64,000 bases of DNA from Psychrobacillus psychrodurans (lineage in GTDB: Bacteria > Bacillota > Bacilli > Bacillales_A > Planococcaceae), in NCBI GenBank assembly GCA_900114885.1, contig FOUN01000003.1, forward strand, positions 62,001 to 126,000, written 5' to 3'. How positions within the stretch are numbered: position 1 is the first letter of the stretch; every line of letters begins with the position of its first letter. The notes under the pieces are model-generated. The model made no database searches. It had not been told where the DNA came from and saw nothing but the letters and a program-made list of their open reading frames with translations. Shown here one piece after another: positions 1 to 64,000 of the stretch. A program made the position numbers and the translations under genes.

Positions 1-25
1 GAACCATTTTATACTAAATGCCAAA

Positions 26-70
26 CAAAAAAAGAAGAGGAATGACTTTGATTTTATAAGTCATCTCTCT
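26..70 (-). terminator. Terminator of ypuF
   Basis: Read on the minus strand, ATGACTT pairs with AAGTCAT, extended by AGAG/CTCT, and is followed by a T-rich run (TTCTTTTTTTG). It overlaps the stop codon of the minus-strand gene ypuF, so it is an intrinsic terminator for that gene. Confidence 0.6.
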
Positions 71-557
71 TTTTTTTCTCTCTTTCTCGTTCCTCCAGTA
101 TTTCTGAACGATCTCGAAGCATATGTTTATGAATAAGAAAATGTATGTCCTCATTCGTTTCTAAATGGACGCGACTTACTTGAGTCTGTAGACTAGGATT
201 AGTTATATCGATAGTAAATCCTTGAAACTTTTGGCTATTAGTCATTAATTCGAGTGCATTTGTCATATTTTTTGTTAATTTTTGGAAATTTAGGTTTTCA
301 AAGAAAGGAGAATTCTTCGTTATTTCCATTCTTTTAATACTTGTTCTCATCGTTTTAATAGCTCCCGTTAGATTTCCGCGACGCCAGTGATACATAGAAG
401 TTGCTAACAAGATTAGAGCAGTTAACGCATGATTTTTATGCCTTGGAGAAACTTCCTTCCAATAGTCTTCCAATAACTCGTGACACTCAAAATAATCGAA
501 GGTTTCATTGAAATGTTTTAGAAATGCGACAAAACTAGTATGAAATGTAGGGTGCAA
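54..557 (-). CDS. ypuF: DUF309 family protein YpuF
   Basis: A protein of about 167 residues of the DUF309 family; its biochemical function is unknown. The family signature YFECHELLEDYW lies near the N-terminus. The best start is TTG at 557, preceded by AGGAAAGGTGA at good spacing; a GTG at 566 is in frame but sits inside that ribosome binding site. It is divergent from scpA, with only about 55 bp between the two starts, as in B. subtilis where ypuF sits next to scpA. The C-terminus is very charged (runs of E, R and K). Family assignment is confident; a role cannot be given. Confidence 0.8.
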   Translation of the reverse strand: MHPTFHTSFVAFLKHFNETFDYFECHELLEDYWKEVSPRHKNHALTALILLATSMYHWRRGNLTGAIKTMRTSIKRMEITKNSPFFENLNFQKLTKNMTNALELMTNSQKFQGFTIDITNPSLQTQVSRVHLETNEDIHFLIHKHMLRDRSEILEEREREKKKRDDL

Positions 558-611
558 TACAATCACCTTTCCTCTATAATAATGTTAAAAACCGATAATA
601 GGTGGAGTTTT

Positions 612-1391
612 ATGACTTACGAAGTAAAAACAGAAGCGTTTGAAGGACCTCTAGATTTATTATTACATTTAATAAATCGTTTGGAAATAGATATATACGA
701 TATAAAAATGGCGGAAATCACAGAGCAGTACATGGAGCATGTTCACGCAATGCGTGTTCTAGAACTCAATGAAGCAAGTGAATACTTAGTAATGGCTGCA
801 ACTTTACTATCGATTAAAAGTAAAATGTTATTGCCAATTCACCAAGACGATGACATGGACGATGATTTCGATATGGATTTACAAGATCCAAGGGATGAAC
901 TTGTACTAAGATTAATAGAATATAAGAAGTATAAAGAAGCAGCAGAAAACTTGCATGAGATGGAGGAGACACGTTCACTCTATTATTCTAGGCCACCAAC
1001 AGATTTAAGTGAATACCAAACTAGTAAACAATTAGAATTACTTGAATTAGACGCAAATGTGTACGATATGCTCGGTGCTTTTCAAAAAATGTTGCGAAGA
1101 AAACAAATAAATGCACCTCTTAATACACGAATAAGTAAACAAGAAATATCGATTAAAGCTCAGATGAAAAATGTTATTGAGGTTTTGAAAAAGGGAGGAG
1201 GGAAATTATCATTTTACGATTTATTCCCTACAAGAGATAAGACCTCGATCGTTACTACTTTTTTATCTCTACTTGAACTGATGAAACGTCAGATTATACA
1301 TGTAGAACAAAAAAGTAATTTTGAAGATTTGTTTGTGCATTTGCGAAAGGAAGATATAGAAAGTGAATTCCAAGATGAAATTGATGAGTAA
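612..1391 (+). CDS. scpA: Segregation and condensation protein A
   Basis: ScpA is the kleisin subunit of the bacterial SMC condensin; it bridges the SMC head domains and binds ScpB, compacting and segregating the chromosome. The protein is 259 residues. Its N-terminus carries the typical kleisin opening (EAFEGPLDLLLHLI), and the middle has an acidic run (DDDMDDDFDMD) near residues 75-90. The ATG at 612 is chosen because GGTGGAG precedes it and it matches the family start; upstream in-frame codons lack homology. The 3' end overlaps scpB by up to 29 bp, consistent with translational coupling. Confidence 0.95.
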   Translation: MTYEVKTEAFEGPLDLLLHLINRLEIDIYDIKMAEITEQYMEHVHAMRVLELNEASEYLVMAATLLSIKSKMLLPIHQDDDMDDDFDMDLQDPRDELVLRLIEYKKYKEAAENLHEMEETRSLYYSRPPTDLSEYQTSKQLELLELDANVYDMLGAFQKMLRRKQINAPLNTRISKQEISIKAQMKNVIEVLKKGGGKLSFYDLFPTRDKTSIVTTFLSLLELMKRQIIHVEQKSNFEDLFVHLRKEDIESEFQDEIDE

Positions 1392-1950
1392 TATAGAAAG
1401 TCTATTATTTGTAAGTGGAGAGGATGGTCTAACTAAAAAACAATTAGCTTTCCTAACTAGTTCGGCAGATGAGGAAATAGAAGCGATCCTCCAGGAAATG
1501 ATACAGGAATATAAAACAAATCACACTAGGGGAATTGAGATAAAACAATTAGCAGGAACCTATCAATTAGTTACGAAGCAAGAAAATATAGATAGTATTC
1601 AGAGACTAGTAGAGAATCCAACAAATCAGTCATTGTCGCAGGCATCTCTTGAAGTTCTAGCAATTGTTGCATATAAGCAACCTATTACGAGAGTAGAGAT
1701 TGAAGAAATTCGTGGGGTCAAGTCAGAGCGACCAATTCATACTCTTTCTGCTAAAGGTCTAATACAAGAAATAGGCCGTGCAGAAGGGACAGGTCGGGCT
1801 ATTTTATATGGAACGACAACTGAATTTCTTCAATACTTTGGGTTAAAAGATATTAAAGCACTTCCACCACTACCAGAAGATTTGTCTGTTGATGAAATGG
1901 AAGACACAGATTTATTTATGACGAAATTTCAAGAGACCTTTGAAGGGTAG
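1363..1950 (+). CDS. scpB: Segregation and condensation protein B
   Basis: ScpB is the winged-helix (kite) partner that dimerises and binds ScpA in the SMC condensin complex. The family core is clear: QASLEVLAIVAYKQPITR followed by EIRGVKSERPI and GRAEGTGRAILYGTT. Length (about 195 residues) matches the family. The GTG at 1363 has AAAGGAAG about 9 bp upstream; an ATG at 1375 (MKLMSNIESLLF) is an equally reasonable start by homology. Either way the start lies inside the end of scpA, so the two are cotranslated. Confidence 0.95.
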   Translation: MNSKMKLMSNIESLLFVSGEDGLTKKQLAFLTSSADEEIEAILQEMIQEYKTNHTRGIEIKQLAGTYQLVTKQENIDSIQRLVENPTNQSLSQASLEVLAIVAYKQPITRVEIEEIRGVKSERPIHTLSAKGLIQEIGRAEGTGRAILYGTTTEFLQYFGLKDIKALPPLPEDLSVDEMEDTDLFMTKFQETFEG

Positions 1951-1988
1951 AAATAATTGAATGAGGAGTATGATTCATTTTTAAAAAA

Positions 1989-2963
1989 ATGGTGTTTTTT
2001 CTGTTGCTTTTTCTTTTGTGGAATGTAAATGATGTGGAAGCCTCGTCATCTTATGCTGTTATTGACGCAAATACAGGGAGATTATTAGAGGGTAGCAATG
2101 CAAATACAGAACTACCAATCGCAAGCCTCACTAAAGTTTGGACTGCTTTAACAGTGTTGGATAATGTGTCGCTCGATGACGAAATAACAATCTCAAATGC
2201 TGCTGCAACACAAGAAGGGTCATCTCTATACTTAAAGGCCGGTGAGGTTTGGACTGTCGAATCCTTATTGTATGGGTTGCTGTTACAATCAGGTAATGAC
2301 GCTGCTTATGCACTTGCTGAGCATACAGGTGGATCTATGGAAGGCTTTACTAAATTGATGAACGAAAAAATACAGTTAGCTGGGTTAGAAAACTCTCATT
2401 TTACTAATCCATCGGGACTCCACCAAGATGAGCACTATGCTTCTGCTTTAGATATGGCTAATATGTTCCGACTGGCTTTGCAGAACGAGTCATATACTCA
2501 AATTGCATCAGCTAAAACTTATACTCCTAAAGAAAGATCCGTCACTTGGAGAAATAAACATAAATTATTGCACTTTAATAAGTATGCGGTAGCTGGAAAA
2601 ACCGGGTATACAAAAGTAGCAGGAAGAACACTAGTGACTTATTTTGAGGATAATGGAAAAAAAGTTATTGTAGTAACATTAAACCATTCGAATGATTGGA
2701 ATACTCATTCTTCTCTTGCAGCAAATGTTTTTCGGACATACGATAATGTCAAGGTTGTGGAAAAAGGAAAATATCGTCTGTTAGATAAACAGATTATTGA
2801 AGTGAAAAAAGATTATTTCCTTTTACTTAAAAAAGAGGAAAAAGATGCGACTAAAAATGTATTGATGATTCCACGTAAATCATCAGAAAAAAAACCCTAT
2901 CTTTGGAATGTTACGATTAATAATGAGATTGCATTAAAATTTAACGTAATGAAAATTAAATAG
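1989..2963 (+). CDS. dacB: D-alanyl-D-alanine carboxypeptidase, DacB/DacF type
   Basis: A serine-type penicillin-binding protein that trims the terminal D-Ala of peptidoglycan stem peptides. All three active-site motifs are present: SLTK (S46, K49), SGN (101-103) and KTG (205-207). A hydrophobic N-terminus ending near VEAS looks like a signal peptide. Position between scpB and rluB matches dacB (PBP5*), which modifies spore cortex; at 324 residues it is shorter than PBP5*. The start is odd: the ATG at 1989 has no positive n-region and its nearest GAGGAG (1963-1968) is 20 bp away. An in-frame ATT at 1977, 8 bp from GAGGAG, would add MFKK and complete the signal peptide. Confidence 0.88.
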   Translation: MVFFLLLFLLWNVNDVEASSSYAVIDANTGRLLEGSNANTELPIASLTKVWTALTVLDNVSLDDEITISNAAATQEGSSLYLKAGEVWTVESLLYGLLLQSGNDAAYALAEHTGGSMEGFTKLMNEKIQLAGLENSHFTNPSGLHQDEHYASALDMANMFRLALQNESYTQIASAKTYTPKERSVTWRNKHKLLHFNKYAVAGKTGYTKVAGRTLVTYFEDNGKKVIVVTLNHSNDWNTHSSLAANVFRTYDNVKVVEKGKYRLLDKQIIEVKKDYFLLLKKEEKDATKNVLMIPRKSSEKKPYLWNVTINNEIALKFNVMKIK

Positions 2964-2972
2964 AATTATGGT

Positions 2973-3010
2973 GAAGACAGTTATTACAAAAGACTGTCTT
3001 CTTTTAATTT
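2973..3010 (+). terminator. Terminator after dacB
   Basis: Perfect 9-bp stem GAAGACAGT (2973-2981) with ACTGTCTTC (2993-3001), followed by TTTTAATTT. Intrinsic terminator between dacB and rluB. Confidence 0.8.
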
Positions 3011-3070
3011 GTCCCAAAGTATGACATAATTCACTCATATGATTTGGATAGAATGGACGAGGTGAATGTG

Positions 3071-3805
3071 TTGGAAAGATTACAAAAAGTGCTCGCACAT
3101 GCAGGTGTGGCATCTAGAAGAAAAGCGGAAGAAATGATTACACAAGGAAAAGTTAAAGTGAATGGAAAAGTAGTAACAGAACAAGGGTTAAAAGTGTCCG
3201 ACAATGATGTAGTAGAAGTTGACGGGGTTAAATTAGAAAAAGAGCAAAAAGTATACTATTTACTTTATAAACCACGTGGAGTAATTTCGGCTGTTTCGGA
3301 TGATAAAGGCAGAAAAACAGTAACGGATTTATTGCCACATGTGAAAGAGCGCTTATATCCTGTAGGAAGACTGGATTATGAAACATCAGGTTTGTTACTT
3401 CTTACTAATGATGGAGATTTTTCTTATGCCCTCACACACCCAAAATATAAAGTGGATAAAACATATGTAGCACGAGTAAAAGGTATCCCTTTAAAGGAAC
3501 AGTTGCGACCACTGGAACGAGGAATTGTTTTAGAAGATGGTAAAACAGCTCCTGCTAGAGTAAAGCTACTATCTTCCGAGAGAAAAGCTGATAAATCGAT
3601 TATAGAGATCACCATACATGAAGGAAAAAACAGACAAGTACGTAGAATGTTCGATGCAATAGGTTTTCCTGTTCAAAAGCTAAAAAGAGAACAATTTGGT
3701 TTCTTAACTCTTCACGGTTTAAATGCCGGGGAATGGAGAGAATTGACTACTCATGAAGTAAAACAAATGAGAGTGTTAGCAGAGACGGGGAAAATAGGAA
3801 AATAA
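3071..3805 (+). CDS. rluB: 23S rRNA pseudouridine synthase, RluB/RsuA family
   Basis: Converts uridine to pseudouridine in 23S rRNA (RluB family). An N-terminal S4 RNA-binding domain (ERLQKVLAHAGVASRRKAEE) is followed by the catalytic domain with the motif GRLDYETSGLLLLTNDG, whose aspartate (about D102) is the nucleophile, and by the KPRGV and EGKNRQVRRM motifs. TTG at 3071 is preferred: GAGGTGA lies 5 bp upstream and the protein then starts MERLQKVL like its homologues. In B. subtilis spmA and spmB precede it; here it directly follows the dacB terminator. Confidence 0.93.
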   Translation: MERLQKVLAHAGVASRRKAEEMITQGKVKVNGKVVTEQGLKVSDNDVVEVDGVKLEKEQKVYYLLYKPRGVISAVSDDKGRKTVTDLLPHVKERLYPVGRLDYETSGLLLLTNDGDFSYALTHPKYKVDKTYVARVKGIPLKEQLRPLERGIVLEDGKTAPARVKLLSSERKADKSIIEITIHEGKNRQVRRMFDAIGFPVQKLKREQFGFLTLHGLNAGEWRELTTHEVKQMRVLAETGKIGK

Positions 3806-3822
3806 AACCTATGTGTTCACAA

Positions 3823-3850
3823 AGCCTTCATAAGTAAGGCTCTTTTAATT
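3823..3850 (+). terminator. Terminator after rluB
   Basis: Short stem AGCCTT (3823-3828) with AAGGCT (3836-3841), then CTTTTAATTT. A weak intrinsic terminator separating rluB from resA. Confidence 0.55.
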
Positions 3851-3904
3851 TGTAAATTTTGTTATAATAATTCATGATTATGCTTGGAAATGGAGGTTAG
3901 CAAA

Positions 3905-4441
3905 TTGGCACAGTCTAAGAAACGACGTTTTTATATGAGAACAGCTATATTAGCAGTACTCGTCGTAGCTATAGTTTTTACAGTTTACTCCAACTTAAAT
4001 AAAGAGAAAAATGCTGTATTACAAGTAGGCGATAAAGCTCCAGATTTCGTATTAGTAGATATGGATGGAACTGAAAGGCGTTTGTCTGATTATAAAGGGC
4101 AAGGTGTGTTTCTGAACTTCTGGGGTACATGGTGTAAGCCTTGTGCAAAAGAAATGCCGGCCATGGACAACCAATACGGTGAATATGCTAATAAGGGTGT
4201 CCAAACACTGGCTATTAATATTGGTGAATCTGACCTTAAGGTAAATAGTTTTTCAAATCGATATGGTTTAACTTTTCCTATAGCAATTGATCGTAATAAA
4301 AGTGTAATGGAATCGTATAATATTGATCCGCTGCCAACTACTTTTTTGATCAATCCAGAAGGTAAGATTGAGAAAATTATTAAAGGCGAAATGACCGAAG
4401 AAGATATTGCGAATTTTATGGATCAAATTAAACCTTCATGA
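3905..4441 (+). CDS. resA: Thiol-disulfide oxidoreductase ResA
   Basis: A membrane-anchored, extracytoplasmic thioredoxin-like protein that reduces the CxxCH cysteines of apocytochrome c before heme attachment. An N-terminal transmembrane anchor (about residues 13-30) is followed by an AhpC/TSA-thioredoxin fold with the active site WCKPC (about C77 and C80). TTG at 3905 is preferred because GGAGG at 3892-3896 is spaced 8 bp from it; the upstream ATGs overlap that site. First gene of resABC, only 13 bp before resB, so one transcript is expected. Confidence 0.93.
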   Translation: MAQSKKRRFYMRTAILAVLVVAIVFTVYSNLNKEKNAVLQVGDKAPDFVLVDMDGTERRLSDYKGQGVFLNFWGTWCKPCAKEMPAMDNQYGEYANKGVQTLAINIGESDLKVNSFSNRYGLTFPIAIDRNKSVMESYNIDPLPTTFLINPEGKIEKIIKGEMTEEDIANFMDQIKPS

Positions 4442-4454
4442 AGGAGTCTTAAAA

Positions 4455-6113
4455 ATGGACAAGATAGTTTGTGCATGTGGAAACGTTAATCCAGCTGGTA
4501 CAGAGTTATGTGAGAGCTGTGGTCGTCCATTAACTGAAGAGACAAAAGAGAAAAAAATTGTAGATATGCGCTATGAAGGATCTGCAAGACGGTCTCAAAC
4601 GTATAATAAGACGATAATTGATAAAGTATGGAATTTCTTTTCCAGTGTAAAAGTAGGTATGTGGATAATCGTAGCGATTCTAATTGCAGCTGCAATTGGA
4701 ACTATACTTCCACAAGTATTTTATGTGCCTGCAACAAATGAAACTGATATTGCTGCATATTATCAGAGAGTGTATGGTGGGTTTGGAACCCTGTATTATA
4801 AGCTTGGGTTATCGGACTTATACAGCTCATGGTGGTTTCAGGTATTAGTTGGTATGCTTGGTATTTCACTAGTAATAGCAAGTTTAGATAGAGTCATACC
4901 TCTTTATAAATCTTTGAAAAAACAAAAGACGAAGAGACATTTAAGTTTCTTGAAGAGACAACGTATTTTTGGCATGGGTAAATCGGATGTTACTGAGGAG
5001 TCATTACTGAAAACGGAAGAAAAGCTTAAAGAGCTAAAATACAATATAAAACGTGAAGGTAATGCGATTTTAGCAGAACGAGGACGTTTTTCACGTTGGG
5101 GTCCGTACGTCAACCATTTAGGACTAATTATTTTCCTTTTTGGTGTAATGCTTCGTGCCCTTCCTGGTTTTTATGTAGATGAAACGATGTGGTTACGTGA
5201 AGGTGAAACGCTTTATGTACCTGAAACAGACGGTTATTTCTTAGAAAGTAAAGAATTCATCTATGAGACATACTCGAAAGAAGAATCTAAAGAAGTATAC
5301 GGTGATGCTATTGATCGAGTAGGTACGATTGCAAAGAACTATCAAACAGACGTTTCCTTATATAAAGGACCAGAAGATTCTGTAGCAGGACATACAGAAG
5401 ACTTGAAATTTGAAAAGGAAGCTTCTATTCAAGTAAATAAGCCAATTAAATTTGATAATTTCTCAGTGTTCCAAATGGACTTCCGCTTGGATGAATTAGC
5501 AACAATGACATTCCAATTACAGGATAAAGAGACACAGCAATCATTTGGAGAGTTTACAATTGATTTAGCAGATCCTCAACCTTTTTATGAATTAGATGAG
5601 GGATATAAGGTCGAGGTTATGGATTATTACGCTGATTTTACTGGATTTGAAGAAGGGGTTCCGCAATCTCAATCACCACTTCCAAACAATCCTGCCTTTT
5701 TGATAAAAATGTATAGTCCTGAATTCCCTAAAGGTGAAACTAGCTTTGTCATGATTAAAGAAACTGTAGAACCTCTAGGGGTAAACCAACATAAAATTGC
5801 TTTCCAAAGCGTGGAAACGAGAGATGTATCTGGTTTAACAGTTCGTAAAGATTTAACACTTCCACTTCTTGCGTTAGGTGGTCTTATATTTATGATAGGT
5901 GTAGCTCAAGGCTCTTACTGGAACCATCGTCGAATTTGGATTCAATTATCAGAAGATGGACAGACGGTTGTTGCTGCACATACAAACAAAAATTGGTTAA
6001 GTGTTAAGAGAGATTTGGACAAGGTTACAGAAGTAGCTCATCTTCCAAAATATCTAGATCAGCAGGATATAGATTCTTTAGAAGAAAAAGTGGATAAAGA
6101 AGAAGGAGTTTAA
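4455..6113 (+). CDS. resB: Cytochrome c biogenesis protein ResB
   Basis: Membrane component of system II cytochrome c maturation; with ResC it moves heme across the membrane and joins it to apocytochrome c. The protein (about 552 residues) starts with a zinc-ribbon-like CxC...CxxC segment (ACGN...CESCG), then has transmembrane helices near residues 55-75 and 125-145, a third after RWGPYVNH, a large extracytoplasmic region and a last helix near residue 470. The ATG at 4455 follows AAGGAG (4440-4445). ResC starts 4 bp after its stop. The client may be the CxxCH domain of QcrC at 50 kb. Confidence 0.93.
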
Positions 6114-6117
6114 CAAA

Positions 6118-7302
6118 ATGGATATGGCATCTCTAAGTAGTACCTTATTATTTATAGCTTTTGTAGCATATTTAGTTGCTACATTTTTATTTGGAGGAGC
6201 AGTGAAATCTTCAAATGCTGAAAGCACCAAGTCCTTTGATAGATGGGGCAAATTAGCGATTACCGTTACTATTATAGGATTTATTGCTAATCTCGGCTAT
6301 TTTATTACTAGATGGATTGCTGCTGGACATGCGCCTGTAAGTAACCTATTTGAGTTTACTGCTGCATTTGGAATGATGATTGTAGGAGCATTTATTCTTA
6401 TTTACTTTATATATAAAGCTCCTGCTCTTGGATTGTTTGCATTACCAATAGCTTTACTAATCATTGCATATGCAAGTATGTTCCCAAAAGAAATTACTCC
6501 GCTAATACCTGCATTAAAAAGTTACTGGCTAACCATTCATGTAATTACTGCAGCAATGGGTGAGGCAATTTTAGCGATTAGTGCTGTAGCAGGATTTATT
6601 TATTTGTTGAAAAATATTGACTTGACAAAGAGATCCAAGGAACGTTTTTGGATTGAGGCAGTTATGTACGTTTTAGTCCTTGTTGTAGGTTTTGTTGTTG
6701 CTTCGCTATCGTTTTATTTAGTGAATTATAATGCAGAATACAACTATATAAGTAAAGATGAAACACAACATACAATTGTATACACAATGCCAGCCCTATT
6801 TGGTATGAATGAATCAGAAGCAATTACAGATGGAGCATTTGAACCACTTGTGGAAATGCCACCGCTAGTAAATGCAAAAAAATTAACTACAGTTGTTTGG
6901 TCTGTTTTATTTGGTACAGTAATTTATGTTTTACTTCGTTTAATATTACGTAAACGTATTTCTACTGTTTTACAACCACTTACGAAAAAGTCTAATTCTC
7001 AATTGATGGATGAAATCGGGTATCGTTCAGTATTAATCGGTTTCCCTGTGTTTACACTTGGAGCATTAATATTCGCCATGATATGGGCGCATGAAGCATG
7101 GTCACGTTTCTGGGGCTGGGATCCAAAAGAAGTATGGGCACTTATCACGTTCTTATTCTATGCAGTGTTCTTACACCTTCGTTTATCAAAAGGCTGGGAA
7201 GGTAAGAAATCGGCTTGGATTGCTCTAATTGGTTTCATCATAATTATGTTCAACTTGATTGCAGTAAATCTAATTTTAGCGGGATTACATTCTTACGCAT
7301 AA
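6118..7302 (+). CDS. resC: Cytochrome c biogenesis protein ResC/CcsB
   Basis: Heme-handling partner of ResB in system II cytochrome c synthesis. A polytopic membrane protein of 394 residues with the tryptophan-rich WWD-like heme-binding motif ([12 protein letters not shown]) between conserved histidines near the C-terminus (WAHEAW... and [10 protein letters not shown]). It starts ATG 6118 after GAAGGAG. The gene ends resABC; in B. subtilis resD follows at once, but here about 440 bp of repeat DNA intervenes. Confidence 0.93.
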
Positions 7303-7327
7303 CAAAAGTGTATGCGCCGACACCGTT

Positions 7328-7462
7328 CTTCTGCGACGAGCTTTGCGCATGAGCAAAACGAACTTCTGCGACGAGCTTTGCGCAGGAGCAAAACGAACTT
7401 CTGCGACGAGCTTTGCGCAGGAGCAAAACGAACTTCTGCGACGAGCTTTGCGCAGGAGCAAG
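7328..7462 (+). repeat. 35-bp tandem repeat, four copies
   Basis: Four head-to-tail copies begin at 7328, 7363, 7398 and 7433, an exact 35-bp period. Each unit runs CTTCTGCGACGAGCTTTGCG then CAGGAGCAAAACGAA. Copy 1 has T instead of G in CGCAG. CTGCG and CGCAG within each unit can pair around an 11-base loop. The block is much richer in GC than its surroundings. Open reading frames over it on both strands arise from the repeat and are not genes. It lies just after resC and directly before a structured element. Confidence 0.9.
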
Positions 7463-7464
7463 AG

Positions 7465-7606
7465 CTGAAAGGATTTCACGTAAAGGAGTCCTTTGCAGAG
7501 GGGGAGTCAGTCTAAGGTCGTGACATCGTGTCACAACGACTGACTGACCCGCATCGTGCGACCCTGAAATCCTGAAGCGACTCGAGGAGCTAGGCGATGG
7601 ATCTAG
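7465..7606 (+). repeat. Structured intergenic element, copy A
   Basis: A stretch with nested inverted repeats: AGGATTTCA (7470-7478) pairs exactly with TGAAATCCT (7565-7573) and encloses AAAGG/CCTTT and a long hairpin. In that hairpin GTCAGTC (7506-7512) pairs with GACTGAC (7542-7548), and GTCGTGACA (7517-7525) pairs with TGTCAC-A-ACGAC (7529-7540). A diverged copy lies in opposite orientation at 30432-30575. No reading frame is credible. It could be a mobile palindromic element or a structured RNA; neither can be settled here. Confidence 0.7.
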
Positions 7607-7634
7607 AATAAAAGATAGAACTAGTGCACAGTTA

Positions 7635-7680
7635 GAAAGCTCTTTACTCTTTACTTAACGGGAGGAAGAGCTTTTCTTTC
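7635..7680 (+). terminator. Terminator-like hairpin before resD
   Basis: AAGCTCTT pairs with AAGAGCTT around a loop of about 20 bases and is followed by TTCTTTC. It lies upstream of the probable resD promoter, so it would end transcription entering from resABC or from the repeat. Confidence 0.5.
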
Positions 7681-7741
7681 ATTTTGGATACAGTAATTGT
7701 ACAATATAAAGTAGATGTTGATAGAAAGGTTTGATAAAACT

Positions 7742-8458
7742 ATGTCTGAAACAATTAAACTTCTAGTAGTTGAGGATGAAGAACGCATTCGTCGTCTTTT
7801 AAAAATGTATTTAGAACGAGAAGGATATGAAGTAGAAGAAGCTGAAAATGGGGAAGTCGCATTACAGCTTGCATTAGAATTTGAGTATAATTGCATCCTA
7901 TTAGATATAATGATGCCTGAAAAAGATGGCATAGAAGTGATGACAGAGCTACGTATGCATAAAGAAACACCTATCATATTATTGACAGCTAAAGGTGAAG
8001 AAGCAAACCGTGTGGAAGGTTTTGAACTTGGAGCTGACGATTATATTGTAAAGCCGTTTAGCCCAAGAGAAGTAGTATTACGTGTAAAAGCTCTCTTGAA
8101 ACGCTCTACTGCTTTTGCACCTTCTCAAGGAACATCTATTTCAAAAGAAATAGTAGTCTTTCCGCATCTAACGATAGATCATGATGCGCATAGAGTTACT
8201 GCGGATGGGGTAGAAGTAGGTTTAACTCCTAAAGAATATGAACTACTATATTTCTTAGCGAAAGCACCAGATAAAGTATTTGATCGTGAGCAGTTACTAA
8301 AAGAAGTTTGGCATTATGATTTCTTTGGGGATTTGAGAACAGTTGATACTCATGTAAAACGGTTACGTGAAAAGTTAAATAGAGTTTCCGAAAAGTCTGC
8401 TAAAATGATTGTGACTGTATGGGGTGTCGGATATAAATTCGAGGTCATAAATGAATAG
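7742..8458 (+). CDS. resD: Response regulator ResD
   Basis: OmpR-family response regulator that, with ResE, controls respiration and oxygen-limited growth genes including res and, in relatives, qcr. The receiver domain (residues 1-120) has the acidic pocket ED near the start, the phosphoacceptor D55 (LLDIMMPEKDG) and the lysine in VKPFSP. The C-terminal winged helix ends with TVDTHVKRLREKL and TVWGVGYKF. ATG 7742 has AAAGGT 11 bp upstream; an ATG at 7715 is in frame but without homology. It overlaps resE by 8 bp. A possible promoter (TATAAA near 7706) would make resDE separately transcribed. Confidence 0.93.
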   Translation: MSETIKLLVVEDEERIRRLLKMYLEREGYEVEEAENGEVALQLALEFEYNCILLDIMMPEKDGIEVMTELRMHKETPIILLTAKGEEANRVEGFELGADDYIVKPFSPREVVLRVKALLKRSTAFAPSQGTSISKEIVVFPHLTIDHDAHRVTADGVEVGLTPKEYELLYFLAKAPDKVFDREQLLKEVWHYDFFGDLRTVDTHVKRLREKLNRVSEKSAKMIVTVWGVGYKFEVINE

Positions 8459-10229
8459 AATTTGGAATAGTGTTGTCGGGAAGCTATGGGGAACCATACT
8501 GCTTCTCGTCTTATTTGTGTTATTTATTGTAACCGTTTTATTACTTGAATTTCTAGGTGATTTTCATACAGAGCAGGCGGAGGAGTCACTCCGTAAAGAG
8601 GCAGTTACTATCGGTAAAATTGTTGAGCAGCATGACAATGTAGAAGATTCGTTTAAAATTATACAAGATATTTTAGGTACAGAAACTAATACTTTAATTG
8701 TACGCAATGCAGAATCCGTTTTTTTATCAGTCCATGAAGGGCTTAACAAGGATGTAGTACAGAAAAAAATATTGGATAATAAGGAATTATCTAAAATATA
8801 CACTTCAGATGAGCCAATTGTGAAGAAAATGCTAATGCCCGCTATGAATAGTGAGGATCGGATGGAAGATTATATTATTTTAGCTGCCCCTTTAGAATCC
8901 AATAAAAACATTCATGGTGCTGTATTTATTTATCAAAGTTTGGAAGTTGTTAGTAAGACGACAAATAGTACTACGAAAATTGTTTTCTTATCTGGGTTTA
9001 TTGCGTTACTTTTAACTACTATGTTTACTTTTTTCTTAACCTCTCGTATTACTTTACCACTTAGGTCTATGAGGGAAGCGGCGATTCAATTAGCTAAAGG
9101 TAACTTTGAAACAAAAGTTCCGTATCTGCAAAAGGATGAAATTGGAGAACTAGGAATCGCTTTTAACCAAATGGGGAAACAATTGAAACATCATGTAGAA
9201 GTGATTAACCAAGAAAAGGAACAACTGGCGAGTATACTAACATCCATGACGGATGCGGTTATTACATTTGATACTAAATTTGAAGTTCAAGTTAGTAACC
9301 CACAGGCAGATATCCTTCTCAACAAATGGTATGCAAATGCAGAGACGTTAGATGATTCTAAGCTACCTGCTGAACTTCATCATCTTTTAGAGTACGTCTT
9401 TGATGTTCAAGAGGAGTTTGACGAAAAATTAGAGATTAAAGGCTCCTATTTTGCTGCATCTATTAGTCTTTTATACACTAGTGGTAATGTTGTGCGTGGT
9501 GCAGTAATAGTACTTCGTGATATGACTGAACAGCATCGTTTAGATAAAATGAGGTCAGACTTTATCGCAAATGTTTCGCACGAGCTTAGAACGCCTATTT
9601 CGATGTTGCAAGGCTATTCAGAAGCAATAATAGATAATGTCGTTACAACCGAAGAGGATAAGAATGAAATGATCCGTATTATATACGATGAGTCTAAGCG
9701 AATGGGTAGACTAGTAACCGAATTGTTAGATTTAGCCCGCCTAGAGTCAGGTTATCTAAGTATATATAAAGAAAAGGTTTCTGTTGTCCCGACAATTGAA
9801 CGAATAACACAAAAATTTGATCAAGTTGCCAAAGAAAATAATATTAGACTTTCTTTTAAACATAATATAAATGAAAATTTATCGATGGAAATTGATGAAG
9901 ATCGTATGGAACAAGTGTTAACCAATTTAATCGATAATGCCCTTAGGCATACAAAAGAGAATGGTTCTGTCACCGTCCAATTAAGTAAGTCAGATACACA
10001 ATTTGTTATAAAGGTAATTGACACTGGATATGGCATTCCAAAAGAAGATCTTCCGTATGTATTCGAACGTTTTTATAAAGCTGATAAGGCCAGAACTAGA
10101 GGGAAAAGTGGCACTGGTTTAGGATTGGCAATTGCGAAAAACATTGTGGAAAGACATGATGGTGTGCTAACTGCAGAAAGTGAAATTGGAGTAGGTACAT
10201 CCTTTATTATTAACTTGCCAATAAAGTGA
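8451..10229 (+). CDS. resE: Sensor histidine kinase ResE
   Basis: Membrane sensor kinase partnering ResD. The 592-residue protein has a transmembrane helix near residues 12-33, an extracytoplasmic sensor region, a second helix near 177-200, a HAMP domain (RITLPLRSMREAAIQLAKG), a PAS-like region (about 255-355), the HisKA H-box VSHELRTP with H377, and a HATPase domain with N box NLIDNALRHT and G boxes DTGYGIP and GTGLGLAIAK. The ATG at 8451 overlaps resD, implying coupled translation. Confidence 0.93.
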   Translation: MNRIWNSVVGKLWGTILLLVLFVLFIVTVLLLEFLGDFHTEQAEESLRKEAVTIGKIVEQHDNVEDSFKIIQDILGTETNTLIVRNAESVFLSVHEGLNKDVVQKKILDNKELSKIYTSDEPIVKKMLMPAMNSEDRMEDYIILAAPLESNKNIHGAVFIYQSLEVVSKTTNSTTKIVFLSGFIALLLTTMFTFFLTSRITLPLRSMREAAIQLAKGNFETKVPYLQKDEIGELGIAFNQMGKQLKHHVEVINQEKEQLASILTSMTDAVITFDTKFEVQVSNPQADILLNKWYANAETLDDSKLPAELHHLLEYVFDVQEEFDEKLEIKGSYFAASISLLYTSGNVVRGAVIVLRDMTEQHRLDKMRSDFIANVSHELRTPISMLQGYSEAIIDNVVTTEEDKNEMIRIIYDESKRMGRLVTELLDLARLESGYLSIYKEKVSVVPTIERITQKFDQVAKENNIRLSFKHNINENLSMEIDEDRMEQVLTNLIDNALRHTKENGSVTVQLSKSDTQFVIKVIDTGYGIPKEDLPYVFERFYKADKARTRGKSGTGLGLAIAKNIVERHDGVLTAESEIGVGTSFIINLPIK

Positions 10230-10493
10230 AACTACAAACTGTGAAGATTACCTTCACATCCCGAGGAGTGAAAATGGACTCTTTTATATATCGCTGTGTC
10301 TTGATTCGGACCGCAATACCTGAGTAAACAGCATCCTGATGGTCCGTGTCTCGCAGGAACCGTGTAACAGAGACAGACCCATCTGTCGTAGCGTTTTAAA
10401 CTATGTTCTACGTTGCGCTTATATAGGCAGTTATTCTCCCATCTTATCTTCTAATTGGGAGTCGTATTGTCTATTAATGTGGGATAAAAGGCG
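10230..10493. other. resE-sigX intergenic stretch with strong inverted repeats
   Basis: About 260 bp without a gene. It contains GAGT/ACTC followed by TTTTATAT (10265-10285), a weak terminator candidate for resE, then CGGACC pairing with GGTCCG (about 10307-10352), GTCTC with GAGAC, and ACAGA with TCTGT. The base composition between 10300 and 10400 is richer in GC than around it. No match to a known RNA family is recognised. Confidence 0.45.
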
Positions 10494-10519
10494 TGTAACA
10501 AATTTGTACTTGAAACGAC
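10494..10519 (+). promoter_or_regulatory. ECF (SigX/SigW-type) promoter of sigX
   Basis: TGTAAC at 10494-10499, a 16-bp spacer, and CGAC at 10516-10519 match the extracytoplasmic-function promoter pattern used by B. subtilis SigX and SigW. It lies 24 bp before the sigX start, so positive autoregulation of sigX-rsiX is the natural reading. Confidence 0.8.
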
Positions 10520-10543
10520 TAATTGAAAGAACGGGGGGAGCCT

Positions 10544-11080
10544 ATGAATGACTCCGTTTTCCACCGCTTGTATGATACCTATCATCAAGACGTTTTTCAG
10601 TTTCTCATATATTTGGTGAAAAATAGACAAACTGCAGAAGACTTGGTTCAAGAAGTATATGTACGAGTGCTTAAAGCTTATAGCAGCTTTGAGGGAAAAA
10701 GCTCAGAAAAGACATGGCTATTTTCAATAGCCAAAAATATTGCAATTGACCATTTTAGAAAACAAACCGTCAGAAAAAAGAGGTTATTTGACTCATTTGA
10801 CTGGGAAAAGATGCAACTTGCATCTTCCGAAATGTTACCGGAAGATTTAGTACAGCTTAATGATGAGATGAGAACATTATTAATTGCATTGGATGATTGT
10901 ACGGGAGATCAGAAAATGGTTATTATTATGCGATATTTCCAGGAACTTTCGATTGCGGAAACATCGGAAATTCTAAATTGGTCGGAAGGGAAAGTGAAGA
11001 CAACGCAACATCGTGCAATAAAAGCACTTCGTGAACGATTATCTGATAAGCAAAAGGAGGCAGATGTTCATCATGAGTGA
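10544..11080 (+). CDS. sigX: ECF RNA polymerase sigma factor SigX
   Basis: An ECF sigma factor of 178 residues; in B. subtilis SigX controls surface-charge and envelope genes (dlt, pssA) under cationic peptide stress. Region 2 (LYDTYHQDVFQFLIYLVKN...TAEDLVQEVYVRV...SSEKTWLFSIAKNIAIDHFRK) and region 4 (DQKMVIIMRYFQELSIAETS...EGKVKTTQHRAIKAL) resemble SigX closely. ATG 10544 follows ACGGGGGGAG. Its 3' end overlaps rsiX, and the promoter at 10494 has the matching ECF motif. Confidence 0.92.
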   Translation: MNDSVFHRLYDTYHQDVFQFLIYLVKNRQTAEDLVQEVYVRVLKAYSSFEGKSSEKTWLFSIAKNIAIDHFRKQTVRKKRLFDSFDWEKMQLASSEMLPEDLVQLNDEMRTLLIALDDCTGDQKMVIIMRYFQELSIAETSEILNWSEGKVKTTQHRAIKALRERLSDKQKEADVHHE

Positions 11081-12317
11081 GAAAAAGACAGAAGATCGTG
11101 TATTAGATGAGCTATTAAATAACATGCCGAAGTTTACAGATAAACGCTCGAAAGATGAAATGTATAAACTGGTAAAATCCAAAATAGAAATTCAGGAGAG
11201 GCCTGAGAAACGTAATCGACTAGAGGTTTCAATGAACAAATGGCTACCTTTTATCATTTCCGTAGCTTCTGTCCTTATATTAACAGTTCTCGTCTCTTCC
11301 TTTATAAATAAGAATGAGAGTTCCACAGCTGATAAAGCCCAAGAGTCATCAATGGAAAAAGATCATATGAGAACGATGGACGTACCAGAAGAAGCATCAA
11401 TGGCTACTGAAGAAGACAAGTCTAGCGATATGTCGACTATGTCTGGAAAAATAGTATCTTCGTATGAATTAGTTCCTTTCGACAGTCTATTTACTTCTGT
11501 TTACAAGAACGATTTAAATGGAGGAACAGTATTTCATTTTTCTTTATTAGAAAATGCTCTCTCTATTCCAATAACGATTGTAATTCCTAAAGAACAAATA
11601 GATATGGATTTTCCAAATAAGACACCAAATAGCTTGGAGTTATATGAAAGATACGCATTTGGGATTGATGAGATTTCCCTTGGATTCCAAGAATACCATC
11701 CTTACAAAGGTTACTTTTTGACAGAAGGTAAAATGTTAAAGCACTACTTACCAGTAGATCATGGTTATGATGCTGCCCCTGGAGCAATGGCGCCTTATCT
11801 AGCTTCTATCAATGAAATTTTCACTGATTTTGATTCCTTTGTAAGGGTCAATGAAGATGGTTCGCCGATTGACTGGGATCAAGTCGGTACGCTAGATGAA
11901 CCAGTGGACCTAAAAGGTACAGAGAAAAAGGTAAATTACTTTGCATATAATGGTTCTAATGGAGAGACATATTTAGCACCAAATTTTAATAAAACATTCG
12001 CTACATTATCGGAAGCATTGATGGATATGAGAGATCCTGGAAATGATATATACACTTCTGTTATACCAAATAATGTGACCTACACAGTAAGAGAGGATAA
12101 AGGTTTAGTAATACGCTTCGATAAACCTTTAAACCTGGAATATTTAGATGTGAGTGAGGCATCTCGATTATTAGAAGCTTTTTCCCTAACTGCCGCAAGC
12201 TTTAATCAATCCATCCAATTAGAAAATGTTGTACAAGAAAGTTGGGATGGAATTAATTTAAGCAGCTCACTTCCTGTTCCAATCGGACCGAATGGTTTTA
12301 CTTTGCGTACCAACTAA
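11073..12317 (+). CDS. rsiX: Anti-sigma-X factor RsiX
   Basis: Membrane-bound regulator that holds SigX inactive. The first 60 residues are cytoplasmic and charged (the sigma-binding part), a single transmembrane helix follows (about residues 58-76, WLPFIISVASVLILTVLVS), and the rest is extracytoplasmic with a Ser/Glu-rich linker. Residue similarity to B. subtilis RsiX is recognisable mainly by layout and position. ATG 11073 overlaps the end of sigX by 8 bp; AAAAGGAGG lies 12 bp upstream, and an ATG at 11064 only 3 bp from it is the alternative. Confidence 0.85.
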   Translation: MSEKKTEDRVLDELLNNMPKFTDKRSKDEMYKLVKSKIEIQERPEKRNRLEVSMNKWLPFIISVASVLILTVLVSSFINKNESSTADKAQESSMEKDHMRTMDVPEEASMATEEDKSSDMSTMSGKIVSSYELVPFDSLFTSVYKNDLNGGTVFHFSLLENALSIPITIVIPKEQIDMDFPNKTPNSLELYERYAFGIDEISLGFQEYHPYKGYFLTEGKMLKHYLPVDHGYDAAPGAMAPYLASINEIFTDFDSFVRVNEDGSPIDWDQVGTLDEPVDLKGTEKKVNYFAYNGSNGETYLAPNFNKTFATLSEALMDMRDPGNDIYTSVIPNNVTYTVREDKGLVIRFDKPLNLEYLDVSEASRLLEAFSLTAASFNQSIQLENVVQESWDGINLSSSLPVPIGPNGFTLRTN

Positions 12318-12327
12318 ATAACGTCAA

Positions 12328-12365
12328 CTGCCAATGCTTATCAACTAAAGCTTGGCAGTTTTTTT
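12328..12365 (+). terminator. Terminator after rsiX
   Basis: CTGCCAA (12328-12334) pairs with TTGGCAG (12352-12358), extended by GCTT/AAGC past one bulged T, and is followed by seven T. A strong intrinsic terminator for sigX-rsiX. Confidence 0.85.
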
Positions 12366-12380
12366 GTATCTGGGTACGCG

Positions 12381-12525
12381 ATAGCCTATAAAGTTATGGA
12401 AATAGCCCATAAACAATCAATCCAGGAATAATAACGAGATGAAAGCCCATAAGATTTCAAATATAGCCCTTAATTCAATCAAAAAAGCCCGTAAATTTTT
12501 TATTATAGCCTATATTAGGATGTTG
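12381..12525 (+). repeat. 21-bp period array, motif AGCCCATAA
   Basis: The motif (T/A)AGCC(C/T)(A/T/G)TA starts at 12382, 12403, 12443, 12464, 12485 and 12506. Intervals are 21, 40, 21, 21 and 21 bp; the 40-bp gap leaves room for one decayed unit. The 10-12 bases between motifs differ in every unit. It lies between the rsiX terminator and the ribU promoter, outside any gene. Same period as the arrays at 13738 and 52477 but a different motif. Confidence 0.75.
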
Positions 12526-12547
12526 GTCTCAATTACAAACAGGTCTG

Positions 12548-12576
12548 TTGCATATATTGTTTATATTTGATAAAAT
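12548..12576 (+). promoter_or_regulatory. Sigma-A-type promoter of ribU
   Basis: TTGCAT (12548-12553), a 17-bp spacer and TAAAAT (12571-12576) sit just upstream of the FMN riboswitch and fit a vegetative promoter. Confidence 0.65.
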
Positions 12577-12622
12577 GTTATTAATTCAAGATATTAATCA
12601 TGAAGATCAACAAAATATTGAT

Positions 12623-12752
12623 TCATCTTCGGGGCAGGGTGCAATTCCCGACCGGCGGTATTAGAAATTTATTTCTTCAGCCCGCGAACCTTAACAGGTT
12701 GATTTGGTTAAATTCCAAAGCCGACAGTATAGTCTGGATGGGAGAAGGTGAA
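12623..12752 (+). ncRNA. FMN riboswitch (RFN element)
   Basis: The conserved RFN segments appear in order: ATCTTCGGGGCAGGGTG, ATTCCCGACCGGCGGT, AGCCCGCGA, and CCGACAGTATAGTCTGGATG followed by GGGAGAAGG. The closing helix can form between CATCTTC and GAAGGTG. FMN binding is expected to switch off ribU downstream. The GGGAGAA near the 3' end can also pair with TTCTCCC at 12807-12814, giving the alternative fold needed for attenuation. Confidence 0.95.
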
Positions 12753-12811
12753 GGTGCAGTCGTTTCTCGTATGCTTATACGGATACGCTTATTTAAGTGT
12801 ACCTTGTTTCT

Positions 12812-12843
12812 CCCTTGAACTTTATTGGTTCAAGGGATTCTTT
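12812..12843 (+). terminator. Riboswitch-controlled attenuator hairpin
   Basis: CCCTTGAAC (12812-12820) pairs exactly with GTTCAAGGG (12828-12836) and is followed by ATTCTTT. It lies between the FMN riboswitch and ribU, where the regulated terminator is expected, although the T-run is poor. Confidence 0.6.
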
Positions 12844-12906
12844 AAGTGTGCAAACGAGCTGAACCTTTCTTCTTGTGGAGTGAATCGCAAAAGGAGAGAG
12901 GATTTT

Positions 12907-13500
12907 ATGATAAAAGGCAAAACGCGAATGCTTATTGCAGTCGCAATGCTTAGTAGTATTTCTTTTGTTTTAATGCTACTTGCTTTTCCATTACCGGTTT
13001 TACCGGCATATTTGAAGGTCGACTTTAGTGATATACCAGCTTTAATCGCTGCAATCACGATGGGACCAATAGCAGGAATTCTAGTTGCATTTTTAAAGAA
13101 TGTGTTAGATTGGTTATTTGCAGGAAGTCCAACTGGTGTACCTGTTGGTCATATGGCTAATTTTGTAACTAGTATCCTATTTTTAACACCAGTGTATTTG
13201 ATTTATCGTAAAGTTACTACGTCAAAAGGAATTATGGTAGGTCTAGGAGCAGGTACAGTATCTATGGCGATTGGTATGAGTGTTTTAAATTATTATGTGT
13301 TTTTACCAATGTACACTTATTTCTTGAATTTCCCAATGGAAACCGGTACTGCCTTGTTTAATACTATCATTTTCGGTATTTTACCCTTTAATTTGATTAA
13401 AGGCGTAATAGTAACTATTGTGATGATTGTATTATTTAAACGTATAAAACCTTTACTTGATAAGGTTACTAATTCATATATGAAACCTAATACAAATTAA
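12907..13500 (+). CDS. ribU: Riboflavin ECF transporter substrate-binding protein RibU
   Basis: Integral membrane S-component that binds riboflavin for the energy-coupling factor (ECF) importer. The 197-residue protein has about six hydrophobic helices; DFSDIPALIAAITMGPIAG and the NVLDW region are family features. The ATG at 12907 follows AAAAGGAGAGAGG; reading the frame further upstream would run through the riboswitch. The FMN riboswitch upstream confirms the substrate pathway. The EcfA/EcfT energy module is not in this window. Confidence 0.95.
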   Translation: MIKGKTRMLIAVAMLSSISFVLMLLAFPLPVLPAYLKVDFSDIPALIAAITMGPIAGILVAFLKNVLDWLFAGSPTGVPVGHMANFVTSILFLTPVYLIYRKVTTSKGIMVGLGAGTVSMAIGMSVLNYYVFLPMYTYFLNFPMETGTALFNTIIFGILPFNLIKGVIVTIVMIVLFKRIKPLLDKVTNSYMKPNTN

Positions 13501-13503
13501 AAA

Positions 13504-13540
13504 AAGTTGTTTCTCCATTAGGAGGAACAACTTTTTTTTA
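13504..13540 (+). terminator. Terminator after ribU
   Basis: AAGTTGTTTCTCC (13504-13516) pairs with GGAGGAACAACTT (13521-13533) around ATTA, allowing one G-U pair, then a run of eight T. Strong terminator. Confidence 0.9.
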
Positions 13541-14300
13541 GAGGAAAGTAAATATAAATGGATAATACCGCTTTGATTTCCGCCACAATCAACTAAGTAA
13601 GCAGTGATTATTATAGGATCATCTAAAGACATCATTTATAGCATTGGAACTAATAAGTAGAAAATAACAATTAGTAATTCAGTTACATTCATTTAGGTTG
13701 TGAATTAATCAAATTATTTGGGGAAATTATCCTTTTCGCAAGTAAAAGGTAATAAACCGCAAGTAATTATGGACTATGGGCAAGTAAGCTCTTTACGACC
13801 GCAAGTAAGCCACAGATGTAAGCAAGTAAACAATAGGGGAGAGCAAGTAACGATAAAATTGGATTCAATTATTTCATAAAAGATGAGGATGTATACGCAC
13901 AAAGTCCATGTTCCTAGTACTTTATGATATGAAGTGCACCGCATACAAAACAGGGGCTCTGGATTTGTTATCAAGCATCTTTCAACTAGTAAGAAGACAG
14001 AAGACATACGGCAAAAAATAGCTGGTTTCAATCGTATAGAGTAGCGTTAGAGCGAACGAAATTGCATCTTCGAGTGCTTAATCTAGGAATAGTTAGTAGT
14101 TTTTCTGTAGTTAACCAAAAACGCACTTAGGTATTTTTCTAAGAATTGCAGAATGGCGCGGACAGGTAAACGCCAATATCACTAAAAATTAACTTGGTAA
14201 CGATATAGCAAAACGTCTGTCCAAGCCTTCGCAAACGATTGGGACAGGTTTTGACCTTAAAGGCACTGGTATCTTTTTTACCCAGTTTTTCTTACAGAAT
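13541..14300. other. Gene-free region between ribU and fer
   Basis: About 760 bp without a credible gene. It holds the GCAAGTAA array (13738-13863). The remainder, 13541-13718 and 13864-14300, is AT-rich with no convincing frame; the minus-strand open frame across 13774-14031 just reads the repeat. Near 14205-14250, TGTCCAA can pair with TTGGGACA, a minor hairpin. Confidence 0.6.
13719..13863 (+). repeat. 21-bp period array, motif GCAAGTAA, six copies with leader
   Basis: GCAAGTAA occurs at 13738, 13759, 13780, 13801, 13822 and 13843: five intervals of exactly 21 bp. The 13 bases after each motif differ from unit to unit. The sequence before copy 1 (GGGGAAATTATCCTTTTC, from 13719) resembles the sequence before the first copy of the array at 52477. 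Outside any gene, downstream of the ribU terminator. Confidence 0.85.
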
Positions 14301-14340
14301 AAAAAAATGGTGATCATGACAAGAGTCACAACCACCATTC
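14301..14340 (-). terminator. Terminator of fer
   Basis: On the minus strand AATGGTGGTTGTGAC pairs with GTCATGATCACCATT and is followed by a run of seven T. Intrinsic terminator for the ferredoxin gene. Confidence 0.85.
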
Positions 14341-14346
14341 AATATA

Positions 14347-14634
<288 letters not shown>

Positions 14635-14705
14635 CTATCTTATTCATTCTAAAGATGTTTTCCATACATTTCAACCAAAATACTTCAGAAAAGAGAGGTA
14701 TTCCT

Positions 14706-15737
14706 ATGCATTTTCATCAAATATTACTATTTATAATACATAAAATATCTGGGCAACGTTCTGAGAATGCCCCATATTATTTATTAAAAGGCAAAAAATC
14801 AGGACAAACCATTCAAGATGTGACATATTTTCAACTTCATGCTTTCTTCTCTATCCTTCCACAATTATCGAAGGAAGATTATGATGAAGCGATAAATGAG
14901 CTGTTTAAAAATGAGTTTATTCGGGTAAATGAATCACTCGTATATATAACTGAAAAAGGAATTGAAATACTACCGAGTGATAAAGAACCTCTATTTAATG
15001 GTTGGAAATATAGGGGCAAGGAACAACTTTTTTGGAAAAGAATAGACTTAGTTATCCAAACATTGTCGCAGTTCCAAGCGAATGAAAAAAAATTCGTACC
15101 AAACCAAAAGGATATTTCTATACAGCATTTTGTTAAAGACTTTTTAATCCAAAATAATTTCCGTGAATTTAACTTGAATACCGATATTAAGCAAGAAATT
15201 TTTTATTTACTTGAAAACCCTTCTTTTGATGATCTACACAGAACGTTGTTTGTTTATCGGCTTAGTGGCTATAAGACAACTGGTTTGACATGGGAACAAC
15301 TGGCTCGCCACTATCATATGACTGACTTGAACATTAAAATAATTTTTTTAGAATGTTTACATAGTATGTTAGACAATATTTCAATAGAGACAAGTCCCCG
15401 GTTATTTAATTTAGCTAAAGATATTCGTATCGATACGCCTCTAACTGAATCTGCTTTTAAAACTAATAGTCTATTTGAAAAGGGATATTCTATTGAAGAA
15501 ATTGCAAAAATAAGAAAATTGAAGATTAATACAATAGAAGATCATGTTATTGAAATAGTCTCAAACAATAAAAACTTCTCTATTTCTGCTTTTATTTCTA
15601 AGGAGCAAATAGAAGAAATTCTTCATCTATCAAACGAGCTAGAAACAAAAAAACTCACATTAATAAAACAAAGATTACCGGAAATTAGTTTCTTTCAAGT
15701 GCGCTTAGCATTGACGAAGGGAGAAAAGAATTCATGA
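14706..15737 (+). CDS. ypbB: Helix-turn-helix protein YpbB
   Basis: Conserved protein of 343 residues always found next to recS in bacilli. The C-terminal third (TNSLFEKGYSIEEIAKIRKLKINTIEDHVIEI) is a helix-turn-helix of the type found at the end of some RecQ proteins, so it may act as a DNA-binding partner of the helicase next door; that role is inference. ATG 14706 follows AGAGAGG. Its last codon overlaps the recS start by 4 bp, showing tight coupling. Confidence 0.85.
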   Translation: MHFHQILLFIIHKISGQRSENAPYYLLKGKKSGQTIQDVTYFQLHAFFSILPQLSKEDYDEAINELFKNEFIRVNESLVYITEKGIEILPSDKEPLFNGWKYRGKEQLFWKRIDLVIQTLSQFQANEKKFVPNQKDISIQHFVKDFLIQNNFREFNLNTDIKQEIFYLLENPSFDDLHRTLFVYRLSGYKTTGLTWEQLARHYHMTDLNIKIIFLECLHSMLDNISIETSPRLFNLAKDIRIDTPLTESAFKTNSLFEKGYSIEEIAKIRKLKINTIEDHVIEIVSNNKNFSISAFISKEQIEEILHLSNELETKKLTLIKQRLPEISFFQVRLALTKGEKNS

Positions 15738-17155
15738 ATAAATTAAAATTAAATGAAATTCTTCAGAAAAAGTTCGGTCATGAAAACTTCCGAGATGGGC
15801 AACAGGAAATAATTGAACAAATTATAGCAGGAAAGGATGTTGTTGCTATACTTCCTACTGGTATGGGAAAATCCCTTCTTTATCAACTACCAGCATACCT
15901 AATGGAAGGAACTGTGATTATCGTGTCACCTCTTTTATCTCTTATGCAGGATCAAGTAGAGCAACTAAAATTACTAGGAGAAAAAAGAGTTATTGCCATC
16001 AATTCATTTTTACCATTCCAAGAAAGAGAAATGGCTTTTCGTCACTTAGCTGATTTTAAATTTATATTTACTTCACCAGAGATGCTCCAAAATGAACAAT
16101 TTAACCGTGCGCTTAGAGAGCTTTCCATCGCATATGTTGTAGCAGATGAGGCGCATTGTATTTCTCAGTGGGGGTTTGATTTTCGACCTGATTATTTGAG
16201 GATATCAGGTTGGATACATTCGCTAAAAGCTGTGAATGTTCTTGCATTAACAGCAACTGCGACAAGCGAAGTTGTCAAAGATATTAAAGGAACTTTACGG
16301 ATGACAAAACCATTTGAATACATTCATTCACTTGATCGTCCTGCTATTGCATATGAAATAGTAGAGGTTGAAAACCAACAAGAAAAAATGAATTGGATAT
16401 TAGGTAGAGTTATCTCTACTGAAGGTCCAGGAATAATTTATACACAATCACGTAAAAAGACGGAAGTTTATGCAACAATGCTAAGAGAACAAGGAATTTC
16501 TGTTGCCTATTACCACGCAAAAATGGAGCAAAGTGACAGGATATTAATCCAGCAACAGTTTCAGCAGGGACAATTAGATTGGATCTGTGCGACTAATGCT
16601 TTTGGAATGGGTATTCACAAAGATAATATCAGGCAAATTATTCATGATCATATTCCGACCTCTGTAGCAGGCTATATGCAGGAGGTTGGAAGAGCTGCAA
16701 GAGATGGCAATCAGGCAATCGCCTCACTCTTATATACTTCTTCAGATGTTGAGCAAACATTTTACGTAGCGATGCAAGATTTTCCAGAGGAACAAGACAT
16801 ACATTTTGCTTATCAAGAAGAATATTCTGAAGTTGAACAGGCAGAGACTACAAGCCGCATTCTAGCTTATTGGAAAGAGCAATTAAATGAACAGCAAACT
16901 ATTCAATTATTTAAGCAAATTAAACAAAAAAAGTGGCAGGATATTCAAAGTTTTTACTTAATGATTCGAAATGATTCCTGTTTGAGGGAGCAGCTACTTC
17001 ATTATTTTGATCAAGCATTAATAGAACGCCCCCATCATTGTTGCTCCAAATGTAAATTAAATGTCTCGAGCATTTTAAGGAAAAGAACTGATGAAAAGTA
17101 TAGGCAAGATGAAATGAATTGGATAGATAGATTAAATATACTTCTTCCATCATAA
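15734..17155 (+). CDS. recS: RecQ-family ATP-dependent DNA helicase RecS
   Basis: A 3'-5' DNA helicase of the RecQ family acting in recombination and repair. Motifs seen: Walker A LPTGMGKSLLYQLP, DEAH box VADEAHCISQWGFDFRPDY, SAT-like TATAT, and the second RecA domain ending with the arginine-finger region QEVGRAARDG. The 473-residue protein has no HRDC domain and only a short zinc-like CCSKC tail, so it is the short form; YpbB, encoded just upstream with a 4-bp overlap, may supply the missing DNA-binding domain. Confidence 0.93.
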   Translation: MNKLKLNEILQKKFGHENFRDGQQEIIEQIIAGKDVVAILPTGMGKSLLYQLPAYLMEGTVIIVSPLLSLMQDQVEQLKLLGEKRVIAINSFLPFQEREMAFRHLADFKFIFTSPEMLQNEQFNRALRELSIAYVVADEAHCISQWGFDFRPDYLRISGWIHSLKAVNVLALTATATSEVVKDIKGTLRMTKPFEYIHSLDRPAIAYEIVEVENQQEKMNWILGRVISTEGPGIIYTQSRKKTEVYATMLREQGISVAYYHAKMEQSDRILIQQQFQQGQLDWICATNAFGMGIHKDNIRQIIHDHIPTSVAGYMQEVGRAARDGNQAIASLLYTSSDVEQTFYVAMQDFPEEQDIHFAYQEEYSEVEQAETTSRILAYWKEQLNEQQTIQLFKQIKQKKWQDIQSFYLMIRNDSCLREQLLHYFDQALIERPHHCCSKCKLNVSSILRKRTDEKYRQDEMNWIDRLNILLPS

Positions 17156-17235
17156 TACTTTTGTTAAGTTTACTTTTTCTACAATATTCGTCATAATAGA
17201 AGTAGAAATGAAGGCAGAAATGGAGTTTGAATAAA

Positions 17236-17832
17236 ATGAACCAAGATGATTATCAAAAAAAAATCGACGAACATCGACAATCTATAGGACAAGATGACGA
17301 TACCAATGAAATGAGAAGAAGTAGAAGTTCAAATCAAAAACCAAAGAAAAAATCTAGAAATTTATTAATCCCAGTTGTTTTTTGCATTTTCATATTAATC
17401 CCAATTAGTATATTTATTTACGTACAATTTTTCTATGTAGCTGATCCAGATAAAGCAGAAGTAGTAAAAAATGATACGATACATGTAGAAACGCAAGCTA
17501 TTAATAATGGGACAGAAAAAGATGAAACTACCAAAGCTGAAGAAAAAGAAGAAGAAGTAGAAGTTCCAGTGGTAACTACTCCTAAAGAAACTCAGCAACC
17601 AGCTGAACAGACAGAGGAAGTTACTGAAGAGCCAAAGCAAGAAGAAGTAGTAGATAAAACAGAAACTACAGAAGCAGCTAGTTCCAAAACGCATATAGTT
17701 AAGGAAAATGAAACACTATATCGTATAGCCGTTAATTATTATAAAGATCCAGCAGCGGTCGAAAAAATAAAATCTGCTAATGGCCTTTCGTCAAATGAAA
17801 TTTCTGTTGGTCAAAAGTTAGTACTACCTTAA
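17236..17832 (+). CDS. ypbE: Membrane-anchored LysM protein YpbE
   Basis: A 198-residue protein with a charged cytoplasmic N-terminus (about 40 residues), one transmembrane helix (LLIPVVFCIFILIPISIFIYV), a long Glu/Thr-rich extracytoplasmic linker and a C-terminal LysM domain (about 153-198) that binds peptidoglycan. The layout suggests a wall-tethering role; the precise function is unknown. ATG 17236 has GGAG 10 bp upstream; TTG at 17227 overlaps that site. Confidence 0.85.
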   Translation: MNQDDYQKKIDEHRQSIGQDDDTNEMRRSRSSNQKPKKKSRNLLIPVVFCIFILIPISIFIYVQFFYVADPDKAEVVKNDTIHVETQAINNGTEKDETTKAEEKEEEVEVPVVTTPKETQQPAEQTEEVTEEPKQEEVVDKTETTEAASSKTHIVKENETLYRIAVNYYKDPAAVEKIKSANGLSSNEISVGQKLVLP

Positions 17833-17910
17833 ACATATACAAAGAAGGATATTTTTCATAAATGTTGAATATATAATATAGGGTATATCCTAGTTGGAAG
17901 AGGTGCTAAT

Positions 17911-18543
17911 ATGTTTGTAAAAAGTGTGATGATCCCAAAAGAAAAGTGTATTACAGTTCAAGTAGATACTTCAGTATCGTCGGCTCTTCGTGTTTTAGAG
18001 GAAAAAGAAATGGATGCTTTACCGATTTTAGATAACGGACAATATGTAGGTATGTTCAACAAATACCTTTTGTATAAAGCGCATTTCTATAGCAATCTTG
18101 AAAAACAAACTTTCATGGAGCAAACGAAAGTAACAGATATTATGACAAATGAGGATATATTTGTTGGTTACGAAGATGTTTTCGAAAATGCAATGATTAA
18201 GCTTCATGATTTTCCTGTCCTAGCTGTTGTGGAGGATGGAAAATTTCTTGGTTTAGTAACTCGTTATGATTCAGTAATACAATTTAAAAGTGCATTTGGT
18301 ATGAATAGTAAGGGAACGCGTATTACTTTTACTTCTGTAGAATCTGAAGGACGAATTCAAAAAATGACGGATGTACTGCATAAATATCACGCTTCGGTCA
18401 TTTCAATCGTAACATTTGATGAAACAGATAAACTATTCAGACGTATTGTATTAAAGATTGAAAACGATTCAAAAATTGATCGTATTCTAGCAGATTTAGA
18501 AAAAGCAGGGTTTCGTGTTTTACATATTGACAAAGAAGAGTAG
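17911..18543 (+). CDS. CBS-domain protein
   Basis: A 210-residue soluble protein with two CBS motifs (about residues 1-60 and 70-125: VDTSVSSALRVLEEKEMDALPIL and a degenerate second copy), followed by a C-terminal ACT-like stretch (about 135-205). CBS pairs usually bind adenine nucleotides, but no attached enzyme or channel is present. Upstream, AGGATAT (17847-17853) and ATATCCT (17885-17891) form an inverted repeat around a possible TATAAT box. Target process unknown. Confidence 0.75.
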   Translation: MFVKSVMIPKEKCITVQVDTSVSSALRVLEEKEMDALPILDNGQYVGMFNKYLLYKAHFYSNLEKQTFMEQTKVTDIMTNEDIFVGYEDVFENAMIKLHDFPVLAVVEDGKFLGLVTRYDSVIQFKSAFGMNSKGTRITFTSVESEGRIQKMTDVLHKYHASVISIVTFDETDKLFRRIVLKIENDSKIDRILADLEKAGFRVLHIDKEE

Positions 18544-18570
18544 AATTAGCTTATAGGAAACACGAGTGCA

Positions 18571-18597
18571 GGGCAGGGGAATTTCCCTGTCCTTTTC
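18571..18597 (+). terminator. Terminator after the CBS gene
   Basis: GGGCAGGG (18571-18578) pairs with CCCTGTCC (18585-18592) with one G-U pair, then TTTT. It lies inside the longest possible reading frame of the next gene, which helps reject that gene's upstream start. Confidence 0.8.
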
Positions 18598-18619
18598 CAT
18601 GTTATATGGGGGTATATAT

Positions 18620-19387
18620 TTGATAGGATGGATAATTGGTATAGGATTGTTTATATTTTTTATTATTTTTTTGTATATGTTATTTTTAGCTTTTCAAACA
18701 AATATTCATACCCATTCATTGTATATTGATGAATGGAAGAAGGAAGATCATTTTCATATTTTTTTCATATCCGACATCCATCGCAGAAGAATAAGTGATG
18801 AGCTTATTCAAAAACTCAGCGGAAAAGTGGATATCGTTATAATCGGAGGAGATTTGACGGAGAGGGGAGTCCCTTTAAAACGGACGAATGATAATATCAG
18901 ACAACTTGCCAAGTTAGGAAATACTTGTTACGTTTTCGGTAACAATGATCGGGAAGTTGGGGAACAAAATTTACGAGATATCCTTTATTCGCATGATGTC
19001 TGTATATTGGAGAACAATTCTATTAAATATGAAAAAAACAATTTTTCTGTTCGTGTAGTAGGGATTAATGATGGATTTGAGGGACCAGTTAAAATATATG
19101 AAGCGTTCAAAGACGTTATTGAATCTGATATTATCGTTTTTACAACTCATGCTCCAGCATACTTTAATAATGCCAAAAAGGTATGTAAGCCGCATCTTCT
19201 CTTAGCGGGTCATCTCCATGGTGGCCAAATACGTTTTGGCCCATTTGGGATTTATGAGAACGGTAGCTATCGTGAAAAAGAAAATAGTGCTGAGCTCATA
19301 AGTAATGGATTTGGAACAACTGCGGTACCATTGAGACTGGGAGCAAAATCTGAATGTCATTTAGTAACTATAAGTGGAAGAAATTAA
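18620..19387 (+). CDS. ypbG: Membrane-anchored metallophosphoesterase YpbG
   Basis: Calcineurin-like phosphoesterase anchored by one N-terminal transmembrane helix. Metal-site motifs are in order: SDIHR (D-x-H), GGDLTERG (GGD), GNNDRE (GNxD/E), TTHAP and GHLHGGQ. Substrate unknown. TTG at 18620 is preferred: GGGGG at 18608-18612 is 7 bp away and the product starts right at the hydrophobic helix. Earlier in-frame starts (18566, 18599) fall in the terminator of the preceding gene. Confidence 0.85.
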   Translation: MIGWIIGIGLFIFFIIFLYMLFLAFQTNIHTHSLYIDEWKKEDHFHIFFISDIHRRRISDELIQKLSGKVDIVIIGGDLTERGVPLKRTNDNIRQLAKLGNTCYVFGNNDREVGEQNLRDILYSHDVCILENNSIKYEKNNFSVRVVGINDGFEGPVKIYEAFKDVIESDIIVFTTHAPAYFNNAKKVCKPHLLLAGHLHGGQIRFGPFGIYENGSYREKENSAELISNGFGTTAVPLRLGAKSECHLVTISGRN

Positions 19388-19412
19388 GTGAACAAAGAAA
19401 GGAAGTTTTTTT

Positions 19413-20390
19413 GTGTTTCAACAGGTAGATGTATTAATAGTTGGAGGAGGACCTTGCGGGTTAGCAACAGCTATTTCTACACAAAATATCGGACTAAAAA
19501 CCATCATAATTGAAAAAGGAAATGTAGTGGAGGCTATTTATAATTATCCCATACATCAGACTTTCTTCAGTACAAGTGAGAAATTATCAATAGGTGAAGT
19601 TCCATTTATAGTAGAGGAGAGAAAGCCCAAAAGAAATCAGGCTTTAGTCTACTATCGAGAAGTAGCAAAACTTAAAAACCTTGATGTCCGTAAATATGAA
19701 CAGGTGCTAAAAGTAGAGAAACAAGAAAATAATTTTAAGGTATTTACTTCTAAAGGAACTTATGTGGCAACATATGTAGTAATCGCAACTGGTTATTATG
19801 ATCATCCGAACTATATGAATATTCCTGGTGAAGATTTAGGAAAGGTACAACATTACTTTAAAGAGGGACATCCGTATTTTGGTTTAGATGTACTGGTTAT
19901 CGGAGGGAAAAATTCAGCCATTGATGCAGCCTTAGAACTAAACAAAGCTGGAGCTAATGTAACGGTAGCATATAGAGGGAATGAATATTCACCAAGTATA
20001 AAACCATGGGTACTTCCAGAGTTTGATGGTCTCGTAAGAAATAACGAGGTACAAATGCATTTTAATACAGAAGTAATAGAAATAGGAGTATCTAATGTAA
20101 CATTAAAAAATAGTCAAACTGGGGAATTCCAACTGTCAAATGACTATGTATTTGCAATGACGGGCTATCACCCTGATCATACATTTTTAAAACAAATGGG
20201 TATTCAAATTGATGAAGCTACAGGAAGACCAACTTATGATGCGGATACAATGGAAACGAATGTAGAAGGGATTTTCATAGCTGGTGTAATTGCAGCTGGT
20301 AATAATGCAAATGAAATCTTTATAGAAAATGGACGATTCCATGGAGAGCAAATAGCAAAAGAAATTAAAAGAAAACAAGACAATATGTGA
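19413..20390 (+). CDS. ypdA: Bacillithiol disulfide reductase YpdA (Bdr)
   Basis: FAD-dependent pyridine nucleotide oxidoreductase, known in Firmicutes as the NADPH-dependent reductase of oxidised bacillithiol. Two dinucleotide-binding motifs are visible: VGGGPCGLA at the N-terminus (FAD) and VIGGKNSAIDAA near residue 170 (NADPH). Length 325 fits the family. The GTG start follows GAAAGGAAG. bshA, the first bacillithiol biosynthesis gene, is also in this window (55213), supporting the thiol assignment. Confidence 0.88.
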   Translation: MFQQVDVLIVGGGPCGLATAISTQNIGLKTIIIEKGNVVEAIYNYPIHQTFFSTSEKLSIGEVPFIVEERKPKRNQALVYYREVAKLKNLDVRKYEQVLKVEKQENNFKVFTSKGTYVATYVVIATGYYDHPNYMNIPGEDLGKVQHYFKEGHPYFGLDVLVIGGKNSAIDAALELNKAGANVTVAYRGNEYSPSIKPWVLPEFDGLVRNNEVQMHFNTEVIEIGVSNVTLKNSQTGEFQLSNDYVFAMTGYHPDHTFLKQMGIQIDEATGRPTYDADTMETNVEGIFIAGVIAAGNNANEIFIENGRFHGEQIAKEIKRKQDNM

Positions 20391-20484
20391 GTCATTTTCA
20401 TGACTACATGAGTCAAATATTTTAATGCTTGTTTCTGTGATAACATTTATACAAATTTCTTCACTTTATTATCTTGATTGAAAA

Positions 20485-20525
20485 AAGAGTAGTTGTCGTA
20501 TAGTCAGTACGACAACTACTCTTAA
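20485..20525. terminator. Bidirectional terminator between ypdA and ansA
   Basis: Perfect 14-bp stem GAGTAGTTGTCGTA (20487-20500) with TACGACAACTACTC (20508-20521), A-rich on one side and T-rich on the other. It separates two convergent genes and can serve both. Confidence 0.85.
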
Positions 20526-20550
20526 ATGTTTTACATTGCTTTTTAGTATC

Positions 20551-21516
20551 TCAAAAAATATACTCAATTGCTTTCTGTGGATCAGGATGGTTTAATGCTA
20601 TCAGCAATGCTAATCTAGCTTTTTGTCCATTTAAGCCTTGTGCAAAAATTACACCAGCATCTTTAAGGCCTTTTCCTCCTCCTCTATAACCATACACATC
20701 TTGTGCAATTCCATTAAAACATCTAGAAACCAATATAATTGGAATATTTTTGTTTAATGTCTCTTCAATGACAGGAACAAGGCTTGGAGGTACATTGCCT
20801 TGACCTAACCCCTCTAATACTATTCCATCGTATCCTAAATCTATCGATGCTTTTAGCAAGTCTGGCTCCATTCCCGCATATACTTTAAACAATGCAACTT
20901 TTTTCTCAATATGTTCAATCGGAAAAACGATACGATGATTGGGTGAATGATGAAAATGTACGATGGATTTAGAAATAAACCCAATAGGTCCATATTGTGG
21001 ACTCTGAAACGTACTCACATTGCTGGTATGTGTCTTAGTTACATTTTCTGCAGTGTGTATTTCATCGTTTAATACAACTAGTACACCTTTCATTTTTGCA
21101 TCATCGGAAGAAGCAACTTGGATAGCAGACATTAAATTATATAACCCATCTGCACCAATCTCATTGGAAGAACGCATAGCACCAGTAAGGACAATTGGTA
21201 TTTCCGTATCAACAGTGAGGTCCAAAAAGTATGCAGTCTCTTCTAATGTATCTGTTCCATGCGTAATGACAACACCATCTATATCGTCAGTTATAATATA
21301 TTGATCTATTAGCTGTTTCAGCTCTAACATTTCGTCGGGTGTAATATGAGGTGAAGGGAGATTAAATGCCTCTATTTCTACTATATTGGCTAATGATTTA
21401 AGTTTTCCTGCCTCGATTAAAAGTGGATTTTGATCTGCTGGAACAACAGCTCCTGTGTCTGCGTGCACCTGCATAGATATTGTGCCACCTGTATGGATTA
21501 ATAAAATAGTTTTCAA
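20551..21516 (-). CDS. ansA: Type I L-asparaginase
   Basis: Hydrolyses L-asparagine to aspartate and ammonia; a cytoplasmic enzyme of 321 residues. Both catalytic threonine regions are present: HTGGTISM near the N-terminus and VITHGTDTLEETAYFLDL near residue 90. No signal peptide is seen, which favours type I over the secreted type II enzyme. It is the only minus-strand gene between fer and ypjC, sits divergent from prsW, and replaces the gudB position found after ypdA in B. subtilis. Confidence 0.9.
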   Translation of the reverse strand: MKTILLIHTGGTISMQVHADTGAVVPADQNPLLIEAGKLKSLANIVEIEAFNLPSPHITPDEMLELKQLIDQYIITDDIDGVVITHGTDTLEETAYFLDLTVDTEIPIVLTGAMRSSNEIGADGLYNLMSAIQVASSDDAKMKGVLVVLNDEIHTAENVTKTHTSNVSTFQSPQYGPIGFISKSIVHFHHSPNHRIVFPIEHIEKKVALFKVYAGMEPDLLKASIDLGYDGIVLEGLGQGNVPPSLVPVIEETLNKNIPIILVSRCFNGIAQDVYGYRGGGKGLKDAGVIFAQGLNGQKARLALLIALNHPDPQKAIEYIF

Positions 21517-21584
21517 TGTAAGTACCTCCCATAATCTGTGTATTTAAGGTATAATAGTAATAATGAAATGGAAGGAGTAAGTTT

Positions 21585-22277
21585 ATGTTCATACTACTTT
21601 CCGTTGCAATAGCCCCAGCGTTGGCATTATTAAGTTTTTTTTACTTACGTAAAGAAATATCTGCAGAACCCTCCAGATTATTGTTACATACATTTATATA
21701 TGGCGCTATATTAACATTTCCAATAATGTTTATTCAACATGTTTTTCAAGAGGAACAGATTTTTTCTTCTTTATTTTTACATCAAGCTATTGTAACGAGT
21801 GCACTAGAAGAGTTCTTTAAATGGTTGGTTCTTATAGTAGCTATCTATGGGCATGTAGAGTTTGATGACCCCTACGATGGCATTTTATATGGTGCTAGCG
21901 TAGCACTAGGTTTTGCGACTGTTGAAAATATATTATATTTATTGAATTTTGGTATGGATGAAGCAATTTTACGTGCAATTCTTCCAGTTTCCAGTCATGC
22001 CCTATTTGGCGTTTTAATGGGGTATTATATCGGTAGAGCAAAATTCACGACCTTAACGAAATCTCGTTATGAAATATTTTACGCATTGATAGGACCACTA
22101 GCCTTGCACACTATTTATAATAGTATTCTGGGCATTACAGGCTTGGAGTTATTATTAATGGTACCATTTATGTTGTTTTTGTGGCTATTTAGTTTATCGA
22201 AAGTAAAGAAAGCCCATATCTTATCCCGTAGAAAAAGATATAAGAATCATGAATATTATGTAGAAGAAAAAGTCTAG
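21585..22277 (+). CDS. prsW: Site-1 membrane protease PrsW
   Basis: Polytopic membrane protease of 230 residues; in B. subtilis PrsW starts cleavage of the anti-sigma factor RsiW and so activates SigW. The glutamate motif EEFFKW (about residue 75), the GASVALGFATVENILY segment and the SHALFGVLMGY histidine are the catalytic-type motifs of the family. TATAAT near 21551 is a likely -10 box. Its stop codon lies inside its own terminator. In this window the neighbouring germination genes sleB-ypeB follow as in B. subtilis. Confidence 0.9.
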   Translation: MFILLSVAIAPALALLSFFYLRKEISAEPSRLLLHTFIYGAILTFPIMFIQHVFQEEQIFSSLFLHQAIVTSALEEFFKWLVLIVAIYGHVEFDDPYDGILYGASVALGFATVENILYLLNFGMDEAILRAILPVSSHALFGVLMGYYIGRAKFTTLTKSRYEIFYALIGPLALHTIYNSILGITGLELLLMVPFMLFLWLFSLSKVKKAHILSRRKRYKNHEYYVEEKV

Positions 22278-22297
22278 CTATATGCTAGACTTTTTTT
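22267..22297 (+). terminator. Terminator of prsW
   Basis: AGTCTAGC (22271-22278) pairs with GCTAGACT (22284-22291) and is followed by seven T. The prsW stop codon is within the stem. Confidence 0.85.
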
Positions 22298-22348
22298 GTA
22301 TATTTTGACACTTCATGCTCCATGCTAAATAAAAAGGAGAGATGTCGT

Positions 22349-23137
22349 TTGAAAAAAATAAAATACATCCTGATTAGTTTGCTATTTTGTACGTTTAGTT
22401 ATTCATTAATCAATGAGCAACCAACTACCCAGGCTTTCTCTGCTCAAATATTAGAACGGGGTGCTTACGGAGACGACGTTATCGAACTTCAAGCAAGGTT
22501 ACAGTATATTGGATTTTATAAGAGTGAGATAGATGGTAAATTTGGTTATAGTACTTACTGGGCACTGAGGAATTTCCAGGAAAAATATGGACTTCCAATC
22601 GACGGCCTACTGGGAGAAGACACTAAGAAAAAATTAGTAGGTGTTTCAGATTACAATAAAGAATTTGTCCACGAGCAGATAAACAAAGGGAATAGCTTTA
22701 CACATTATGGTGGGGTGGATTTAGATAAGCAAGTAAAAAACAAAAAAGCAGAAAGTACAAATATGCAGCTGCCTCCACAATATTCGGAAAAAGATTTGAA
22801 ACTGATTGCTAATGCTGTATATGGAGAAGCGCGTGGAGAACCTTATGAAGGACAAGTTGCAGTAGCAGCAGTAATTTTAAACCGAATCGAACATCCAGAT
22901 TTTCCGAATACGGTTTCAGAAGTAATTTTTCAGCCTTTAGCATTTACAGCAGTAGCGGATGGGCAAATTTGGCTTGAACCAAATGAACGTGCAAAGGAAG
23001 CTGTGTTAGATGCCCTAAATGGATGGGATCCAACTGAAAATGCTATTTATTATTTCAATCCAGACACTGCAACAAGTGAATGGATATGGAGCAGACCACA
23101 AATTAAAACAATAGGACAGCATATTTTCTGTGCATAA
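22349..23137 (+). CDS. sleB: Spore cortex-lytic enzyme SleB
   Basis: Lytic transglycosylase that degrades spore cortex at germination. Signal peptide at the N-terminus (KKIKYILISLLFCTFSYSL), a peptidoglycan-binding domain (about 35-90, GDDVIELQARLQYIGFY...RNFQEKYGLPIDGLLG), and the C-terminal hydrolase domain with GEARGE carrying the catalytic glutamate. Length about 262 residues. TTG 22349 is chosen because AAAGGAGAG precedes it and the signal peptide then starts MKK. ypeB follows 9 bp later, as in other spore formers. Confidence 0.93.
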   Translation: MKKIKYILISLLFCTFSYSLINEQPTTQAFSAQILERGAYGDDVIELQARLQYIGFYKSEIDGKFGYSTYWALRNFQEKYGLPIDGLLGEDTKKKLVGVSDYNKEFVHEQINKGNSFTHYGGVDLDKQVKNKKAESTNMQLPPQYSEKDLKLIANAVYGEARGEPYEGQVAVAAVILNRIEHPDFPNTVSEVIFQPLAFTAVADGQIWLEPNERAKEAVLDALNGWDPTENAIYYFNPDTATSEWIWSRPQIKTIGQHIFCA

Positions 23138-23146
23138 GGAGATAAA

Positions 23147-24430
23147 ATGAAAAAAATTATATGGGTAATCGTGTCTTCGGTCGCAGTAGTCTTTCTTATG
23201 TATCATTTCTCAGTTCAGTCTCAAAATAACAGGTTAGAAAATGCATTAGCAGTACAATACTCCAATCAATTGACCTCAGCATCGGAAAAATTGACTAAGC
23301 TAACTGAATCCGTCGATCAGACAATGCTATTTACGGATAAAGAAGCACTAGAACAGCCCTTAGATGATGTATGGCGGATTTCCTCTGATATAAGAACTTC
23401 TATAAGTTCATTGCCTATTAGTAGCGAAACTTCTACAGTATGGATGAATTATTTAAACAGATTAGGTAATGGTGCTGCACAGGTGAAAAATGGAGAAGTG
23501 CCAATTGAGGAATGGCAAAAGAATATGGTCAGTACTAGAGAAAACTTGCAAGCCCTTTCAGATCAGTGGGCATTTACGAACAAAGACGGTGGAAATAAAG
23601 ATTATATTGTAACAGCCTTTGTTCAAAACAAATTAGATAAAAATGGTGAGAAAAATTGGAAGTCACTAGGGAACTCTGTAAAGGCATATACAGAAAGCGA
23701 CTTCCCTATGACTGCTAGTGAAACGGATCAGCAAAAGAAAAAGGATTTACAGCATATTAAGGACTCCGAAATTACGGAAGATGAGGCTAAGGAACAGTTC
23801 GTCAAATTATTTCCAGAATTTAAGGATGCAAAAATTCATATAACAGAAAGTTCCCAGGATGCCCCTTATCCTTTTTATCATATCGAATTCCATGAAGGTA
23901 TTCGGATAGGATATGCAGATTTGACCAAAAAAGGTGGACACATTCTGTCATTTTTGCTGGAAAGACCTTTTGAAAAGACGACTATAACAGTACAGCAGAT
24001 GAAAGATAAGTCAGCTGAATATATGAAAACATTAGGGTTTACGGACACAGAGTTGGTAGAATATCGTGAAAACTCAGTGGCTTGGCATTTATCATTTGCA
24101 AGAAAAGACGAAAATAATGATGCTTTAATTTATGCAGATGGTATTCAATTGAAAATTGCTAAGGACAATGGAGAATTGCTCGGTTTAAATGCCATGGAAT
24201 ATATTCAGAAAGAAAAAATTGGTAAGCAAGAAATTGTACCGCTAGATAATGTGGGTCTCTTTTCAAGTAACTTTTACATTGAGGAAGAGAGATTAGCATA
24301 TGTAGAAAACAAACAACTAGAGCAACGTTTGGCCTACCAGGTATTAGCTAAAAATGATTCTATTGGCACGTACAAAATTTATATAGATACCGAAAACCAT
24401 GAAATTTTACATGCAGATAAGCTTCCATAG
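23147..24430 (+). CDS. ypeB: Germination protein YpeB
   Basis: Partner of SleB; each protein is needed to stabilise the other in the spore, and YpeB is thought to hold SleB in check. The 427-residue protein begins with a transmembrane/signal segment (MKKIIWVIVSSVAVVFLMY) and carries PepSY-like repeats in its C-terminal half (EDEAKEQFVKLFPEFKDAKI...). It is 9 bp downstream of sleB, clearly one operon. Confidence 0.93.
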   Translation: MKKIIWVIVSSVAVVFLMYHFSVQSQNNRLENALAVQYSNQLTSASEKLTKLTESVDQTMLFTDKEALEQPLDDVWRISSDIRTSISSLPISSETSTVWMNYLNRLGNGAAQVKNGEVPIEEWQKNMVSTRENLQALSDQWAFTNKDGGNKDYIVTAFVQNKLDKNGEKNWKSLGNSVKAYTESDFPMTASETDQQKKKDLQHIKDSEITEDEAKEQFVKLFPEFKDAKIHITESSQDAPYPFYHIEFHEGIRIGYADLTKKGGHILSFLLERPFEKTTITVQQMKDKSAEYMKTLGFTDTELVEYRENSVAWHLSFARKDENNDALIYADGIQLKIAKDNGELLGLNAMEYIQKEKIGKQEIVPLDNVGLFSSNFYIEEERLAYVENKQLEQRLAYQVLAKNDSIGTYKIYIDTENHEILHADKLP

Positions 24431-24460
24431 AACTTTTTTCTATAGAAATATACTCATTTC

Positions 24461-24491
24461 AGTGTCATAATAGAAAGTATATTATGACACT
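24461..24491. promoter_or_regulatory. Perfect 12-bp inverted repeat upstream of ypfA
   Basis: AGTGTCATAATA (24461-24472) pairs exactly with TATTATGACACT (24480-24491) around GAAAGTA. No T-run follows, so it is not a good terminator for ypeB; it sits 14 bp before the ypfA start. It may be an operator or an RNA hairpin near the ribosome binding site. Confidence 0.6.
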
Positions 24492-24505
24492 AAAGAGGGT
24501 TGCTT

Positions 24506-25153
24506 ATGAAAATCAAAGTTGGTACACAATTAACGTTAGAGCCAACCTTTACTGATAAAACAGAAAAGTATCGATGTAAAGTGGTTGATCTAGACGAACA
24601 ATTTATTTATATCGATTACCCGACGGATACAATATCCAATAGGACAGTTTTTTTAATGGACGGCATGCAGCTAAGAGCAACTTTTGTAGAAGATTCAAAG
24701 GCAGTTTATGCATTTCAAACAGAGGTATTAGGAAAAAAATCAAAACAAATACCAATGGTTAGACTTGCGCTTCCAGCAGATTCCGAATTTTTGCGAATTC
24801 AGCGTAGAGATTTTGTTCGTGTAAGTACTTCTATCGATATTTCTGTACAATTTGAAGAGGAAAGATACCAATTCGTTACAGATGATATCAGCGCCGGTGG
24901 ATCCGCTGTTATCTTGAACAAACCAGTCAACTTTAAAGCTGGAGACGAAGTAACATTACTAATTCCTCTATTGTTTAACAATGGAGATCTTAAATATGTC
25001 ACAACTCTAGCCCAAGTAATTAGGATTTGGGAAAAAGAATCACTTACTATTGCTTCTTTAAACTTTACAGATACGGATGACCTAGATAAACAACAAATAG
25101 TAAGATTTTGTTTTGAGCGTCAACTATCGATTCGAAAGAAAACGATGAATTAA
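24506..25153 (+). CDS. ypfA: PilZ-domain c-di-GMP receptor YpfA (MotI)
   Basis: Cyclic-di-GMP-binding flagellar brake protein of about 215 residues. The N-terminal YcgR-like beta domain (about 1-95) is followed by a PilZ domain with both ligand motifs: RRDFVR (RxxxR) and DDISAGGSA (DxSxxG). In B. subtilis the homologue binds MotA and slows the flagellar motor. ATG 24506 follows AGAGGG at 6 bp. cheR elsewhere in the window fits a motile organism. Confidence 0.88.
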   Translation: MKIKVGTQLTLEPTFTDKTEKYRCKVVDLDEQFIYIDYPTDTISNRTVFLMDGMQLRATFVEDSKAVYAFQTEVLGKKSKQIPMVRLALPADSEFLRIQRRDFVRVSTSIDISVQFEEERYQFVTDDISAGGSAVILNKPVNFKAGDEVTLLIPLLFNNGDLKYVTTLAQVIRIWEKESLTIASLNFTDTDDLDKQQIVRFCFERQLSIRKKTMN

Positions 25154-25165
25154 ATGAAAAGAAGT

Positions 25166-25215
25166 GAGGCTGTTCAAAAGTATAACTTTTGGGTAGCCTC
25201 TTAAAATTTTTGATA
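25166..25215 (+). terminator. Terminator after ypfA
   Basis: GAGGCTGTTCAAAAG (25166-25180) pairs with CTTTTGGGTAGCCTC (25186-25200) with small mismatches, followed by TTAAAATTTTT. Confidence 0.75.
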
Positions 25216-25344
25216 GAAATTTCAGTCAAGTTTAAAAAAGGCTTTTTGAGAAATCTAACACAAATTATCAATTGGACACTTGCTTTTTTCTCATTAATAC
25301 AGTTCTATGATAAAATGTAAAGGAATAGAGTGGAGGCAAATAGA

Positions 25345-26019
25345 TTGAAGAAACAAATACAAATAGCCATTGATGGCCCTGCAGCAGCAGGTAAAAGTAC
25401 GATTGCAAAAAAGACTGCAGAATTACTAGGGTATACATATGTAGACACAGGTGCAATGTACCGTGCAATCACGTATAAAGCACTACAAGAAAACATAGAT
25501 TTGCAAGACGAAGATAAATTAACATACTTATTAAAGGATACTTTTATTGAGTTAAAACCTTCTCCAACCGGTCAATTGGTGTTTCTTGATAATAAGGCTG
25601 TCACTGAGGAAATTCGTTCGAAAGAAGTTACAGCATCTGTATCAGCGGTTGCTGCACATGCAACATTACGAGAAGAAATGGTTAAAAGACAGATGGAAAT
25701 GGGTAAAAATGGGAGCATTGTAATGGATGGTAGAGATATTGGTACCCATGTATTAAAGGATGCTGAGCTAAAGATTTTTATGAGTGCTAGTGTAGAAGAA
25801 AGAGCAAATAGAAGATATCTAGAAAACCAAAATAGAGGAATTGAAACCAACTTAGAAGAACTTAAACAAGAGATTGCGCTTAGAGATAAGTTAGATAGTG
25901 AACGACAAGCATCACCTTTAATACAGGCAGATGATGCAATTTATATAGACACGACGTACTTAACGGTTGAAGAAGTATCTGAAAAAATTATGCAACTTGC
26001 AAAAGAAAGGATGTCCTAA
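25345..26019 (+). CDS. cmk: Cytidylate kinase
   Basis: Phosphorylates CMP and dCMP to the diphosphates using ATP. The 224-residue protein has the P-loop GPAAAGKST, the CMP-binding [10 protein letters not shown] segment and [12 protein letters not shown] at 25345 is chosen: GTGGAGG (25330-25336) is 8 bp upstream and the start matches homologues ([19 protein letters not shown]). plsC follows 1 bp after the stop, so the two form one unit. Confidence 0.95.
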
Positions 26020-26020
26020 T

Positions 26021-26608
26021 TTGAATATATATTCCTTTGCAAAGACGGTTGTTTTTTCGGCATTAAAACCAATATATAGATTTGAAGTTATTGGAACCGA
26101 AAATTTCCCAAAAGATGGTGGTATTTTATTATGCTCCAATCATATTAATGCATTAGATCCACCAGTAGTAGGGATACTTGCTCCTAGGCCAGTCCATTTT
26201 ATGGCGAAAGCAGAATTATTTAATGTCCCACTATTAAAGGGGATTTTACCTGGTGTAAATGCTTTCCCAGTTAAGAGAGGGCTAAGTGACCGCGATGCCC
26301 TCAGAACAGCTATAAAGCTTTTAAAAGAAGGGGAAGTAGTAGGATTATTCCCTGAAGGGACAAGAAGTAAAGATGGCAAGTTAGGGAAGGGATTTAGTGG
26401 AGCGGGGTTCTTCGCATTACGCGGAGAAGCAAATGTTGTTCCTTGCGCTATAATTGGTCCTTATAAACCTTTTAAAAAGTTAAAAGTTGTATACGGCGAA
26501 CCAATTGATATTAAACCTTATCGTGAAAGAAAGGCTTCTGCAGATGAAGTTACAGAAGTAATAATGGAGAATATTGCTCAATTATTAAAAGAGCACCAAA
26601 CAAAATAA
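26021..26608 (+). CDS. plsC: 1-acyl-sn-glycerol-3-phosphate acyltransferase
   Basis: Acylates lysophosphatidic acid to phosphatidic acid at the membrane. Acyltransferase motifs: NHINALDPP (HX4D) and FPEGTRSKDG, with the substrate-binding motif between them (GVNAFPVKRG). Length 195 residues. TTG at 26021 follows AAAGG and begins right after the cmk stop codon; the longer frame upstream reads through cmk. Confidence 0.92.
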   Translation: MNIYSFAKTVVFSALKPIYRFEVIGTENFPKDGGILLCSNHINALDPPVVGILAPRPVHFMAKAELFNVPLLKGILPGVNAFPVKRGLSDRDALRTAIKLLKEGEVVGLFPEGTRSKDGKLGKGFSGAGFFALRGEANVVPCAIIGPYKPFKKLKVVYGEPIDIKPYRERKASADEVTEVIMENIAQLLKEHQTK

Positions 26609-26701
26609 TTAGAAAATTTTAATTTGAAAAGTGCTTCCTTTTGTAATTCTGTGCCAATTCGCATAATATAGAATAGAGACGCTGTGAAGGAGGAATATCA
26701 T

Positions 26702-27850
26702 ATGTCAGAAGAAATGAACTTAAACGACACGAATGAGTTTAAAGAGGGTGAACTAGTAAAAGCAACTGTTGCACAAGTAGATGAAAAATCTATAATCGTA
26801 ACAATTGAAGGAGCACCTTATGATGGAATAGTTCCTATAAGTGAACTATCTAGCTTGCATATTGAAAAAGCATCCGACTCCGTTTCCATCGGTGACGAAT
26901 TGGAATTAATGATTACTAAAGTGGAAGAAACTAATTTTGTTCTCTCTAAAAGAAGAGTGGATGCGGAAAAAGCTTGGGATAAGTTAGAGCAGCAATTCCA
27001 ATCTGGAGAAATTATTGAAACAGAGGTTAAAGAAGTAGTAAAAGGCGGACTAGTAGTAGATTTAGGTGTCCGTGGTTTCATCCCTGCTTCATTAATAGAG
27101 GATCATTTTGTAGAGTCCTTTGAAGACTATAAAGGGAAAGTAATAACTTTTAAAATAGTGGAAATTGAAAAGGATAAAAATAGACTGATTCTTTCTCATA
27201 AAGCAGTTGTAGAAGATGAAAAATCTGTTAGCAAGCAACAAACATTTGAATCCATCAAAAGTGGTGACATTTTAACAGGTACAGTACAACGTCTAGCATC
27301 GTTCGGTGCATTTGTGGATATTGGTGGAGTGGATGGACTTGTTCATATTTCACAAATTTCGTACGAGCATTTAGAAAATATTGCAGACGTTTTAAAAGAA
27401 GGGCAAGAAGTTAAAGTAAAAGTTTTATCTATCGATCGTGATGCAGAAAGAATTTCTCTATCTATCAAAGATACATTGCCTGGACCATGGGCTGAAGTGG
27501 AAGAAAAAGCTTCAAAAGGAGCAGTACTTACGGGGAAAGTAAAACGTCTAGTTTCATATGGTGCGTTTGTAGAAGTATTCCCTGGAGTTGAAGGGCTTGT
27601 GCATATTTCTCAAATTGCACATAAGCATATTAGTAATCCACAAGAGGTCTTAAAAGAGGGTGAAGAAGTACAAGTTAAGGTGATTGAAGTTAACCTGGCT
27701 GATAAACGTCTTTCTTTAAGCATTAAAGAATTAGTCGAAAATGAAGATAAATACAATATAGAAGATTATCAAATGCCTGAAGAATCACGAGGATTCTCTA
27801 TAAGTGATGTATTAGGAGACAAGCTGAAAGGCTTCACAAACAATAACTAA
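26702..27850 (+). CDS. ypfD: S1 RNA-binding domain protein YpfD (30S S1 homologue)
   Basis: A protein of 382 residues built from four S1 domains, beginning near residues 15, 100, 187 and 273; the last two contain the clear signatures [26 protein letters not shown] and [11 protein letters not shown]. It resembles ribosomal protein S1 but is the short bacillar form, not shown to be a stable ribosomal protein. ATG 26702 follows GAAGGAGG. Placement between cmk-plsC and der is as in B. subtilis. Confidence 0.92.
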
Positions 27851-27866
27851 AAAATACCATATATTG

Positions 27867-27899
27867 AACAGGCGACTTCAATAAAGTCGCCTGTTTTTG
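27867..27899 (+). terminator. Terminator after ypfD
   Basis: ACAGGCGACTT (27868-27878) pairs exactly with AAGTCGCCTGT (27884-27894), followed by TTTTTGTG. Confidence 0.85.
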
Positions 27900-27950
27900 T
27901 GTTTTTGTTGTATAATACAACTTAGACGAAGTTGGAAGGATGAAAAAGTA

Positions 27951-29261
27951 ATGACAAAACCAGTAGTAGCAATCGTTGGTAGGCCAAATGTTGGCAAATC
28001 GACTATATTTAATCGAATCGTAGGAGAGCGTGTTTCAATTGTGGAGGACATTCCAGGTATTACACGTGATCGTATATATAGTTCTGCCGATTGGTTGACA
28101 CATGAATTTAATATTATTGATACAGGTGGTATTGAATTAAGCGACGAACCATTTTTAGAACAAATTAAGCAGCAAGCAGAAATAGCGATGGACGAAGCTG
28201 ATGTTATCATATTCTTGACTAATGGTCGGGAAGGAATAACTTCAGCAGATGAATATGTTGCTAAAATTTTGTATAAAACTAAAAAACCAATTGTATTAGC
28301 TGTTAACAAAATCGATAATCCGGATATGCGTGATATGCTTTATGATTTTTACGCTTTAGGATTAGGTGAACCTTTCCCAATCTCAGGCTCCCATGGACTT
28401 GGATTAGGTGATTTGCTAGATGAAGTAGCGAAGAATTTCCCAGATGTAGAAGATATAGAATATGGCGAAGAAGTTATTAAATTTTCTCTAATTGGACGTC
28501 CAAATGTAGGGAAGTCTTCTTTGATAAACGCATTTTTAGGACATGATCGTGTAATCGTAAGTGATATCGCTGGTACAACAAGAGATGCGATTGATACGGA
28601 ATACTCTTTTGATGGCCAAGAATACGTAATGATTGATACAGCAGGTATGCGTAAAAAAGGGAAAGTATATGAAACGACGGAGAAATACAGTGTTTTACGT
28701 GCTTTAAAGGCGATTGAACGTTCTGACGTTGTTTTAGTTGTTTTGAATGCAGAAGAAGGTATTCAAGAACAAGATAAAAAAATTGCTGGTTACGCACATG
28801 AGGCTGGAAAAGCAGTTATTATTGTCATGAACAAATGGGATGCTATTGAAAAAGATGACAAAACAATGAATGTGATGACGAAAAAAATTAGAGATCACTT
28901 CCAATTCTTGGACTATGCACCGATTGTTTTCGTCTCTGCTAAAACGAAACAACGTGTTCATGCACTGTTACCGGTCATTAATCAGGTAAGTGAAAATCAT
29001 GCAATGCGTGTTCAGTCATCTGTATTGAATGAGGTAATTGAAGATTCTGTAGCGAGAAATCCAGCTCCAACTGATAAAGGGAAGAGACTGCGTATTTACT
29101 ATGCAACTCAAGTGGCTATTAAACCGCCAACTTTTGTTGTATTTGTTAATGAGCCAGAGATGATGCATTTTTCTTATGAAAGATTTTTAGAAAATCGTAT
29201 AAGAGAGTCCTTTGACTTTGAGGGTACTCCAATCCGGATTATCACACGCGCAAGAACTTAA
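27951..29261 (+). CDS. der: Ribosome-assembly GTPase Der (EngA)
   Basis: Essential double GTPase acting in 50S subunit maturation. Two G domains in tandem: GRPNVGKST (P-loop 1), DTGG, NKID; then GRPNVGKSS (P-loop 2), DTAGM, NKWD; and a C-terminal KH-like domain. 436 residues. ATG 27951 follows GGAAGGA. The upstream part of the longer frame covers the promoter region. Confidence 0.96.
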
Positions 29262-29291
29262 TCCTATTAGTTTTAAAGGAGCGAAATAGCG

Positions 29292-30311
29292 ATGGAAAAA
29301 GTAACTGTACTGGGTGCAGGAAGTTGGGGAACAGCCCTTGCAATGGTTCTTGCAAACAATGACCATGATTGTTTACTTTGGTCACACAGAGATGAACAGG
29401 CAACAGAAATAACTATAAACCATACAAACAAAAAGTATTTGCCTGACACTATTTTGCCAGCTAATCTAAAGGCTACTAGTGACTTTCAAAAAGCAATTCA
29501 ACATGCAAATGTTATTGTGATTGCTGTGCCAACTAAAGCGATTAGAGAAGTTTGCGAAAACATGTTAACTATCTTGGATGAGAAGAAACTATTTGTGCAT
29601 GTTTCTAAAGGGATTGAACCGGATTCGCTAAAAAGAATATCAGAAATGATTGAGGAAGAGTTACCTGCGGGTGTTACGGAAGCAATAGTCGTATTATCTG
29701 GTCCTAGTCATGCAGAAGAGGTTGTCTTAGAGCATCCAACAACTATTACAGTTGCAAGTGAAAATATGCTGGCAGCCGAGAAGGTTCAAGATTTGTTTAT
29801 GAACAAATCTTTCCGTGTCTACACAAACGATGATGTAATCGGTGTAGAAATTGGTGCGGCTTTAAAAAACGTAATTGCATTAGCAGCTGGAATTGTTGAT
29901 GGTTTAGGATACGGAGATAATGCAAAAGCGGCTCTAATAACTAGAGGGCTTGCAGAAATATCTCGTCTAGGTATTAGTCTTGGTGCGCAACCATACACTT
30001 TCTCTGGATTAACAGGTATGGGTGACTTAATCGTAACATGTACAAGCGTGCATTCAAGAAATTGGCGCGCTGGTAATATGTTAGGTAAGGGGGCTACCCT
30101 GGATACTGTGTTAGAAGAGATGGGAATGGTCGTAGAAGGTGTGCGTACTACAAAAGCAGCATATCAGCTCGCTACTAAGCAACGAGTGGACATGCCGATT
30201 ACAGAAGCCTTGCACTCCGTTTTATTTGAACAGGTCAATCCTAAAGAGGCAGTAGATATTTTGATGCACCGCACGAAAAAACACGAATTAGAAGATTATA
30301 AAACGTTCTAA
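29292..30311 (+). CDS. gpsA: NAD(P)H-dependent glycerol-3-phosphate dehydrogenase
   Basis: Reduces dihydroxyacetone phosphate to sn-glycerol-3-phosphate for phospholipid synthesis. Rossmann motif [10 protein letters not shown] at the N-terminus, catalytic lysine region [32 protein letters not shown]. Length 339 fits. It lies 30 bp after der with its own ribosome binding site and is followed by a terminator. Confidence 0.96.
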
Positions 30312-30326
30312 ATTTGTCACAAATGG

Positions 30327-30357
30327 AAAGAGTTGTTGATAATAACAACTCTTTTTT
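30327..30357 (+). terminator. Terminator after gpsA
   Basis: AAAGAGTTGTT pairs with AACAACTCTTT around GATAAT, followed by TTTT. Confidence 0.85.
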
Positions 30358-30431
30358 GACTGTATACTTGAAATGTTGTTTATTAAATAGTTCCTTGTAA
30401 GTGTTGCCCCGAACTTTTTTGTTAGAATTTG

Positions 30432-30575
30432 TCTATCTTCAACACCTAATTTCCTGAGTCGCATCGGGCTTTCAGGGAAGCTGGATGGCATAGTAGTCAT
30501 TGGTTGTTACATGGTGTCACGATCTTAGACAGAATAACTTTTTTGCAAAGGGTCGTCTTCACGTGAAATTCTACC
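30432..30575 (-). repeat. Structured intergenic element, copy B
   Basis: Read on the minus strand it aligns along its length to copy A at 7465-7606. Shared blocks are ATTTCACGT, CCTTTGCA, GTCTAAG-TCGTGACA, TGACT, CCCTGAAA and GCGACTC. The two copies keep the same order of blocks but differ at roughly a third of positions by eye. Pairing of GTGACA with TGTAAC keeps part of the central hairpin. Located in the gpsA-yphE gap; the short frames over it are not genes. Confidence 0.65.
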
Positions 30576-30689
30576 AACGCTTACCCCGAAGTAAAGCTTG
30601 TTATATAAGCAAGTTGTCGGGGCTTTCATTGGCATTGTGCGCTTTTAGTTTGTTTTGTATTTTTATTGAAGAAAGGTGTGGAAGTTGTT

Positions 30690-30899
30690 GTGGTGTTATT
30701 AGTATCATCAATGGATAAAATGTGGATATCGTTTGGATCTATGGGTTGTATGTTTTTAGCTATGGCATTTATGTTTTTCGTAAAGAATAAACTGAAAAAT
30801 AAATTCTTGAAATTTATATTAGGTTTAATCGCATACATATTATTGTTTATAGGTTTCATTACGATGATTTATATAATATCTAACCCAACTAAGGCTTAG
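30690..30899 (+). CDS. yphE: Small membrane protein YphE-like (DUF2768)
   Basis: A 69-residue protein with two transmembrane helices (MWISFGSMGCMFLAMAFMFF and FILGLIAYILLFIGFITMIYII). Position between gpsA and the lipoprotein gene matches B. subtilis yphE; function unknown. Start is uncertain: GTG 30690 or 30693 (after AAAGGTG and GGAAG) or TTG 30666. It ends 13 bp before the lipoprotein gene, so the two probably share a transcript. Confidence 0.65.
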   Translation: MVLLVSSMDKMWISFGSMGCMFLAMAFMFFVKNKLKNKFLKFILGLIAYILLFIGFITMIYIISNPTKA

Positions 30900-30912
30900 T
30901 AAGGAGATTCCT

Positions 30913-31623
30913 ATGAAAAACTTTAAACTTTTTGCTGTTGTAATTATGTTAGTGATTTTTTTAGCTGGATGTAGTTATAAAAGTGGTTATGAACCTGAAA
31001 ATTTATTGCCATATGAAGATCAACTGTTAGCAGTTCAAAATGCTGTTGATAGTTTTCAGGAAGATTCCAGTGGACTATTACCGATAAAAACACGCGATAT
31101 GGAAACTGACCAATACATTAAATACCCAATTGACTTTAGTAAAATCATTCCATCTAAACTTGGAGAGGCTCCTGCTAATTCTTATGAAGCTGGGGGTATT
31201 TATCAATATGTACTAATGAATGTAGAAGAGAATCCTACTGTTAAATTAGTAGACTTACGTATTGCAGATACCCTTCGTGACATTAACCATCGAAAAGGGA
31301 TAAATGGATTCGGACCTATTGCTGAGACCATTGTAGAAGGTGTTTATAAGTTGGACTATAAAAAAATGGGATATGATAGTGAATTATCCGTTCAAAGTCC
31401 ATATTCTGATACTCAATTACCGATTGTTGCTACTGGCGATGGGGAGGTCTATGTTGATTACTCAATAGAATTGAATAGATTACTCGAAGAAACAGAAGAG
31501 CAAATAAAACCGGGAGATGACATTCGTTTTTTGTTAACGGATAATTTTGCAATTGTTCCTGCATATTCCCTTCCCTACACGATTAATGAACAAAATGAGC
31601 CAGTTTTTATGTTGAGTAAGTAA
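30913..31623 (+). CDS. yphF: Lipoprotein YphF
   Basis: A 236-residue exported lipoprotein. The signal peptide ends in the lipobox LAGC at about residue 20, so C20 is lipidated after cleavage. The mature part is hydrophilic with no domain I can name. By position (gpsA-yphE-yphF-spoIVA) it is YphF. Start ATG 30913 follows AAGGAG. Confidence 0.75.
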   Translation: MKNFKLFAVVIMLVIFLAGCSYKSGYEPENLLPYEDQLLAVQNAVDSFQEDSSGLLPIKTRDMETDQYIKYPIDFSKIIPSKLGEAPANSYEAGGIYQYVLMNVEENPTVKLVDLRIADTLRDINHRKGINGFGPIAETIVEGVYKLDYKKMGYDSELSVQSPYSDTQLPIVATGDGEVYVDYSIELNRLLEETEEQIKPGDDIRFLLTDNFAIVPAYSLPYTINEQNEPVFMLSK

Positions 31624-31728
31624 GAAAAAATAGTTATAAAGACTTAAATTTAAAGTGGGAAACTGTTTAAATTGTTTTCAAAATGTCTTGATCATTCTTG
31701 ATGTTATATTAATACCAAGTGAATTTTT

Positions 31729-31773
31729 AGTGATTTTGATTGTGATGGATGTTGCAATCAGAATCACTTTTTT
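31729..31773 (+). terminator. Terminator after yphF
   Basis: AGTGATTTTGATTG (31729-31742) pairs with CAATCAGAATCACT (31755-31768) with one mismatch, followed by TTTTTT. Confidence 0.85.
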
Positions 31774-32447
31774 GATAATTTTATGACATTTCTCTGTCAG
31801 TCCACCTTCAAAAACTATTAGAGAGAATAGTGAATTTGACTTTTATCCTGTGGTTCTCGAAATATAAATGTTATTGTGTTTTTCTTTCCTAATCGGATAA
31901 ATATTTACTATTTGAGTCAATTTCATAATTACTTGTTTCATTTACCAAATGCGAATGTTTACTTAATATCGCCATATATTATTCGTTTTTTAAGGCGATC
32001 CCGTTGATTGGAGTCGTAGGCGGTGACTCCAGTGGAAACAGCACGAGCGGAAAGCCCCGAAGGAAAAACGTTGGTCGAACTTTGTTTGACCAACGTCTTT
32101 GCGAGGAGTAACGGCAGGAGTATATGTTTTCGTAGTGACGAGGAGATTGAAGCCGTGCCCGCGGAAAGCGTGCGCCTAGAGCGGAAATCAGTGTTGTTCG
32201 GATTTAACTATATAATATTCTTTGTGAAATAGAATCATTTAAACTTATATAAATTGAAAATCTTTACATCTATAAATCACAATAAAATAATTGCATCTAT
32301 GTTTCAAATACCATTAATAAATGGTTTTGTCACATTTTATTATTAACTAATATTAGTATTTAAGTAACAGTTTCTATTTCTAGCTGTAACATGCATTTGA
32401 GCAAGACAATGAGGATTAATAATCATTCGTTTCTAGAAGTTGAAAAG
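31774..32447. other. Gene-free region between yphF and spoIVA
   Basis: Nearly 700 bp without a credible gene. The middle holds the structured intergenic repeat at 32003-32193; the short open frame over it (32023-32232) is not a gene. The flanks (31774-32002 and 32194-32447) are very AT-rich with no recognised element. Confidence 0.6.
32003..32193. repeat. Dispersed Bacillaceae-type structured repeat, full copy
   Basis: A GC-rich block in AT-rich surroundings. Inner hairpins: GGAGTC (32010-32015) with GACTCC (32025-32030), and a perfect 9-bp stem ACGTTGGTC (32068-32076) with GACCAACGT (32088-32096). Phrases such as AGCACGAGCGGAAAGCCCCG, GTAGTGACGAGGAG and GCCCGCGGAAAGCG are ones I recognise from repeated intergenic sequences of many Bacillaceae and Planococcaceae. 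The ends (TTGATTGG and GGAAATCA) are near-complementary. Function unknown. Confidence 0.75.
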
Positions 32448-32482
32448 GACGTTCCGTGCGATATGCATGAAACGTTTTTTTT
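32448..32482 (+). terminator. Terminator-like hairpin upstream of spoIVA
   Basis: ACGTT (32449-32453) pairs with AACGT (32470-32474) and GTGC with GCAT inside it, followed by eight T. It lies about 40 bp before spoIVA. It may stop read-through from upstream; the spoIVA promoter would have to lie between it and the gene, or the hairpin acts as an attenuator. Confidence 0.5.
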
Positions 32483-32518
32483 GTGCATATATTAAATTGC
32501 TAAGAAAGGAGAGTATCC

Positions 32519-33997
32519 ATGTCGAGTAAACTGTATGAACAGATAGCAGAAAGAACGAATGGAGATGTGTATATTGGTGTAGTCGGCCCTGTCCGAGTAG
32601 GTAAGTCTACTTTTGTAAAACGTGTAATGGAGTTAGTAGTAATCCCGAATATTCAGGAAGAGGCCGAGCGACTACGTGCACAAGATGAATTGCCTCAAAG
32701 TTCTCCAGGTAATGTGATTATGACAGCGGAGCCGAAATTTGTACCAGCACACGGGACAAATATCCACTTAGGAGAAGATCAGCTACGCTTACAGATCAGA
32801 CTAGTAGACTGTGTCGGTTATATGATCGATGGCATTAAAACGCACTCTGGTGAAGAAGGGCAAAAGCTTGTGCATACACCATGGCATAGCGAAGCAATAC
32901 CCTTCGAGGAAGCTGCTAGAATTGGGACAGACAAAGTAATTAGAGATCACTCTACTATTGGTATTGTTGTTACAACGGATGGATCAGTTAATAATATTCC
33001 TCGTATGGCAGCTGAAAGTGCAGAACAACAAATAATTACACAATTAAAGGAAATTGGTAAACCATTCGTTATCGTTCTAAACAGCAAAAATCCAGGTCAT
33101 TTAGAGACGATTCAATTAAGTGAAGAATTACAAAGACAGCATGAAGTACCAGTAATTGCAACTGCCGTTGATCGTATGACTGCTGAGGAAATTCAATACA
33201 TACTCCAACAAGCACTCTATGAATTTCCGATCACGGATATCGAATTAGTAAAACCAGATTGGACAGATGTGTTAGAACCTGACCATTTTGTCAATAATGC
33301 TATCACTTCCTCCTTACAAGAATGGCTGCAAATAGTATCCAAAATGAAAGACGTGAAAGAATTAGCTTCTAGATTCAAGCAAGTTCCCTTTATCCAGTCA
33401 GCAGAAGTTGTAGAAGCAAATCCCGGTAGAGGGTCAGCATGTATACAAATTGGCTTAAAACCCGAAGTGTTTCAGGAAGTTTGCGATGAATGGCTAGAGG
33501 AACCTATTGAGTCGAAGAAGGATTGGCTACTGTTCGTTAAAGAAGCATCTACCGCAAAGAAGGCATATCATAAATTTTCAGATGCTTTGGAAGCAGCGAA
33601 AAAACATGGTTATGGCGTATCATTACCAACAATTCAAGATTTTCAGCCTACCGCTCCCGAAATTATCAAACAAAATAATTTCTATGGTGTAAGCTTAAAA
33701 GCAAAAGCTGCCTCTCTCCACATTATACGTGTAGATATGGAAGCTGAATTCGCACCATTAATCGGGTCTGAATTTCATAGTCAGCAATTATTAAAGGATT
33801 TAAAACATGGGTATTTACACGACCGAGATGCTTTATGGCAAACACAGGTTTTTGGAACTTCTCTAGTGGAAGTTTTAAAAGAAAGTTTACGTTATAAAAC
33901 AGAAAGTGTTTCTGACGTAGCGAAGAAGAGAATGCGAGAAACGATTGAACGAATGGTAAATGAAGGTGACCGAGGGATGGTCACATTTATATTGTGA
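32519..33997 (+). CDS. spoIVA: Spore coat morphogenetic ATPase SpoIVA
   Basis: Builds the basement layer of the spore coat: it binds and hydrolyses ATP to polymerise around the forespore. Walker A GPVRVGKST is near residue 24. The 492-residue length and the ending (RMVNEGDRGMVTFIL) match the highly conserved family. ATG 32519 follows GAAAGGAGAG. A sigma-E promoter would be expected upstream; I could not identify one with confidence. Confidence 0.97.
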   Translation: MSSKLYEQIAERTNGDVYIGVVGPVRVGKSTFVKRVMELVVIPNIQEEAERLRAQDELPQSSPGNVIMTAEPKFVPAHGTNIHLGEDQLRLQIRLVDCVGYMIDGIKTHSGEEGQKLVHTPWHSEAIPFEEAARIGTDKVIRDHSTIGIVVTTDGSVNNIPRMAAESAEQQIITQLKEIGKPFVIVLNSKNPGHLETIQLSEELQRQHEVPVIATAVDRMTAEEIQYILQQALYEFPITDIELVKPDWTDVLEPDHFVNNAITSSLQEWLQIVSKMKDVKELASRFKQVPFIQSAEVVEANPGRGSACIQIGLKPEVFQEVCDEWLEEPIESKKDWLLFVKEASTAKKAYHKFSDALEAAKKHGYGVSLPTIQDFQPTAPEIIKQNNFYGVSLKAKAASLHIIRVDMEAEFAPLIGSEFHSQQLLKDLKHGYLHDRDALWQTQVFGTSLVEVLKESLRYKTESVSDVAKKRMRETIERMVNEGDRGMVTFIL

Positions 33998-34004
33998 AGT
34001 CAAT

Positions 34005-34042
34005 ACAGGACTTTTTGCGAGTATGCAAAAAGTCCTGTTATT
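34005..34042 (+). terminator. Terminator after spoIVA
   Basis: Perfect 14-bp stem ACAGGACTTTTTGC (34005-34018) with GCAAAAAGTCCTGT (34025-34038). Confidence 0.8.
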
Positions 34043-34095
34043 GTGTGAAAATGTCCTTTTTTTGAGGAAACTTAGCTAAACTCGTGTAAATTGTG

Positions 34096-34124
34096 TTGCG
34101 AAGGTTTTTTGGTTGTGATACTCT
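34096..34124 (+). promoter_or_regulatory. Sigma-A promoter of hbs
   Basis: TTGCGA (34096-34101), a 17-bp spacer and TACTCT (34119-34124) preceded by TGTGA giving an extended -10. Lies about 45 bp before the hbs start. Confidence 0.6.
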
Positions 34125-34169
34125 TTTTACAGGATTGAAGCTATCTTCCTTTGAGAGGAGGTGAATGGT

Positions 34170-34442
34170 ATGAATAAAACAGAACTAGTTAACTCTGTTG
34201 CAGAAGCTACAGAACTTTCTAAAAAAGATGCTTCTAAAGCTGTTGAAGCTGTATTTGAATCAATTCAAACTGCTCTTGCAGATGGTGAAAAAGTACAATT
34301 AATCGGTTTTGGAAACTTTGAAGTTCGTGAACGTGCTGCACGTAAAGGACGTAACCCACAAACAGGTAAAGAAATCGACATCGCTGCAAGCAAAGTACCT
34401 GCGTTTAAACCAGGTAAAGCACTTAAAGACGCAGTTAAATAA
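34170..34442 (+). CDS. hbs: HU-type nucleoid protein HBsu
   Basis: Abundant DNA-bending histone-like protein of 90 residues. The family pattern is complete: [12 protein letters not shown] at the start, [21 protein letters not shown] in the DNA-binding arm, and a lysine-rich C-terminus. ATG 34170 is preceded by the very strong GAGGAGGTGA; GTG 34161 overlaps that site. Confidence 0.97.
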
Positions 34443-34459
34443 CTGATGTTGTAGTACAT

Positions 34460-34504
34460 AGAACGGTTATTGTGGAGCTTGCTTCACGGTAGCCGTTCTT
34501 TTCA
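34460..34504 (+). terminator. Terminator after hbs
   Basis: AGAACGG pairs with CCGTTCT, with a further imperfect stem inside (GTGGAGC/GCTTCAC), followed by TTTTC. Confidence 0.8.
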
Positions 34505-34588
34505 ATTAAGTTCTGTTATCAGATTGTTCGATTGTTAAGCTATAACCCAAAAAAAGAATTTCAGCTATTAACGAGATAAAATATGCAG

Positions 34589-34631
34589 ATATGACATTAG
34601 AATAAATTTATTTATTATAATTATGTCATAT
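34589..34631. promoter_or_regulatory. Inverted repeat flanking the folE -10 box
   Basis: ATATGACAT (34589-34597) pairs exactly with ATGTCATAT (34623-34631). A likely -10 box TATAAT (34615-34620) lies between the arms, about 60 bp before folE. Could be an operator; the protein is unknown. Confidence 0.45.
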
Positions 34632-34676
34632 GCTAAGATGCAATTGATATAATACATAGTTTTAGGGGGTCTACAG

Positions 34677-35246
34677 ATGACAAAAGTCGATCTGAACAAG
34701 ATAGAAGAAGCTGTTAAAATGATTTTAGAAGCAGTCGGTGAAGATCCAAATAGAGAAGGATTATTAGAGACACCTAAGAGAGTATCTAAAATGTACGCAG
34801 AAATGTTCGAAGGCTTACATCAGGATCCAAAGGAATATTTTAAAACTGTCTTTAACGAAGAACATGAAGAGTTAGTTTTAGTAAAGGACATACCGTTCTA
34901 CTCCATGTGTGAACATCATTTAGTTCCCTTTTACGGTAAAGCACATGTAGCATATATTCCTCGTAATGGGGTTGTCACGGGCTTAAGTAAGCTTGCTAGA
35001 GCTGTTGAAACTACAGCAAGACGCCCACAACTACAGGAAAGAATCACCTCAAGCGTAGCGGATGATATAATGCAAATGCTAAATCCACATGGTGTGTATG
35101 TAGTAGTGGAAGCAGAACATATGTGTATGACAATGCGAGGTATTAAAAAACCTGGTGCAAAAACAATTACTGCTGTTGCACGTGGAATTTTAGAAACTGA
35201 CGATGTGAAGCGCTCAGAAATACTTTCATTCATAAAGATGAAGTAA
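34677..35246 (+). CDS. folE: GTP cyclohydrolase I
   Basis: First step of tetrahydrofolate synthesis: GTP to dihydroneopterin triphosphate plus formate. The zinc-site segment [17 protein letters not shown] and the second cysteine in [11 protein letters not shown] are present. 189 residues. It is followed by mtrB, reproducing the B. subtilis mtrAB pair (mtrA is the same gene as folE). Confidence 0.96.
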
Positions 35247-35313
35247 CACCTTTGGATGTCGGCTTTAGAATATGGTATGATGGAAAAAGACTGTGAACAA
35301 AGGAGACTATAAT

Positions 35314-35535
35314 ATGTCTAGTTCAGATTATATTTTGATAAAAGCAGAGGAAGACGGAGTTCATGTAATCGGTCTTACAAGAGGAACAGATACAAAATTT
35401 CATCATTCTGAAAAACTGGATAATGGTGAAGTTATGATTGCCCAATTTACCGAACATACGTCGGCCATGAAGATCAGAGGGAAAGCATCAATCCATTCTG
35501 CAAATGGTATTATACAATCCGATTCTAAAAAATAA
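35314..35535 (+). CDS. mtrB: TRAP, tryptophan RNA-binding attenuation protein
   Basis: Forms an 11-subunit ring that, when loaded with tryptophan, binds GAG/UAG repeats in trp leader RNAs and represses them. The 73-residue sequence ([55 protein letters not shown]) is unmistakable. ATG 35314 follows AAAGGAG. Notably the trp operon it normally controls is absent from its usual place downstream (between aroH and hisC). Confidence 0.96.
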
Positions 35536-35589
35536 ATTAAAATATACAGATAGACAGATTAAGCGCAGTTGGGAAATGGAGTAAAGTGT

Positions 35590-36351
35590 ATGAACGAAGC
35601 ATTGATCAAACAACATATAAAGCAGTATAAAGATGGCATATTCAAACAAGTACAGCATAGTACTTTGTTAAAATATACCGGGGCTCCTGTCATTGATGAA
35701 GAGCGTTTGTTTTTTACACTTTTACCACTATTTAATGGGGAAGAATGGGATGAGTCCCAAAGTAAATCTGCCATTGCAGTTACACTTATCTTTTCTGCCC
35801 TAGCTGCTCACGACTTAGTAAAAGAATTGAATGCAACCACTAAGGAACAGCAACTACAAGTATTAGCTGGGGACTATTATAGTGGGAAGTATTACCAGTT
35901 ACTAGCTAGTGACAAACAATTAGACTTAATCCAACAATTGTCGGATGGTGTCGCAACTATATCTGAACAGAAGACTAGATTTTATGATCGACAATTATAT
36001 AGCTTTGAGGAAATCATACAATCTATCCAACTGATTGAATCTAAATCTATAGAACAATTATATGAATATTATTCATTTCATGAATATGTATTCGTTATGA
36101 AAGAATCATTGCTACTCATTGCTCTAAAAAGAGAACTAGAAGCATATGAAAAAGGCGGCAAACCATTTTACATTAGTAAATCTAGTCAATTACAAGCCAA
36201 TATTAATTTGCTACAGGTGGAGATAGAAAAAGTTGAGTCTTTACTCAAGGAAGAAATAACTAACTCAGAGCTATTGCAAGATCAACTGAAAGGCCTACTG
36301 TTAGATAAATTAATGAGATGCACCTTAGAAAAGCAGTTGAGAGAAGGTTAA
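35590..36351 (+). CDS. hepS: Heptaprenyl diphosphate synthase component I
   Basis: Small regulatory subunit of the two-part heptaprenyl diphosphate synthase that makes the menaquinone side chain. 253 residues; assignment rests on HEPPP_synt_1-like sequence and the order hepS-menG-hepT. ATG 35590 has GGAG about 10 bp upstream. The next gene starts 3 bp after its stop. Confidence 0.88.
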   Translation: MNEALIKQHIKQYKDGIFKQVQHSTLLKYTGAPVIDEERLFFTLLPLFNGEEWDESQSKSAIAVTLIFSALAAHDLVKELNATTKEQQLQVLAGDYYSGKYYQLLASDKQLDLIQQLSDGVATISEQKTRFYDRQLYSFEEIIQSIQLIESKSIEQLYEYYSFHEYVFVMKESLLLIALKRELEAYEKGGKPFYISKSSQLQANINLLQVEIEKVESLLKEEITNSELLQDQLKGLLLDKLMRCTLEKQLREG

Positions 36352-36354
36352 ATC

Positions 36355-37059
36355 GTGGGAAAATCAAAAGAACAACATGTACATGAAGTTTTTGAAAAGA
36401 TATCCGATAATTATGATTCAATGAATTCGGTTATTAGCTTTCAACAACATAAAGCATGGCGAAAAGATACGATGAAGGCTATGCAAGTAAAACGTGGAAG
36501 CAAAGCATTAGACGTATGTTGCGGAACAGCAGACTGGACAATCGCATTGGCAGAGGCAACAGGACCAACTGGCGAAGTAAGAGGATTAGATTTTAGTCAG
36601 AACATGTTAAATGTTGGATTAGAAAAAGTTAAGCATATTTCGCAAATTGAGTTAATTCAAGGAAATGCTATGGAATTGCCATTCGAAGATAATTCTTTCG
36701 ATTATGTAACGATTGGGTTTGGTTTACGCAATGTTCCCGACTATACACAAGTATTAAGTGAAATGAACCGTGTTGTTAAACCGGGTGGAATGGTTGTATG
36801 TTTAGAAACATCTACACCAGATTCTAAACTATTTAATGGATTGTTCCGATTCTATTTCCGTTATATTATGCCCCTATTCGGAAAACTATTTGCAAAAAGC
36901 TATAAAGAATATTCATGGTTACAGGAGTCAGCTAAAGAATTTCCAAATAGAGCTGATTTAACAAAGCTCTTTGAAAAAGTGGGTTTGGTCAATGTAACTA
37001 GTAAACCATATAGTGGTGGAGCGGCAGCTAGACATATTGGATATAAAAAAGATATTTAA
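36355..37059 (+). CDS. menG: Demethylmenaquinone methyltransferase
   Basis: SAM-dependent C-methyltransferase that completes menaquinone. UbiE/MenG motifs: [20 protein letters not shown] motif [22 protein letters not shown] and AARHIGYK at the end. 234 residues. GTG start at 36355; placed between the two subunit genes of heptaprenyl diphosphate synthase, so side-chain synthesis and methylation are made together. Confidence 0.95.
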
Positions 37060-37077
37060 GTGAGTGAGGTTGTAACC

Positions 37078-38052
37078 GTGGACAAGATGAAGTTGAAGTT
37101 ACTCTATTCCGATTTAAAATCGGATCTTGAAATCATCGAAAAAGAATTAGCTGTAGCGGTGAATTCTTCTTCTCACTTATTGAATGAAGCGTCTCTTCAT
37201 CTACTACTTGCTGGAGGTAAAAGAATTAGACCAGTTTTCGTTTTGCTTGCAGCGAAATTCGGAAATTACTCTATAGACTCAATAAAAAGTGTGGCTGTTT
37301 CAGTTGAACTCATTCATATGGCATCTCTCGTCCACGATGATGTAATAGACGATGCAGAAACCAGACGGGGCAGAGAAACTGTAAAGGCGCAATGGAACAA
37401 TCGGGTTGCGATGTATACAGGTGATTTTCTTTTTGCAAATGCAATTGAATACATAACAGATTTACAAAATACATATGCACATGAAGTGTTATCTCAAACA
37501 ATGGTGGAACTTTGTATTGGTGAAATTATTCAAATTGAGGATAAGCACTATCTTGAGCAAACAGTTAGAGACTATCTACGTCGAATTAAACGAAAAACGG
37601 CAATATTAATATCAGCCAGCTGTGAATTAGGTGCAATTGCTTCCAAAGCAGATGTAAAAACTGTTAATCATTTGAAGCGGTTTGGATATTATGTTGGTAT
37701 GTCATTTCAAATAATTGATGACATTTTAGATCTCACATCTTCTGACGAGGAATTAGGCAAACCTGCTGGATCTGATCTCGCGCAGGGCAATATTACTCTG
37801 CCTGTTTTATTCGTTAAAAACGATCCAGCCATTGAACCTTTATTAAGTGATATTTTAGCTGGAACGATTAGCGACACCAATCGACAAATATTGTTAACGA
37901 AAATTCGCGAATCAGACGGTATTGAACGTGCCAAACAAATAAGTAATATATACTTACAAAAAGCGCTAGATGAGGTTAAGCAATTACCGGCAAATTCAGC
38001 GAAGAAATCGTTACAAAATATTGCGCTATTCATGAGCAAAAGGAAATTTTAA
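37078..38052 (+). CDS. hepT: Heptaprenyl diphosphate synthase component II
   Basis: Catalytic trans-prenyltransferase subunit, extending farnesyl diphosphate for menaquinone. Both aspartate-rich motifs are visible: HDDVIDDAETRRG (DDxxxxD form) and IIDDILDLT, plus GGKRIRP. About 324 residues from GTG 37078, which is spaced correctly from GTGAGGT; the frame is open back to 37060 (GTG) as an alternative. Confidence 0.94.
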   Translation: MDKMKLKLLYSDLKSDLEIIEKELAVAVNSSSHLLNEASLHLLLAGGKRIRPVFVLLAAKFGNYSIDSIKSVAVSVELIHMASLVHDDVIDDAETRRGRETVKAQWNNRVAMYTGDFLFANAIEYITDLQNTYAHEVLSQTMVELCIGEIIQIEDKHYLEQTVRDYLRRIKRKTAILISASCELGAIASKADVKTVNHLKRFGYYVGMSFQIIDDILDLTSSDEELGKPAGSDLAQGNITLPVLFVKNDPAIEPLLSDILAGTISDTNRQILLTKIRESDGIERAKQISNIYLQKALDEVKQLPANSAKKSLQNIALFMSKRKF

Positions 38053-38196
38053 GAGGAAGATGATTAGTTGCTTCCTTTCGGAACTCCGTAGCGAAAAACT
38101 AAGTTGTTAATTTAATTTGAAAATAATGCATTATAATGATAATATTTGTAACGGTGGAGAATAAAGTCCATTATATATATTCGAGGAGTGTTAAAT

Positions 38197-38643
38197 ATGG
38201 AAAAAACATTTTTAATGGTAAAACCTGATGGCGTACAACGTAACTTAATCGGTGAAATCGTAGGTCGTTTTGAAGCAAAAGGATTCCAATTAGTTGGAGC
38301 AAAATTAATGCAAATTCCTACGGAACTTGCTGAACAACATTACGGCGAGCACAAAGAACGCCCATTCTTCGGAGAATTAGTAGAATTCATCACTTCTGGA
38401 CCAGTCTTCGCTATGGTTTGGGAAGGCGAAAATGTTATCTCAACTGCTCGTTTAATGATGGGTGCTACAAACCCTAAAGAATCTGCACCAGGAACTATCC
38501 GTGGTGATTTCGCAGTAACTGTAGGGAAAAATATTATCCACGGTTCTGACGCTCCTGAAAGCGCTGAACGTGAAATTGGATTATTCTTCAAGCAAGAAGA
38601 GCTAGTATCATACAAAAAAGATGCTAACAACTGGATTAACTAA
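38197..38643 (+). CDS. ndk: Nucleoside diphosphate kinase
   Basis: Transfers the terminal phosphate between nucleoside di- and triphosphates through a phosphohistidine. The active-site segment [19 protein letters not shown] carries the catalytic histidine (about H115). 148 residues, typical. ATG 38197 follows CGAGGAG. A strong terminator follows. Confidence 0.97.
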
Positions 38644-38653
38644 TAAGAAATAG

Positions 38654-38697
38654 AAAAAGGTTGTTTATGACTTCATTCATAAACAACCTTTTTTTGT
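38654..38697 (+). terminator. Terminator after ndk
   Basis: AAAAAGGTTGTTTATGA pairs with TCATAAACAACCTTTTT around CTTCAT; a 17-bp perfect stem running into the T tract. Confidence 0.9.
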
Positions 38698-38985
38698 TCT
38701 GAAAAAAGAAGCTGTGAGATGAGATTAAGCTTAAATGAGAGAGAGAATAACTGCTAATCGAGAAATACATTGTTATTCGAATGGCATATCGATCTATTTA
38801 AGAGAGGTTGGAGTATAAAGGAGGGGCAACTCGTTTTATCTAAGGAGGATTGACCTAAACGAGAAACTCACACACAACAAACTAAATGGTAGGTAAGTGT
38901 TCATATTTGTCTGTCTTTTTAGTATGTTCGAAATGCTGCGTATAGGATATACTAATTATAGGTTTTAGAAGGGGGCGAAATCATT
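38698..38985. other. Gene-free stretch upstream of cheR
   Basis: About 290 bp with no credible gene. It is purine-rich in places (GAGATGAGATT, GAGAGAGAG, GAGAGG, GGAGGGG). GA-type clusters recur every 19-24 bp between 38716 and 38864, but neither motif nor spacing is regular. No sigma-D promoter was recognised before cheR. Confidence 0.5.
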
Positions 38986-39756
38986 TTGCCGGATTATATT
39001 AAATTTGTGGATTCCATTAAGAAAAAGACAGGCATTGATCTTGCAGCATATAAAGAGGCGCAGATGCGTCGGAGACTAACTTCGTTGTATGAAAAAAAGG
39101 GATATAAAAATTTTGTTGAATTTTATCAAGCTCTCGACTCAAATAGAGATTTAATGAATGAATTTCTAGACAGGATGACAATCAATGTTTCGGAGTTTTA
39201 TCGGAATGCGAAACGCTGGGAAATATTACAGACTAAAATATTTCCAAAATTATTAGAAACAAATAAGCGGCTAAAAATTTGGAGTGCAGCGTGCTCTACT
39301 GGAGAAGAACCTTATACCATTGCAATGGTTCTGTCCAATCATGTTCCTTTAACTCAAGTTGCTATACACGCAACGGATTTAGATGAAAATGCAATCCAAC
39401 GTGCGAAAGTAGGCATTTACCCTGAACGTTCCCTAGCCGAGGTTCCAACTGATATGAAGAATAAGCATTTTGAGAACCAAACTCCATTTTATAAGATGAG
39501 TGATGCAGTTAAAAGAACGGTAACATTCAAAAAACATAATCTATTGAAAGATACATATGATAAAAACTTTGATTTGATTGTTTGTAGAAATGTTATGATT
39601 TACTTTACAGAGGAAGCAAAAGATCAAATTTATCAAAACTTTAGCGATTCCCTTCGTTCCGGCGGAATACTATTTGTTGGTAGTACTGAGCAAATATTCA
39701 ATCCAGGAAAATATGGATTTGAAACGGAAGATACCTTTTTTTATCGGAAAAAATAA
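38986..39756 (+). CDS. cheR: Chemotaxis protein methyltransferase CheR
   Basis: Methylates glutamates of chemoreceptors using SAM, setting adaptation. The N-terminal helical domain (DYIKFVDSIKKKTGIDLAAYKEAQMRRRL) is followed by the SAM domain with IWSAACSTGEEPYTIAM and FDLIVCRNVMIYF. 256 residues. TTG 38986 follows GAAGGGGGCG. Placement between ndk and aroC is as in B. subtilis; no other chemotaxis gene is adjacent. Confidence 0.95.
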   Translation: MPDYIKFVDSIKKKTGIDLAAYKEAQMRRRLTSLYEKKGYKNFVEFYQALDSNRDLMNEFLDRMTINVSEFYRNAKRWEILQTKIFPKLLETNKRLKIWSAACSTGEEPYTIAMVLSNHVPLTQVAIHATDLDENAIQRAKVGIYPERSLAEVPTDMKNKHFENQTPFYKMSDAVKRTVTFKKHNLLKDTYDKNFDLIVCRNVMIYFTEEAKDQIYQNFSDSLRSGGILFVGSTEQIFNPGKYGFETEDTFFYRKK

Positions 39757-39760
39757 GAAG

Positions 39761-39793
39761 AACTGTCCGAGAATTTCCGGACAGTTTTTCTTC
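39761..39793 (+). terminator. Terminator after cheR
   Basis: AACTGTCCG (39761-39769) pairs exactly with CGGACAGTT (39778-39786), followed by TTTC. Strong. Confidence 0.85.
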
Positions 39794-40045
39794 TAAGCAA
39801 AGATAATGAATAGAAGGTCTTACGAATTCAGCAATAATGGAAGAAAAGTGGTAACTGATCAATGAAAAGAAAGTATAGATAAGTCAAGACAATGTTCAAT
39901 GAACAAAGGTTGACTTCAGTTGCGGAATGATTTTTATTTTTCAACGAGCCTTTAAAAGATACTTACACATTTTTTGTATACATTGTTCTAAAATTTTGTT
40001 ATAGTGAAAAACAAATACTTTAGCGAGTTGAAGGGGGAAAGTGCT

Positions 40046-41227
40046 GTGAGATATTTAACTGCAGGTGAGTCACATGGACCACAACTAACAGCGATTATTG
40101 AAGGGTTACCAGCCCAATTAGAAATAACGAGTGAAATCATAAATAAAGAATTAAAACGTCGTCAAGGTGGACATGGTCGTGGAAGACGTATGCAAATTGA
40201 AAAAGATACAGTTGCTATTACTTCAGGTGTACGCCACGGGAAAACATTAGGATCTCCAGTTTGCCTAGTTGTAAATAATGATGACTGGAAGCATTGGACG
40301 AATATAATGGGGATTGAGCCTCTAGGAGAAGAAATAGACCCTGAGGATATTAAAAGACAAATTACAAGACCTCGTCCTGGTCATGCCGATTTAGTTGGAG
40401 GTATGAAGTATGGTCATCGCGATTTACGAAATGTTCTAGAGCGATCTTCTGCGCGCGAGACTACGGTAAGAGTTGCTGTAGGAGCTGTTGCAAAAGAATT
40501 GCTTAGTAAACTAGGTATATCCATCGTGGCACATGTGACGAAAATTGGTGGGATTGAAGCCGATTTAAGTCTAGCTAATGGCAAAACAGTAGAAGCAATT
40601 CGTGAGATTGTTGAGGCAGATCCGGTATATTGTTTAGATCCGGAAGCATCAGCCCGAATGGTAGAGGCAATCGATAATGCAAAAAAAGCTGGAGACACGA
40701 TTGGTGGAGTGGTAGAGGTAATCGTTTCTGGTATGCCAGCTGGAGTTGGAAGCTATGTCCATTATGATCGTAAGTTAGATGGCAAGTTGGCAATGGCGAT
40801 GATGAGCATCAATGCATTTAAAGGTGTAGAGGTAGGATTAGGATTTGAAATGGCTAACCTTTTTGGAAGTCAAGTTCATGATCAAATTTCTTGGAATGAA
40901 GTAGAAGGATATACACGCGATACAAATCGTCTAGGTGGACTTGAAGGCGGGATGTCTACGGGAATGCCAATAGTAGTCCGTGGTGTGATGAAACCAATTC
41001 CTACGCTTTATAAGCCGCTTCAAAGTGTGGACATTGATACGAAGGAACCGTTCAAGGCTAGTATTGAAAGATCTGATAGCTGTGCGGTACCAGCAGCTTC
41101 AGTAGTTGCTGAAGCAGTTATTGCTTGGGAGATTGCACAAGCGGTATTAGAAACCTTTCATGGAGATAAAATAGATACATTACTTGCAGATATAGAGAGT
41201 CATAGAGCATATACAAAGGGGTTTTAA
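40046..41227 (+). CDS. aroC: Chorismate synthase
   Basis: Last shikimate-pathway enzyme; converts EPSP to chorismate with reduced FMN (called aroF in B. subtilis). Signatures: [10 protein letters not shown] at the N-terminus, [25 protein letters not shown] and [11 protein letters not shown]. 393 residues. GTG 40046 follows AAGGGGGAAA. The stop overlaps the aroB start by one base. First gene of the aromatic supraoperon; TATAGT near 39999 is a candidate -10. Confidence 0.96.
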
Positions 41228-42324
41228 TGATGTCTATCCAAGTAAAAACGAAAGACTCTGTTTATGAAGTTTTTTTAGGAGAGAATATTTTACAATCTTT
41301 TTGTGAAAGACGAGCAGCAGATTTTAAAAAATATGATCAACTAGTGATAATCACCGATGAACATGTTTGGAGACTTCATGAAGACTATGTTCGTACTAAT
41401 TTTAATCTGTCTTTTAAACTTTATATTGTTCCAAATGGTGAGGCATGCAAAACGTTTGAATCCTATTTTCAAGTCCAAACCTTTTTGCTGGAAGAAAATT
41501 GTTCAAGGAATTCTGCTCTTATCGCATTAGGAGGGGGAGCAGTTGGGGACTTGACTGGATTTGTGGCAGCAACATTTATGCGTGGTATTCCTTTTTATCA
41601 AATTCCAACAACTATACTAGCACATGATAGTGCCGTTGGAGGTAAAACTGCGATCAATCACCCAAATGGAAAGAATATGATTGGGGCTTTCTATCAACCT
41701 TCGGAAGTCTTATATGATTTTCATTTCTTAAAAACGTTACCAGAAGCAGAAGTTCGCTCTGGCCTTGCAGAGGTTATAAAGCATGCGATTATCAGTGATG
41801 CTAGCTGGATGGATGAATTTATTGCTCTTCCCAACTTAAAGGCAATCAATAATAAAGAATTATTACAATGGCTTGAAAAAGGAATTCTAGTAAAAGCTCG
41901 TATTGTCGAATTAGATGAAAAGGAACAATCTTATCGTAAATTCTTGAACTTTGGTCATACATATGGTCATGCAATTGAAGCATCTGTAGGTTACGGTAAA
42001 ATCACGCATGGTGAAGCAGTTATGATTGGAATGATTCCAGCGTTAATGCTAAGTGAACTTCATGGAAATGTGGAAGAAGGATATGCCAAAAAAGTATATG
42101 ATTTAGCGAAAAGACTTGGCTATAATTTTGAACATGTGCTTCAGTGTTCATTTGAAAGTTTATCTAAATTTATGCAAAAAGATAAGAAAACGACAAATGG
42201 AGAACTACATTTTGCGCTGCTTCAAGAAATTGGGAATCCATTTGTGCAAATAATTTCGGTGGAAGAAATTAAAAGGTCCGATGAACAACTGCGGCAATGG
42301 GTTAAGGAGGTAACTAATGATTAG
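41227..42324 (+). CDS. aroB: 3-dehydroquinate synthase
   Basis: Second shikimate-pathway step, DAHP to 3-dehydroquinate, NAD- and metal-dependent. GGGAVGDLTGFVAATFMRGI is the NAD-binding signature; metal ligands are in AEVIKHA and FGHTYGHAIE. 365 residues. Overlaps both neighbours (1 bp with aroC, 8 bp with aroH). Confidence 0.96.
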   Translation: MMSIQVKTKDSVYEVFLGENILQSFCERRAADFKKYDQLVIITDEHVWRLHEDYVRTNFNLSFKLYIVPNGEACKTFESYFQVQTFLLEENCSRNSALIALGGGAVGDLTGFVAATFMRGIPFYQIPTTILAHDSAVGGKTAINHPNGKNMIGAFYQPSEVLYDFHFLKTLPEAEVRSGLAEVIKHAIISDASWMDEFIALPNLKAINNKELLQWLEKGILVKARIVELDEKEQSYRKFLNFGHTYGHAIEASVGYGKITHGEAVMIGMIPALMLSELHGNVEEGYAKKVYDLAKRLGYNFEHVLQCSFESLSKFMQKDKKTTNGELHFALLQEIGNPFVQIISVEEIKRSDEQLRQWVKEVTND

Positions 42325-42679
42325 AGGCGTAAGAGGAGCAACTACAGTAACAGAGGATTCAAATGAATTAGTACTTCAGGAAACTAGGCGTCTTGTAGAA
42401 GAAATGGCAAAATCAAATGGTATTTTACCAGAGGATATCGCTTCAGTCATCATATCTACTACGACGGATATTATTTCTGCTTTTCCTGCAAGAGCTGTTC
42501 GAGGCATAGAAGGATGGGCGTATGTCCCAGTAATGTGCACTCATGAAATGAACGTTCCTGGAGCGTTGGAAAAGTGTATACGATTACTAATGCATGTAAA
42601 TACGACAAAACCGCAGCAAGAGATACAACATATTTATTTAAATAACGCTGTACAGTTAAGACCAGATTTACTCAAATAA
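42317..42679 (+). CDS. aroH: Monofunctional chorismate mutase AroH
   Basis: Rearranges chorismate to prephenate for phenylalanine and tyrosine. The 120-residue AroH fold is recognisable (MIRGVRGATTV, FPARAVRG, PVMCTHEMNVPGALEKCIR). The start overlaps aroB by 8 bp. In B. subtilis trpEDCFBA follows; here hisC begins 22 bp downstream. Confidence 0.95.
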   Translation: MIRGVRGATTVTEDSNELVLQETRRLVEEMAKSNGILPEDIASVIISTTTDIISAFPARAVRGIEGWAYVPVMCTHEMNVPGALEKCIRLLMHVNTTKPQQEIQHIYLNNAVQLRPDLLK

Positions 42680-42701
42680 ACTATAGAACTGAGGGGTTAA
42701 A

Positions 42702-43802
42702 ATGAAATTCAAACAACAGATTAATGGGTTACATGCATATCAGCCTGGCAAAACTTCCGACGAAGTAAAGAAAATGTATAACTTAGAAAAAGTGACGAAA
42801 CTTGCATCTAACGAAAATCCATACGGTGCTTCACCAAGAGTACAAGAATACTTCGCAAATGCGAAATTAGATTTTGCCATTTACCCTGATGGATATGCTT
42901 CAAACCTAAGAACAGCTGTAGCGAATCATTTAAACATCTCTGAAAAACAATTATTATTTGGTAATGGTTCTGACGAGAATATTTTAATCGTATCAAGAGC
43001 TATTTTACGACCTGGGTTGAATACTATTATGGCAGATTTAACATTCGGTCAATATAAGCATAATGCGATTGTTGAAGGAGCAGAAGTTCGTGAAATCGCC
43101 CTTACAAATAACGGGGAGCATGATTTAAACAATATGCTTACAGCGATTGATGAGAACACCGCTATCATTTGGGTATGTAATCCAAACAATCCAACAGGGA
43201 CACTAACACCTAGCGATAAATTGAAAGATTTTATTGAAAAAGTGCCAAAGGATGTATTGATCGTTTTAGATGAAGCATACACAGAATACATAACAGACAA
43301 TAACTACAAGGATTCTCTTGGATTATTAGAAAAACACCCAAATATATTAATAATGCGTACATTTTCTAAAGCTTATGGACTTGCAAGCTTTCGAATTGGT
43401 TATGCGATTGGTTCAGAAGAAGTAATAGCTCAACTAGAACCAACTCGGGAGCCATTTAATAATACAATTATAAGTCAGCAGGTAGCCCTTATTGGATTAG
43501 AAGATCAAGCGTTTATAGAACAATGTAAAGAGAAAAATAACACTGGAAAAGCTCAATTCGTGGCATATTGCGAGGAACGAAATTTAGATTATTTTCCTTC
43601 CCAAACAAACTTCATCTTAATGGAAGTCAAAGCTAATAGTGACGTAGTATTCCAAGGATTAATGAAGCGAGGGTTTATCGTTCGAAGTGGGAATGCATTA
43701 GGGAAACCAGGATACCTTCGTATAACAATTGGAACAGAACAGCAAAATAGCGAGTTATTAGAAAAGCTAGATGAAGTTCTAAAAGAGGAAGGCGTCTTAT
43801 AA
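42702..43802 (+). CDS. hisC: Histidinol-phosphate / aromatic aminotransferase
   Basis: PLP-dependent class I/II aminotransferase used both in histidine synthesis and for phenylalanine/tyrosine transamination. PLP-site segment RTFSKAYGLASFRIGYAIG with the Schiff-base lysine, WVCNPNNPTGT and VLDEAYTEY are seen. 366 residues. ATG 42702 follows GAGGGG. The 3' end overlaps tyrA by one base. Confidence 0.94.
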   Translation: MKFKQQINGLHAYQPGKTSDEVKKMYNLEKVTKLASNENPYGASPRVQEYFANAKLDFAIYPDGYASNLRTAVANHLNISEKQLLFGNGSDENILIVSRAILRPGLNTIMADLTFGQYKHNAIVEGAEVREIALTNNGEHDLNNMLTAIDENTAIIWVCNPNNPTGTLTPSDKLKDFIEKVPKDVLIVLDEAYTEYITDNNYKDSLGLLEKHPNILIMRTFSKAYGLASFRIGYAIGSEEVIAQLEPTREPFNNTIISQQVALIGLEDQAFIEQCKEKNNTGKAQFVAYCEERNLDYFPSQTNFILMEVKANSDVVFQGLMKRGFIVRSGNALGKPGYLRITIGTEQQNSELLEKLDEVLKEEGVL

Positions 43803-44902
43803 TGCAGCAAACAGTTTTTATTATTGGTCTCGGATTAATAGGTGGATCTCTAGCACTTGGATTAAAACGCAATAAAGATGTGAAAATAATTGGGTATGAT
43901 GAAAATGGTCATACCCTTAGAACAGCGAAAAGAATTGGTGTCATAGATGAAATAGTCATAAACATGAAAGATGGAACGGAGTGTTCGGATGTAATTGTTT
44001 TTGCTACTCCAGTAAGTGAAACAATCCGATTAATGAATGAATTACCAAAATGGCAACTAAAGAACCAAGTAATTATTACGGATACGGGAAGTACCAAAAA
44101 AGAAATTATGAAAGCTGCCATTTCATTAAGAGAAAAGGGCATTACGTTTATAGGTGGACATCCCATGGCGGGCTCCCACAAAAGTGGTGTAGAGGCTGCC
44201 AGACCGATTCTTTTTGAGAATGCTTATTATTTGCTCACACCTTTTGAAGACGAATCTTATGAACGAATTCAAGTTCTGATAGATTTATTGCAGGTGACGA
44301 AAGCGAAGTTGGTAAAAGTCGGAGCAGAGGAACATGATCATATGACTGCTGTAGTTAGTCATTTCCCCCACTTAGTTGCCGCCTCACTTGTGCATCAATT
44401 ATCTTTTGAAAACGAACTATATCCATTTACAAAACAACTTGCAGCCGGGGGATTTAGAGACATAACGAGAATTGCTTCTGCAAACCCGATTGTATGGAGA
44501 GATATAACGCTTCAAAATCGTAAAGAACTACGTAATCAATTACATGCATGGACGAATGAAATGAGTAGATTACAGGACTTACTAACATACGCAGATTCTA
44601 GTGATATAGAAGAATATTTTGCTACCGCTAAAAGAGTAAGAGATGATCTTCCTATAAATGCACAAGGGGCAATGTTTAGCTCTTTTGACCTTTATGTTGA
44701 TGTACCTGATTATCCTGGTGTTATTTCGGAGATTACAGGATATTTAGCTAAAGACAGTATTAGTATTACAAACTTACGAATTGTAGAAACTCGTGAGGAC
44801 GTTTTCGGAATACTTGTCATAAGCTTTCAATCAATAGATGATCGTGCTAAAGCGGTAGACTGTATTGCCAATAATACAACGTATGAGACGTATATTTCTT
44901 AA
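43802..44902 (+). CDS. tyrA: Prephenate dehydrogenase
   Basis: Oxidative decarboxylation of prephenate to 4-hydroxyphenylpyruvate (tyrosine branch). N-terminal Rossmann motif GLGLIGGSLALGLK, central GGHPMAGSHKSGV, helical dimerisation domain, and a C-terminal ACT domain (about 297-366, DVPDYPGVISEITGYLAKDSI) for feedback by tyrosine. 366 residues. Coupled to hisC by a one-base overlap. Confidence 0.95.
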   Translation: MQQTVFIIGLGLIGGSLALGLKRNKDVKIIGYDENGHTLRTAKRIGVIDEIVINMKDGTECSDVIVFATPVSETIRLMNELPKWQLKNQVIITDTGSTKKEIMKAAISLREKGITFIGGHPMAGSHKSGVEAARPILFENAYYLLTPFEDESYERIQVLIDLLQVTKAKLVKVGAEEHDHMTAVVSHFPHLVAASLVHQLSFENELYPFTKQLAAGGFRDITRIASANPIVWRDITLQNRKELRNQLHAWTNEMSRLQDLLTYADSSDIEEYFATAKRVRDDLPINAQGAMFSSFDLYVDVPDYPGVISEITGYLAKDSISITNLRIVETREDVFGILVISFQSIDDRAKAVDCIANNTTYETYIS

Positions 44903-44914
44903 GGAGGAATGATC

Positions 44915-46207
44915 TTGATAACTAGCAAGAAATTAGATTATGCGCAGCCCTCATTGGAGGGCACCATTCGTATACCTGGGGACAAATCTGTCTCGCATCG
45001 TTCTATCATGTTCGGAGCTATTGCAGAAGGGACTACTACAGTTGAAGGCTTTTTGCAAAGTGATGATTGCTTAAGTACGATTGATTGCTTTCAAAAGCTT
45101 GGAGTTGAAATATCTATAGAAGGTGACAAAGTAAAAATCATTAGTAAGGGAATCACACACTGGAAAGAACCTGATGAAATATTATATACGGGGAATTCGG
45201 GGACAACTACTCGCTTAATGCTTGGAATTTTAGCTGGTTCATCGGTATCTTCGGTATTAATAGGTGACGAATCAATCCAAAAACGTCCAATGAGAAGAGT
45301 TACAGATCCTCTAAAACAAATGAATGCTAAGCTAATCGGGAGAGAAAATGGTCAGTTTACTCCTATTGCTGTAGAAGGTACTCAATTACAAGCTATTCAC
45401 TATAAGATGTCTGTAGCTAGTGCACAGGTGAAGTCTGCAATATTACTAGCAGCTTTAAATGCAAACGGTGAAACAGTAGTTGAAGAAATAGAAACTTCTA
45501 GGGATCATACAGAGAAAATGCTAAAACACTTTGGTGCGAACATTGCCGTTGATAATAAGACGATAAGACTTCTTGGCGGACAAAAGCTTAATGGAACAGC
45601 CGTTGTCGTACCTGGTGATATTTCCTCAGCAGCTTTCTTCCTAGTAGCTGGTGCAATTGTTCCTAGTAGTAAGTTAACTTTAACAAATGTAGGATTAAAT
45701 CCAACCAGAACAGGCATTATGGATGTTCTGCAAGCAATGGGTGCTTCTTTTACAGTTAATGACGCAGTAAATAGTAGTCACGAAGAAATGGGGACAATTG
45801 AAATTGAGTCCTCTCCTTTAGTTGGAACAGAAATTGGAGGAGAACTCATTCCTCGACTTATCGATGAAATACCTATAATAGCTTTACTCGCTACACAGGC
45901 TAACGGGAAAACTGTTATTAAAAATGCAGAAGAGCTTAAAGTAAAAGAGACGAACCGAATTGATGCAGTAGTAAATGAGTTGAAGAAACTAGGAGCAAAT
46001 ATTACTGCCACAGATGATGGAATGATAATAGAGGGACCGACAACACTACATGGCGGTGATCTTCTCACATATGGAGATCACCGCATTGGTATGATGGCTG
46101 CAGTAGCTTCCCTCATAACAACAGAACCTGTCACAATTGACAATGCGGGATGTATTGCTGTTTCATACCCTACATTTTTTGAAGATATTTCGAGTGTGAT
46201 CAAATGA
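44915..46207 (+). CDS. aroA: 3-phosphoshikimate 1-carboxyvinyltransferase (EPSP synthase)
   Basis: Joins PEP to shikimate-3-phosphate (aroE in B. subtilis). Motifs: [28 protein letters not shown] and the KVKETNRI and YGDHRIGMM segments. 430 residues. TTG 44915 is preferred: AAGGAGG at 44901-44907 is 7-8 bp away, while the ATG at 44909 is almost touching it. Last gene of the supraoperon, followed by a terminator. Confidence 0.95.
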
Positions 46208-46307
46208 ATCTTAGATTAGGGAAAGGTTCCTTACTGATCATTAGCTGAACGCCTTTATAGTTAAACATCACGGGTGTTTTACACCATTAATAAATGAAAA
46301 AAATAAA

Positions 46308-46336
46308 TTCCCTCTTTTTTAGAAGAGGGTTTTTTT
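46308..46336 (+). terminator. Terminator after aroA
   Basis: CCCTCTT pairs with AAGAGGG and is followed by seven T. A smaller GGTGT/ACACC hairpin lies just upstream (46272-46285). Confidence 0.85.
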
Positions 46337-46394
46337 CTTGTTCAAAAACAAATGTTCTTGTAGGATAAAGGTATAATGAAAGAATGGTGATAAC

Positions 46395-47639
46395 ATGGAC
46401 AACTTGACACCTTTTATCCAGACGATGGAAGAAGGAAACATGGAAAAACTAGGAACAATGATTGATAATTTTTTATTGAATGGCGATCCAGATGAGCAAT
46501 ACCAGCTTGCAGATTTACTAACGCAGTTTGGTTTTATACAGGAGGCTATTACTGTCTTAGAAAATCTTCAGTTTTTATTTCCTGAAGAAAATCAATTGAA
46601 GATTGATCAAGCCCAGCTTTATTTAGAAATGGATAAAGAAGATGAAGCTCTAGAGATGCTAACAACTATCGAAAAAACTAGCGATGCATACCCGCAAGCC
46701 CTACTTACATTAGCTGACTATTATCAAATGATTGGGTTATATGAAGTTGCAGAACAAAAGATAAATGAAGCAATCACGCTATTACCAAAAGAACCTTTAC
46801 TAATGTATGCTAAAGGTGAATTGTTGTTTGAAACTGGTCGATATCTAGAGGCAGCACGAGTAATGGAGGATTTACTGCCTCATCAGGATTCTATACAAGC
46901 AGTAGATTTATCGCTTAAGCTAGCAGAAATCTATAGTGCTGGGGCAGCATATGAGGAAGCGATTCCATATTATACAGAAGCACTGAAAAAAGAAGTTGCC
47001 CCAGACGTACTTTTCCATGCTGCCTATGCATCCTTCCAGGTACAGCATTTTGAAACTGCTGCAAAACAATTAGAAGATCTCCTTCAAATTGATCCTGACT
47101 ACTTCTCAGGCTATATGCTTCTCGCTGAGACCTATGCCATGCTGGAAAAAAATGAGGATGCTCTAAAAGCAATTACAGATGGTATCGCTCGTGATGAGTA
47201 TGAAAAAGAATATTATTTATTTGCAGGTAAAATTTCCTTGAAATTGGGTAAAGTGAAAGAAGCAGAAACTTTTTTAAGAGAAGCAATTGCTCTTGACCCA
47301 GAATATATGGATGCTATTTTCATTTTGTCTTCCTTATTTTCAACAGAAGAGAAAGATGAGGAGTTAGTGGAACTCTATGAAACGTTGAAGCAAGAGCATT
47401 TTGAATGGTCTGCAATGTATCCATTTTTAGCAGCTGCGTATGAAAGATTAGAATCCTACGAAAAAGCATACGAATTTTATCAGCTTGCATATACTGAACA
47501 TAAAGAGGATGTTCCTTTTTTAGAGAAATACGTTTATTTCCTTTTAGAAGAAGGGAAAAGAGCAGAGGCAAAAGATATTGTGTTAATTTTACAAAAACTT
47601 CAACCTGAAAATAGTGAATGGTTTGAAATGTTTGAATAA
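46395..47639 (+). CDS. ypiA: TPR-repeat protein YpiA
   Basis: A 414-residue protein made almost entirely of tetratricopeptide repeats (for example ALLTLADYYQMIGLYEVAEQKINEAITLLPKEP and YFSGYMLLAETYAMLEKNEDALKAITDGIARD). TPR proteins are protein-protein scaffolds; partner unknown. Position between aroA and ypiB-ypiF matches B. subtilis. Confidence 0.88.
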   Translation: MDNLTPFIQTMEEGNMEKLGTMIDNFLLNGDPDEQYQLADLLTQFGFIQEAITVLENLQFLFPEENQLKIDQAQLYLEMDKEDEALEMLTTIEKTSDAYPQALLTLADYYQMIGLYEVAEQKINEAITLLPKEPLLMYAKGELLFETGRYLEAARVMEDLLPHQDSIQAVDLSLKLAEIYSAGAAYEEAIPYYTEALKKEVAPDVLFHAAYASFQVQHFETAAKQLEDLLQIDPDYFSGYMLLAETYAMLEKNEDALKAITDGIARDEYEKEYYLFAGKISLKLGKVKEAETFLREAIALDPEYMDAIFILSSLFSTEEKDEELVELYETLKQEHFEWSAMYPFLAAAYERLESYEKAYEFYQLAYTEHKEDVPFLEKYVYFLLEEGKRAEAKDIVLILQKLQPENSEWFEMFE

Positions 47640-47659
47640 ATGAAGGAAGGAGAGGTTAC

Positions 47660-48211
47660 GTGACTGCTTCTGTTTCAGTTGGTGAGAAAAAAGAATTTGT
47701 TCGGTGGTTTTTAAAAAAGTATCAGATGAAAAGAAGAGAGTGCGTGTGGATCTTGAATTACTTGATAAGCCATGAAACGTTGTTGAATAATGTACACTTT
47801 GTGGAGGAGGCGCATTATTGTCCTCGAGCCATGATAATGTCGGTTACGACGTCCTCAGGTATCCCATTTCGCTTTTACAAAGGAAGTATCATGACTGCTG
47901 ATGCTGAAAAGTCCTTTCATGATTTGCGGTTACATCCAGAAGAAGATATGTACATTCAATTGAACTTTCAAATGATGCCACCTAGTCCTGAGTATTTGGC
48001 GGTATTAGAAGAGAATCCATATATGCCGAAATATTTGCAGATTAGTGAAAAAGATAAATTGATAGCCGAGGATATAGTTAGTGAAAGCTTGTATTCATTT
48101 CAAGTGGAACAATTAAAAAAGCAGATTGATCAAGCGATAGATGATAACAACAAAGAAAAATTCATGGAGCTTTCTTCATTGTGGAAACAAATACAACAAA
48201 AAGAGGTTTAG
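47660..48211 (+). CDS. ypiB: UPF0302 / IDEAL-domain protein YpiB
   Basis: A 183-residue conserved bacillar protein. The N-terminal UPF0302 part (about 1-125) is followed by a short IDEAL domain at the C-terminus (QLKKQIDQAIDDNNKEKFMELSSLWKQ). In B. subtilis ypiA, ypiB and ypiF precede qcrA and have been linked to regulation of stress or qcr; the role here is inferred from position only. Confidence 0.85.
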   Translation: MTASVSVGEKKEFVRWFLKKYQMKRRECVWILNYLISHETLLNNVHFVEEAHYCPRAMIMSVTTSSGIPFRFYKGSIMTADAEKSFHDLRLHPEEDMYIQLNFQMMPPSPEYLAVLEENPYMPKYLQISEKDKLIAEDIVSESLYSFQVEQLKKQIDQAIDDNNKEKFMELSSLWKQIQQKEV

Positions 48212-48223
48212 GAGAGGTTACAA

Positions 48224-48670
48224 ATGCATTGGAACGGAAAAGATAGCACAGTATATCAAGCACAAAAAGAATTTATAGACACAGCAGTGATTCCATTAAT
48301 ACAAATTGATGGCTCAGATGAGGGCTTCCAATTTGCAGCATCTGCAGCTGACTTCACACTGTCCCTAGCAAACGTAATTGAAAATCAATTCAAAGGAAGG
48401 ATTGTTTTATTTCCTTCCTTCTCCTATACAAAAAGTCAGGACAAGCAATTGGTATTTAAAGATTGGCAGGAAGAACTAAACAAAGCATCCTTCAAGCATA
48501 TCTTTTACGTTACTTCTGATAGAGAGTGGAGTACAATGGGAGAGGAACAAAATATTATTTGGATTCCATCTGTACCACTGGATTCCATGGACCAAAAAAT
48601 GAGAAACTCAGTACTTGAAGATCAATTACGACAACTTATTCCTATTTTCGCGAAAAAATGGGCGAATTAG
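48224..48670 (+). CDS. ypiF: DUF2487 protein YpiF
   Basis: A 148-residue soluble protein named from its place between ypiB and qcrA and its similarity to YpiF. It starts with MHWNGKDSTVYQAQKEFIDTA and has no catalytic motif I recognise. ATG 48224 follows AGGAGAGG, 12 bp after the ypiB stop. Confidence 0.82.
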   Translation: MHWNGKDSTVYQAQKEFIDTAVIPLIQIDGSDEGFQFAASAADFTLSLANVIENQFKGRIVLFPSFSYTKSQDKQLVFKDWQEELNKASFKHIFYVTSDREWSTMGEEQNIIWIPSVPLDSMDQKMRNSVLEDQLRQLIPIFAKKWAN

Positions 48671-48725
48671 TGACAATTTGTTTCATGATTTGTCTATAAA
48701 GTTTATAATTCGAGGAAATCGATTA

Positions 48726-48754
48726 TTGACCTTCCTTTTTTATTGATATATCAT
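48726..48754 (+). promoter_or_regulatory. Sigma-A promoter of qcrABC
   Basis: TTGACC (48726-48731), a 17-bp spacer and TATCAT (48749-48754), about 75 bp before qcrA. The AT-rich spacer and upstream leave room for ResD or AbrB-type control, but no site can be assigned. Confidence 0.65.
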
Positions 48755-48827
48755 GTATATGTCCTAGTATTATTATTCAAGCAAGTATGTCCATTGGACT
48801 GACCTTTAAGTAAGAGGGGGGAAAAGG

Positions 48828-49331
48828 ATGAGTAACAATAAAGTATCAAGACGTCAATTTTTAAGTTACACTTTAACAGGTGTTGGCGGATTTATGGCAG
48901 CTGGAATGCTTATGCCAATGGTACGATTTGCAGTTGATCCTGTATTGCAGAAAAAAGAAGGCGGAGATTTTGTACTAACGGAGAAGAAAATTGCCGATAT
49001 TACGGAAGTTCCAGAACGTGTTGACTTCACTTTTGAACAAGTGGATGCATGGTACAAGTCTGATATTACCAATTCTGCTTGGGTATACAAAGAAGGCGAT
49101 GAAATTATCGCACTATCTCCTGTATGTAAGCATTTGGGTTGTACAGTAAACTGGGAAGCAGACCCAGCTCACAAAAATCAGTTCTTCTGTCCATGTCACG
49201 CGGGTCGTTATGAGAAAAACGGTAAAAATGTTCCAAAAACACCACCTCTAGGTCCGTTGGATCAATATGAAGTTCGTGAAAATGACGGGTTCTTAGAAAT
49301 TGGGAAAGCTATTCCTAACACATTAGTTTAA
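48828..49331 (+). CDS. qcrA: Menaquinol-cytochrome c reductase Rieske subunit QcrA
   Basis: Rieske [2Fe-2S] subunit of the bc complex. A twin-arginine-type N-terminus (SRRQFLSYTLTGVGGFMAAG) forms the membrane anchor; cluster ligands are CKHLGCTVNW and CPCHAGRY (two Cys, two His). 167 residues. First gene of qcrABC, after its own promoter. Confidence 0.96.
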   Translation: MSNNKVSRRQFLSYTLTGVGGFMAAGMLMPMVRFAVDPVLQKKEGGDFVLTEKKIADITEVPERVDFTFEQVDAWYKSDITNSAWVYKEGDEIIALSPVCKHLGCTVNWEADPAHKNQFFCPCHAGRYEKNGKNVPKTPPLGPLDQYEVRENDGFLEIGKAIPNTLV

Positions 49332-49351
49332 AGTAAGGGGGTACGACATCA

Positions 49352-50026
49352 GTGCTTAATAAAATCTATGATTGGGTGGATGAACGTCTAGATATTACAC
49401 CAATATGGCGTGATATTGCAGACCATGAAGTACCAGAACACGTAAACCCTGCACACCATTTCTCTGCATTTGTATACTGTTTCGGTGGATTAACATTTTT
49501 CATCACAGTAATTCAAATTCTTTCAGGTATGTTCTTAACTATGTATTATGTACCGGATATTGAAAATGCATGGGAATCTGTTTACTATCTTCAAAATGAA
49601 GTAGCATTCGGTGAAATAGTGCGTGGGATGCATCACTGGGGAGCATCACTTGTAATTGTTATGATGTTCTTACATACATTACGTGTATTCTTTACTGGTT
49701 CTTATAAAAAACCTCGTGAACTAAACTGGATGGTCGGAGTATTAATCTTCGCCGTTATGTTAGGTTTAGGATTTACAGGTTACCTACTTCCTTGGGACAT
49801 GAAAGCATTGTTCGCAACGAAGGTTGGTATTGAAATTGCAGCATCTGTTCCATTTATTGGTGGAATAATTAAAACACTTTTAGCTGGTGATGAAACAATC
49901 ATCGGTGCACAAACATTAACAAGATTCTTTGCGATTCATGTGTTCTTCTTGCCGGCTGCTTTATTTGGATTACTTGCAGCTCACTTTATCATGATTCGTC
50001 GTCAAGGTATTTCTGGACCACTATAA
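49352..50026 (+). CDS. qcrB: Menaquinol-cytochrome c reductase cytochrome b subunit QcrB
   Basis: Cytochrome b6-type subunit of 224 residues with four transmembrane helices and heme-ligand histidines (FSAFVYCFGG region, RGMHHWGASLVI with its histidine pair, FAIHVFFLPAALFGLLAAHF). GTG 49352 follows AAGGGGGT. Carries electrons from menaquinol within the bc complex. Confidence 0.96.
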   Translation: MLNKIYDWVDERLDITPIWRDIADHEVPEHVNPAHHFSAFVYCFGGLTFFITVIQILSGMFLTMYYVPDIENAWESVYYLQNEVAFGEIVRGMHHWGASLVIVMMFLHTLRVFFTGSYKKPRELNWMVGVLIFAVMLGLGFTGYLLPWDMKALFATKVGIEIAASVPFIGGIIKTLLAGDETIIGAQTLTRFFAIHVFFLPAALFGLLAAHFIMIRRQGISGPL

Positions 50027-50068
50027 TGGGTAAGTGGTACAGATAATTCTTAACAAGGAGGGGACATT

Positions 50069-50848
50069 ATGCATCGCGGAAAAGGCATGAAATTTGTTGG
50101 AGACTCACGTGTACCAGATCTTTCTAATCGTAAGAAAAACACTCCAAAGGACTATTCAGAGTATCCAGGTAAAACAGAAGCTTTCTGGCCTGACTTTTTA
50201 CTGAAAGAATGGTTAGTCGGTGCGGTTTTCTTAGTTGGTTATTTGGTATTAACAGTTGCACATCCATCGCCACTTGAACGCCCAGCTGATCCAGCTGACA
50301 CAGGTTATATTCCAGTACCAGACTGGTATTTCTTATTTTTATACCAATTATTAAAATATGAATTTGCTTCTGGACCGTATAATATTATTGGAGCAATCGT
50401 TATGCCAGGATTGGCTTTCGGAGCGCTATTATTAGTACCATTTTTAGATACAAGTAAAGAAAGAAGCCCATGGAAACGTCCATTACCGACAGGATTCATG
50501 CTTCTTGCAATTGCTTCAATTATTTTCTTAACATGGGAATCTGTTGTAAACCATGACTGGGAAGCTGCTAAAGCTTACGGTGAAATTAAAGAAGAAGTTT
50601 CTGTTGAATATGATGAAACCTCAGAGGGTTATCAACTTTACCAGGCTTCTTCATGTATTGGGTGTCACGGTAACTCCTTTGAGGGCGGTATTGGTTTACC
50701 ATTAGCAGGTTTAGACATGACTGCTGAGGAAATCGTAGAAATCGCTCATGAAGGTAGAGGCGGTATGCCTGGTGGAACTTACACAGGTACTGAAGAAGAA
50801 TTACAAAAACTAGCTGAGTTTATTACAACACTTCAACCAGCAGAATAA
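50069..50848 (+). CDS. qcrC: Menaquinol-cytochrome c reductase cytochrome b/c subunit QcrC
   Basis: Fusion typical of bacilli: a subunit-IV-like membrane part (three helices, PDWYFLFLYQLLKYEF motif) joined to a C-terminal cytochrome c domain with CIGCH (C196, C199, H200) and an axial methionine candidate in GGMPGG. Its heme c would be attached by ResABC from this same window. 259 residues. ATG 50069 follows AAGGAGGGG. Confidence 0.96.
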   Translation: MHRGKGMKFVGDSRVPDLSNRKKNTPKDYSEYPGKTEAFWPDFLLKEWLVGAVFLVGYLVLTVAHPSPLERPADPADTGYIPVPDWYFLFLYQLLKYEFASGPYNIIGAIVMPGLAFGALLLVPFLDTSKERSPWKRPLPTGFMLLAIASIIFLTWESVVNHDWEAAKAYGEIKEEVSVEYDETSEGYQLYQASSCIGCHGNSFEGGIGLPLAGLDMTAEEIVEIAHEGRGGMPGGTYTGTEEELQKLAEFITTLQPAE

Positions 50849-50861
50849 TATTAACAAATGA

Positions 50862-50892
50862 AGAGAGTCAGGAAACTGGCTCTCTTTTTTTC
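50862..50892 (+). terminator. Terminator after qcrC
   Basis: AGAGAGTCAG (50862-50871) pairs with CTGGCTCTCT (50876-50885) around GAAA, followed by seven T. Confidence 0.9.
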
Positions 50893-50915
50893 ATATTAAA
50901 AAGGAGCCCAGATAA

Positions 50916-51512
50916 ATGAAAGAATTGCTACTGTACACAAAGATGGTTCTCTTTAACAAAACATTTATGTGGCTATTGTTCATAGTAAACCTATTTGGTA
51001 CCATCTATGGTTACTATTGGTATGAAGGGCAGCTGTCCCAAACAGAAGCTAAGTTTCTCCTATTCGTGCCCGACAGTCCGACAGCAAGTTTATTTTTTAC
51101 AATTGCCTTGTTCGCATGGCTGTTTAAGAAAAATTGGAAGTTAATAGAAGCTTTAGCATTAATCACGCTTGTAAAATATGGATTATGGGCAGTAGTGATG
51201 AATATTTGGACATATGTGGAAAATGATTATCTCGGTTGGATGGGATGGATGCTTGTTGCATCACATTTTGCAATGGCAATCCAAGCTATATTATACATTC
51301 CTTATTATCGCTTTACTTGGATACATATATTTATTGCTGCTGTTTGGACATTACATAATGATGTAATAGATTATGTATTTGATCAAATGCCAGTTTATAG
51401 CAGTTTATACAAATATGCTGATCAGATTGGTTACTTTACATTCTGGCTATCCATTGCTTGTATTTCTTTAGCATCTTTCATATATCAAAAAAGGTCAAAG
51501 CTTATTAGTTGA
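50916..51512 (+). CDS. ypjA: DUF1405 membrane protein YpjA
   Basis: A 198-residue protein with about five or six transmembrane helices, rich in tryptophan and tyrosine. Position directly after qcrC matches B. subtilis ypjA. Function unknown. ATG 50916 follows AAAGGAG. Confidence 0.85.
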   Translation: MKELLLYTKMVLFNKTFMWLLFIVNLFGTIYGYYWYEGQLSQTEAKFLLFVPDSPTASLFFTIALFAWLFKKNWKLIEALALITLVKYGLWAVVMNIWTYVENDYLGWMGWMLVASHFAMAIQAILYIPYYRFTWIHIFIAAVWTLHNDVIDYVFDQMPVYSSLYKYADQIGYFTFWLSIACISLASFIYQKRSKLIS

Positions 51513-51570
51513 ATGTCTTTATTATTCCTATTAAAATAAATAGTATAGATTAGAGAGGGGGAAAAGAAAC

Positions 51571-52251
51571 TTGGTTTCTTATCTCATATACTTTGCAATA
51601 ATTTTATTATTGCCTTTGTATGCACAAATGAAAGTTAAAAGAACGTATAAAAAGTATTCAAAAGTTCGTTCTACTTCAGGAATGACAGGTGCTCAAGTAG
51701 CAAGAACAATTCTTGATGCAAATGGTTTGAATGATGTTCAAGTTGTTGAAAGCAGAGGATTTTTAAGTGATCACTACAATCCAATGACAAAAATAGTAGC
51801 ATTATCTTCTCACAACTTTCATGAAGCATCTGTTGCAGGTTCTGCGATTGCAGCACATGAGGTTGGTCATGCTATTCAGCACAAAGAATCATATTCATTT
51901 TTAAGTTTACGACACAAATTAGTACCAGTTGCTAATATTTCTTCTAATGCTTCCTGGATATTCATTATTATAGGTATGCTAGCTAGCTTCTCAAATCTTT
52001 TATTAATAGGGATTGTGTTGTTAGCTGCTGGTGTTGTATTCCAAATCGTTACGTTACCAGTGGAATTTAACGCTTCAAACCGAGCTATGAACCAAATGGT
52101 GTCTCACGGCATTATTCGCAATGAGGAAGAACCTCATGCGAAAAAAGTATTAAATGCAGCCGCATTAACCTATGTTGCTGCAGCCGCAGTCGCTGTTTTA
52201 GAGTTGTTACGTTTAGTATTGATCTATACTGGAATGACTCGGAATGATTAA
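51571..52251 (+). CDS. Neutral zinc metallopeptidase, YugP family
   Basis: Membrane peptidase of 226 residues with the zincin motif AAHEVGHAIQH (HExxH) near residue 95, three or four hydrophobic helices and a C-terminal AALTYVAAAAVAVLELLRL segment, the YugP pattern. TTG start 51571 follows GAGAGGGGG. In B. subtilis ypjB occupies this position, so this is a local difference. Confidence 0.85.
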   Translation: MVSYLIYFAIILLLPLYAQMKVKRTYKKYSKVRSTSGMTGAQVARTILDANGLNDVQVVESRGFLSDHYNPMTKIVALSSHNFHEASVAGSAIAAHEVGHAIQHKESYSFLSLRHKLVPVANISSNASWIFIIIGMLASFSNLLLIGIVLLAAGVVFQIVTLPVEFNASNRAMNQMVSHGIIRNEEEPHAKKVLNAAALTYVAAAAVAVLELLRLVLIYTGMTRND

Positions 52252-52270
52252 GAGTATTTAAAAGAATGGA

Positions 52271-52305
52271 GGGCGATGACAGTAGTCATCCTCTTCATTT
52301 TTTTT
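52271..52305 (+). terminator. Terminator after the YugP-family gene
   Basis: GATGAC (52275-52280) pairs with GTCATC (52285-52290), extended by GAGG/CTTC, followed by ATTTTTTTT. Confidence 0.8.
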
Positions 52306-52324
52306 AGTGTTCCGTAAACATTGG

Positions 52325-52363
52325 GTTCTCGATGCTTTCCGAGGGCATGTCTCAATCCTTCGT
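52325..52363. repeat. Possible truncated copy of the dispersed repeat
   Basis: The phrase GCTTTCCGAGGGCATGTCTC followed by AATCCTTCG resembles the reverse complement of the 3' half of the repeat at 32003-32193 (GCTTTCCGCGGGCACGGCTT then CAATCTCCTCG). Only about 40 bp can be matched, so this is tentative. Confidence 0.45.
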
Positions 52364-52458
52364 TTAGCTGCGGAAATTAACGGCATATCTAGATTTCTGT
52401 TGAAGACGTTCAGGCGTCTTTTTACCCGATTTATTATAACTTTAAATAAAAAATTAAG

Positions 52459-52600
52459 GAGGAATTTTCCTTTTCCGCAAGTAAATCATTCTATGGAGCA
52501 AGTATTTGAAGAATATGTGAAAGTAACTGATAAGGGAAGCAAATAAGTCTCCATTAGAAGCAAGTTAATGGTGTATTAAGCAACCGCTATGTAGGTAAAA
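52459..52600 (+). repeat. 21-bp period array, degenerate GCAAGTAA copies with leader
   Basis: GCAAGTA at 52477 and 52498, GAAAGTAA at 52519, GCAAATAA at 52539, GCAAGTTAA at 52560 and GCAACC at 52580: intervals of 21, 21, 20, 21 and 20 bp. The leader GGAATTTTCCTTTTCC just before copy 1 resembles the leader of the array at 13738. The short open frame ending at 52546 crosses the array and is not considered a gene. The rest of the 52306-52698 gap holds the truncated repeat and nothing else recognised. Confidence 0.75.
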
Positions 52601-52698
52601 TCTTATCCTGTAGTAATTTTTAATCTCTTTTAATTGCACTGGAACGAATAGTTAGAAAAAGGATCACCCAAGTAAAATACTTGAACAATCCCTTATAA

Positions 52699-53568
52699 CT
52701 ATTCTATCGGATTTTTCTCATCATCTAATGTGAAACCTTCACCCATTACATCTTTTACTTCTGTAATAGAAACAAATGCATGTGGATCAACAGAGCTAAT
52801 AACTGATTTCAACACACTTATCTGGTTTTTAGCTACAACACAATATATTACTTCACGACTACTTTTTGTAAAATGTCCATGACCATTTAAAATAGTTACT
52901 CCGCGAGATAACTTATTGGTAATCAGATCTGCAATCTCATTTTGTCTTTCTGAAATGATAAATGCACCTCTAGCAGAATAAGCTCCTTCTTGAACAAAAT
53001 CAATGACTCTTGCACCTACATATACGGCTACTAGGGTATACATCATAGAACGCTCATTTAAGAAAGTTGCCCAAGATAACAAAATGACAAATGCATCGAA
53101 GATAAACATAGTTTTACCCATGCTCCATCCCTTGTATTTAAATACAAGACGGGCAATAATATCTACGCCTCCAGTTGTACCTCCATATTTGAAAATAATT
53201 CCTAAACCTAATCCTACAAAAACACCAGCAAATAGTGATACGAGAAACAGGTCATCTTCTAACCCTAACTGAAATTCATAAATATTAAATATTTTTAAAA
53301 ATATAGATACTGAAATGGTCCCTATTAATGTATAAGCAAACATTTTCCGGCCGAGCAGCTTCCAACCTATGATGAACATTGGTATATTTAATAAAAGGTT
53401 CATCAAGGCTACATCCCAGTTGAATGCAAAGTATAAAACGAGAGTAATACCAGAAAATCCACCTTCTCCAAGTTCGTTTTGCATATTAAAATGAACAAAG
53501 CCAAAACTATAAATGGCTGCTCCCAAAATAATCATTACAATATTTTTAAATTTAAGCCCAAGTCCCAT
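52699..53568 (-). CDS. ypjC: YitT family membrane protein YpjC
   Basis: A 289-residue protein with about five or six transmembrane helices in the first 190 residues (YitT/DUF161 core) and a soluble C-terminal DUF2179 domain (about 205-285, GRGVTILNGHGHF-type loop). Substrate unknown; the family may be a transporter. The start ATG at 53568 follows GAGGTGG on the minus strand. It is divergent from ypjD as in B. subtilis. Confidence 0.85.
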   Translation of the reverse strand: MGLGLKFKNIVMIILGAAIYSFGFVHFNMQNELGEGGFSGITLVLYFAFNWDVALMNLLLNIPMFIIGWKLLGRKMFAYTLIGTISVSIFLKIFNIYEFQLGLEDDLFLVSLFAGVFVGLGLGIIFKYGGTTGGVDIIARLVFKYKGWSMGKTMFIFDAFVILLSWATFLNERSMMYTLVAVYVGARVIDFVQEGAYSARGAFIISERQNEIADLITNKLSRGVTILNGHGHFTKSSREVIYCVVAKNQISVLKSVISSVDPHAFVSITEVKDVMGEGFTLDDEKNPIE

Positions 53569-53670
53569 TGTTCCACCTCACTTATTAGTTCATACTAAAG
53601 TTATTATCGATTATTTCGATGCTTTTGACAACTAGCTGATATTTTTATTAGGATATAGGAGGGATAAACA

Positions 53671-54003
53671 ATGGAAGAGAAAAAAACGTTGTCCGAATTA
53701 CAACTAGAGGTAGATACATATATAAATCAATTTAAAGAAAGTTACTTTCCACCTATGGAGCTATTAGCAAGACTTACTGAAGAATTAGGGGAGCTCTCTA
53801 GGGAGGTTCAACATAAGTATGGGACAAAGAAAAAGAAACCTACAGAAGTGGAAAAAGAAATTGCTGATGAAATGGGAGATTTCTTTTTTGTACTAATGTG
53901 TTTGGCAAATGCGGAAGGTATAGATCTTCAGCAGTCACTGGAGCAAGTCTTAAACAAATACAATACAAGAGACAAAGATAGATGGACGATCAAGGAGGAC
54001 TAA
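53671..54003 (+). CDS. ypjD: MazG-type nucleotide pyrophosphohydrolase YpjD
   Basis: A 110-residue all-alpha NTP pyrophosphatase. The metal-binding EELGELSREVQ and EIADEMGD motifs give the EExxE...ExxD pattern. Probably cleans non-canonical or excess NTPs; substrate not defined. ATG 53671 follows ATAGGAGG; dapB starts 2 bp after its stop. Confidence 0.9.
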   Translation: MEEKKTLSELQLEVDTYINQFKESYFPPMELLARLTEELGELSREVQHKYGTKKKKPTEVEKEIADEMGDFFFVLMCLANAEGIDLQQSLEQVLNKYNTRDKDRWTIKED

Positions 54004-54005
54004 TA

Positions 54006-54782
54006 ATGGTCATTAAAGTAGCGATAGCTGGCCCTAGGGGTAAAATGGGAAAAGAAGCAGTAGCAACGGTTATAAAGAACGAGAATTTTTTATTAGTATC
54101 GGTTTTAGATTCTAAAAAAGATATGGAGTGCTTAGGAGATAATATTCCCATTTTCACATCTTTAAATTTATTGATCGAGCAGACAGAACCTGATGTATTA
54201 GTCGATTTGACTGTTCCTTCAGCTGTTTTTGAACATGCTATGACAGCACTTGAATATGGTGTAAGACCAGTTATTGGTACAACTGGCTTTACTGATTTAC
54301 AATTAGATACATTACGTAACAAAGTAGAAGAAAGACAGGTAGGATGTATTATTGCCCCTAATTTTTCTATTGGTGCTGTCCTTATGATGAAGTTTGCACA
54401 AACAGCTGCAAAATATTTACCTAATGTAGAGATTATCGAGATGCATCACGATCAAAAGGTAGATGCCCCTTCAGGAACAGCTATTAAGACGGCTCAAATG
54501 ATTCAACAAACACGTACTTCAATGGAACAAGGTCATCCCGAGGAGGAAGAGACAATTCAGGGCGCAAGAGGAGCAAATATGGATGGCATGCATATACATA
54601 GTGTCCGATTACCTGGTTTAGTTGCACATCAACAGGTACTACTTGGGGGAGAAGGTCAATTGCTAACTCTACGCCATGATTCTTTTGACCGTGCTTCCTT
54701 TATGTCTGGAATTGTACTGTCCATCGAAGAAGTTATGAAACGTAATATACTGACTTACGGTTTAGAGGATATTATTTTATAG
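54006..54782 (+). CDS. dapB: 4-hydroxy-tetrahydrodipicolinate reductase
   Basis: Reduces hydroxy-tetrahydrodipicolinate in the lysine/diaminopimelate path, also needed for dipicolinate supply in spores. NAD(P) motif AGPRGKMGKEAV (GxxGxxG variant), catalytic segment EMHHDQKVDAPSGTA. 258 residues. ATG 54006 follows AAGGAGGA. Confidence 0.95.
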   Translation: MVIKVAIAGPRGKMGKEAVATVIKNENFLLVSVLDSKKDMECLGDNIPIFTSLNLLIEQTEPDVLVDLTVPSAVFEHAMTALEYGVRPVIGTTGFTDLQLDTLRNKVEERQVGCIIAPNFSIGAVLMMKFAQTAAKYLPNVEIIEMHHDQKVDAPSGTAIKTAQMIQQTRTSMEQGHPEEEETIQGARGANMDGMHIHSVRLPGLVAHQQVLLGGEGQLLTLRHDSFDRASFMSGIVLSIEEVMKRNILTYGLEDIIL

Positions 54783-54792
54783 GAGGTAAAAA

Positions 54793-55200
54793 ATGAGAAT
54801 TGCATTAGTAGCACATGATCAGAAAAAAGAAGATTTAATACAGTTTGTAACTGCCTTTAAATCGATATTAGAGGAGCATGACTTATATGCTACCGGAACA
54901 ACAGGTACTAGAATTATGGATGAAGTTGGCTTAAAAATATTTAGATATAAATCAGGACCGCTAGGTGGAGATCAACAAATAGGTTCTGCAATTGCAAATA
55001 ACGAAATGGATATGGTCATATTTTTCCGGGATCCGCTTACAGCTCAGCCTCATGAGCCAGATGTAACTGCACTCATTCGACTTTGTGATGTATATCAGAT
55101 TCCACTTGCAACAAATATGGGAACAGCTGAAATACTGTTAAAAGGAATAGAACAAGGTTTTTTAGATTGGCGTTTATTGGAAGAGAGACGTTCACGTTAA
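54793..55200 (+). CDS. mgsA: Methylglyoxal synthase
   Basis: Converts dihydroxyacetone phosphate to methylglyoxal, releasing phosphate under carbon overflow. Phosphate-binding ATGTTGTRI and the [10 protein letters not shown] loop with the catalytic aspartate are present; 135 residues. ATG 54793 follows TAGGAGG. In B. subtilis bshB1 follows; here bshA does, 12 bp later. Confidence 0.95.
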
Positions 55201-55212
55201 GGAAGTGGTTAA

Positions 55213-56343
55213 GTGCGTAAATTGAAAATAGGTATTACATGCTATCCAACAGTAGGTGGATCAGGTGTAATTGCAACAGAACTAGGGAAGATGCTTGCTG
55301 CAAAAGGGCATGAAATACATTTCATCACATCAGGGATCCCTTTCAGATTAAATAAAGTATATCCGACAATAACATTCCATCAAGTGGAAGTGAATAGCTA
55401 TTCTGTTTTTCAATATGCTCCATATGATATTGCATTAGCCAATAAAATGGCAGAGGTAATTGTTGAACAACAATTAGATGTGTTACATGTCCATTATGCT
55501 ATTCCTCATGCAGTGTGTGCTATTTTGGCAAAAAATATGGCAAATTCAGATATTGGCATTGTTACAACTTTACATGGAACAGATATAACAGTGCTAGGAT
55601 ATGATTCGTCGCTAAAAGGTGCGATTAAATATGGGATAGAAAAATCGGATGTAGTTACTGCGGTATCTAACTCCCTTGCTCAAGAAACAATGGATTTAAT
55701 AACCCCGAATAAAGAAATTGATACGATATATAATTTTATAGATGAACGAGAATATACTAAAAAAGATCCTGGTAATCTAAAAGAATTATTAGGTATCAAA
55801 CCTGCTGAAAAAGTAGTTATTCATGTTTCTAACTTTAGAAAAGTGAAGCATATACCTGATATAGTGGAAAGCTTTAAACTTATTCACCAGGATGTTCCAG
55901 CTAAACTTTTGTTGGTAGGAGATGGTCCTGAAAAACATCCTATTATGGAGTCCATTAAAGGCACCTCCGTCGAAAAGGATGTACTGTTTTTAGGAAAACA
56001 GGAAAGTTTATCTGAACTATATGCAATTTCAGATCTTATGCTATTACTTTCTGAAAAAGAGTCATTTGGTTTAGTGCTATTAGAAGCAATGGCATGCGGT
56101 GTACCATGTATTGGAACAAATGTCGGTGGGATTCCTGAGGTTATTACAAATGGGGAAAATGGATATATCGTTGAATTAGGAGATTGGAAAAAGGTAGCGG
56201 AATATGGTGTGGAAATTTTACAAAACCCAACATTACATAAACAAATAGTAGATCGATCATTTGAGATTATACAAGATCGATTCAGTTCCCAAAGTATTGT
56301 GGCGCAGTATGAAGAGATGTATGAAAGAGTGGCGAGAAAATAG
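55213..56343 (+). CDS. bshA: Bacillithiol glycosyltransferase BshA
   Basis: Joins N-acetylglucosamine from UDP-GlcNAc to L-malate, the first step of bacillithiol synthesis. GT-B fold of family GT4: start [21 protein letters not shown], and the nucleotide-sugar region [30 protein letters not shown]. 376 residues. GTG 55213 follows AAGGAAGTGG. The deacetylase bshB1 normally just upstream is absent. Confidence 0.95.
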
Positions 56344-56347
56344 CGTT

Positions 56348-57535
56348 ATGAAAAATCGGTGGCCAGCAGCTTATAAAATAATTGATGAACTGGAACAAGC
56401 AGGTTTCGAAGCATTTGTGGTGGGAGGTGCTGTCCGAGACTTTATACGTAACGCTCCAGTAAACGACGTGGATATTACCACAAACGCCACACCGGATGAA
56501 GTCAAAAAGATATTTACTCATACGATTGATGTTGGAATTGAACATGGTACTGTATTAGTTGTATTGGACGAGCCAATTGAAGTAACTACTTATAGATCTG
56601 AATCGACATACTCAGATTTTAGAAGACCAGATGGAGTTAAATTTGTTCATACGTTAACAGAGGATCTTCAAAGACGAGACTTTACGATAAATGCGATGGC
56701 ATTAACAAAAGAAGATGAGTTAGTCGATTATTTTGGAGGAAGACAAGCTATCGAGGCAGGAATAATTCAAGCAGTTGGTAATCCTCAGTTAAGATTTTCA
56801 GAAGATGCATTGCGAATGCTTAGAGCAGTTAGGTTCTCGGCACAGTTAAATTTTACACTTGATTCTGAGACGTTTAATGCAATCCGTTCCTTGCATGCAC
56901 TTATTGGACATGTTTCCATTGAAAGAGTGAAAGTCGAGCTGGAAAAAATATGGCTAAGTGAGTTTCCATACAAAGGCATGAAACTTTTTGTAGACAGTGG
57001 ATTATCGAGCATTTTTCCGGGAGATTGGGAAAGAAATTTACAGAGTTGGGTCAACTTCTCTAGTTTTAATCTTAAAGCAAATGGGTGGGCATTCTTTGTA
57101 CTCATTCAGTCGATAGAGGAAAATGATATTAATGAGCTATTAAATCATTATAAATGTTCAAATGATGAGAAAAAGCAGGTGAAAAATGTTATTCAAGCAG
57201 TTCATAATTTGTTAAATGGCGCTTGGACGGTTGATGAATTATTTCAATATAGTGATGAAGTTTTAAGGGTAGCGTATCACTATGGAAAATCCATTCTTTC
57301 AAACTGTATAGCTCTTCCGCTTGAGGAATTTTTGCTTCAAAAACGTGCTATTCCGATTAACTCCAAAAAAGATATAGTTGTAAACGGAAATGACTTTATG
57401 CAATGGGCAAACAAAAAAAGAGGTCCATGGATAAAAGAAGTATTAGACATATTAACAAGCATGATAGTCAATGGTCAAATAAAAAATGACAGACATGATA
57501 TAAAGGAATGGTTTTCTCGTGAATATCTCCATTAA
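56348..57535 (+). CDS. cca: CCA tRNA nucleotidyltransferase
   Basis: Adds or repairs the 3' CCA of tRNAs. Class II polymerase motifs: GGAVRDFIRNAPVNDVDITT (with DxD), RRDFTINAMAL and EDALRMLRAVRFSAQL. 395 residues. ATG 56348 comes 5 bp after the bshA stop; the longer frame upstream lies inside bshA. The 3' end overlaps birA by 17 bp. Confidence 0.95.
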   Translation: MKNRWPAAYKIIDELEQAGFEAFVVGGAVRDFIRNAPVNDVDITTNATPDEVKKIFTHTIDVGIEHGTVLVVLDEPIEVTTYRSESTYSDFRRPDGVKFVHTLTEDLQRRDFTINAMALTKEDELVDYFGGRQAIEAGIIQAVGNPQLRFSEDALRMLRAVRFSAQLNFTLDSETFNAIRSLHALIGHVSIERVKVELEKIWLSEFPYKGMKLFVDSGLSSIFPGDWERNLQSWVNFSSFNLKANGWAFFVLIQSIEENDINELLNHYKCSNDEKKQVKNVIQAVHNLLNGAWTVDELFQYSDEVLRVAYHYGKSILSNCIALPLEEFLLQKRAIPINSKKDIVVNGNDFMQWANKKRGPWIKEVLDILTSMIVNGQIKNDRHDIKEWFSREYLH

Positions 57536-58508
57536 AGAAAAAATTCTATCTCAACTAATAAATGCAAAGGGTGAACCGGTCTCTGGTCAGAAGCTTGCTG
57601 ATGAATTACATATCTCACGGACCATGATCTGGAAGCATTTGAAAAGTATTGAAGAGGATGGCTATGTTATTGAAGCCATCAAAAAGAAAGGCTATGTACT
57701 ACAGTCTATACCAGATTTAGTTACTCCAGAGCAAATCATTCCTAATCTGAATACGAAGCAATTAGGAAGAACAATAGACTATTATACAACTTGCGAATCT
57801 ACTCAAATTATTGCGGCTGACAAAGCACGTGAAGCTGCCCCACATGGTACAGTTGTCATTGCAGAGGAACAAACTGATGGAAGAGGAAGATTAGATCGAA
57901 GCTGGAACTCAACTGCAAATAAAGGTATATGGATGAGTGTTATTATTCGTCCAGCAATTAGTCCCCAGTTCGCTGCTCAATTCACACTTGTTTCTGCCGT
58001 AGCAATTACACAAGCAATTCAAGAGGTGACAAATCTTACTCCGGAGATTAAATGGCCAAACGATATTCTTATTAACGGAAAAAAAGTTACAGGTATTTTG
58101 ACCGAGTTACAGGCTGATATGGATATAGTCCATTCCATAATTATAGGAATTGGAGTTAATGTAAATCAGGAACTGAGTGCATTTGAAGAATCCATTCAAA
58201 AAACCGCTACATCATTGAAAATAGAGAATGGTGAAGAGATAGATCGTTCATTATTAGTAGCTAAAATACTTTACTATCTTGAAAAGTATGGGGAGCTATA
58301 TGTAGAAAATGGCTTTAAACCTATTAAAATTCTTTGGGAAAGTCATAACTGTACGATTGGGAAACGCATACGTGCCACTACGTTACAAGAAATCCTCGAG
58401 GGAGTTGCCCTAGGTATTACAAATGATGGCGTTTTAGAAATAAAGTTGGATAGTGGTGAAATACGTGGTGTGTATTCTGCAGATATCCATTTACTAGGGA
58501 AAAATTAA
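57519..58508 (+). CDS. birA: Biotin operon repressor / biotin-protein ligase BirA
   Basis: Bifunctional: attaches biotin to carboxylase carrier proteins and represses biotin genes. N-terminal winged helix (ISRTMIWKHLKSIEEDGY) then the ligase with GRGRLDRSWNS and IKWPNDILINGKKVTGIL. 329 residues. GTG 57519 overlaps cca by 17 bp; AAAGGAATGG lies upstream. Confidence 0.95.
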   Translation: MNISIKEKILSQLINAKGEPVSGQKLADELHISRTMIWKHLKSIEEDGYVIEAIKKKGYVLQSIPDLVTPEQIIPNLNTKQLGRTIDYYTTCESTQIIAADKAREAAPHGTVVIAEEQTDGRGRLDRSWNSTANKGIWMSVIIRPAISPQFAAQFTLVSAVAITQAIQEVTNLTPEIKWPNDILINGKKVTGILTELQADMDIVHSIIIGIGVNVNQELSAFEESIQKTATSLKIENGEEIDRSLLVAKILYYLEKYGELYVENGFKPIKILWESHNCTIGKRIRATTLQEILEGVALGITNDGVLEIKLDSGEIRGVYSADIHLLGKN

Positions 58509-58537
58509 TTTGGACGGATTCATATTTTTTTGTTATT
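58509..58537 (+). promoter_or_regulatory. Possible promoter of panBCD
   Basis: TTGGAC (58509-58514), a 17-bp spacer and TTATTC (58532-58537), about 190 bp before panB. The resulting leader RNA would contain a terminator hairpin at 58656. Confidence 0.4.
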
Positions 58538-58655
58538 CTGTATGTGTTGGGCAGTATCTTATTGAACTGCACCTTTAGAAAAATCTTTTTAACTAAATAG
58601 TCTGCCTTGATCTACATGACAGGGACGGAGAAAACCTATGAACATAATTTTTCTG

Positions 58656-58688
58656 CCCTTCTGTCCAAATGGAATAGAAGGGTTTTTA
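58656..58688 (+). terminator. Terminator/attenuator upstream of panB
   Basis: CCCTTCT (58656-58662) pairs with AGAAGGG (58676-58682), then TTTTT. It sits 150 bp after birA and 40 bp before panB. Confidence 0.8.
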
Positions 58689-58726
58689 TATGGTTTTCTC
58701 TTCACAACAAATGGAGGGATAATAGT

Positions 58727-59584
58727 ATGAAAACGACGAGTAATTTTATAAGTATGAAAAATAACAATGAGAAAATTACGATGATGACAGCTTATGATTT
58801 TCCGACTGCAAAATTTGCAGAAGAAGCAGGAATGGATATGATTCTTGTGGGAGATTCACTAGGTATGGTAGTACTTGGCTATGATACTACTGTTTTCGTC
58901 ACGATTAATGACATGGTTCATCATGGGAAAGCTGTTAGACGTGGAGCGAAGGATACTTTCCTAGTTGTAGATATGCCTTTTGGAACGTTTCATACTACAT
59001 TAGACCAAGCGCTAACGAATGCAATACAATTAATGCAACAAACAGGGGCACAGGCTGTGAAACTAGAAGGTGCGGATGATGTATTACCAGTCATCGAAAA
59101 GCTGACGTTTGCAGGTATTCCAGTTATTGCTCATCTTGGTTTGCTGCCTCAATCTGCGGGCGTCCTAGGTGGATATAAAGTACAAGGAAAAACTGCAGCG
59201 GCTGCAGAAAAGCTAATAGAGGACGCAAAATTATGTGAGAAAGCAGGAGCATGTGCGGTCGTTTTAGAATGTATTCCACATCAACTGACAGAACAAATTT
59301 CTAAATCTTTGACAATCCCGACTATTGGTATTGGAGCAGGTCCAGCAGCTGATGGTCAAGTGTTAGTTTTCCATGATATGGTGAAATACGGTACACATCA
59401 TATTCCTAAATTTGTGAAGGAATATGCAAATGTTGGTGAACCAATTTTAGAAGGAATAAAGCAATATGTAGAGGAAGTTAAAAGTGGTATTTTTCCTACA
59501 CTAGAGCATTCCTTTACGATGAAGGAAGAACAACTTTCCGCACTTTATGGAGGCAATCATGCAAATAGTACAAACGATAAATGA
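58727..59584 (+). CDS. panB: 3-methyl-2-oxobutanoate hydroxymethyltransferase
   Basis: First committed pantothenate step: ketoisovalerate to ketopantoate with methylene-THF. Metal and substrate motifs: [29 protein letters not shown], and [19 protein letters not shown]. 285 residues. ATG 58727 follows ATGGAGGG; in-frame starts upstream would run through the terminator. Overlaps panC by 26 bp. Confidence 0.95.
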
Positions 59585-60389
59585 GCTTAAAAATATAATC
59601 ACTTTAAATAAAGAAAAAACAATTGGCTTCGTTCCAACGATGGGTTATTTGCACGAAGGACATCTCGCATTATTAAATAAGGCAAGAATCGATAATGACA
59701 TTGTTGTGGCAAGTATTTTCGTAAATCCTGCTCAATTTGGACCAAATGAAGACTTAGACCGATACCCAAGAGATATTGAAAGAGATACACAGTTAGCGAC
59801 TGATGCAGGAGTGGATATATTATTCCTTCCAAGTGCTAGTGAAATGTATCCTTTTGAAAGCGGCATTACCATAAATGTGGGGGTTCTTTCGACAAAGCTA
59901 TGTGGGGAGAGCAGACCAGGTCATTTTGATGGAGTACTTAAGGTAATTACTAAGCTATTTAATCTTGTTCAAGCTACGAATGCCTATTTTGGACAAAAGG
60001 ATGCGCAGCAACTAGCTATAATTGAGACATTTGTGAATGCGTACAACTTTCCAGTACAAATAGTACGTATACCAACAGTGAGAGAACCAGACGGACTTGC
60101 TAAAAGCTCCCGTAATGTATTTTTAAGTGCTCAAGAACGTGATGAGGCAGTTCAATTATACCAAGCATTACAGTTAGCCAAAATAACATGGGAAAAAACA
60201 AATGATTTAACTTTGGCAATTGCAAAAGGGAAAGAACATATTGAAAGTAATACGTCAGGTAAAGTTGATTATTTAGAGGCATTGTCATATCCAGATTTGC
60301 AGAATGTTACTGGCGAAACGAAGGAGATTTTATTTGCGACAGCTGTATTTTTTGAGAAAGCTCGTTTAATAGATAATATTTTAGCTTAA
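59559..60389 (+). CDS. panC: Pantothenate synthetase
   Basis: ATP-dependent condensation of pantoate with beta-alanine. Nucleotidyl-transferase motifs [14 protein letters not shown] (HxGH) and KSSRNVFLS (KMSKS-like). 276 residues. ATG 59559 lies within the end of panB and follows GGAGG, so it is coupled. Confidence 0.96.
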
Positions 60390-60482
60390 ATAGCCGATTT
60401 CTTAATTACTTGTAATTTTGTTCGTAATTTAAGATTTAATTTGCTTCTAAGAAATTTATATAAGAAAAAGGATGTGTAACAA

Positions 60483-60866
60483 GTGCTACGTATGATGTTA
60501 AATGGTAAAATTCACCGCGCAGTTGTGACGGAAGCGGATTTAAATTATGTTGGAAGTATTACAATCGACCAAAATATACTAGATGCTGTTGGTATGTTAC
60601 CAAACGAAAAAGTGCATATCGTTAACAACAATAACGGAGCCCGTTTTGAAACATATATTATTTCAGGTAAACGTGGAAGTGGAGTGATTTGTGTAAATGG
60701 TGCAGCAGCACGTCTAGTTCAACGTGGAGATATAGTGATTATTTTATCGTATGCATATGTGATGAATGAAGAGGCACAATCCCATAAGCCAACAGTTGCG
60801 ATTATGAATCAAGATAACTCTATCGATCAAATCATCCATTACGAACCTGAAGCTACAGTAATGTAA
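60483..60866 (+). CDS. panD: Aspartate 1-decarboxylase PanD
   Basis: Pyruvoyl enzyme that makes beta-alanine from aspartate. The self-cleavage site G24-S25 (NYVGSITID) is intact. 127 residues. GTG 60483 follows AAAAGGATG. Third gene of panBCD, separated from panC by about 90 bp. Confidence 0.96.
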
Positions 60867-60880
60867 TTAGTAAAAGAATC

Positions 60881-60928
60881 CACCTACTCATGAAAAAAAT
60901 GAAATAGCTTTATGGGTAGGCGCTTTTT
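60881..60928 (+). terminator. Terminator after panD
   Basis: CCTACTCAT (60883-60891) pairs with ATGGGTAGG (60912-60920) with one G-T pair, followed by CGCTTTTT. Confidence 0.75.
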
Positions 60929-61028
60929 ATATAATTTTTGGTGTCTCACAACCAAGCAGTACCATTTCAATTACTAGGTGTGTCTAGCATGCGAGTCAAA
61001 CAAAGAGAGTGGAAAGTATAATTAAATG

Positions 61029-61064
61029 AGCCAGATCGAGTTAATATCCTCGATCTGGCTTTTC
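61029..61064. terminator. Convergent terminator, panD side and nucleoid gene
   Basis: Perfect 12-bp stem AGCCAGATCGAG (61029-61040) with CTCGATCTGGCT (61049-61060), T-rich on the plus side. It lies between convergent genes. Confidence 0.8.
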
Positions 61065-61109
61065 TTCTAGTCTTTCTTGTTCTCATTAGATATTAGTGAG
61101 TTTTAAAGT

Positions 61110-62114
61110 TTATATTTCTTCTTGGAAATAGATTTTATAAAACTTCCGATTGGTTGATTCATCATAGCCAACTTCTATCAGCTCATCAATTTGTTCTATA
61201 TCCCGTACATTTACTTGAATCTCGATATTGGAATCTAGTTTTATTTTACGTTTATACGTTTTTTCTGCCTTTGCAATAGCACTCTCAGAAATAACTGTTT
61301 CATAGGCTTTTACTGAATTGACGATAATATCCTTTTGGACTGAATCGGTTTTTTCAAATACCGTTTCAATATAGCTATCTACTTGGAATTCTTCTTCATT
61401 TCTAAAGTAATCGAGTGTTTTATTCAAATAACCCAATTTTTCCGTGTTTGTGTAGTTTTCTTCTTTAATGATATATTTTTTACACTCTGTTAATGCTAGA
61501 TTTGTTTTATGATAATGTTCATCAGCTACTTTAATCTTTAGAAAACGCTCTTGCCAATATACGACATCTTCTTTTTTCTTCGTTTTCATAAAAACAGCAG
61601 GTGCTACATCTGGTCCCATGTCCATGATGACAGCCATATTATTGATTTTTTTTACATTAATACCGTCGATCCCGTTCACTATCATTTTGTTTTGTTCGTT
61701 TTTCACATCTAAAAACATCTCTTTTTCATCGATTTTTACGATGGCTATCACCTTTTTCACTTCTGTATGCCATAGGCAGTTATCGAATAATCCTATAAAC
61801 AATTCACCGTTTTTAATATTAGGGTGCTGAGATACACTTTTTAAATGATTGGCAATATGCTTGGATTGTTCATAAAAGCTGCTATCTTGATCAAAAATTG
61901 AATTTACAAATGTATAGACTTCGTTTAATCCTATATTTGATTCGTGAAAAAACTCGTATTGCTGCTCTAAATCAATTTTGTTAAAAGCTAATTGAGTAAA
62001 AGCTGCTTCCAGCATAGTCTCTGGTTGAGAGAATACCCCATCTCCCAAAACAAGCGTATCTCCTACATAATGGACTACATACTGTGTTAATTTACTTTCA
62101 CTTACTTCTAGCAT
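61110..62114 (-). CDS. 37-kDa nucleoid-associated protein (NA37/YejK family)
   Basis: A 334-residue protein of the NdpA/NA37 nucleoid-associated family, known from E. coli YejK; the role in Gram-positives is not defined. Typical segments are the N-terminal VHYVG...LSEG-type start (here KLTQYVVHYVGDTLVLG) and the acidic, lysine-rich body. ATG at 62114 is 8 bp from AGAAGGTGA; GTG at 62126 overlaps that site. It is alone on the minus strand at the start of the accessory segment. A palindrome lies in its promoter region. Confidence 0.75.
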   Translation of the reverse strand: MLEVSESKLTQYVVHYVGDTLVLGDGVFSQPETMLEAAFTQLAFNKIDLEQQYEFFHESNIGLNEVYTFVNSIFDQDSSFYEQSKHIANHLKSVSQHPNIKNGELFIGLFDNCLWHTEVKKVIAIVKIDEKEMFLDVKNEQNKMIVNGIDGINVKKINNMAVIMDMGPDVAPAVFMKTKKKEDVVYWQERFLKIKVADEHYHKTNLALTECKKYIIKEENYTNTEKLGYLNKTLDYFRNEEEFQVDSYIETVFEKTDSVQKDIIVNSVKAYETVISESAIAKAEKTYKRKIKLDSNIEIQVNVRDIEQIDELIEVGYDESTNRKFYKIYFQEEI

Positions 62115-62169
62115 GGACTTCTTCACCTTCTAATCTTTAGTTGTAGATAGTTTACCATATCATACTTCT

Positions 62170-62195
62170 TATGATATTTTCATAGGTTTTTTATC
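62170..62195. promoter_or_regulatory. Palindrome upstream of the nucleoid-associated gene
   Basis: ATATCATA and TATGATAT form an inverted repeat around a few bases, about 55 bp from the minus-strand start. Candidate operator; no regulator is known. Confidence 0.4.
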
Positions 62196-62350
62196 TAATA
62201 GAGGACTGTTAAAAAATAATGTTAATCTAGTAACCAATCAGTAATATTTATAGAGGGATTATTGACTAAAGAAAGTGGAACATCTATTACATTTAAACGT
62301 ATTAAAGGTTAGGATAGATAGGTTCTATTCAAATAGGAGGTTTTCTAACA

Positions 62351-62566
62351 ATGATTATTATATATAAAAATAGACTTTTTACTGCATTTTTTTGGATACT
62401 AGTTAGTACTTTATTTGTAGTAACTTCATTAACAATTGCATTTAGTTATCTCAATACTTCAGAAATAAATATAGCTAGTACACGCTGTTATGAAGTGGAT
62501 GGAGAAGTCATATTAAAAATCCATAATAATATCACAAGTGCATATTCATTTGAATGTAAAAAATAA
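62351..62566 (+). CDS. Small membrane or secreted protein of unknown function
   Basis: A 71-residue protein with one N-terminal transmembrane or signal segment (about 8-30, RLFTAFFWILVSTLFVVTSLTIAF) and a short outside part with two cysteines (RCYEVDG and FECKK). Spore formers have many orphan proteins of this pattern; I cannot name it. ATG 62351 follows a strong TAGGAGG, which supports translation. Base composition is as AT-rich as the flanks. Confidence 0.6.
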   Translation: MIIIYKNRLFTAFFWILVSTLFVVTSLTIAFSYLNTSEINIASTRCYEVDGEVILKIHNNITSAYSFECKK

Positions 62567-62611
62567 TAATATTATTTTATTAATCAGAAATATTAAATAA
62601 ATTAATTGTTT

Positions 62612-62640
62612 TTGATATTTTCATATGGTATGTTATGAGA
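62612..62640 (+). promoter_or_regulatory. Possible promoter of the ROK regulator gene
   Basis: TTGATA (62612-62617), a 17-bp spacer and TATGAG (62635-62640), immediately before two palindromes. If real, the palindromes lie just downstream of the transcription start. Confidence 0.4.
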
Positions 62641-62643
62641 AAT

Positions 62644-62702
62644 ACTTATTAAAGGCTTTTAATAAGTTATTTATCCGTACTTATTAAAGTATTTTACTAA
62701 GT
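62644..62702. promoter_or_regulatory. Two tandem operator-like palindromes
   Basis: ACTTATTAAA (62644-62653) with TTTAATAAGT (62658-62667) is a perfect 10-bp-arm palindrome. A second, ACTTATTAAA (62679-62688) with TTTACTAAGT (62693-62702), has one mismatch and the same 4-base centre. Their offset is 35 bp. They lie 24 bp before the ROK regulator start and are the obvious candidate binding sites for it. Confidence 0.7.
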
Positions 62703-62725
62703 ATATTTCGTAGGAGGTGACGTAT

Positions 62726-63751
62726 GTGAATACTACTCCAAAATCTATGAAGAAGGAAATTCTTTCTCATATTCGAACATATCTTTTAGAATCTGATAGC
62801 GCAACAAAAGTAGAACTCAGCGAAAGATTAGAAATTAGTTTTCCAACAATAAGTAAGTTCATTGCACAGATGGAGATGAATGGTGAAATTATTTCAGTCG
62901 GTTTAGATGAATCTAGTGGTGGGAGAAGGGCAAAAAGATACAAGTACAATCCGGAGTATATGCTCGGCCTTGCTATTTACTTAGAAAAGGCCGAGACCAA
63001 TTATGTCATTTTTAATTGTTTGGGAGAAATAAAGGAACGCGGAGATGTTTCCAGTGTATTAGAGGAGAATGATTTGCATTTATTAACTATGTGCATTGAA
63101 AGAGTAGTGAGTGATTATCCAAAAATTAATTCTATCGCAATAGGGGTTCCTGGTTCAGTTGATAATGGGAGGATTTTTTATATACCTGGATATGAGCAGT
63201 TTCAAAATTTGGATGTAAAAGGATTCTATGAGGAGCATTTTTCTATACCCGTGGTTGTAGAAAACGATATGAATGCTGCAGTTCTTGGATATCAACAAAA
63301 TAGAGGAGTTAAGGACAATCAATCGCTCGTATATTTGTATTCCGGTCAAAATGGTCCCGGTGCGGGATTGTTGATAAATGGAAATGTAGTGCGAGGAAAT
63401 ACATTTTTTGCAGGAGAGGTTTCTTTTGTACCTCAAAATAATAATCAAAATTTCCGGCAAGCGTTGGAAAATGGACCTAAATATGATGATATAGCCTTTT
63501 CCATGGATTATCAGATCGAACCGATCAGCAGTTTAGTAGCATCATTAACAGCCATCATTAATCCACATACAATCATTTTTTGCAATGATGAAGTGGATGA
63601 AGAAATTATAGAGATCATTGCCATAGCAAGCTCTAAATATATTCCACCAGAACATCTTCCGAACCTTACTATAAGTGATTGGAGGCAGGATTATTTATAT
63701 GGACTACAAAGTCTTGGAATTAATCTTCTTATAAATGAAACAATTCAGTAA
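62726..63751 (+). CDS. ROK family transcriptional regulator (XylR/NagC-like)
   Basis: A DNA-binding repressor with an N-terminal winged helix (about 10-65, KVELSERLEISFPTISKFIAQMEMNGEI) joined to a ROK sugar-binding fold (IAIGVPGSVDNG, VENDMNAAVLGYQ, GPGAGLLINGNVVRG). The CxCGxxGCxE zinc motif usual in ROK proteins is absent: after AGEVSF no cysteine cluster follows. GTG 62726 follows AGGAGGTGA. It precedes an MFS transporter by 29 bp, so it probably controls that transporter and itself; the ligand is unknown. Confidence 0.85.
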   Translation: MNTTPKSMKKEILSHIRTYLLESDSATKVELSERLEISFPTISKFIAQMEMNGEIISVGLDESSGGRRAKRYKYNPEYMLGLAIYLEKAETNYVIFNCLGEIKERGDVSSVLEENDLHLLTMCIERVVSDYPKINSIAIGVPGSVDNGRIFYIPGYEQFQNLDVKGFYEEHFSIPVVVENDMNAAVLGYQQNRGVKDNQSLVYLYSGQNGPGAGLLINGNVVRGNTFFAGEVSFVPQNNNQNFRQALENGPKYDDIAFSMDYQIEPISSLVASLTAIINPHTIIFCNDEVDEEIIEIIAIASSKYIPPEHLPNLTISDWRQDYLYGLQSLGINLLINETIQ

Positions 63752-63780
63752 AAATATTTAGAATGTAGACGAGGTGAATT

Positions 63781-64000
63781 ATGGCAACATTTCTTTTGAT
63801 AATCATTTATTTGGCTTTTATCAGCTTAGGTTTACCAGATTCCTTGTTGGGGTCTGCATGGCCCGTAATGCAGCCAGACTTTGGAGCTCCACTCGAAACT
63901 GCAGGAGTTCTTTTTATGACAATAGCAGGTGGTACAATTATCTCGAGTCTGATTAGCGGAAGGGTACTTAAACGTTATGGGACTGGAAAAGTCACATTTG
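63781..64000 (+). CDS. MFS transporter, cut by window end
   Basis: Only the first 73 codons are in the window and the frame stays open to the edge. The product starts MATFLLIIIYLAFISLGLPD, then SLLGSAWPVMQ, with a second helix and the MFS loop-2 type motif SGRVLKRYGTGKVT. It resembles sugar or drug permeases of the major facilitator family. The ATG at 63781 follows GAGGTG. Located just after the ROK regulator and probably under its control. Confidence 0.75.
   Translation, partial: MATFLLIIIYLAFISLGLPDSLLGSAWPVMQPDFGAPLETAGVLFMTIAGGTIISSLISGRVLKRYGTGKVTF

Follow-up and report, generated by a model that had tools for sequence, protein, structure and literature searches.

The window analysed here is a stretch of 64,000 nucleotides from Psychrobacillus psychrodurans (genome G000). 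It contains six exact copies of the octamer GCAAGTAA on the + strand, with starts from 13738 to 13843, and all five steps between them are 21 bp, confirming the positions and spacing given in the first-pass annotation. The array lies in a convergent gap between a ribU-like gene and a ferredoxin gene, and two decayed arrays of related build lie elsewhere in the window. The features are as follows:

12383–12515, + strand: decayed 21-bp array with a AGCCCATAA-type core, units at 12383, 12404, 12444, 12465, 12486 and 12507
12908–13500, + strand: ribU-like gene, ECF transporter substrate component (Pfam ECF_trnsprt, E 7.4e-33), upstream of the array and co-oriented with it
13503–13541, + strand: intrinsic terminator of the ribU-like gene (script match, stem of 14 plus T run)
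13707–13872, + strand: stretch common to a dispersed array subfamily (166 bp at 78% identity to the L158 copy)
13719–13737, + strand: leader site TGGGGAAATTATCCTTTTC, positions −19 to −1 (consensus of 37 six-unit G000 arrays)
13738–13745, + strand: GCAAGTAA unit 1, exact match
13759–13766, + strand: GCAAGTAA unit 2, exact match
13780–13787, + strand: GCAAGTAA unit 3, exact match
13801–13808, + strand: GCAAGTAA unit 4, exact match
13822–13829, + strand: GCAAGTAA unit 5, exact match
13843–13850, + strand: GCAAGTAA unit 6, exact match
14347–14595, − strand: ferredoxin gene facing the array (convergent gap), 82-aa frame with a CxxCxxC pattern
52477–52567, + strand: second GCAAGTAA array, decayed, units at 52477, 52498, 52519, 52539 and 52560

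The Pfam match to the ribU-like gene was obtained with the frame 12751–13500, and the ATG start at 12908 is our own choice. The ferredoxin gene is present in all 19 genomes of the genus. The window leader is the sole match to the leader consensus in the window (three mismatches or fewer; 0.01 matches expected). The decayed GCAAGTAA array is preceded by a terminator at 52269–52304, and a terminator-like hairpin is found at about 12328–12366, upstream of the AGCCCATAA-type array. The gap of sister genome G005 that matches the latter array contains five exact AGCCCATAA units. At the corresponding place in G001, behind a terminator and ahead of ribU, there is a 41-bp tandem repeat (L335:10529) of seven units that are in effect two alternating halves of 20–21 bp. 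Window positions 12630–12770 presumably represent an FMN riboswitch ahead of ribU.

When the window was scanned for 6-, 7- and 8-mers occurring at least four times at one constant step (below 80 bp), only the GCAAGTAA array and an ordinary 35-bp tandem repeat were recovered. The latter, at 7328–7461, is a plain repeat of 3.8 copies that are 98% alike. Tandem Repeats Finder, run on the window, did not report the six-unit GCAAGTAA array, and the intervals of many other arrays are likewise too diverged for this program.

The window array is one of many in its own genome. G000 contains 211 (119 + 92) matches to GCAAGTAAN{12,14}GCAAGTAA, that is, phased pairs of two GCAAGTAA motifs 20–22 bp apart, and none to the reversed pattern, which excludes chance as the origin of the phasing. 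The window and 20 stretches around 100 of the 211 listed matches, hence a partial set, yielded 52 arrays, 37 of which have exactly six units. The usual G000 element thus consists of a leader site, TGGAAAAAWWWTCC, followed by six units. From −19 to −6 before the first unit the leader reads T-G-G-A-A-A-A-A-W-W-W-T-C-C and is an imperfect palindrome (TGGA..TCC), and the array units are direct repeats. Of 238 steps in the 52 arrays, 218 are 21 bp; further counts gave 195/213, 162/174 and 103/105. The base preceding the motif (−1) is A or C in 95% of 290 units, and −3 is A in 62%. Six units are also found in 30 of 37 arrays of G004 and in 9 of 15 of G008. The arrays of G007 are letter for letter like those of P. 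antarcticus Val9. In G000, arrays cluster in one chromosome region (C8, about 240–394 kb), as they do in the syntenic parts of G004 and G008.

Fictibacillus, which belongs to a different family, has arrays built alike, but their leader is a different one, TTTATGAAAATGATGTGTTTT, and their intervals alternate between two types. Six units are present in 21 of 27 arrays of G061 and G062 and in 21 of 23 in the G069 stretches. The Fictibacillus interval sequence TGTCGAA may bear a likeness to the Spo0A box. A variant of the plan is seen in genome G162, with 20-bp steps throughout (44/44) and seven units in five of eight arrays.

Within the order, 17 of 261 genomes and 6 of 19 genera contain GCAAGTAA triples; among the matches listed, the named genomes with triples include Fictibacillus, Ureibacillus, Planococcus, Psychrobacillus, Neobacillus, Metabacillus, Kurthia and others. 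Array-like matches are present in six of seven Fictibacillus genomes. In the window's own genus, 5 of 19 genomes have GCAAGTAA pairs. This patchiness implies either that the function is dispensable or that the cores differ. Also among the matches listed are single tandem repeats with GCAAGTAA in unrelated phyla, which look unlike the arrays described here. We considered a phage origin and rejected it: judged by eye, all 16 viral contigs with triples carry either near-identical units or coding-like repeats. At the window site itself, the comparison of orthologous ribU–fer gaps proposed earlier speaks against conservation. The array is missing there from all 18 other genomes of the genus, and the gaps are mostly hardly alignable.

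The window array belongs to a Psychrobacillus subfamily in which 150–185 bp, including sequence outside the array, are common to several unlinked loci at 73–78% identity; similar copies are found in L143–L147 and L160 as well as in L158. At L158, G004 and G005 do not have a block of 579–612 bp that holds the array and another repeat. In L150, L153, L155 and L159 whole elements are tandemly multiplied, and their copy number differs from that at the corresponding positions of G004. A dispersed repeat of about 310–380 bp (L158:2680–3070 in G000, contig C10; a related piece lies at window positions 14051–14120) often adjoins a GCAAGTAA array. It is strongly foldable on both strands, contains a 17-bp hairpin, and occurs in tens of copies in several Psychrobacillus genomes, including array-poor ones. 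In Fictibacillus G062 (L262, the L035 site), an insert with a frame that looks transposase-like by eye splits the array, the remainder of which lies further downstream.

To compare motifs with intervals, we aligned orthologous arrays, which are not independent of one another, so that P values are indicative. In 16 arrays of Fictibacillus G061 and G069, differences amount to 15/736 in motifs, 129/976 in intervals, 30/363 in leaders and 244/2555 in flanks, the G069 stretches having been chosen by array-like hits and nine G061 arrays having no partner among them. After removal of four multicopy or rRNA-linked arrays, the remaining 12 give 3/568 for motifs, 6/271 for leaders, 64/763 for intervals and 143/1974 for flanks; motif changes are below interval changes in ten, tied in one and above them in one. 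In Fictibacillus, motif and leader are therefore under purifying selection, whereas the intervals change much as the flanks do.

Selection on the motif is weaker in Psychrobacillus than in Fictibacillus. Thirteen pooled comparisons of G000 with G004, with arrays picked in G000 only, give differences of 45/566 in motifs, 138/755 in intervals, 34/245 in leaders and 167/1101 in flanks. L149 shows the opposite trend (motif 4/48 versus interval 1/64), and three of six further syntenic sites have no detectable array in G004. Indels per substitution are no rarer inside the Psychrobacillus arrays (16/113) than in the flanks (49/302). The intervals are indeed unrelated, as first described: in G000, interior positions agree at 0.256 within arrays and at 0.278 between arrays. 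Since intervals of one array are no more alike than those of different arrays, the constant step cannot stem from fresh duplication. The earlier suggestion that selection maintains phased sites, as opposed to a simple tandem duplication, holds up: motifs change far less than intervals, the 21-bp step is kept although the intervals are saturated, and further arrays of this kind occur in G000 and in relatives.

The arrays are intergenic and have a preferred direction. In 19 locus groups, 77 arrays lie in tandem gaps, 63 in sense and 14 in antisense orientation, and 57 lie in convergent versus 6 in divergent gaps, with 18 at locus ends incompletely classed; gene calls for this count were the longest ORFs with cut-offs of 90–100 aa, so that the 82-aa ferredoxin was missed and the window array was tallied as tandem although it is convergent, and ORFs below 1500 bp that overlapped an array by more than half were dropped. 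Outside Psychrobacillus, 30 tandem-gap arrays are sense and 2 are opposite. An intrinsic terminator separates the stop codon from the array in 42 of 56 cases in Psychrobacillus (control genes, 48/128), 15 of 17 in Fictibacillus (24/59), 7 of 8 in G162 (4/11) and 14 of 27 in other Bacillales (9/46), in a comparison that favours the arrays because controls were scanned over 200 bp and array genes over up to 600 bp. The arrays are thus placed in sense behind genes, usually after an intrinsic terminator. In six of seven G162 cases, the first unit begins 11–18 bp behind the T run. A sense terminator of the array's own, further downstream, is rare in a script scan (1/24, 0/29, 0/13 and 3/21), and we accordingly rejected an independent small-RNA gene.

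At four sites in Fictibacillus G069, which were fetched for their array hits, 23S and 5S rRNA genes are followed by a terminator and then by two or three arrays. In these rRNA-linked loci (L319–L322), alternating GCATGTAA and GCACGTAA cores are found beside standard ones. The upstream genes share no common theme: ten proteins fall into ten different Pfam families.

The close relative G005 has no GCAAGTAA pairs. We scanned 464 kb of four genomes without a preset motif, at 20 periods from 14 to 33. Phased cores were found at period 21 only, in four arrays, three of which are in G005 with the cores AGCCCATAA, TTCCAACTAA and CGAGAGTAA; an exact scan to step 59 added one plain 35-bp and one 41-bp repeat. 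Pairs of GAGAGTAA number 34 in G005 and 1 in G013, with none in G000, G004, G007, G008 or G014, and 13 of 25 GAGAGTAA arrays of G005 have six units. Pairs of TTCCAACTAA number 27 in G005, 5 in G014 and 1 in G013, with none in G000, G004 or G001. The TTCCAACTAA arrays of G005 and G014 have mostly four or five units and 62 of 63 steps at 21 bp, and their leader, TGG[AG]AWWWWTW..CTA, is reminiscent of the one that precedes GCAAGTAA units. They are also oriented as the GCAAGTAA arrays are: nine are convergent, six tandem sense, one antisense, two divergent and one at a locus end.

In eight gaps, G005 carries a GAGAGTAA array where another species carries a GCAAGTAA array in the same direction, and in a ninth gap a TTCCAACTAA array stands behind the same terminator as the GCAAGTAA array of another species. 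We aligned orthologous arrays unit by unit in 14 comparisons, in which 59 of 82 units could be aligned (23 could not) and some G005 arrays were used twice, with two partner genomes. Core position 2 differs in 42 of the 59 units and position 3 in 52; positions 4–7 differ in 0, 4, 4 and 0, and positions 1 and 8 in 8 each. The intervals of the aligned arrays differ at 235 of 669 sites. In one case the odd last base of unit three is retained while the two core bases switch. The core has thus changed in concert, genome-wide, between sister species at orthologous arrays. This pattern strongly suggests that a sequence-specific, trans-acting factor changed its specificity and that the arrays followed, since gene conversion would move whole units and a mutation bias would not stop at two bases. 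At least three cores coexist in G005, however, and a single factor does not account for them.

We read the arrays as directional, non-coding nucleoprotein sites behind transcription units, each with a leader and a fixed number of units and read by a factor acting in trans, and we give this reading roughly even odds (about 0.5). Among the three readings offered by the first-pass annotation, phased protein-binding sites are the one that sequence comparison supports best. The putative factor probably binds DNA, with neighbouring copies aligned along the same face of the helix, because the step corresponds to two helical turns. It might load at or beside the leader and extend along the six sites in one direction. 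The resulting polar filament could stop or slow RNA polymerase that has passed the terminator, or a replication fork, and neighbouring units would thereby be insulated. Such a task as a polar barrier at transcript ends is hinted at by the position of arrays behind rRNA operons, which it would fit. The 14 antisense arrays among 77 in tandem gaps count against this reading, and a symmetrical roadblock would need no direction, which counts against the barrier. Directional protein sites are known from the Tus/Ter and RTP barriers, and Sal-box/TTF-I arrays stand behind eukaryotic rRNA genes; we regard these as analogies of possible working only and claim no homology.

The arrays might alternatively be a selfish, self-spreading repeat family, in which a recombinase or transposase would recognise the leader together with the phased sites and insert new copies downstream of terminators, at little cost to the host; a change of that enzyme would then underlie the core switch. 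The shared subfamily sequence beyond the arrays at unlinked loci, the tandem multiplication of whole elements with copy numbers that vary at orthologous sites and the patchy distribution all favour this explanation, and group IIC introns are known elements that likewise reside behind terminators. Nevertheless, motif and leader are kept in place at many orthologous sites, unlike in a passive insert; at L035, the one locus tested for emptiness, the array has been lost but part of its leader is left, and the site is not cleanly empty; and the element contains no gene, nor were arrays of this build seen among the 16 viral contigs matched. We consider this origin improbable but a serious contender. 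It is slightly less probable again, in our judgement, that the arrays act at the RNA level, with a read-through RNA whose six unstructured GCAAGUAA sites bind a protein and trigger termination or decay. Strand-specific placement behind genes would suit such a role, as would the finding that, in Psychrobacillus, folding of the sense strand is weaker than that of dinucleotide-shuffled sequences (mean z +0.87 and +0.80), an effect not seen on the antisense strand. The folding effect is absent in Fictibacillus (z +0.15), however, and the exact two-turn spacing (20 or 21 bp) has no reason in single-stranded RNA. Most arrays, moreover, lie behind a terminator and would rarely be transcribed from the gene, and few have a sense terminator of their own downstream. 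Consensus folding gave no conserved structure in sets of 19 and 53 arrays, single folds and shuffles gave nothing conserved, and Rfam had no match over an array, either at six loci or within window positions 13500–14340.

A neutral, decayed 21-bp minisatellite is very unlikely. Plain 20–21-bp minisatellites with GCAAGTAA do exist in other genera, among them Neobacillus, B. marasmi and Kurthia, but the kept motif among drifting intervals, the fixed number, the leader, the placement and the concerted core switch refute this origin for the arrays of Fictibacillus and Psychrobacillus taken together. We find it scarcely credible that the arrays are the relic of, or a gene for, a heptad-repeat peptide. 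The window array does have one open frame with QV every seven residues, the observation from which the heptad-coding relic had been proposed, and in Fictibacillus several frames are open on both strands, in up to 18 of 20 arrays, with an in-frame ATG in some leaders, so that the frame test alone is not decisive there. In Psychrobacillus, however, each frame is open in at most 21 of 54 arrays, and all frames contain stops (40–301 in the 54 arrays). Conservation in the leader extends to codon third positions, and variation is seen at second positions. For Fictibacillus, steps of 20 and 22 bp, arrays behind rRNA operons and in-frame stops in some leaders speak against coding. The arrays of G032 have a higher-order unit of 103 bp, no multiple of three. 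The remaining earlier suggestion, a repeat/spacer array, found no support. A CRISPR array has repeats of about 21–48 bp, unique spacers of similar length and cas genes; here the repeat is 8 bp, and the 13-bp intervals drift at the rate of the flanks.

REP/BIME elements are dispersed, intergenic and palindromic and often stand behind genes. The bcr1 and other MITE-like repeats are similarly dispersed between genes and often behind them, but these families and REP consist of palindromes or terminal inverted repeats and not of phased direct sites, as far as the accessible parts of PMC3733652 go. The STAR elements of Staphylococcus (PMC3532100, in part) are closer, being interspersed intergenic direct repeats with a start signature and one to six motifs, with spacers that drift while motifs are kept and with copy numbers that change at a locus. 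They differ by a 14-bp GC-rich motif and spacers of 40–44 bp, compared with an 8-bp core and 13-bp intervals here, and by the absence of two-turn phasing; the accessible text of PMC3532100 gives no rule of place behind terminators.

The closest description is that of Subirana and Messeguer (2021; PMC8161180). According to the available portions of that paper, Bacillus contains 781 tandem repeats with 20–21-nt units of constant length and variable sequence, each species having its own short 'characteristic signal'; the repeats are non-coding and patchy, with many families per genome and a function described as unknown. The authors remark that the unit spans two turns of the helix and propose either small RNAs or a protein that polymerises. 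By unit length, signal and non-coding nature, as these appear in the available text, our arrays are one of these repeats: they have at least four units of equal length, a conserved short signal and a variable remainder, and they are non-coding in Psychrobacillus, with the frame test not decisive in Fictibacillus. They depart from the species-specific families described there, for which exceptions among close species are allowed, in that GCAAGTAA occurs in 6 of 19 genera of the order and extends to Fictibacillus, Neobacillus and others. Relative to the same portions of the paper, the features added here are a leader site, a fixed number of units, the sense orientation of arrays that follow terminators and rRNA operons, the selection contrast, the multi-genus core and the core switch. 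A literature search on the exact motif and topic found no other description.

As far as these sources go, 20–21-nt arrays had previously been without a reported function. A fuller picture can be sketched tentatively, and we hold it to be doubtful as a whole: a Bacillales system in which a fast-evolving DNA-binding protein recognises a leader behind terminators, including those of rRNA operons, and builds a polar barrier along six phased sites in the direction of transcription, with the site re-coded in concert across the genome in a sister species. If true, this would be a bacterial parallel to co-evolving pairs of site and factor. A question that can now be put to the test is the identity of the protein that would recognise GCAAGTAA in one Psychrobacillus species and GAGAGTAA in a sister species, along with its possible task at transcript ends. 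The core switch would also offer a natural experiment on how an entire genome adjusts when binding specificity changes.
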